Below are positions 1-64,000 of a stretch of 64,000 nucleotides of DNA, piece after piece. Source of the DNA: Tubulanus polymorphus (Eukaryota > Nemertea > Palaeonemertea > Tubulaniformes > Tubulanidae); contig NC_134027.1 of the NCBI RefSeq assembly GCF_964204645.1, forward strand, positions 3,522,485 through 3,586,484. Direction: 5' to 3'. Under the pieces are notes generated by a model. That model was not told the origin of the DNA. It saw nothing but the letters and a program-made list of their open reading frames with translations, and made no database searches. The translations under genes and the position numbers were made by a program. How positions within the stretch are numbered: position 1 is the stretch's first letter; each line of letters starts with the position of its first letter.

Positions 1-98
1 GTGGTCCATGTACCACTGACATTTCTCTGAGCAAGCTGAATAAACCCACGCAATAGCATCTCCTCCTCAGTTTGGATTTTCTGCAATGTCAATGAAAC
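1..98 (-). CDS. partial internal exon of an unidentified gene
   Basis: Read on the minus strand, a pyrimidine-rich tract ending in TTTTAG (about 117-99) is followed by an uninterrupted frame from 98 to the window edge. The peptide begins VSLTLQKIQTEEEMLL and continues RGFIQLAQRN. It looks like a helical, charged segment, and the acceptor context is strong, so I take it as a true exon running off the left edge. I do not recognise the family. The gene points away from TPX2, so the two are divergent unless more exons of this gene lie between them. The product cannot be named from 32 residues. Confidence 0.55.
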
Positions 99-622
99 CT
101 AAAAGAAAAAAATACAGTTTTCAATGTATCGTTGACTAAGTCTGTTCAATATACTCAAATTTGAATTTGTTACGACAATTTTGGGCCGACGTTAGTAGGC
201 TGTTTAAATTAGTATAATTCACTGAATCGTTCAAAAATTTCATCAAAGTTGAGTTTATCATTATTTTCTTTCATATAAAAGTCATTTCGATAAAGCTTAA
301 ATACCTAGAAATGAGAATTATCGATGATATCAAATGTTTTTAATTCCTTTTCCCATATATTCGTTTTCAGCTAGTGCCACCTGGCGGTGCTTATTTTACT
401 TCCGGGTTTTAGACCAATCAGAGGTGACGATACAATCAAAACCTGAAAGGAATGATTTGATTGGTTAAACTCTAGGCGGTCTAACTCGAATGAAGAAATC
501 TGATAAACTTGAAACGGAGGAAGTCTTCATCTAAATTGTGGGTATTCAGCCCGAAAATAAGACGAATATCTGTATTTTATTGAACTGAAGGAGAGTAGAG
601 TAGGCATAGTTATTAATTCAAG
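99..622. promoter_or_regulatory. region between the partial minus-strand gene and TPX2; probable TPX2 promoter/5' UTR
   Basis: No coding frame with splice signals is visible. It contains the intron next to the partial exon and, nearer TPX2, the presumed TPX2 core promoter and leader. A moderately GC-rich patch at about 370-500 is the best promoter candidate; no TATA box is obvious. Inference from position. Confidence 0.4.
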
Positions 623-3600
623 ATGACTGCAGCTACCGTCAACACAGATTGGGAATTCCACGCTCCGCAATTTTTCGATTTTGCCAACCCGGAAGAATAC
701 GAAAATGACGAGGCCGATGCTTGGTTTGGTACGTTGATATACATTTTCAATCATAGGTCCTTACTCTTCCATGGAAGACACACTGGTGGTACTAACCTTG
801 GTTTGGTATTTCTAGTTTTTAAGTTACCTTTGCCAGTTGTTTAATAATTGTTACCCATTTCTGCTGTAAAAAATCATTATTAGGCCCTACATTCTGCACA
901 CTTTTTATACACTGCGCAGTTCAACCAAGCATATTTCTTCATTCATTACGTTAAGAAATATATAGGTCTGAATTATCTGTAATCTATAGTAATAATAATA
1001 CGTCGCAGTATCAGATATCGGCATTAATACGACGGGTAGGGGGTCTGCATTATACGATTTCATCCTGCATTTTTTTCAAAATAATGTTCTGTGTTTCTTC
1101 TTTCAGATGTACAAGAAACTACTGGTAACATTGATGATGAGTCTGGCTTTTGCGATGAAAGTCATCGAGAAGGACAAGGTAAACTGATAAAAACTGAACC
1201 TATGCAGAGGGAAGTGGACTATGATTTACGGGGCGCAAGACCAATTATCTAGGGCCTATTTTATTTCTAGAAAATCAATCGAAGAGGGGAGAAAAACGTC
1301 AAAGAACAACTGAATCAGTGTCGTCTATTCCTGAAGAGAGGTATTTCACAGTTTTTGACAATTAACCATTTGACTTACATATTTTTTTTGTTGCACACCA
1401 AGATAATTTGCTACAAGCAACATTAATGACATTAAATGTGATGCACGGACATAAACATCTTCACCCGTCAAGGGATTCGAACCCACTCTGCTAAAGCCGT
1501 TCCACGAACCCCTTGACCTCACGAGTCGTTACTATACGACCAGAATCAGGTCAGGCCAATCACAGCGCTTGTTACAAACGACATTAGGCATCTATGGAAT
1601 TTCCTGGTAAATAGACCAATCAGCGAACACGTAGCGAATGCGGAAGTATTGTCGTGTGTTGATATATGACGTCATGCGCAAAAGCGCCAGTAATGAAATC
1701 GCGCGTCGTGAGGCCAGGGGGCTGGTGGAAGCGAGTTCGGGAGCGATACCGGACCCCTGGCAAGCAAGGATGGGACGTAGAAATAAGATAGAAATAAGAC
1801 CTAGGCCAAAGAGTTATTGTTTAAACATATTTGTCATTTATATCCCATGCCTTTTGTCATTAAAGCCCCAGTGCTAAACGGAGGCGAGGCACTCCGCATA
1901 CACGCAGCACCTCTGTGAAGAAGGCCGTCAGGCGGGCGGTTCCATCGACAGGAAAACGTGCTACTCCAGTGGTACGAAGACCTCTGCGACCGAACAATCT
2001 GCCGACTGGTAAACCACCGATGACAATTAATAAATCAGCTGCTTCTCGCGTTAAAGTTCCAACCATTCCGGTTACACCAGCGTTTATGAGGTAGGGTCTA
2101 ATATTATTGTTATTGTTCTAAAGGATCTGTGAGAGGCTCATAAGAGTCTGTGGTTATCCTCTGAGTAGATGAGTTCATATAAACATTGACTAATTTGATA
2201 CTCTTCGTTTAGACAAATTGATGAAGCAAATTATTGATTTTGATGAATTGAGTCTTACAATTATGTGTCCCGTTTGATATGTTTTCAACAGGCGGAAACA
2301 AATGAAGACGACAACTGCAAAAACTACGGAACAGATTGAAATGGAGAAGATCGAAGAAAGTCGTCGTCAGGCTGAACAACAAAGAATTCTTGCGAAAAAA
2401 TCATACGAACAATTGAACTCGGCTAAAGGTCATATGCCTGCGTATTCGGCTAAACCGTTAACAAAACCTGATGAGTTTAACTTTCACACCGACACGCGTG
2501 TAAAAAGCCACGCGATGGAAACACGAAATGACATCAAGTCACAAGACTTCACGAGTATGCTTCGAAAACCAGACGTAGCAACAGTAAGTATTTGACTACT
2601 GTTAATCGTTATGTTATTGATACAGGAACTAAAGTGAACTGTGTTTATAGGTCTCATGTCATTATCATTATAAACGTGTTTATTTTTGTTATGAATTTCA
2701 ACTATTGAATAGATACAATAAACAGTTAAATCTTTTAGAAATAGAAAAAAACTTGTACCAAGTATTTGTGCATTAATTATTTATTAATGCAATTAATATA
2801 ATTCAGAGCGAGAGAACTTTTATAAACTCTTTAAATTGATAGTCACCAAACGAGCTGGATACCAATAGACGTCTGCCAGGCCTCCATCCATCTGATATTG
2901 AAGATGATGATGAGTTAGTCGAAACCGGCATCACGATGATTTCCAGATCTCTCCACGACTGAGATATCTCTGTTAAACCACTTACGGATAATACAAAATC
3001 TGTTAAATTATGGTTCCACTGTATAAAAGATTTATATTGCATTATTTGAACTTCAAAACAATCTCCATTTTTAGACATATCAAACGAAGGGTCCTACGGT
3101 GCCTAAGCCATTCTCTCTGCATGACAACAGACCTGCAGAACAGGGATACAAATTTGTGTCCGATGCTCAAAAATTGATAGCGTTTCAAAAGAATACTCCA
3201 GATAGATTCCATACGCGAGCTAGAAATAAAGGTAATTATTATTTCACTTTCTAATATATGCGTCGAGCCATTTTCTTATATTCCTTGAGATGCATTTTCT
3301 CTCCTGTGTTAACAGCGGCGACACCTCGTAGACACAGTCCTCGTTTGAATAAACTCACCGTAGCACGAACACCGAATTTAGAGACAAGATGTCGAAAAAG
3401 AAATATTCACATTGTTAGTCAAGCCGAAATGGAAGAAAAGGAAGTCGATGATATTAAACGGTAAATACCGCTCGCTATAGTGATATGATAGTACGTTATT
3501 CCATTTGTGATAAAATTTTGAATTACTTGATTTGCTTCGAATGAATTAGGTTTAAATTCCGTGCGAAACCTGTCAATAAGAAGGTATTAGATCAACCAGA

Positions 3601-5591
3601 AACATTGCCGGAAGTGACGGTGAAAGAGCCGACTGTACCACAACCTTTTAATCTTCACGCCGAACGTAGTCATGAACAAAAGTCTGTTGATGAGGAAAAA
3701 TACGAATTTCATGCTCAGCCCGTTCCAAAAAATATCCTAGGAGGAGTCGTAGTAAGTAATGGATTTAGTTCTGCTAATTCCTTCAATCAAAATGTAATGG
3801 ATTTACTGGTATAGGCTCTGTTTGAATATGTTTTTAGGGTGTCAAACCGGCTAAAGAAATCCAATGTACAGTTCCTGAATCGCCAGCATTCGCTCTGAAA
3901 AACAGGGTGCGATCCATAATGGATAAAACTAAAGTTCAGGTCGGTAAATTGCTTATAGCGTCCATCAAAATTGCTGTTAAATCCATGAGTTTATCTGTAC
4001 CAAAACATGATTAATTTGTCTACTTTCACTATAGGAGGAGCCTGACCAGATAACAGTTAAAGCTAACCCTGTTCCCCACTACGGTTTAGCATTCCAACCA
4101 AAATTGAATCATCGAAAAACTGTTCCGCAACCGTTTAGTTTTGAAGTTCGAGATAAAGATAAAATCCACGCGAAAGAAGAGAAAATAAAGCATGTTCTTG
4201 AAGAGGAGAAAAAGGTAAATGTTTGATGAATTCATATTGAAATCAAAAGTTACGGTAGATAATTGACTATTGATTTGATTTCAAGATGCATGTATTCCAC
4301 GCAAACCCTCTGCCTAGTTCATCACCAGATGATTTACCTGAGAAGAAAGTTAAGCCTAACACAAATCCGAAACCTTTCAATCTAGAAAGCGAAGTACGCG
4401 GCGCTTATAAAACTGGGGAGTGGACAAGAAAGGTTTGTATACAAAAGATTCATGAATCAGCTAAATTTCAAATGATGTAAATTATTCATCATTCCTATAT
4501 ACCGGGTATGTCTTAATTTTTTATATAGATGGAAGATGAAATAAAACATCAGCGTCATCAAGCATCCAGTTTTAAAGCTAGACCCAACCGTGTCACTTGT
4601 ATGAAACCTTTCGAACCAAAGAAAAGTGAGAGATCAGCTTTGGGTGAGTAGTTAATTCGAGGTCTGACGATCAATTGGTGGTCATGCGATATACCATTCT
4701 TCCTGTTAGTTAACCCATTTGGCTGTAGGTTTTTGATGCCTAAATAAACGTTTAAGCTAATGGCACAATCCAAAATCACTAACTGATCTAATTGATTTTA
4801 ACATTGAAGTCTTATAATGTGTTTGTGTTACACGCGGTCTTCAACTTCAGTTAATCTGTCCCCTTTAAATTTCTATGTCTGTTTTGTATTTTCACTGTAT
4901 TGTTCTGTCGAGCAAACATGGTCCCATTGTCCAAATTTCCATGTAAAACCTTATGTGTTATCATCCCCATCTCCTGTCGGGGACATACATTTGTAGTGAA
5001 AATAAATGCTGTTTAGATAGAACAGTATAAGAATTAAAATCATACTGGCTATTATATGGGATCTGCACGTAATGCGTAGTTCAATTCACAATACAGTTCA
5101 TAGAACTACGGATTATCTATTATCCACCTACACCATTTTAATGTACCAAAAAGCTTGGTCCCGACTGATACGGATTAACCGAGGTTGACTATATTCTTAA
5201 CTGCCACTTAGTGTTTAAGGTGAATGTGTTTCATATTTATATTTATGGATTTAACGTTAACAACTTTCCGTCATTCTCAGGGAAGGATGAATCTATTTCA
5301 GAGGTGTGCGAGATTGAATTGAACACGGATCGTCGCGCGGCAGAACGCAGAGATTTCGAACGTCGCAAACGAGAGAAAAAGCAGGAACTCGACGCCGTAC
5401 TGGACGAGGTGCGTAAACGCAAGGACACCGAAGAACAAGAAGAAATCGCGAGACTTCGCGCCGAAGCTGTTCATAAGTCGAAACCGATTCGACATTATAA
5501 ACCAGTCGTTATTCATGGTAGTGAGAAGACATTAACTACACCTATGTCGCCTAGATTCTCCGAACGTTTAGCTTTCAATAAGAAACAGTGA
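623..5591 (+). CDS. TPX2: TPX2 microtubule nucleation factor / Aurora A activator (13 exons, 705 aa)
   Basis: Exons: 623-728, 1107-1178, 1271-1340, 1872-2090, 2292-2583, 3075-3231, 3316-3460, 3550-3751, 3838-3939, 4035-4214, 4286-4432, 4529-4643, 5281-5591; the sum is 2118 nt. All introns are GT-AG and phases match. The N-terminus carries the Aurora-A-binding pattern: an aromatic-D/H-A-P block (WEFHAPQFFDF), then acidic residues and a DAWF motif, like YSYDAP...DSWF of vertebrate TPX2. The middle and C-terminus repeat the TPX2 pattern PxPFxL/FHAxP (VPKPFSLHD, VPQPFNLHAE, PKPFNLE). The last exon has the charged coiled coil and the terminal HKSKPIRHYKP / SPRFSERL block of the family's kinesin-5-binding end. 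In cells TPX2 promotes Ran-dependent spindle microtubule nucleation and activates Aurora A. Length is close to human (747 aa). The start is the first ATG of the frame and gives the expected N-terminus. It converges on CYLD. Confidence 0.95.
1440..1545 (-). repeat. tRNA-derived SINE-like sequence in TPX2 intron 3
   Basis: On the minus strand there is a good RNA polymerase III B box (GGGTTCGAATCCC, within about 1470-1486), preceded by a degenerate A-box-like stretch (CGTGAGGTCAAGG). The spacing is roughly that of a tRNA, but the acceptor and anticodon stems do not fold well. A SINE head or tRNA relic is more likely than a functional tRNA. Confidence 0.4.
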
Positions 5592-6033
5592 TGCGCAGTG
5601 TAGCTATTAATTTTCACAGTAGCGGGGTAGATAATTCATTGTTATGGAAATAATTTAGGTCTTTGCGTGAAAAACTGTGTGTGATATATCGAAGACATTG
5701 TGTAGAATGTATTTGAATCTATTTCTAACTTACGTATTACTGTTGATTTCGTTTTAAGGGGTATATTCCATTTCGAATCTCTATTTATCTCTAATCAGCT
5801 CCTGAAGGGCGCGTAGGATATCGCTTGAATTTACTGTGACTAGTTTTATCGGGGACTTCTGTCATGAAAAATTTACCAGACATTGAGCATAACAAGTCTT
5901 ACATTATTTCTCTTGGGATTAAGATTTTTCATGGTTAAAAACCACGTTGCCAATATTGCTTCCTAATTGTATCTTGTGAGCAGTTCTTTTATTATTTGTT
6001 GCAATTGTATGATATATCGTATGTTTTATCATT

Positions 6034-6039
6034 AATAAA
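6034..6039 (+). other. AATAAA polyadenylation signal, TPX2
   Basis: Canonical hexamer about 440 nt after the TPX2 stop codon, followed by TG-rich sequence. Best 3' end for the TPX2 transcript. Confidence 0.6.
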
Positions 6040-6479
6040 TTGAGTATGTGTAAATATGTAAATTGTCGTTTTAATTTTGATTTACTGAATCTCGGATCTG
6101 TTGAAGTTAGTAAGCATTTTATAAGGAGTCAATTAGCGAGTTGAGTGCGAACAGTGAGGAACAGTCGCATGTTTGCAGCAGAAGACGAAGTACTACTTTC
6201 TTTTGCTGCCACCATATTTGCTTTCGAAATACACAGGTGTAATTGAAAAATTCATCCAGCATTCGAGATTTTCCAGATAATAGGGCAAGCATGGCATCTT
6301 CAGTATTCTCTCTCGTCGTATAAGGCTAATGATATATCAGATTATGAAGACTAATATAAATGAATCTTTTTCAACTATTTTGCTGGGATCTGATGCATTT
6401 TATTTGGAAAAATTTAACAGTCCACTGTGTTTATACAATACATATTAACGGAAAAACAGGATCTCGTGGCATAATTGAA

Positions 6480-6485
6480 TTTATT
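6480..6485 (-). other. candidate AATAAA polyadenylation signal, CYLD
   Basis: TTTATT on the plus strand reads AATAAA on the CYLD strand, about 1.3 kb past its stop codon. Other hexamers are possible in this AT-rich stretch. Confidence 0.35.
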
Positions 6486-7772
6486 GATTGATATCTACAT
6501 ATCTGTTAAAATCAAACAAAATGAACGAGAATACGAAAGTCAAATGAAATTTTACTAAATGCCATGTTTAAGTCTGTATTTACAATGAGGCTATGACAAC
6601 GGCATAATTGAAAACCTTACCAGAACATTGCTATATACTTACTGCATCATCTTAGCAATTCATACTAAATTTGAACAATATGTCTTCAATGAAAAACCTT
6701 CATTTCGAGGAAAAATGTCAATGTAAATGTCTATGCTAGTTCAATTTTCAAACTAACACAAAGAATGAGTTCTTGCCAACTAAAATGATTTAACGATCTT
6801 TCATAATCATATTTTGTTAATTTAACAATTTCATGACCAAGCATTAAGAGCTTTTGTTTGCCTACATTATGAAACCGATTGATACTAATTGCAGTCTATT
6901 ATCTATAAATGTCTATAGCGATGAATAACTACTTTTCAATTATATATCATTCATAGTAAAATGATTTGCATCACATCATTAGCAGTTTGTACAGAAAAAG
7001 TGATTTCGAGTACTCGTAGTTTTAACAAATAGAAATTTGTAAAACTCAACAATTTTGGGACAACAATATACAAAAAAATTATTACGAATCACGGTTAGAA
7101 TTTTTGAAACATCCCTCACTTTCAAATTCTCATTTATGTACATGTACTAAGATTTGCGCTCAACTAAGTATCATTATATAGCATACGGTAGAATACCTAG
7201 GTAGGTGAAGCTGTGACTACAAAAATGATGACTGATTCTTTTTTTTAACAACAGAATCCATCCTTATCAAATGTCTAGCATGAAAATTGCCTAATGTTGC
7301 TAATTGAACAAACATATATCCATGTTAAATTGACTAAGCACATACGGTACATTTTGTACACATATATTTAACACAGATTTTCTGTGGACTTAATGATGTG
7401 ATTCGGATACGTAGCTACAATAGTCACACACAAATAAATAGTAAATAGATCGTATCACAAATTTTAGTACTAGAAGATAAAACGGTCTTCAAATTAAACT
7501 CATCAATATTCAAGGAAAGATTAGTCAGTAATATAAGTAAAATACATATCATTGGGATCGAATAAAATATGATTTCTTCACTGAACTATTTCGGGTTAAC
7601 TTTCCCCTTATATCCATGGTAAGGATTATCAGTACTTCTGAATTTAGTCTATCAATCCAAGAGCACAAGCTCACTTTCCTATTGACCCTTCAGCAAGCTG
7701 AAGATCAGCCACATCTTAGGTCACGAAAAATCAATTCCGGGTAAACCCATTTCGAAGTAGTTCCATCTACTT

Positions 7773-10700
7773 TCATTTATACATCATGACTTCTGTACTC
7801 TGATACATACACAAGTATGCATCACACAAAACCCGACGTGCATACGAAGGCAGCTGGCGATCTTCTTTCAGAGACAATATTCGCTCATGGTTATCATCAG
7901 CCAACCATTCCGGAAGCTCTTGACAAGGTTGAACTTCGGGAATATTATAGCCATGTTCTTGCCCTATAAGAACAAATGAGACACTTTATATGCATGTTAC
8001 AATCTTTATTTGTATCGTCATATGCTCAGTTATTTCTAGCCAGTCTTAGTTAATTTTTTCTTAACGCGGTATTTACCCATGCGATCAGCCATGCTGTCAA
8101 AGAAAACCCACGGTGCTTTTCTTCCTGGTCCACATTTAACAAACGCTACGTAGTGACTAGTCTCAATACAAACAACGGCAAAGAGCTCCATCATTTCATG
8201 GTCAATCTGTACATTACCATCCCCTAACAGTTCCTTCTGCTGGTTGAGAAAATCTTTGTAAGTTTCCGGTACTATTATTGGCCGAGAAATGTGTTTAGTA
8301 CGTTCTGCATGCCGGCTGTGGGTCTGGAAAAAATAGCACAAGTCTAATAATTGAAATCTGAAAGAGAGTTCAATTATCCTGGTACATGAAAATTCTTACC
8401 AGATTGAAACATTTTCCACAAAAAGATGTCTTCCCTGAAAAGTGATTGTAACACTGCTTGCATTCACATTCAGCCAGACATCCACAGACTGCACACTCTC
8501 TAGGAGCTAGAATGAATGATAGATGACTTTATTACTTAGAATGCCTATTCCATATGTCATAATACTAGAAACCAGTATCATGAAACTCACCATTCATCAG
8601 TATATCGGTGATATCCAAATACAAACTGGGGACAATACGCTGATACATTTTGTAATCCTTGCCAAATCTAGGCATCTGCAGTATCAAACAAGATGGTATC
8701 TGAAATATGAAAGTCATAATTTCTTAACTAAGCAAATTCGATGAATCACCTTTCATTGTAGAGCATTGCATAAAAACCTCTCATCATACCTCAGCTAATT
8801 TGATATCAGATTGCAGAAAAGACAAATTCAGAAGTTGCTGTGTTGTAGGCAGGACAATTTTCTCATCTTTTTCAATGAATAACTGGTAGAAATACGATTC
8901 CTGTCCAGAGCTGGAAATAATCACTAAAATCAGATACACACAAAGAAGAATGGCACATGTATCACCTTATTAAGTTATTCATCAGTACCTCAGTTTTATC
9001 AAAGGATCTGCTTTCAATGTCTGTTGCAATAGTGAATTGAGAAATTCTTCTGGATCTGCATGAGAGACACATACATACAAAACATGTTTCCTTAATTCAT
9101 TAATTGAACGATATATTAAATTTGTCTGACTGCTCACCTTTTTCCTCACCCATCATGCCATTGACTGAACTGAGTTTGTCAAGAAATGTCCTCAGTTTTA
9201 ACAATTTGTCGGCTCTTACATAGAAAAACCTATAATACGTAATGTAACGGTGTAAAGAGAGAGACTAAGCTGGTGAGGTCACCTGTTGATCAGAAAATGA
9301 ACTATTAGTACACTCCCATTAGTAATGGGGAATGAATAATGGTGTGGATTTCATCTGTTCCACTCAGTGAAGACATCAATTTTCCGTATCAAGCGAAATA
9401 TTGGCAACTGAATCTATCGGTGTAAAAACTCACTTTCTTAAAGGATTCACAATCGACTCTCGGAGAACCTTTTGTATTTCTTCATACTCGTCTAAATCAG
9501 TAGCCTTCTTTGGTCGATGAAGAATTGTATCAAATACTTGCGTAAATGCAAACATACTAAACAATGTTGCATCCAAGTAACACGAGTTATGGTGACCCTG
9601 TAGACCTTTATTCTTCCCACAAATATTTGGCAGGTTTTTTTCAACTGTTGGTGGTGAAACATTACCCGGTATGTCTGGACTTTCTTCACTACCAAAGGCT
9701 GTAATAAATTTTATATTCTCAATTTTACACATAGCAGTAAATGACACCTGAGACAGCAAACAGAAGGCGTAATTCCTTACTTGGTTCTCCAGTTCCATTC
9801 AGGTTTTTTGTTTCCTGGAAGCGTGGGTCCTTGCGCACTTTATTTAGATAAACAAAAAATCCTTTCTTCGAAGGACAGCTAAAAATACGTCGGCCATTGA
9901 ATGTTCCATCTAAACATGCAGCGCATTCTTCTTCCTATCAAAGACATTCAATTCAGTTCACTAATCCTAATACATATATAAGTCATGTAAATAGCGACAT
10001 TATCAAACACAACTCACCATTTCTAGTCCAGCCACTAGTTTATTACGATCCTTCGCCTCTGGTAAACAACCGATCCATCGAATAACCCCGTAACGCGGAG
10101 GATTCTCTAAAACCTCGACCACTGATCCAATCTCTAAGTCCGCAGTATTCGAATTCAGTGATGTATTTTTTGGGGCCGATGAATCTGAATTTTTACGCGA
10201 TCGCTCTGATCTACCGTTATAAACGCTGTTACCATTATTTGTGACGTAGCTGCCCGCTACAGAATGTTCAGAACGGTTTCTATTAGTCGACGTATTATTA
10301 CCATTCGACTTTTTATCTGTACTTTCACTGCTACAACTACTACTGCTACTACAAGAAGGTTCTACAATTTGCGGTACGTCTTTTAACAGCTTCGGTTTGT
10401 AATGTTCTGAATTTGGGGGATAAACCGGACTTGTATTCTCGGGACTGGAAGAATCTGTGAGATCACTCAAATTGCTAATTCCACTAATATTACTAATGTT
10501 ACTTGGACTTTGCGATATTCCTGAAAGTCTACACATTCCATTTTCATGTTCCAACGTGTCGCTGCAGGTGTCTGAAAAATATACACATAAACATAAGTAA
10601 ATGTAAATATAATTTTTCACTGTAATGATGAGCCCAATACAAACAAGACGCGAGAAATATCTTTTTACTGGTACTTACCATGGTTCATATCTATGTATGA

Positions 10701-13700
10701 AGGTCTAACTGGTTCAATATCAGCTGTCACAGTGTGAACATTTTTGGAATTGGAATTTTTCAGAACTGACGGTCGAGTGGCATTGGGCGATAATGGAGAA
10801 CGTAGCATCGGTTCATTTGTCTCTGGTAATCCGTCATTACTAAACGAAATCGCCTTTTTCTTTTCAGTTTTGATATGTCCACTTCGTGTAGGTGGCAAAC
10901 CTTTACTGTTACTGCTGCTGCTGCTGGAAGACTGAGCAGAACTAGTTTTACTATGAGAATCAAGTGAACTAGCGCGTGTTTGTTGCAATGACCTTTTCTG
11001 ATCTCGCAGCACATCAGTTTCCTCTTTGCCCGTCTGTTTGCTAGCCATTTTAACAGCTAACGTAGGACTCATAGCATTAGTGTCATTATGATCTGAAAAT
11101 GGATACCATTTAGAAGTAGTCTTGTAAAAATTAATAACTAAATTGCATAGACTTCATTTTTAGAAAAAAACACCCAAAATCGGAAGAACAGGTAGCATAT
11201 ATGTTTCTAAAGTTTCTGATTTATATAAATCGGGGGTGGGTCTAAAAAATTGGAAAGCAGGTCCAAAAGAAGTGGGAGAGCATTCCTTGGATGAAGCAGC
11301 CATGCCGATAGATCCCCTTGGTGCTAGTAAAGAAATATACACCTGAAAAGATGCAATTTCTTAAACGATAAGTGTCATATTTACAGGTTATCATGATCTT
11401 TGTCTTGACAAAAAGGGCAACTTAATGGGAAGGTAGAGAACCAGACCTCCGAACGTACTCAGAAGTATTATGCCTGAAACATCAGAACGATATGCTAGCT
11501 GAACCAATGTGCTTCTTCTGTCCAATTGTGGATATTTAATTCTGCTACCAGCTTAAGATTGGTATTGGTCTAATTACAATCTCAGCCTTTGACTATCAAA
11601 TACGTATATTTACAGGTTTTTTCAGATTTTTGCCGTCTGTCATTCGGCTTGTGTACAGAAGAATAAGTATTAAATCCACTGGTGCCCGAATCAGAACTAG
11701 AGCTTTTGTCATCACGTTTCAGTTTTGGACGCGTTCGAGGTCTCTCAAAATCTGAATGAAAAAAATATCATAAATATCTTCTGTTAAGAATAAATACATG
11801 TATTAGAAACACCTCAGTAAAATGGAAGACTTTTTCCACTAAGTTTTCTTTTTAATGCTCAGAGGCTTGTGTGAAGCTCATATTACACGTACAATGAATG
11901 ATTATCAACAGGTTTAACTCAGTAAATTGTCACCAGGTATAACTATAATTTTTCCATACCACAGAAAGAAATACTGTAGTCCATGAAGGAAATAAACAAT
12001 GCGAACCTACTAGTGATCTGAATAAGGCTCTGTGGGTTGAGGGACATACATAGGAAGTTGTAGAGTAAGACTACTCAACTTTCTATATATGTTCCTCAAC
12101 CCACAGAGCCCTATTCAGATCATTGGTAGGTTCACAGTGTTTATTTCCCTCATGCAGGAGGGAAGTCAGAGCACTCTACCACCACTAACATTGGAACGCG
12201 TTGATGAGAACAGTGACATGACTTCAAACCCATATGCCGTGACACTTCAATGAAAGTGAAAGTATATTTTTTAAATTTTATGAGCATTTTGAAAATCTAT
12301 AGCACAAAACTATGTATAATGTACGTCACTCGGGGTGGACTTTGAGCGCTATATTTGACATTCAAACCTGATAAAGGCTCGTCAGTCAACTGTTGATCCT
12401 TCATATTACCAGTTTCTTCCTCTCCAATAACAACATAATCATCAATGCTTTGTGGTCCTATAGCGTAGGTACTGGTGCTTGTATCGAAAGTCTTGTCTTC
12501 AAAATGTGTCGAGGTAAAAGAATCAGGAGACCTATAGCTTCTAGATAGATAATTCGTGATCTTTCTATTATTCATATCTTCATCTTGGTGTCTGCTTCTA
12601 TGTTTCATATCTTCATCTTGGTGTTTGTTTCCATGTTTCATATCTTCATCTTGGTGTTTGTTTCTATATTTCATATCTTCATCTTGGTGTTTGTTTCTAT
12701 GTTTCATATCTTCATCTTGGTGTTTGTTTCTATGTTTCATATCTTCATCTTGGTGTTTGTTTCTATGTTTCATATCTTCATCTTGGTGTTTGTTTCTATG
12801 TTTCATATCTTCATCTTGGTGTTTGTTTCTATGTTTCATATCTTCATCTTGGTGTTTGTTTCTATGTTTCATATCTTCATCTTGGTGTTTGTTTCTATGT
12901 TTCATATCTTCATCTTGGTGTTTGTTTCTATATTTCATATCTTCATCTCGGTGTCCATCAGCTTTTCCATCCAAATGATCCTGACTTCCATTGTATTCTG
13001 AATGTCCATCCATCTTGTTTTTACTGCCTGATGAATTGCTGGATCTTTTAGTCAAATGAATGCTAGGCGAAATGTCTTCAGATCTTCTACTCTGATGTTT
13101 GTCACCGAAGTGATCATGTTGAAATCTAAGATCCGATTTGTCACTGTCACAATTCGAGTCATACTGATTTCCTATTCCATTTTGTTTCAAATCCATGGTT
13201 AGAAATTTCACAACTTTTTCAAAGGAGTTACTCATAAACATAAACACAAATCCGATATAGATAATGAATTTCAGGTATAAATAGAGAATATTCCAAACAG
13301 TAAGTACGAGAAATGAATTCCAGTTCCAAAAGATTTTGATAATCCCAGCTACAATATTACAAAGTAATATGTAGACACGCCAGAAAGGACTTATAAAGAA
13401 GTAGTCCACAATTAACATAGCCAGCACTGAGTGTTTCACCACTGACGACTGAATAACTGTCATGTGAATATTCGCCGTATTCCTAGTGTACAGGCAAATA
13501 ATGCAAGTGAAAATCAATACGGGGTAAAACCCAAGGTTATTTATGTTCAAAGGCTGCATTATCTAAGTATTCACAATGAATATTATTAAACGCAGTCATT
13601 CAGGATTATTATGTGGGTTGAACAAGACCCATTTCATGAACTGATACTTTTCATCAACCACGGTAAGCTAATAACACATAGAATCAAGATATATACGTTA

Positions 13701-16700
13701 CCGATGAGAGGCATTTTCACATGAGTGGGTGGATTTAAAAATTCCTCTTCTTTCATTAATCCCATGATTGGTACGAGCGATGCATGATCAGACTTAGTTT
13801 TAAACAGTTGTTGATCTTTGTATTTTCCGGTTCCCGACCCGACCGGGTTGTCCTAAAATATCGAAATGATAAATACCCAAGTCTTATTCATTTCCATAAA
13901 TTACATGATATACATTTATTCAGATATAACAGATATATGGAACAGATAGAACAGATATATATTAAAAAAATATTTAAAAAACATTCATTTGGAAAAACCT
14001 TCTATTTCCCTGATTCTCAACTCGGTGAAATAATTTCAGTCCTAACAGATTGGGTTTACTGTATGAAAACTTGTATACTTACAAATTCGACACCGACTGT
14101 GACTTCATCGGGTACATCAGGCAGGTATCCGATCCAGCGGACTGTACCGTATTCCGGGCCTCTATCGCTCAGCCAAACAACGCGTTCATTTTCAACTAAC
14201 TGATGCTGTCCAGTTGACCGCATTGCCATCGCCATAATTGGTGATGTAGCCGATGGTGGAGTTGCTATTGATGTAGTTGAACTGATACTAGAATACTGAG
14301 GAGTAGAAGGTGATGGTGTATACACAGGAGGAGGTACCGATGGCACAGCTGTATGATGATGATGATGGTGACTGTGCTGGTTTTGTCCGGGTCCACGGAA
14401 ACGCCGGATTTTTGAGATATTCACGAATATTCCACTGTCCGGTTCACACATGAAATAACGTTGACTCGACAATGTTCCATCAGTCGTTCCTCTACCTTTA
14501 TTTTCCTGAAATGAGAAATTCAAAATTACTGTGTAACTCAAGGGTTTTTTTCATAGATAGGGGATGACCCATTCCGCGGTATCGCTGCCTTAGCTTTGAA
14601 AGATAGAAAACCACTCGCAATTATTCAATCTATTAAATGTTGTTTATTCAATGTCTTACTGGAAATGATATTATTGCAGAGAGAATGAATACACGCTGAG
14701 TATCTGCGTTATGCTACTGATAATAATTCAGGCAGGAATTGATTAATCAATGAAACACTACTGGATCATCGAAATAACAAGAATAGATTGAAACATCCAA
14801 TAGTCCGTTCCCTGACAAAAATGTTATCACTCCAGTTGGGGGCTGGGCATTAATTGATAAGTTTTGTTTGCAGAAATATTGGCAGCCACAATAATCCAAC
14901 CTCCATCTTAATTGATAAATGTATCGACTGTTGACTTTCTTGCCTGGCATTTTCCTATCGTTTTTGCCCGTTCGCCACATTTTAGTAGCCATAGTGAACG
15001 TTATAAGTATTACACTCCTTTAACTGATCAGGTGATAAAACCCAGATCAGAGCATTTGCCAGTTGTATTAGGCGAGGCAATTAATTACCAGAAAACAAAT
15101 GTGTTAGAAACAGCAGTAAGAATTTTACGAAATACTCAATCACTGTAATTACGAAGATTATTGAAGGGAATGAACATACCGCTACGCGAATACCATTGCA
15201 CCAAACTATCACCCTGCTGGATTCTAATCTAAACTGTAGAATGGCATCAACAAAAATGTCATGTCAGACTTTGATGAAATCGTGTTTCTATCCCAGATTC
15301 ATGTTTACATTTATGCTCCTAAGAAAGGTTAACCATTTCCAATACAGCAAAATCATCAAAAGAAGGCTGATAATACAGTACCAGCTGTCAGTATGGATGA
15401 GAGTTGAAATTTAACCTTGATGGGAATAAATGCCTATAAACTCTTCTTCAGTTAAGTTTCCTGGATACAATAAAAAAAGAATATATCACCATTATCCGAA
15501 TATCCGAATAAGACGTGGATTTCGTTCCATTGCGACGCTAAGACTTTATAACGTTACCATAAAGAATCTACCAAAGATGACAAGAAAAGTTTTTTCAAAG
15601 AAAATAATTGTTTTGATGAGTGTATGCGAGTACTCTACAGAATAAATGAATCTATTCAACTCTACGAGATATGACGAGGTAGAAATTTGGATAAGAAGAG
15701 CTGAATGAAGCTAGAATCGACATTCCACAGATAAAGCTGCAGCTGTGCCAGAATAATTCCAACAAACAGTTCGTTCTCATCAGTGTGAGAAATATGGAAA
15801 AATACAACAAAGATTAAATGTTACAAAGACTCTGACATGACTGTCACAACCCAGTCACAACCCAGTACGGTACAGCATTTTCTCCTACAACAACAAAGGT
15901 GTTATAATGAATAACCTATTCAATCAAAGATCATATTTTGGAAGGTACTTGGAAGGTCTGATGAAGAATTTTGGGATGGAGAAATCTCAATCAGAGTGTA
16001 CAAATACCAAAAATACCACAAGGTATGGCATAAGGGGGTTTGAATTTGTGCTGCAACTCGGTAGAATACTGTCATCTGATATTAATCAGCTGCCGGAAAA
16101 ACATCTTCAGTGCGTATTCTTCCGCCTGGATTTCGTAACAGAATGAAAACAAGCTAAAGCAAACAACAAGCACGCTGCGCAACAGAACATCCTACATTAT
16201 ACTCTCCGCTCCTACTTAGGTAGGTACTTCAACCTTTCCTTTACTCATGAATTCATATCCTTTGACCTCAGCGCGAGGATGTAATAAATAAAACATTATG
16301 ACCTCTCTACCTCGCTTTTCACTCTACCTTGAAGGTAAATACAGTCTGTTTATATGGACATATATTAAAGGTTGCCCGTGCTGATGTTGGAATGATACTT
16401 CCAGCTGGTGGAAATGCTGAGAAATCATACCGCAATGGATTCCACCGACGCAAACTTTTTGACGTCAGATGCAAGGTGCATTTCAGAATTCTATTGGGTG
16501 AGAATGATTCAACCTTAGTGAATTCTGCCAGATGTTCATTTTAATACTGTGTGGCCTACCGTAAAGCACATAGCTAGCCTTTATAGGAAGATGGCAATAC
16601 GTCTAATAAAGTATCTATGACATTATGTATGTTACTGAGCCTTCACCTCAAATATTATTCCAGAAAATATATATTTATATATATATACAACAGATATAGA

Positions 16701-19700
16701 TTTTAAAAACTTATTAGTTTATAGCTCATCCTACATTTTCCATAAAATCCTTCCTGATATAAACTCTGATCATGTACGGAATCCCACAGCTCTGCTGTGA
16801 ATAGGGACTACTCAGTGGGTTGATGAGATATCATGTAGCCGAGACATTTCAAATAAAAGGTCGACGAAAGATTTCTAAATAGACTTTAAGACATTTAAGC
16901 GAATGTGACAGTTAATTTGGTGAGAGTATCCGGTATGCCTGGTCAGCTCAACGGTGGCTTATCACCGCATTAGTTCTGTCAACAAACCCTCGTCAGGACT
17001 TTCTCTTAATGGAATTTGCGATGGTTGAGACAGCATTCATACAGCATTTGATTTTGCACTTCAAAGAGAAGGCAAAACTAGCAATTAATCATTAATCATC
17101 ATTGGCATATTCCTTTGAGCACTCCAGTCAATGTGCTACCTTAACTAATATCAATATTTCTAGCTAACTGCGGTTTGTCATTCTTGTAAAAAATTGAAAA
17201 TATTGATGCCACTATTGATGCTATTGTGTTATAGAGGATCCCGATGATGAAATCGAACAAAACCTTCATAAACCACAAACATTATCAGCAAACTGAGTCA
17301 GAGAAAACCACAAAGGTATGGTAAGGATCAGACCCAGACATCATTAGTAATATATGATATATTTTTAACCTGGGCCAGATTTGGCCCGTGCCCAATTAGG
17401 CCGCGACCGTCCGTTCACAGTGGTGCCAAATGGGGCCGTGTGTGTTTGATAGACTAAATTATGCCCGACAAAACCGTCGGACCAGGCCTGTGCCACATTT
17501 ATTGGTAGAATTATTCTGTGTGTATGCAACTTGGTTCTGGAAGTGACTTTTCCGCGCTTCTAATTACATCTATTTGATAGCATTTATGAGTTGAGTGATT
17601 TATAGGTGAACGCATTCTCTTATTACGCATGGGTCAAATTTGACTCGGGCCTGGTGCAGGCCAGTTTGACCCGGGCCAAATAGTTTCCGTGTGATCGTGA
17701 TAGCATACATTCATTAGCACGTAAGCAAGATAATTAACACGCCAATCAGGTCTCGTAAGTAATTATCGAAGAACCATAGGGATTGAAGAAATAATTAAAA
17801 ACAAATTATCTTATCAAACTGTCTTGGTTTGATATGAAAGCTAGGGACCTTTTAATCTAAGAGAAATCATCTTTGACTTACGCTTAATCAATAACGAGTT
17901 CAGAAATGTTCAGCAAGTACTAGTCATTACATTTCCTAACTGGAAGCATTATATAATGAACATCATCTGTAGGAATATTCCTAATTATAAACTGTACAAA
18001 GATTCAATTAGTAAAGTAAGAAGCGCATCTGATACCCAGATGATTCCTACCAATCTAAAGCTGTAATTCTACCATCCTTTACTGAGCCTGGCCATAATCC
18101 ACAGCCACTCATATATTGAATATATGACAACTGGAAATTTGCCATAGTTCGATGTTTTTAGCAGAAACAGAATCAAGTCATTGCCTGAACCGCTGTAGTT
18201 AACGCCTACACACAGACAGGCCTACATCTTTACATATCAATGACACGATAATTTTTAAACCGGTTGTCGTATCATGGAAACCATGCCATAATTCGAAATT
18301 GGTGATCGGCATTAAACAAACAATATGGCTGTTTGATGAAAACAGATGATTTTGAGATGTACGTAATTTGTATGCAGAGGAGATAGATTACGCTTTAATG
18401 ACTGCAAATCAAATCTCATTGCATCCGTAATGATAAATAGCCACATGAATATTTGAACACAACCAGCAGAGGAGACTCTTAAAATAGAGGCTTATGGCAA
18501 AAATCATGATATATGTCTAAATCAGAAAACTTTGATTCTTATGATAAAAGTTGTTTTAGGTGGAGTGCTCGGTGCTAAAAGCAATTATTTTCAGCTGCTT
18601 GGGGAAAAACTAATGATAGACTTAAACTCAAAATAAATTGGGGAATAGTGAAAATTTATCGTTAAATTCATTATAAATCAGTTTAATAATTTCTTAGGTG
18701 TAATCCACACTAGCGAATGTTGCTTCCATGCTGGTTTTACAATGAAGCGATGAACAAGAATTCTGTACAACAAAACGCCAGCAGTAAACTATGTTATCCT
18801 TGGCACACACAGATCTGTAAGTTATATACAGCCTATACCTAAGTAACGAATGTTCAGCACCGAAGCTTATACCTTCCTCGTATTTATATATACCTGACGT
18901 ACTGCTGTATAGGAACGGTACATAAAGGTATTTGAGAAATTGTGTTACTGAATAAAATGTATGATGCACATAGCATATTTGCATGTACAACATATGTAAC
19001 TAAAAATACAATCAAACTCTGAATTAAATCATGCACTTAGCCAAGGTTATACCCAGCAATATCAAATTATGTATTGGCTTTTGAATATCTTATTTTCATC
19101 GGTAAGATCTTCCGAAATAGCATAATCAGGGGTAACCCCGAGAACTTAAACTCATCACAATCTACTTCTGAATTTGATGTCAGACTTTCAATATTTTTTG
19201 ATATGGTACCACACTAGCCATAAAACTATTAGCAAAGCAAAAACTGTTCCCGTTATCATAAACCATCGCTTAAACTGTTGATGAAATGATAGATGGTACA
19301 GGATTCAAAAACAATTCAAGCATCATGCAGCATGGAAATCATAAGCTATAGGCTACAGCCATATAATTAAGAAATAATGTTTTTGAAACAGAAAGGTTCT
19401 ACACCTTAAAACTCACCAATAGTTCAACACCAAACCATAAACCCCTTATTCCTGTCAAACATCCTTTGTATCGAATGATGCCCGAAGCGCGATCTGGTAG
19501 GTTTGGGTAATGTAATATTGAAACAAAATCCGAAACCAGTAAATTCAGTCCTTCGTCGAGCCATTGCTGGTCATCAAACACTTTCACTCTATCTGCACAT
19601 GTACTGATAGATGCCAATAATAAATACTGTTCAAATGTTATCTTCGACACATCGTTTGGTGGACAACTTAATATAAGATTATCAAAATCTAATGACGCGA

Positions 19701-19890
19701 AGTATGAAAATCCGATCTTCTCGTGTTTCTTGGTTTGTTTATCCTCGTAATCTTTCCATAACGTTCCCGGTAGTACGGTTATTTCATCGCCGGCTTTTTG
19801 TCGTGATAAAAATCCAGTTTTTTCCTTCTTGTTCGCGATGTGTTCTTTTTTAAGAATATAACGAGGTCTCTGTTGTGTGTCTGATGCCAT
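7773..19890 (-). CDS. CYLD: CYLD deubiquitinase (15 exons, 1168 aa)
   Basis: Exons in transcript order: 19890-19417, 14505-14083, 13852-13702, 11751-11614, 11092-10679, 10571-10018, 9934-9781, 9698-9434, 9229-9138, 9055-8989, 8910-8790, 8699-8591, 8506-8400, 8323-8077, 7963-7773. The sum is 3507 nt; phases agree throughout. Three CAP-Gly domains are visible. The first spans exons 1-2 ([20 protein letters not shown]). The second spans exons 2-3 ([10 protein letters not shown], then [15 protein letters not shown]). The third spans exons 6-7 ([12 protein letters not shown], then [14 protein letters not shown]). Serine-rich disordered linkers lie between. The USP domain has the catalytic Cys at about residue 809 ([13 protein letters not shown]) and the His at about 1080 (ETSHYVAFV). 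A cysteine-rich B-box-like insert is in exon 13 and the terminal [11 protein letters not shown] block is intact. CYLD cleaves K63- and M1-linked ubiquitin chains and restrains NF-kB/JNK signalling. It is longer than human (956 aa) because of the linkers. Confidence 0.97.
11982..12155. repeat. foldback (inverted repeat) element in CYLD intron 3
   Basis: The left arm, starting at catgaaggaaataaacaatg, reappears reverse-complemented ending ...gtttatttccctcatg. The arms are each about 75-80 nt with few mismatches and meet at a short centre near 12065-12075. Key matching blocks are GGCTCTGTGGGTTGAGG on the left and CCTCAACCCACAGAGCC on the right. Consistent with a MITE-like or foldback element, or a recent inverted duplication. 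No target-site duplication was confirmed. Confidence 0.8.
12297..13559 (-). CDS. nested ORF in CYLD intron 3: putative multi-pass membrane protein with 11-residue repeats (420 aa)
   Basis: A 420-codon open frame lies entirely inside CYLD intron 3 (13701-11752), on the same strand. CYLD exons 3 and 4 join in phase without it (phase 1 to phase 1, [11 protein letters not shown]), so it is not needed for CYLD. Residues about 11-25, 44-57, 60-79 and 82-109 are strongly hydrophobic (for example [11 protein letters not shown] and [12 protein letters not shown]), suggesting three or four membrane segments. Then comes a polar segment, about 13 tandem copies of an 11-residue unit ([11 protein letters not shown], about residues 200-340), and an acidic tail ending HSFVL. 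The start is the first ATG after an in-frame TAG, with A at -3. No family was recognised. It could be a single-exon nested gene or the first exon of a longer one; a donor-like CAG/GTTTGA lies near 12368. A chance open frame is possible, but more than 120 hydrophobic codons plus a repeat kept in frame argue against it. Confidence 0.5.
   Translation of the reverse strand: MQPLNINNLGFYPVLIFTCIICLYTRNTANIHMTVIQSSVVKHSVLAMLIVDYFFISPFWRVYILLCNIVAGIIKIFWNWNSFLVLTVWNILYLYLKFIIYIGFVFMFMSNSFEKVVKFLTMDLKQNGIGNQYDSNCDSDKSDLRFQHDHFGDKHQSRRSEDISPSIHLTKRSSNSSGSKNKMDGHSEYNGSQDHLDGKADGHRDEDMKYRNKHQDEDMKHRNKHQDEDMKHRNKHQDEDMKHRNKHQDEDMKHRNKHQDEDMKHRNKHQDEDMKHRNKHQDEDMKHRNKHQDEDMKYRNKHQDEDMKHGNKHQDEDMKHRSRHQDEDMNNRKITNYLSRSYRSPDSFTSTHFEDKTFDTSTSTYAIGPQSIDDYVVIGEEETGNMKDQQLTDEPLSGLNVKYSAQSPPRVTYIIHSFVL
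12571..12955 (-). repeat. 33-bp tandem repeat (minisatellite), in frame in the nested ORF
   Basis: About 12 near-identical 33-bp units run without spacers. On the minus strand each encodes an 11-residue unit ([11 protein letters not shown]). Central copies are almost identical; edge copies vary (KYRNK, KHGNK, KHRSR, MNNRK), the usual sign of array turnover. The unit length is a multiple of three, so copy-number change keeps the frame. Confidence 0.9.
14506..19416. other. CYLD intron 1 (4.9 kb)
   Basis: The intron separates exon 1 from exon 2 and splits the first CAP-Gly domain. Frames of 60-80 codons between about 14.9 and 16.5 kb show no recognisable domain. A short TA-rich run is at about 16660-16690. 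A GC-rich, inverted-repeat-containing patch at 17369-17700 is listed separately. Nothing else identifiable. Confidence 0.6.
17369..17700. mobile_element. possible degraded MITE-like element in CYLD intron 1
   Basis: Two GC-rich ends flank an AT-rich middle. The left end holds CTGGGCCAGATTTGGCCCG and the right end holds GACCCGGGCCAAATAG. The reverse complement of the right end shares TTTGGCCCG with the left end. Several GGCC palindromes and GGGTCAAATTTGACTC occur inside. The composition differs from the surrounding intron. The termini and any target duplication are unclear, so this is tentative. Confidence 0.3.
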
Positions 19891-20571
19891 TTTGAGGGTA
19901 AACTATGAACAGCCATAAGATTAATATCCTGATTAAAGTAAAGCGGTGTACTAATAGTGAGTGTGGGAGTGAGTTCGGCTATCAGACTGAGTGCTTTATC
20001 AGAGTTCTACATCTGAATGAAGTGCAAGACGTGTGTCGTAGACAATCCTCTGCCTGGTTCGTGTGTAGCTCCTTACTTTTTTATAGTTAATTAACACCGG
20101 TCTAATTACTCCTGACACTAATCAATTATTTGTAAGCAGTAAGTGAAAATAATATATCTAAACACGATAGTACACACCTTTACACCACTGCATCAACGTG
20201 AGCACTCATCCGTAGACAACATCAACATCATCAGCTGCTGCCGGGGTATCCCGATCGGGGATTCCCTTCAGCCTTGGTATCATTTATCACCTACAGAGGC
20301 AGCACCTGACGGTGTCTATGAATACAGTTTAATAATCTATTTCGATGTTTAAAAACCTGTATTTTGTAATTTTTGTGTTGTCCCTCTTACCTGCTTACTT
20401 ACGCAGAGGGTTGCTCGTGGAGTAATCATTTGAAATGATTACTCCAAGGTTCAAATGATTACTCTAAGGTTTAATGTAGATAAAAGAAAACCAATCACAC
20501 CAACCATTTGGTAATGATTACCTGCAGCTTTCCCACACTAAGAACATTTCACAATTTTTCCAACAAAACTA
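19891..20571. promoter_or_regulatory. CYLD upstream region / NDUFS6 downstream region
   Basis: This lies upstream of the CYLD start codon and should hold the CYLD promoter and leader; the NDUFS6 transcript ends at its distal side. A perfect 27-bp palindrome at 20419-20445 is followed by a near-repeat of its right arm. No coding frame is supported. Confidence 0.4.
20419..20445. repeat. perfect 27-bp palindrome with a direct partial repeat
   Basis: Arms GGAGTAATCATTT and AAATGATTACTCC flank a single central G. The right arm recurs at about 20451-20467 as CAAATGATTACTCTAAGG, so the arm sequence occurs three times in 50 bp. It is about 530 bp upstream of the CYLD ATG. Confidence 0.75.
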
Positions 20572-20577
20572 TTTATT
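20572..20577 (-). other. AATAAA polyadenylation signal, NDUFS6
   Basis: TTTATT on the plus strand gives AATAAA on the NDUFS6 strand, about 200 nt after its stop codon. Confidence 0.5.
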
Positions 20578-20772
20578 ACATATCATGTATATATAATAAG
20601 TTCATAAATCATATTACAATAATTTCAAATCTAGTTTCATACAATATCTTTGACCGTTTATATCCAAATATCTAATCAAGATTTTGATGTAATCTGAATC
20701 TTTGAAGAATTTGTTAAACTACATTTCAAGCGAGCACAACTACGTATGTACAAGATCACAGAGCGATGAAAA

Positions 20773-21620
20773 CTAATGTCCATGGCTTCCATCTAGATAG
20801 AACCTCAAACCACAGTATCCACAAGTATGATTACCAGGTTGATCCTGAAAACAGTAATATACCATATGAAGCAATACTCAACGCTTATTATATAATTTCA
20901 GTGGATTTCAATAATCATTCAGTGGTCTTATAACATACCAGGTTGATAAAAACTTTAGGATGACCAAGTGGGCCGCCACCACCATCGCAATGCACTACTC
21001 TCTCTGTGCATGCCTTTGGAGGAACCTCAGCAATTAAATCTATAGCAAAATTCTTATTGACCTAATGATTATGAAAAAAAAGAAGAAAAATGAACAATAT
21101 ATCTAAAATAAAAATTTAACAAACAAAAGTATTGCAGCAGTTTGTTGTCGGTCTAAGATGTTCAATCAGCTCAACTTAAAAAGGCATCCTTTTAACTTAC
21201 CACTTTGCTCTTTCCATCATTGAATCTTGCTAGTCTCCAATCATTCTGCTCAAATTTCTAAAACAGATTACTTATTGTCTTTATACATTGCATAAACAAA
21301 TTGTCACTAAATCAAGAAAGGCCCCGAGAATTTTCACTTTTCCTCCACTCCAGACAGACGTAAAAGTCCAACAACCAGAGCAGGACAAAACTGTCGGTCA
21401 AGAGAGACAGGAAGAAAACTCCACCACCAGATCCCATTCCCCAAAACTATTTGATAGATTAATCTCATTTCATGTATTTTATTACCTGTCCAGTGTGTAT
21501 TTGGAAATCTTCCCCTGACTGTGACTGTGTAGAGTATAGTAATTTGGACCCTCTGTTGATCATAGGCCCGAATCTAGAAAAATATCGAGATTTTGTAACG
21601 ATGTTGCCTAAGGTCGCCAT
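20773..21620 (-). CDS. NDUFS6: NADH:ubiquinone oxidoreductase iron-sulfur protein 6 (4 exons, 128 aa)
   Basis: Exons: 21620-21486, 21257-21201, 21061-20939, 20844-20773, all phase 0, total 387 nt. The product is the complex I accessory subunit of the N-module/Q-module junction in the mitochondrial matrix; it binds zinc and is needed late in assembly. The sequence shows HTGQ followed by a DWRLARF block, [33 protein letters not shown], and the terminal CGYCGLRF. The conserved zinc ligands (Cys in VVHC, His in LGHP, and the CGYC pair) are all present. The first 40 residues are basic and hydroxylated ([17 protein letters not shown]), a good mitochondrial presequence. The frame stays open upstream to an ATG at 21707, but the 21620 ATG gives the family's usual length (human 124 aa) and presequence. 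Head-to-head with CIAPIN1. Confidence 0.95.
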
Positions 21621-21707
21621 TTTAGGAATCGCTAATTGTAGGAGCCGGACAACTGGAGTCTCCGAATAGCGGAGGGCTCCGACTATTCCCACATCCACTA
21701 CTGCCAA

Positions 21708-21885
21708 CTTCCGCTCCCTTCCAAGGTCACGTGGACATCGAGAATCGTTTTCTCGAATTTCTAAGCTTTTTTCGGCTTAAAATCATTATTGAAAATAGAT
21801 AGGTAAATTAAATTTATCAAATAAATACAACCATCCTAGACGTGGTCGTTACGGTAGTGAAACCACTCAGAGAGAATGACTCTAT

Positions 21886-21969
<84 letters not shown>

Positions 21970-22084
21970 GTTAGAATAAATACATTTTACTACACTAAGT
22001 ATCGACATAAACCGTTCTAAATTATGTTCGCGATCCGCTGATTGTTTTGTTTTCCAGAATATTTGATTTCTTGAATCATCTAAG
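21708..22084. promoter_or_regulatory. bidirectional promoter region, NDUFS6 / CIAPIN1
   Basis: About 460 bp separate the two start codons (21620 and 22085), so both promoters must lie here or overlap. The NDUFS6 side is GC-richer and TATA-less. The CIAPIN1 side carries a 78-bp (TA)n tract. Inference from gene arrangement. Confidence 0.6.
21888..21965. repeat. (TA)n microsatellite, about 78 bp
   Basis: Uninterrupted alternating AT from 21888 to 21965. It is in the shared NDUFS6/CIAPIN1 upstream region, about 120 bp before the CIAPIN1 start codon. Confidence 0.98.
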
Positions 22085-23501
22085 ATGGTAGCGTCAGTTG
22101 ATATAAAGAGTGGGCAGACTGTCTTGCTGTTGTGGGGTGGAAAGGAATCTCCGCCAGAATCGATTAATTCAGTTGTGTCTGAGCTAAACAAGAAGGTTGC
22201 CGCAACTGGTAAAGTACAAGTCGAGCATGTCGAACGGTTACACCTTTGTAAGTTTAAAGCACAGACTAGTTTTCATATAAATGAACTGTTGAATGAAGGA
22301 GTCATTGATTTATAAAATAATGTTTGAATATTTTAGCCGCTCATAAAGACTCATCATTTGACGTCGCCCTGTCCGGCTTTTTACACCCTGCATCTGTGAT
22401 ACATGATTCGGATGTTCTTGTTGAAGTTGCACGTATTCTCAAACCTAGCGGATGTTTTTATTTGAGGGAACCTACCACTGATACGGATGGTGACAAATTG
22501 AGATCTGCTGAAAAGTTAGCTTCTTCGTTAAAGCTAGCCGGCTTTGTCAATGTATCCAATGTAAGTGAACAGGCATTCAATCATATATATATATTAACAG
22601 TAAGAAGTGTCTTGTAGATATGCATTTATGACATCCAATTTTATAGTTGTATTGGTTTAGAAATATTTGGGTATGCTTAAGGTAAAGAATCTATTAATAA
22701 TTTAGTTAAGTCTTAAGAATCTATTTATAATTTACTTAAGGCCAGCCGCTTATCACTTACACCAGCAGAACTGAAGGATATTCAACAGGCTTTAGCATTA
22801 ACATTAGATGTATGTTTAACTCAAATAAGTGGTCAAAAGCCCGCGTATGAGGTTGGAGCGCAGACTCGGTTGAAATTGTCGTTTGGTGCCAAAAGTAAGT
22901 TCATCATCATTGAGAGATACACATTGGTTTACTTAACTACATCATTCAACTTACTAATTGATACATGTTTTTGTAGAACCTAAAGATGTTGTAAAGACTG
23001 CCGCAGTTTGGTCACTTTCCGCTAATGATGTCCTTGATGATGATATTATTGATTCTGATGCACTATTGGACGAGGAAGATCTTAAGAAGCCTGACCCAAA
23101 ATCTCTAAAAGGTTCGGAATAATTTCCAAAGACCTAACCGTGACTTTTTGTACCATATATTGTATTATCGTCTTAATCACAGCTGAATGCGGTCCAAATT
23201 CTGGTCGTAAGAAAGCATGCAAGAACTGTAACTGTGGTTTGGCTGATGAATTAGATGCAGGAGGAACGCCTACACAAAAAACACCTCAACAAGCATCTGC
23301 TTGCGGAAGTGTAAGTTCATGTTCCAATATGTGATGATCTGACTGATATTTCATTTTGATAACACAAATCTTTAAATTTTGTTTCAGTGCTATCTCGGTG
23401 ATGCATTCCGTTGCGCGAGTTGTCCTTATCTTGGGATGCCGGCTTTTAAACCTGGAGATAAGGTTACACTCAGTGAAAGGCAACTGAAAGCTGACACATG
23501 A
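22085..23501 (+). CDS. CIAPIN1: anamorsin, cytosolic Fe-S cluster assembly factor (6 exons, 305 aa)
   Basis: Exons: 22085-22247, 22337-22560, 22741-22894, 22977-23111, 23183-23310, 23388-23501; total 918 nt. The N-terminal half is the SAM-methyltransferase-like fold ([28 protein letters not shown]). Then comes the linker with [19 protein letters not shown] and EEDLKKPDP, the family's DRE2-type segment. The C-terminus carries two Fe-S motifs. The first is [17 protein letters not shown] (C-X9-C-X2-C-X-C). The second is [17 protein letters not shown] (C-X2-C-X7-C-X2-C), spanning the exon 5/6 junction. It ends in [11 protein letters not shown]. With the diflavin reductase NDOR1 it passes electrons to the cytosolic Fe-S assembly pathway. 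Length is as expected (human 312 aa). Oddities: the exon 4 donor is G/GTTCGG, a weak site, and the exon 3 acceptor region is duplicated. Confidence 0.96.
22683..22740 (+). repeat. tandem duplication at the 3' end of CIAPIN1 intron 2
   Basis: Two copies of about 28 bp (22683-22710 and 22712-22740), each containing AAGAATCTATT followed by an A/T-rich tract and TTAAG. The second copy is the acceptor of exon 3; the first is a potential competing acceptor. Confidence 0.8.
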
Positions 23502-23604
23502 ACAAAACCATATTGGTTCATTTACGATGTAATTTGAATAGCCTTAATAACTGTGATCCATAGAACTGATGATTTTAATGTATGAATTACGCTTTGATGT
23601 GTCG

Positions 23605-23610
23605 AATAAA
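23605..23610 (+). other. AATAAA polyadenylation signal, CIAPIN1
   Basis: Canonical hexamer about 105 nt after the CIAPIN1 stop codon. Confidence 0.65.
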
Positions 23611-24481
23611 ATTATTATACACAGACTCCTACTTTAACTGTACACGGTACTTGTCACTTGTTAAACTGCTCAAATCGATGAATTTTACTATAATTCATTC
23701 GGAAAAACCATAGAAATTTCATGTTTCTCAACACGAATATTCTGTTCATCTCAGTGAAATATTTGCAGTCCCAATAAAGCAGTCTACTGTTATAAACGGC
23801 ATTTCTTATGCCAAGAAAAATGACAATATTCGCGTATTACCTGGTTATGCTGGTACTCATTACTGTATGAACGTACATCTAGTCATATTTGATCCTTGAA
23901 TTTTCAAATTCAGAAATTGAACTGTTTAATTATTGAATACAAAGTACTTTTTTGTACTAGTATGGAAAAGTTTCCGTAAAATTATAATAATAAATGATCC
24001 TTCATTTATCATGACTGACCAATTTGTGTTTAGTAGAGATTTTGTAAATCCTTTGCACGTGGATAATAAATTTAGTACATGTGTCAAATTAATTACTTGT
24101 CATTACTCGGTTTTTTTCATAAAAGATGCTAGATTTGATCAAGTTTTCCTCTCACTGATGATCCCAATATCAAAGCATTAAAAGCGGCCATTTCTTTCAA
24201 TCCTCTGAGCAGATCTGTTCTGGAGTCCCTTCAAGGTTAGCCATAGAGATAAAACGAGAAGTATTCAAATAGGTGGGAATTGAAAACATTTAATACAATA
24301 AATTTTAGATGAACTGTTATAGCTGATTATAATTCTAATAAATTGAAAAGCACAATACGATATAAACTTAGTTAGATACGGAATAATAAAAGGTGATATA
24401 AGCCTACTGATATGGACATTAAATTAAATTAAATAGCTCGAGGAGCTTTTTAGGTGAAATCCAAGATAGAAGTAATTAGGT
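23611..24481. other. intergenic region between CIAPIN1 and the zinc-finger gene (convergent)
   Basis: AT-rich, with no supported coding exon. On the minus strand a variant signal ATTAAA (24289-24294) could end the zinc-finger transcript about 190 nt after its stop. Confidence 0.5.
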
Positions 24482-27400
24482 TTACTCATTAATACCATAC
24501 TGTCCAGCAGAAAGCTGAGTCAAAAGTTCGATAGCCATGCTTTCTTGACGTGACATGTCACCGAGTTGTAACGATTCAGTTATCTGCTGCAGCGTGTCAC
24601 CACGCCCTGACAGACCTGAATTCTGAATATTTGATACTTGGCCTATTTGCTGCTGCGAGTTTGTAAATTGTTTTAGATGGGCTTGACCGTTCGCTGAGAC
24701 GTAGATCTCTAAAACATCAGCAGGAGCAATTGGCGGTGATGAAGACACCGTTATATCATTAACCGGTACTGGAATACATGCTTCGCTATTTACATTATCT
24801 TGAAATTCCAAATTTGATTTTTGTGCTTCCAAAACTGGTGTTGGGATGGCACTTGAAAATTGAATAGGGTATCCATGTATAGATTGCATGGAGATACTTG
24901 GCTGATTCAGTATATCGCCGCTTGAAGTTAGTATACTCGATTGATCCCGAAAGCTAACTATTCCAGTCTTATCATCACTAGTTGATTGTTCAGTTGTTAG
25001 AATGTACTGACTCGTACTGTGATCGACATCAGTATATTCAACAGTCATTTGTTCGTAAACAGTTTCTGGAATAGGAGTTGTACATGTGGTCGCATCTACT
25101 TTCATTTTTCGTGTCTTCGGATCGATTGAAAGTATAACTAATTCTGATGGACTTTCTTCAGGAAACATCTGATTAATGTGTGTCTCTACAACATGATCTA
25201 TACGTCCGGTGTCCTGTACGCTTTCATTAAAGTTATTCCGATTGCATTTCTTTTTTGAACTTTTCACATCCGATTCACCGCTGGCTTTTCGCTTTTCTTT
25301 TATGGGAATAATACGAGCTCCTTCGGGTGGGCTTTTCAAGTCGGAATCACGTTCATACAAACCGGCAAACACCGACATGGCGTTCAAATCCTTATTCTTC
25401 ACATCATTACTGTGTTCGCTCAGCAAATGCTTTTTGAGTTCTTTAGCATCATTAGTACCGTAGCTACAATCCTTTATCTGACACGGATATATTTTCATTC
25501 CGGCATGTTTACGGGTGTTCAATATGTGTTTTCGCAGATTTTCATGCGTGTTGCAGGCGAATGTGCAGTAAGGACATTTAAACGGTTTACTGCCGATGTG
25601 TATACGCATGTGACGCTGTAGATGTGTACTATTTTGTGCTTTGTACGGACAAAACTGGCAACTATACTTCCTTTCACCTGTATGAGTACGCATATGTCGA
25701 GTCAACTGATTTTGACTTTTACCCGCGTAGCAGCATTGATCGCACAAAAATGGACGCTCATTGGTATGAACGCGTTGATGAATAGTCAAATCGCTGACGG
25801 CTCGAAAACGCAGTTCACAACCTTCGTAAGGGCATTCGAGCTCCTTCATACTGTGTATTTTCATATGATGATTCAGTTGCCAGACATGGATGAATTTAGC
25901 GTCGCATTTTGTGCACTGTTTCGTACGCGGTACTTTCTTATGTACGAGATCCTGATGACATTTCAGAGTCCACGCTTTAGAGAATGTCTTTCCGCAGTCT
26001 TCGCAGATCAGGTGCGTCAAACCGAGATGTATTTCAAGATGGCGTCGTAATGACGCGGCCGAGGAAAACGTTTTCGCGCAGAACAGACAACTGAATGGCT
26101 TGCGTTTTTCATGGCTACGTAGATGTGGAATTATGTTAACCTTTGCCATCGTTTTTCCACACTCGGGACACGTACATTTTGTAGCCGATCCTTTCGGTAG
26201 ATTAGCTATGAATTCCTCGTATTTACTTCCAGTATCAATAGTCGCCGTTTCGTAAATTTGACTTTCATGCGATAAATTATGCATCATATATTGTTGTTTA
26301 CTGCCAAGTTTTTTCCCACACGTTTCGCAAACGTACAATTTTCCATTCCTCTGAATGCATTCTAGTAAGTGTTTATGTCCTCTAGAGTTGGAGTGGGCGT
26401 CGATTTCCTTTTTCCCGAACAAGAGGATGTCGCAAACATCGCACTTTTCGCTAATATCCACATGACTAGTCAGTAAATGCGGACGAAGGTTTGAATATTT
26501 AGGAGTAATAAAATTACAATACGGACATTTATGCTTGGTAAGTGTGTTAGGTCTCGTGCTCGTATCTGCTTCTACTTGTTCTTCATTATCTTCAGCCTCG
26601 ACCGGTTCGTTCTCGTCACCTCGATAAAGCTTACGCAAAGACAACACGGCCGCTGTTTTTGAAATATGCTTCTTCGTTTTCTCGTGAATTTTCAACGTGA
26701 ATTTATCGCAGTACGATTTCTTGCAGTAAATACATTTATACGGACGTTCTTTCGTGTGGCGACGCCTCATGTGAATCGCCAGCGACGATCGCGAACTGAA
26801 CTTTTTTCCGCCGCACGGAATACAAACGTTCTGACGTTGCGCGTTCAACAGCATCATCCGAACGTGCGAGTGTTTCGAAAGCAGGTGTCGTTTTAATTGC
26901 GTCACCGAATGAAGTTTCAAACGACACATCGAACACGCGACATCCTTACGTCGCTCGCGAATTATGACGCATCGTTTCTTCGAAGTGACCGCGTTGATGT
27001 GCGCGTCGGTTTGAACGTGCGCCAACATTTCGTCGTTATTTTTCGTCTGGAATTGACAAACCGTGCACATCTGCGGTCCGATCAGTTTCGACGCGTTATC
27101 CACGTGTTGTTTACTTTGTAAATGCGTCGTGAATTCGATCGAATGATTCGAAAACGATGTACAAATCATACAACGAAACGGCTTCGTCACTTGAATGAGA
27201 TAATCATACGTTTGAAATAGCTTTTCGTTTTCCTGCTTTTTCATGACGGCTCGATTCGTATGATATTGACTGACTAAATGAGCGCCCATTGACCTCTCGC
27301 TGCACATCGTACGATTACAAACGCTACAGAAAAATTGACGCGCTTTCTTTTTAACGGTCTCTGATTGTCGTTTCGTCGCACTTTCTTCTGCGTCATAAGT

Positions 27401-28755
27401 TTGTGCAACTTCTTCTAACACAACCTCATCATCTCCCTCATCATCATCATCAACATTATCATCTTCATCAGTTCTGAAATCATAACCGTACAATAAATAA
27501 GAATTGATAACAGAGGTTAGATCCACGACTACCTTGGATTTAATGTAACGTAATAGTCATTTCGAACCTAGAATTTCATTCCAAATCGGACAATCTATTA
27601 AAGTCATGCAAACAAACATATTTTTGGTCACCTGAAGTTCATTGGTGGAAGGTTCCACAGTCCGAATTTAAAAATTGGATGTTACTAATTCAGTAATTTT
27701 AGAGGAAACTTTCAATCAATTATGAAAAGTTGGTGAATACAATGAACAAGAGTTCTTTCTAATATAAATTAAAACTCACTCCGCTGGTATTTTTCCACTC
27801 GATGCTCTCAGGCTCATTCCTGGCTTCCATTTTCCACCAGTATGTGCTACAGAGAAAGACAAAATGTTCATAGCAAGAGATGTTAAGTGTATAAATCACA
27901 GGGTGGTGGCCACTTCTGTTTAACTTGATTTTTTGCTGACATGTTGTTTTCCCTGACTTGATCTGCTAAGAATCCAATCAAATTACACAGTCAAATACGT
28001 AAGACATAGATGGCAACTGCTTTTACACAGGATCTAGCAATCTCTTCATATTTCCCTGATTTTTAGCTTTTTTACCAAATTTTTTATAGAAAAGAAAATA
28101 ATATCCCGACTTTTCCCACATTTCCAGGTGGTGAAGTGGCCACCCAGAATCATCGGTTCAAAATCAAGACAAGACATATTGAAAACTCACCTCTAGGAGG
28201 ATGAGAACCAGGTTTCCATTTGCCACCGGTATAAGTATGAGGTGGATAATTGCTATTACCGACATCATCATCATCAAAATCATCTTCACCTTCGGACGAA
28301 AACTCGAATTCTGATAAATTCTCCAATTCCGAATCGCTATCAAACGCTAAATTCGTTAGCAAATTCGTAATCGGCAAATTAGTATCCGACGTAATACTAG
28401 ACAAGCACACGGCCAAACTCTTAGAAAAGTCCGTTTCTTTTTTAGTCGATGTCTTTGTCGTATCTTCTTTAATGGATGACTTATGCTGCAAATCTAGTGA
28501 CATCAAGAAGTCGGTGAAAGTTCCCTCTTCCTCGGCGGGAAGACAAGCATCTGATGATCCTTCATCGAGGTTATCGCACAGAACTACCGGTATATCCGAT
28601 TGGACATCGACCGGTTTTTTATCGTCGTTCTTTTTACGATCATTTTTCGCCGCGGAATCCTTGACGCAGCCGACCTTCTTGTGCGATATGTAATTATCTA
28701 AACCAATGATGGTTGCGTGACATGTCAAACACATATGGGTGTCCTGATCCTCCAT
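24482..28755 (-). CDS. large multi-C2H2 zinc-finger protein, ZNF407/ZFP64-like (3 coding exons, 1207 aa)
   Basis: Coding exons: 28755-28191, 27846-27780, 27473-24482; total 3624 nt with consistent phases. An acceptor at 28764 just before the ATG implies an upstream non-coding exon. Residues about 1-30 hold a C2HC-like knuckle (CLTCHATI ... SHKKVGC), followed by a serine/acidic region. After an Asp/Glu-rich stretch come about 18 C2H2 fingers. The N-terminal ones are widely spaced and irregular. The last five include RPFLCDQCCYAGKSQNQLTR, then KPFKCPYC and a final KHAGMKIYPC finger with an extra-long His spacing. The C-terminal 250 residues are finger-free, rich in S/T/Q, resembling an activation region. 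Probably a nuclear DNA-binding regulator. The terminal finger cluster, and adjacency to teashirt, suggest the ZNF407/ZFP64 group; a precise symbol is not justified. Adjacent exons 1 and 2 each encode a GGKWKPG motif. Confidence 0.88.
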
Positions 28756-28763
28756 TTCGATTT

Positions 28764-29449
28764 CTGAAAATTTAATGAACATGGAAAATGTATGAATGAT
28801 GGAAGTGAACCCACCCAGTTCCAACCAACCAGTTCAGTTCAGTTGTATTTTTTTGGTCTTCCAATTTTTTCTCCCTTATGTCTTTCAGCCTAAAAAGGTC
28901 AATAAACCTCAAAGACGAAAGACTGGACGATGACGGTGCTGGTTATATCATCATTGCATACCTTATAAACGGGAATAAAACGTTTCGCTGAATTTCCTTT
29001 CGTTTATTCTGAAAAAAGTTTCTCTGACATTGACATTGTATAAAGTTGTTATTCACGAGCTGTAATTATTTTCTAAGAATTTAACTTCGATACAATAAAT
29101 ATTTATTGAATTGGATTAAACTGTTATAGATAGCATACAGTAGTGATGGCAAATTATTTGATTTCATAATCTTTTAGTTATTAAATCAATGAGAATAAAT
29201 CGGTCTGAAATTGATCCTTTTATCATCGAGGAAACATTAACGGAAACCTCCGGAAATTGCCGAGTAGCATGTCGCGAAAATGTCCCGAAGATCAGTTCGC
29301 GTCGCGAGCACCTGCGAGCACCTGCTACTACTAGCGTCTAGCATCCGCACGCTCGATTCGCGGGCGCTTGTTTCAAGCGGGATATTTTACCGGCGCGCTC
29401 AAATACTACGCACTCTGACGTTATCTACTGGTCGAATATATTGAAAGTA
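28764..29449. promoter_or_regulatory. divergent promoter region, zinc-finger gene / teashirt
   Basis: It lies between the first coding exons of the two head-to-head genes. It should contain the non-coding first exon of the zinc-finger gene and the teashirt leader. The part nearest teashirt (about 29250-29400) is distinctly GC- and CpG-richer than its surroundings (GTCGCGAGC, TTCGCGGGCGC, ACCGGCGCGC), like a CpG-type promoter. Confidence 0.55.
29304..29324. promoter_or_regulatory. tandem CACCTG E-boxes
   Basis: A 10-bp unit, GCGAGCACCT, is directly repeated, giving two CACCTG E-boxes (29309-29314 and 29319-29324) spaced one helical turn apart, about 130 bp upstream of the teashirt ATG. CACCTG is the type of site bound by Snail/ZEB and some bHLH factors. 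Function is inferred only. Confidence 0.5.
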
Positions 29450-57526
<28,077 letters not shown>

Positions 57527-60500
57527 CATCAGATGGAAGCTTCGGTTGTTTTAGCCTGAAGAATGTTACATATTTCTTAATATCTCGAATGATTATCTTA
57601 TGTATGTCATCAGTTAAATTGCTTTAATTGCTAGTTTATGTCTCAAGTTGATACATAGTTTGATATAGTTAGTGGTTAGTTCAGTATGATTGAATACAGT
57701 TTATATAACGTACTCAAAGTTTATTCAGTATTTTTATATGAATTGTCAATGACAGTATTAATACATGTATGCGGCATTATTTTTCACACGAGATATAGCC
57801 AATTCTAGTATTTAGAGGGTCAGAGGTAAAAAATTGGATTTAGGAGGCCTCGTCGAGTGCATGTATTTACCTAAAGCACACCATTGACCTGACGTAGAAT
57901 ATCTTTCAGTACGAGCTGTTGATCTTATGAATCTCATTCGGAGCCGTTTTAACTTCATGCATGCAGGCAGCTAGTGGAGGTAAAATGTATTTGGATTTGT
58001 ACCGATTGTATGTTTTCGATATGTAACAATATTGGTTACCTATTCAGCTGCTTTTTTGAATTTCATCATTTAGAATAGAAGAAACTTGGAAAAATTGTAT
58101 TCCAATTACGATTTACCAGTTTTATATTTTCTAAAACTCGAAGCATACTATACTACGAACTGGCTTTATAAAATCCTTCCAATTACTCGATTACATAGTT
58201 TGTCACATTAATCTGCTCTCCTTTCTTATATGCCACAGCTCTAGTCCTTCGTGCATAATTTCATGTATTGACACCTCTTCAATATTGTTATCTTTGCTTG
58301 CCATAATAACGTTATGATTATACATACTATCACTGGTCTTACGAAAAAAGTCATTGCTATTTTTGTCAATATTTTTATATATTTCCATTTTCTTGTACAT
58401 TCCACAAAATGTCAGACGTATGTTACTTAGAATTCTACAGCTTCATTCAGTCAGTGAATTCAATAAACGTTGATGTTGAAATTTGGCAATTTCTTGTCTT
58501 ACTGATATTGCCAATTGCTTGCCAAAAATCATAATCTTTCCAATTATCGATAATTGATGTATAAAAAACAACAATCGTCGAATGCTAGCAATGGTTATGG
58601 ATATGTTTGGCGAAATCGTTGACGGATATAAATGACAGTTTGTGAAGAGAATGATAATGTTTATGTTTACCACTTCGTAAATAATGCCAGGGGTTTTGAT
58701 AGAAATATCAATGAGGCAAGGAAAAATTCATAAAAGTTATGTTCACTTTTTTGTGTGTACAGTAATTTCGGCTATCTTCTGTTTGAATTCATACAAGCCT
58801 TCGTCGTACTATAAGTTGTTTATTATTGTGTGAAAGTTTTATATCTTCTTGTCCGGAAAATGTCCGTGCTATAACTTTTCGCTCTATTCAAAAAATGTAT
58901 ATGAAATTGCAGTATATTCAAAAAAGTGTATAAAAGACGGATACGTATATGATGTGATGTGGTGGAATGCTGTATATAGTTAAAGAGTGCGAGGACGTAC
59001 ATTTATCATTATAGATCTATAAGTTATTTCACATTCTGTATTGACCATTCCATGAAAAGAATAACAATTAAAGTTAGTAATTAATATGATTTCTATATAT
59101 ATTCACCGTCTTTACGTTTGTTATTGTTTCTTTTCATCACTTCCGGTGGATTTCCTCTGGCCGATGACTAGTTCAGATCCATCATAGGAATGTTACGTAC
59201 ACAATTATCTTGATCAGGATGACGAATTTGATACAACATAATGCATTTTCGTGTTCATGCCTTATCCGCTATCTTATCCCTAAGTAGTCATCATATGTTT
59301 TCGTTGAAAGATATGCATACGTTGTACATGAAGTGTACACTGTCTTATGAATACTGTGACGTTGTACTTATCAAGTTGATCATCGTTCGTCTGCTTCCTA
59401 GATACAAAAGCGTTAAATGCGCTTATACTTAAAATATCACATGGTGGTATTTTTGATAAATTTGCATTTTCCGGTGGAAGTGCCTCTCGTTGTTGACGTG
59501 ACAATGATAAAATTTCGGATGAAATTACATTTTTGATAAATTGTCGTTTGTAGGGATGATTTCAGACACGCCCGCGCCCCGGTTTACCTGCCTAACTTCT
59601 CATATTTCACTGTCAAACCTGTCCAGGGTGAAGACTGCGCACCGATTAATCGTGGGCTAGATACTTATAAAATATCATCGGCAGGCCATTAATTACGGTC
59701 ACAATGGGATTTCCCGGCTCAGCAGCCAGCAAACATCGACTTGACTGATACGGTGAGCCAGATTAATCGTGTGCACATTCATCACTACACGTATACGGCA
59801 AAATGTCAGCTTTGTGCAGTCGCATGGATTTTATTAATTGACGACCTGAGTGGATAAAACAAGCACAAAACAATCCCAAACCACTTTGCTCAATCAAGTT
59901 TGTAAAAGATGGATGGTACCTAGCTCATTTAGTGTCAGCTGGTCTTCATTGATGATCGGTTGGTTTTTATATACGTATGGTAATTTTGATGCGTCTCTAC
60001 AGGGGTGTGGTCAGTTTATAGTTCCTCTCTCGAATACCTAGCTGCGTACATATCATACATGCATGCGCTGGAATTACAACATGCCTCACACGCAAAAAGA
60101 ACAGGAAGCTATGAACATAGTTTCATTGTGGGTCTTGAATTTGCTTAGTACGATTCCCTTATTCCATCGGAAATATGTCGTTAACATTTTCGCTATGGTT
60201 ACATAGGACATGATTTATCGGCAAAAAACAGACCCTGGATAACAGTGAAATTAAACATTGTTTTTTTACGATTTACGAGTGAAACCAAATAGAGATTTTC
60301 TGCATCGCTCAGGAGACATTTCATTCAAAATAAGCATTCATTCTAGGCACTTAAAATAAAACGTTTTAGGTGATTGGAAAGTTGCAGGACCTTCGGGGAC
60401 GGTGTGCTCGAGTTTTTTGCTTTTGTTTTCAAAAAATCCATTTACCAAAATTTGAAAATTAGAATGCATAGGCTGAACGCCATAAAACAAATAGCAGTCA

Positions 60501-63500
60501 ATTAAAAATCGATGATTACACTCATTAGCAACCGGTAAGAAAGAGAAATGATTGATAGGTTTTCAGAATCGGTGATTGAACGTGACTTTAAATGAACCCA
60601 TATATACGTTTCGATATACATTTACTGCTCATAGTAACAGGTTATAAACGAACTAAAATTTCATAATAAACGCCCATATTTTATTTGAACGACAGGTTTT
60701 CTGACAGATCTTTTCAATATTCGGAGATTTATGGGACCGCGTCAGTCGGTCCTTTGTCCGCGTGTGGTTTATATGCATGACATCACGACGTGGTTCCAGC
60801 GTCAACGGCGGTGCGGTGCGCCATTCTCTTCTTTTTTTTATATAAATGCGGGCTTATATACAGCCGACTTTGTTGATCGGCAGAGAAAATCATGATTTAT
60901 AGTTTTTGTAAATAGGTGTAGTTTGATTTGCATATCTGACACTTCTGATTGCTGTCGTTTATCATTCGAGGTCGGTCACTCGTCTCATCAATACTGGGCT
61001 TTGACATTCTGCCTTTAAAGCGCGCACCCGATACACATTAATTGTACTATTAATCACAGCAATTCTGATGTCAATTCATAGAAAGCTTTTCATCTAATTG
61101 CAATTTGGAAAATGTTTATTGTCCATTCCTGTCATTCTTTTGTTGTTTTACTGGTGATTACATCAGCCCCAAAACAGCGGTTGCAAGATTCGCATTTTCC
61201 CTACAAAACAATATTAAACTTCTTTTGAAACACACTCGTCAAGTAAACCGTTATATGTGTGCAGGAAGAATGTTTTTAAGTGATGATGGCTGCACGGGAC
61301 GACAGGAGGAAATGATGATTGATTGTAAAGAGCAAGAAAGCTCCATTCCGCTATTCCCTGTTGAAGGCCGACATGCTTGCTTGTAGTTTGGGTTGGGTTG
61401 CAGCATGTCCACCAGGACCAGTTCAGTACGAGCGCTGCGTGCCTAGTCCTTTAAAAGTTTAATTAGGGGAGCACTGCTAGCAGGCTTCTTGAGAGTTATT
61501 TGACATGTCGGGCCTGTATGCATCAATTATGACTCCTATAAATCACTCTGAACACTAATGTTTATATGCTGCAGTGGTGATTGATGGTGTCAGCCCAGCT
61601 ATGAATAAAATTCTTGACAATGCACATTACCAAATAAGGTTACATCTGTAGTTTTTCAATTTCAGCGAATCGTTTGAAACACCCCTGCTGATTCGGAAAG
61701 GCCTTTTGAAGAAAAATGCAGAAGGAGGGGTAACGAAACTTAATGAAGAGCCTGAAACAAAATAATTTCCGTATATGGTTCATGAAAGCTGCCATTATCT
61801 CTCTCAGTTTCAGTTACATATACATGTATACCTATATAAGTCTCCAAAAATTGTTGCTAAATGAAAATGGCTAGTCCGGAAAGGACATCTCAAAGGCACG
61901 TTTGCTTGAATTTACGACACAGATGGTGCCCAAACAAGAACCGGTGTTTATTAATTGCAGTAGCAACACATTATATTCGTGTCAACGCATTTGACAAATG
62001 AAGAAACAACATACTTGGCCGCTCTTAGAGGATATTAAAAAGCGATAAGTTAAGATACACGTAGCAAAACGAGTGACACAGCAGCTTGAGAGTCATTGAT
62101 CACAAATGAAACGGTGTATTTCAAAATGTATAGATATACAGTTGAAAGGGAAAACGACGTATTTACTGCAATCCGACACTTTCATGCATTGACCTTTTAT
62201 TACTTTCTAATCTCTTCTTTCATATTCAAACATATATTTCCTTAAGAACTGAAACACGTTTCGAACACGTGAATAACGATTATCCACTAATCGTTATTTC
62301 ATCAAATAGATGTTCCAGATGACGCGTTGAGCGTTGGCGACCATACACAACTGCGGCATCACTCAAATAGCTACGCGTGGCTTCATCTTCATCCTACCTA
62401 ATGCATTTAAACTCTTCAAAACAATTTTTCGAGCTTGATGTTCCTTCAGAAGCTACGAAATAACTTTGAAACTACACTTTTAAAACTCATTTATGCAGAT
62501 GCAGACTAAACAATTCGAGTTTTGTATAGGCATACTAATTTTTTAAATTTCCATCCATGGCATTAAGATATATGTGTTGTAATATTTGTGGGTGTTATGG
62601 AAGCGGCAACGCCTGCGAAGGAACCCAGTGATACATTGCCTTAGCTGCTTTAAAAATTGATGTTTTGCCCGTTAAGGCAATATGTGCGGACTATGATGTA
62701 TTTGTCAAACTGACAGTTGCCAATCTTGGACAGCTGGTGCGTGACGCGATTTCAGTCCAACTCGTCTCCTGTTGACAGTATCTACAATACACGTGGTTCA
62801 TGCAGGAAGTCAATGACTGATTGGACCGGGCAGCACAGATGGCGACCCCGATGTAAGAGAATACGGGGCCGTAATCGGGTTTGTGGAAAATGTTTCAACA
62901 CTGCGCGTCCATATCGGATTGATCGATGACCGATACGTCCTTTTTGAATGTGTAAACTTATGAAAAATTCAATTATTTAAACATCTGGCTTTAAAAGAAA
63001 TACGCGGTACGATAGACAGGATTATTGTGAAGACATTCTCACTTACTGTATATCCCTATTATTGGCGATATAAATGGTAAATTAATGCCGCAGGTTTCAC
63101 ATCAATTAAGATATTTGAGAATAAAATCGAAGTGCATTTTATGTCCAACAGGTGTGTTTTTATGTTTCGCATGATCCCTTTATGACAAAGGACGATTGAT
63201 TACCGTTGTTGATTTTGGCCATAATATTTCGGATTTGTGTCAAATTACATATCATGCACGTGTTCCCACGAAAACAATGGCATCCACGGGACATTTACCA
63301 TCCAGGTTTGTCTTCTTACTCGATCGAGTAAATTTGGCGTATTGATCAAGTTGATCGGAAATTTATCTAAGGCTTCAATGAGTTGATGTGATGGGTAGTA
63401 ATTTACCGTATTATCATTAATTTGGACGCACAATTAATTGCGTGTCTCCTAAAAACAGACAGAAAACACAGAAACTTAAACACAAACTCACATTTCAATA

Positions 63501-64000
63501 GATAGGGTCTATTGTTTTATGGTTATGTGACAGAGATGATAAATGGACTAGCTCCCTGTCCATAGTTTCATTGGGTAGTGTTGTTGTTCCTGGTTTTTCA
63601 TTACAGTTAGCAGAGGTTTCCGTCATTTCCGTTTACAGCCGAGACTATTCGAGCTTCTGAACCATAAAAACGTGTGTTCATCGAAATGTCGTCAGATAAC
63701 CTACTCCTAGATGATTCGTCCATCACGGGAGACATTTTTGCTCATCATTTCTGACACGACACGGCGGAATCTATACAACGGGACTAATACACGTCCGGTA
63801 TCGTTAGCTCGCTTCACCTCCCCACGGGCGGATTCGGTAGCAGTTGCCCGAAGAACCCCAAACACCTTGTGACAGTCCGATTAATACTGAGTGACAGCAA
63901 GTAAGCTTACTGCATATTGATCACTTTGCAGAGATGGAATAATTGACAAATAGCGCTGTTTGATCCCCGTTGTATTTTTCATCTGTTGCTAATGTGTTGG
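57527..64000. other. teashirt 3' UTR and downstream intergenic DNA
   Basis: No coding exon is supported; frames up to 93 codons show no recognisable domain or splice context. The teashirt 3' UTR probably occupies the first 0.5-1.6 kb. An ATTAAA at 59067-59072 is one candidate end. A TATA-containing promoter-like stretch at about 60780-60890 is listed separately. Nothing identifiable beyond that. Confidence 0.6.
60839..60847 (+). promoter_or_regulatory. candidate TATA-box core promoter
   Basis: TATATAAAT follows a GC-rich block (GCGTCAACGGCGGTGCGGTGCGCC) and precedes a less AT-rich stretch in which a start site would fall about 30 bp downstream. No coding frame follows, so any transcript would be non-coding or have its first coding exon outside the window. 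Confidence 0.25.

Follow-up and report, generated by a model that had tools for sequence, protein, structure and literature searches.

A putative nested gene for a membrane protein within an intron of CYLD in Tubulanus polymorphus

Introduction

Lineage-specific genes that consist of a single exon and reside within an intron of a host gene are a known kind of nested gene. The host gene considered here, CYLD, also produces splice isoforms, as exemplified by murine short CYLD (sCYLD), which is described as lacking exons 7 and 8 because these are skipped (PMC10320722); the main text of that review contains the word 'transmembrane' 0 times. Another member of the USP family of deubiquitinases, USP19, is given a transmembrane segment by alternative splicing, and the resulting USP19-ER form is described as having its active site facing the cytosol and as taking its ER anchor from alternative use of the last exon (PMC9842591). 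Among the matches listed for literature titles, no title described a nested gene inside CYLD or a form of CYLD anchored to a membrane.

Here we analyse a stretch of 64,000 nucleotides from the nemertean Tubulanus polymorphus (contig NC_134027.1, positions 3,522,485 to 3,586,484, assembly GCF_964204645.1), hereafter called the window, in which intron 3 of CYLD carries a 420-codon open reading frame (ORF). From its sequence, we consider this ORF to be a putative nested gene, lineage-specific and free of introns, whose product would be a small membrane protein that carries a long charged tail. This is the best of the readings weighed below, and we judge its chance of being correct to be about even.

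A long open reading frame in CYLD intron 3

The host gene lies on the minus strand, where a USP exon matches human CYLD (2vhf, E = 2.4e-21) and a CAP-Gly exon matches PF01302 (E = 1.6e-12). Eight coding exons were traced (19890–19417, 14505–14083, 13852–13702, 11751–11614, 11092–10679, 10571–10018, 9934–9781 and 9698–9434), and these contain no stop when joined. Later exons of the USP domain are seen as open frames outside the joined chain of exons 1–8. A preliminary description of this DNA had claimed that CYLD exons 3 and 4 join in phase without the intronic ORF, and the traced exons agree, with a junction in phase 1.

The neighbouring genes are on the strand opposite CYLD: a TPX2-like gene at 2278–5591 (+) (PF06886, E = 2e-16) and CIAPIN1/anamorsin at 22085–23334 (+) (PF20922, E = 8e-28). 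Farther along the window, positions 53615–57526 (+) hold a 1303-codon zinc-finger ORF with PLDLS-type motifs, which is presumably teashirt-like.

The intronic ORF is found exactly where it had been reported, at 12297–13559 on the minus strand, which is also that of CYLD. It begins with an ATG at 13559 and ends with a TAG stop at 12299–12297, and an in-frame TAG is located two codons 5′ of the ATG, with one codon between them. The complete frame falls within a single intron, bounded by exons 3 and 4, and its ATG lies just 142 bp beyond exon 3. The AT-rich setting noted previously is reflected in GC values of 0.295–0.375 across the ORF, as measured in 200-base windows. The two flanking exons, the ORF and its parts are arranged as follows.

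13702–13852, minus strand: CYLD exon 3 (end of CAP-Gly 2), which ends in phase 1
12297–13559, minus strand: the ORF, ATG to TAG, 420 codons
13200–13559, minus strand: part A, hydrophobic, residues 1–120; it contains five short hydrophobic segments, of which two are predicted to be favourable for membrane insertion
12957–13199, minus strand: part B, a Ser/Asp/Lys-rich polar segment, residues 121–201
12562–12954, minus strand: 33-bp tandem repeat, 11.9 copies, unit [11 protein letters not shown]
12300–12560, minus strand: part C, a tail with an acidic segment and the motif DDYVVI (LIR-like)
11614–11751, minus strand: CYLD exon 4 (low-complexity polar linker), which starts and ends in phase 1

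Residues 1–120 carry a net charge of +5, and part B (−3), the repeat (−1) and the tail (−6) are all negative. An acidic stretch is present near the C-terminal end.

Coding signal compared with chance

The tandem 11-residue charged repeat that had been claimed for this ORF corresponds to the 33-bp array, which consists of 11 nearly identical [11 protein letters not shown] units and one diverged unit, and which contributes about 132 of the 420 codons. Because an array of this kind inflates the length of the ORF, it was collapsed before the frame was compared with chance. With the array collapsed, the sense strand of the intron still has an open run of 300 codons. By comparison, the longest runs in 3000 simulated introns (second-order Markov) had a mean of 77 codons, a 99th percentile of 138 and a maximum of 229. 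This residual run rules out an artefact produced by the repeat alone. Across the six frames of roughly 35 kb of window sequence presumed to be noncoding, open runs reach at most 145 codons. The 120 codons of part A, taken by themselves, stay open in 1.5e-4 of 20,000 simulations with the composition of the intron and in 4e-4 of 20,000 simulations with the composition of part A itself.

Bias among codon positions was assessed separately for part A and for parts B and C together. Part A yields G = 24.6. Of 1131 overlapping noncoding windows, 0.53% attain this value, as do 0.17% of 3000 stop-free simulations with the composition of part A. Parts B and C together yield G = 30.6, which is reached by 0.23% of 3000 stop-free simulations. 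When these regions are divided further, part B gives 2.0% and part C a borderline 5.9% of 3000 stop-free simulations, and the first and second halves of part A give 2.9% and 13.7% (the latter not significant) of 3000 simulations.

Codon scores, expressed as bits per codon, divide the ORF differently. The known exons range from −0.02 to +0.25, and both part B (+0.20) and the repeat (+0.24) resemble them; part C (+0.071) is intermediate, and part A (−0.34) appears noncoding-like. For reference, 106 presumed noncoding open runs of at least 60 codons have a mean score of −0.18 and a maximum of +0.070. The training set for this score contains no membrane protein, and so the low value of part A may stem from its hydrophobic make-up. 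In this genome, the choice among synonymous codons carries no information, as known exons score about 0. Overall, the length of the open run and the codon-position bias exceed what chance provides, although the codon score of part A speaks against coding. The ORF is probably coding, and is probably an orphan within the libraries searched (see below).

These measurements also bear on the idea that the ORF is a chance or decayed frame in a noncoding intron, which grew longer as a 33-bp repeat, with a unit that happens to lack stops, expanded. This idea would account for the share of codons that the array supplies, and the hydrophobicity of part A is near the expectation from its T-rich composition (see below). 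Moreover, by our own estimate, a genome of 268 Mb presents so many trials that one such run may be due to chance. However, the 300 codons left after collapse exceed all 3000 simulations, and the codon-position bias, present both in part A and in parts B and C when tested separately, argues here against a run that arose by chance somewhere in the genome. We retain this explanation as a quite improbable one because the whole genome offers many trials.

Hydrophobic segments, repeat and tail

The three or four hydrophobic segments in the preliminary description are real, with five counted here, but they are mostly marginal. On an approximate membrane-insertion scale, segments 10–26 and 94–110 are favourable, whereas segments 41–57, 59–75 and 77–93 are mildly unfavourable. 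At most 0.05% of 2000 simulations with the composition of the CYLD intron attain the mean hydropathy of part A, but 9% of 2000 simulations with the T-rich composition of part A itself do so, and much of its hydrophobicity thus follows from that composition. The label 'membrane-protein-like' must be qualified in the same way, and a membrane protein is a plausible prediction for the product of the ORF.

Within the array, 5 substitutions occur among the 11 core units and 10 in the diverged unit, all of which change the amino acid. There is no sign of purifying selection in the repeat, for which the possible changes are 83 non-synonymous versus 11 synonymous and the test has almost no power. The near identity of the units suggests recent expansion or homogenization. 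The lack of stops in the 33-bp repeat also gives rise to open frames of 141–163 codons on the opposite strand, at 12549–13051 (+).

In the tail, the sequence DDYVVI fits a rule for LIR motifs. Because a match is also present in 17% of 5000 shuffles of the tail, the reading of DDYVVI as a putative LIR motif is only a hint.

Orphan status and genomic copies

No family had been recognized for this ORF previously, and the same outcome holds in Pfam, NCBIfam, PHROGs, PDB, viral contigs, phages and prokaryotic genomes. Specifically, neither the ORF nor two of its sub-parts match a Pfam family at E ≤ 1. Three sub-parts without the repeat reach at best E = 0.03 in NCBIfam (12.8 bits against a cut-off of 587) and E = 0.29 in PHROGs. 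The best PDB sequences, at E = 0.4 for the ORF and E = 0.22 for residues 1–129, are each a GPR3 chain, and we take these matches to reflect composition. Residues 1–186 have no relative among phages at E ≤ 0.01, and the same residues, searched as six exact 8-residue patterns, have none among viral contigs or prokaryotic genomes, in a search that detects close relatives only. The predicted orphan status therefore applies within the Pfam, NCBIfam, PHROGs, PDB, viral, phage and prokaryotic sets and the animal's own genome.

The genome assembly (267.8 Mb, 77 contigs) contains the ORF at one locus, along with an identical copy on a 244-kb contig called C13. The USP exon of CYLD is likewise found only at this locus and on C13. 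Three long blocks of C13 match the window at 98.9–99.6% and one 1.5-kb block matches at 96.3%. Given the identity of these long blocks, the sequence indicates that C13 carries the alternative haplotype, and we reject a second gene. Between C13 and window positions 6000–21000 there are zero differences, and so the haplotypes, being identical over the ORF, furnish no measure of selection and their dN/dS is uninformative. This difference-free region is either a stretch of haplotype identity or an assembly artefact. Elsewhere, 2-kb bins of C13 differ from the window by up to 39 substitutions.

No paralog was detected: residues 1–186, the tail and the DNA of parts A and B with the upstream intron have no other match at E < 0.1 in the genome, where the DNA search skips very common words. 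The best non-self match to residues 1–186 has E = 0.23 and 5 stops, and seven other genomic matches to the whole ORF cover only the charged repeat (residues 203–332, 23–33% identity).

Two further candidates were rejected. A recent duplication or multi-copy element is unsupported in the assembly, in which only the locus and the C13 copy were matched. A transposon or viral gene does not fit one locus plus a haplotype copy, the lack of any relative of residues 1–186 in viral contigs and phages, and the PHROGs value given above.

Possible splicing of the ORF

The ORF had also been proposed to be the first exon of a longer gene, and two donor-like sites near its 3′ end are relevant to this possibility.

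12409–12410, minus strand: donor-like site CTG/GTAATA, last exon base 12410, phase 1, score 4.96
12367–12368, minus strand: donor-like site CAG/GTTTGA, last exon base 12368, phase 1, score 4.48

Both sites share the phase of CYLD exon 4, and CYLD itself might therefore be the longer gene, a possibility to which the evidence points weakly. The ORF would then be an alternative first exon of CYLD, which starts just upstream of 13559 under the control of an internal promoter and is spliced from 12368 (or 12410) to exon 4, with the final 23 (or 37) codons of the frame becoming intron. The product would have neither CAP-Gly1 nor CAP-Gly2 and would consist of an N-terminal membrane anchor of several segments, a charged/acidic repeat linker, CAP-Gly3 and the USP domain. 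The joined frame is indeed free of stops through exons 4–8, from CAP-Gly3 into the start of the USP domain, and the two donor scores exceed those of three of the eight donors of exons 1–8 (4.42, 4.04 and 2.69). Furthermore, the 14 codons of 12410–12369 have a codon score of +0.33, compared with −0.07 over the 23 codons that follow 12368. Codon-position bias extends as far as 12369 (G = 17.9, 2.4% of 3000) and is not seen beyond it (G = 3.3, 82%).

However, 0.37 in-phase donors with scores of at least 4.5 are expected by chance in the 264-nt tail, where one is seen (12410), and the site at 12368 falls just under this threshold. The drop over 23 codons is also underpowered, in that −0.07 lies between the noncoding mean of −0.18 (sd 0.19) and the coding mean of +0.17 (sd 0.15). 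On this balance of sequence features, an alternative first exon of CYLD is doubtful.

A CYLD exon of another type, either internal (a cassette) or terminal, might use part of the same frame to follow CAP-Gly2 with a charged linker, either alone or together with a hydrophobic segment; as a terminal exon, it would be the last exon and end at 12297. In-phase acceptors exist at 13348 (3.2), 13441 (1.3) and 13027 (1.4). All six cassettes tried, with either donor, leave exons 1–8 free of stops, and all three terminal versions stay open to the ORF stop, as the earlier suggestion of an alternative terminal exon would have it. In addition, part B resembles the linker exons of CYLD in codon composition. 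Nevertheless, these in-phase acceptors are weak, the best acceptor within the ORF (13482, score 5.7) is out of phase with exon 3, and an exon of this type does not account for much of the hydrophobic part, which is open and codon-biased. The acceptor scale performs poorly at its low end, as two of the seven acceptors of CYLD exons 2–8 score 2.26 (9934) and −0.75 (9698). We therefore keep a cassette or terminal exon under consideration as unlikely, because every frame tried is open and the scale gives the real acceptor at 9698 only −0.75.

The donor-like sites, along with a hydrophobic part of several segments that precedes a charged linker, would likewise suit the first exon of a different multi-exon membrane gene whose later exons lie elsewhere, for instance one for a RING-type membrane E3 ligase, a kind of protein that its product may resemble. 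Such later exons, however, would have to be interleaved with those of CYLD, and we judge a gene of this sort very improbable. Three RING patterns (regular expressions) match nowhere in the six frames of the window, in a search that would miss a RING split by an intron. Neither this search nor the Pfam search of the ORF described above gives any sign of a RING domain.

The nested gene as the favoured reading

We favour a lineage-specific nested gene, as had been suggested at the outset among other options, because the frame is long and open, has codon-position bias, occurs at a single locus and has no relatives among the sequences searched. This suggestion stands as the best of several readings, with the others retained at the lower probabilities given above. 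Countering it are the noncoding-like codon usage of part A and the borderline codon-position bias of part C alone, and the 142-bp gap between exon 3 and the ATG leaves little room for an intronic promoter.

For a nested gene, we infer transcription, translation, membrane insertion, topology and partner binding as follows. Transcription would start in or near CYLD exon 3 or intron 3 and would end near an AATAAA at 12145, and translation would begin at the ATG at 13559. The hydrophobic first 120 residues would insert into a membrane, probably one derived from the ER. If the protein is inserted in this manner, the charged tail is probably cytosolic, such that a hydrophilic region of roughly 300 residues, including the polar linker, would face the cytosol. 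The charged 11-residue repeat might serve as a spacer or as a multivalent binding surface, and DDYVVI at the acidic end could bind a partner as a short linear motif.

The proposed end of the transcript coincides with a structured element downstream of the ORF.

11982–12154, minus strand: near-perfect RNA hairpin between the ORF stop and CYLD exon 4, which carries AATAAA at 12145

In the 548 nt downstream of the ORF there are two AATAAA or ATTAAA sequences, where about 1.0 is expected by chance, and their number is thus not above chance. The 173-nt hairpin has 79-nt arms that are 89% complementary and a predicted energy of −119 kcal/mol (z = −22). It was first suspected to belong to a repeat family, but its DNA finds only itself in the genome. 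A search with a 23-nt stretch of an arm that allowed up to 3 mismatches hit the arms on C3 and on C13, along with a single 3-mismatch site on C11. Because a second copy was not found in the genome, the hairpin is probably not a repeat family. It could form a hairpin RNA or a structure relevant to splicing.

Comparison with known systems

In common with nested intronic single-exon genes, the ORF lies uninterrupted inside one intron, at one locus and with no relatives found. It differs from them in that it shares the strand, and hence the pre-mRNA, of its host, and in being known from sequence alone. If it is a nested gene, it would encode an unclassified orphan membrane protein and would represent a clean case for the origin of genes inside introns.

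The less probable use of the ORF as a first exon of CYLD would have its closest counterparts among deubiquitinase isoforms, and it would show that a lineage-specific exon can rewire the localization of this enzyme. The isoforms of CYLD described with sCYLD concern the same host gene and likewise alter which binding regions accompany the USP domain (PMC10320722). However, sCYLD arises from the skipping of exons, whereas here CYLD would gain an N-terminal exon that encodes a hydrophobic region. A membrane-anchored CYLD would be comparable in principle to USP19-ER, which is described as a deubiquitinase with a spliced-in membrane segment (PMC9842591), and the alternative first exon would work in the same way. 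The segment of USP19, which is a different gene, is C-terminal and comes from the last exon, whereas that of CYLD would be N-terminal and would come from an alternative first exon.
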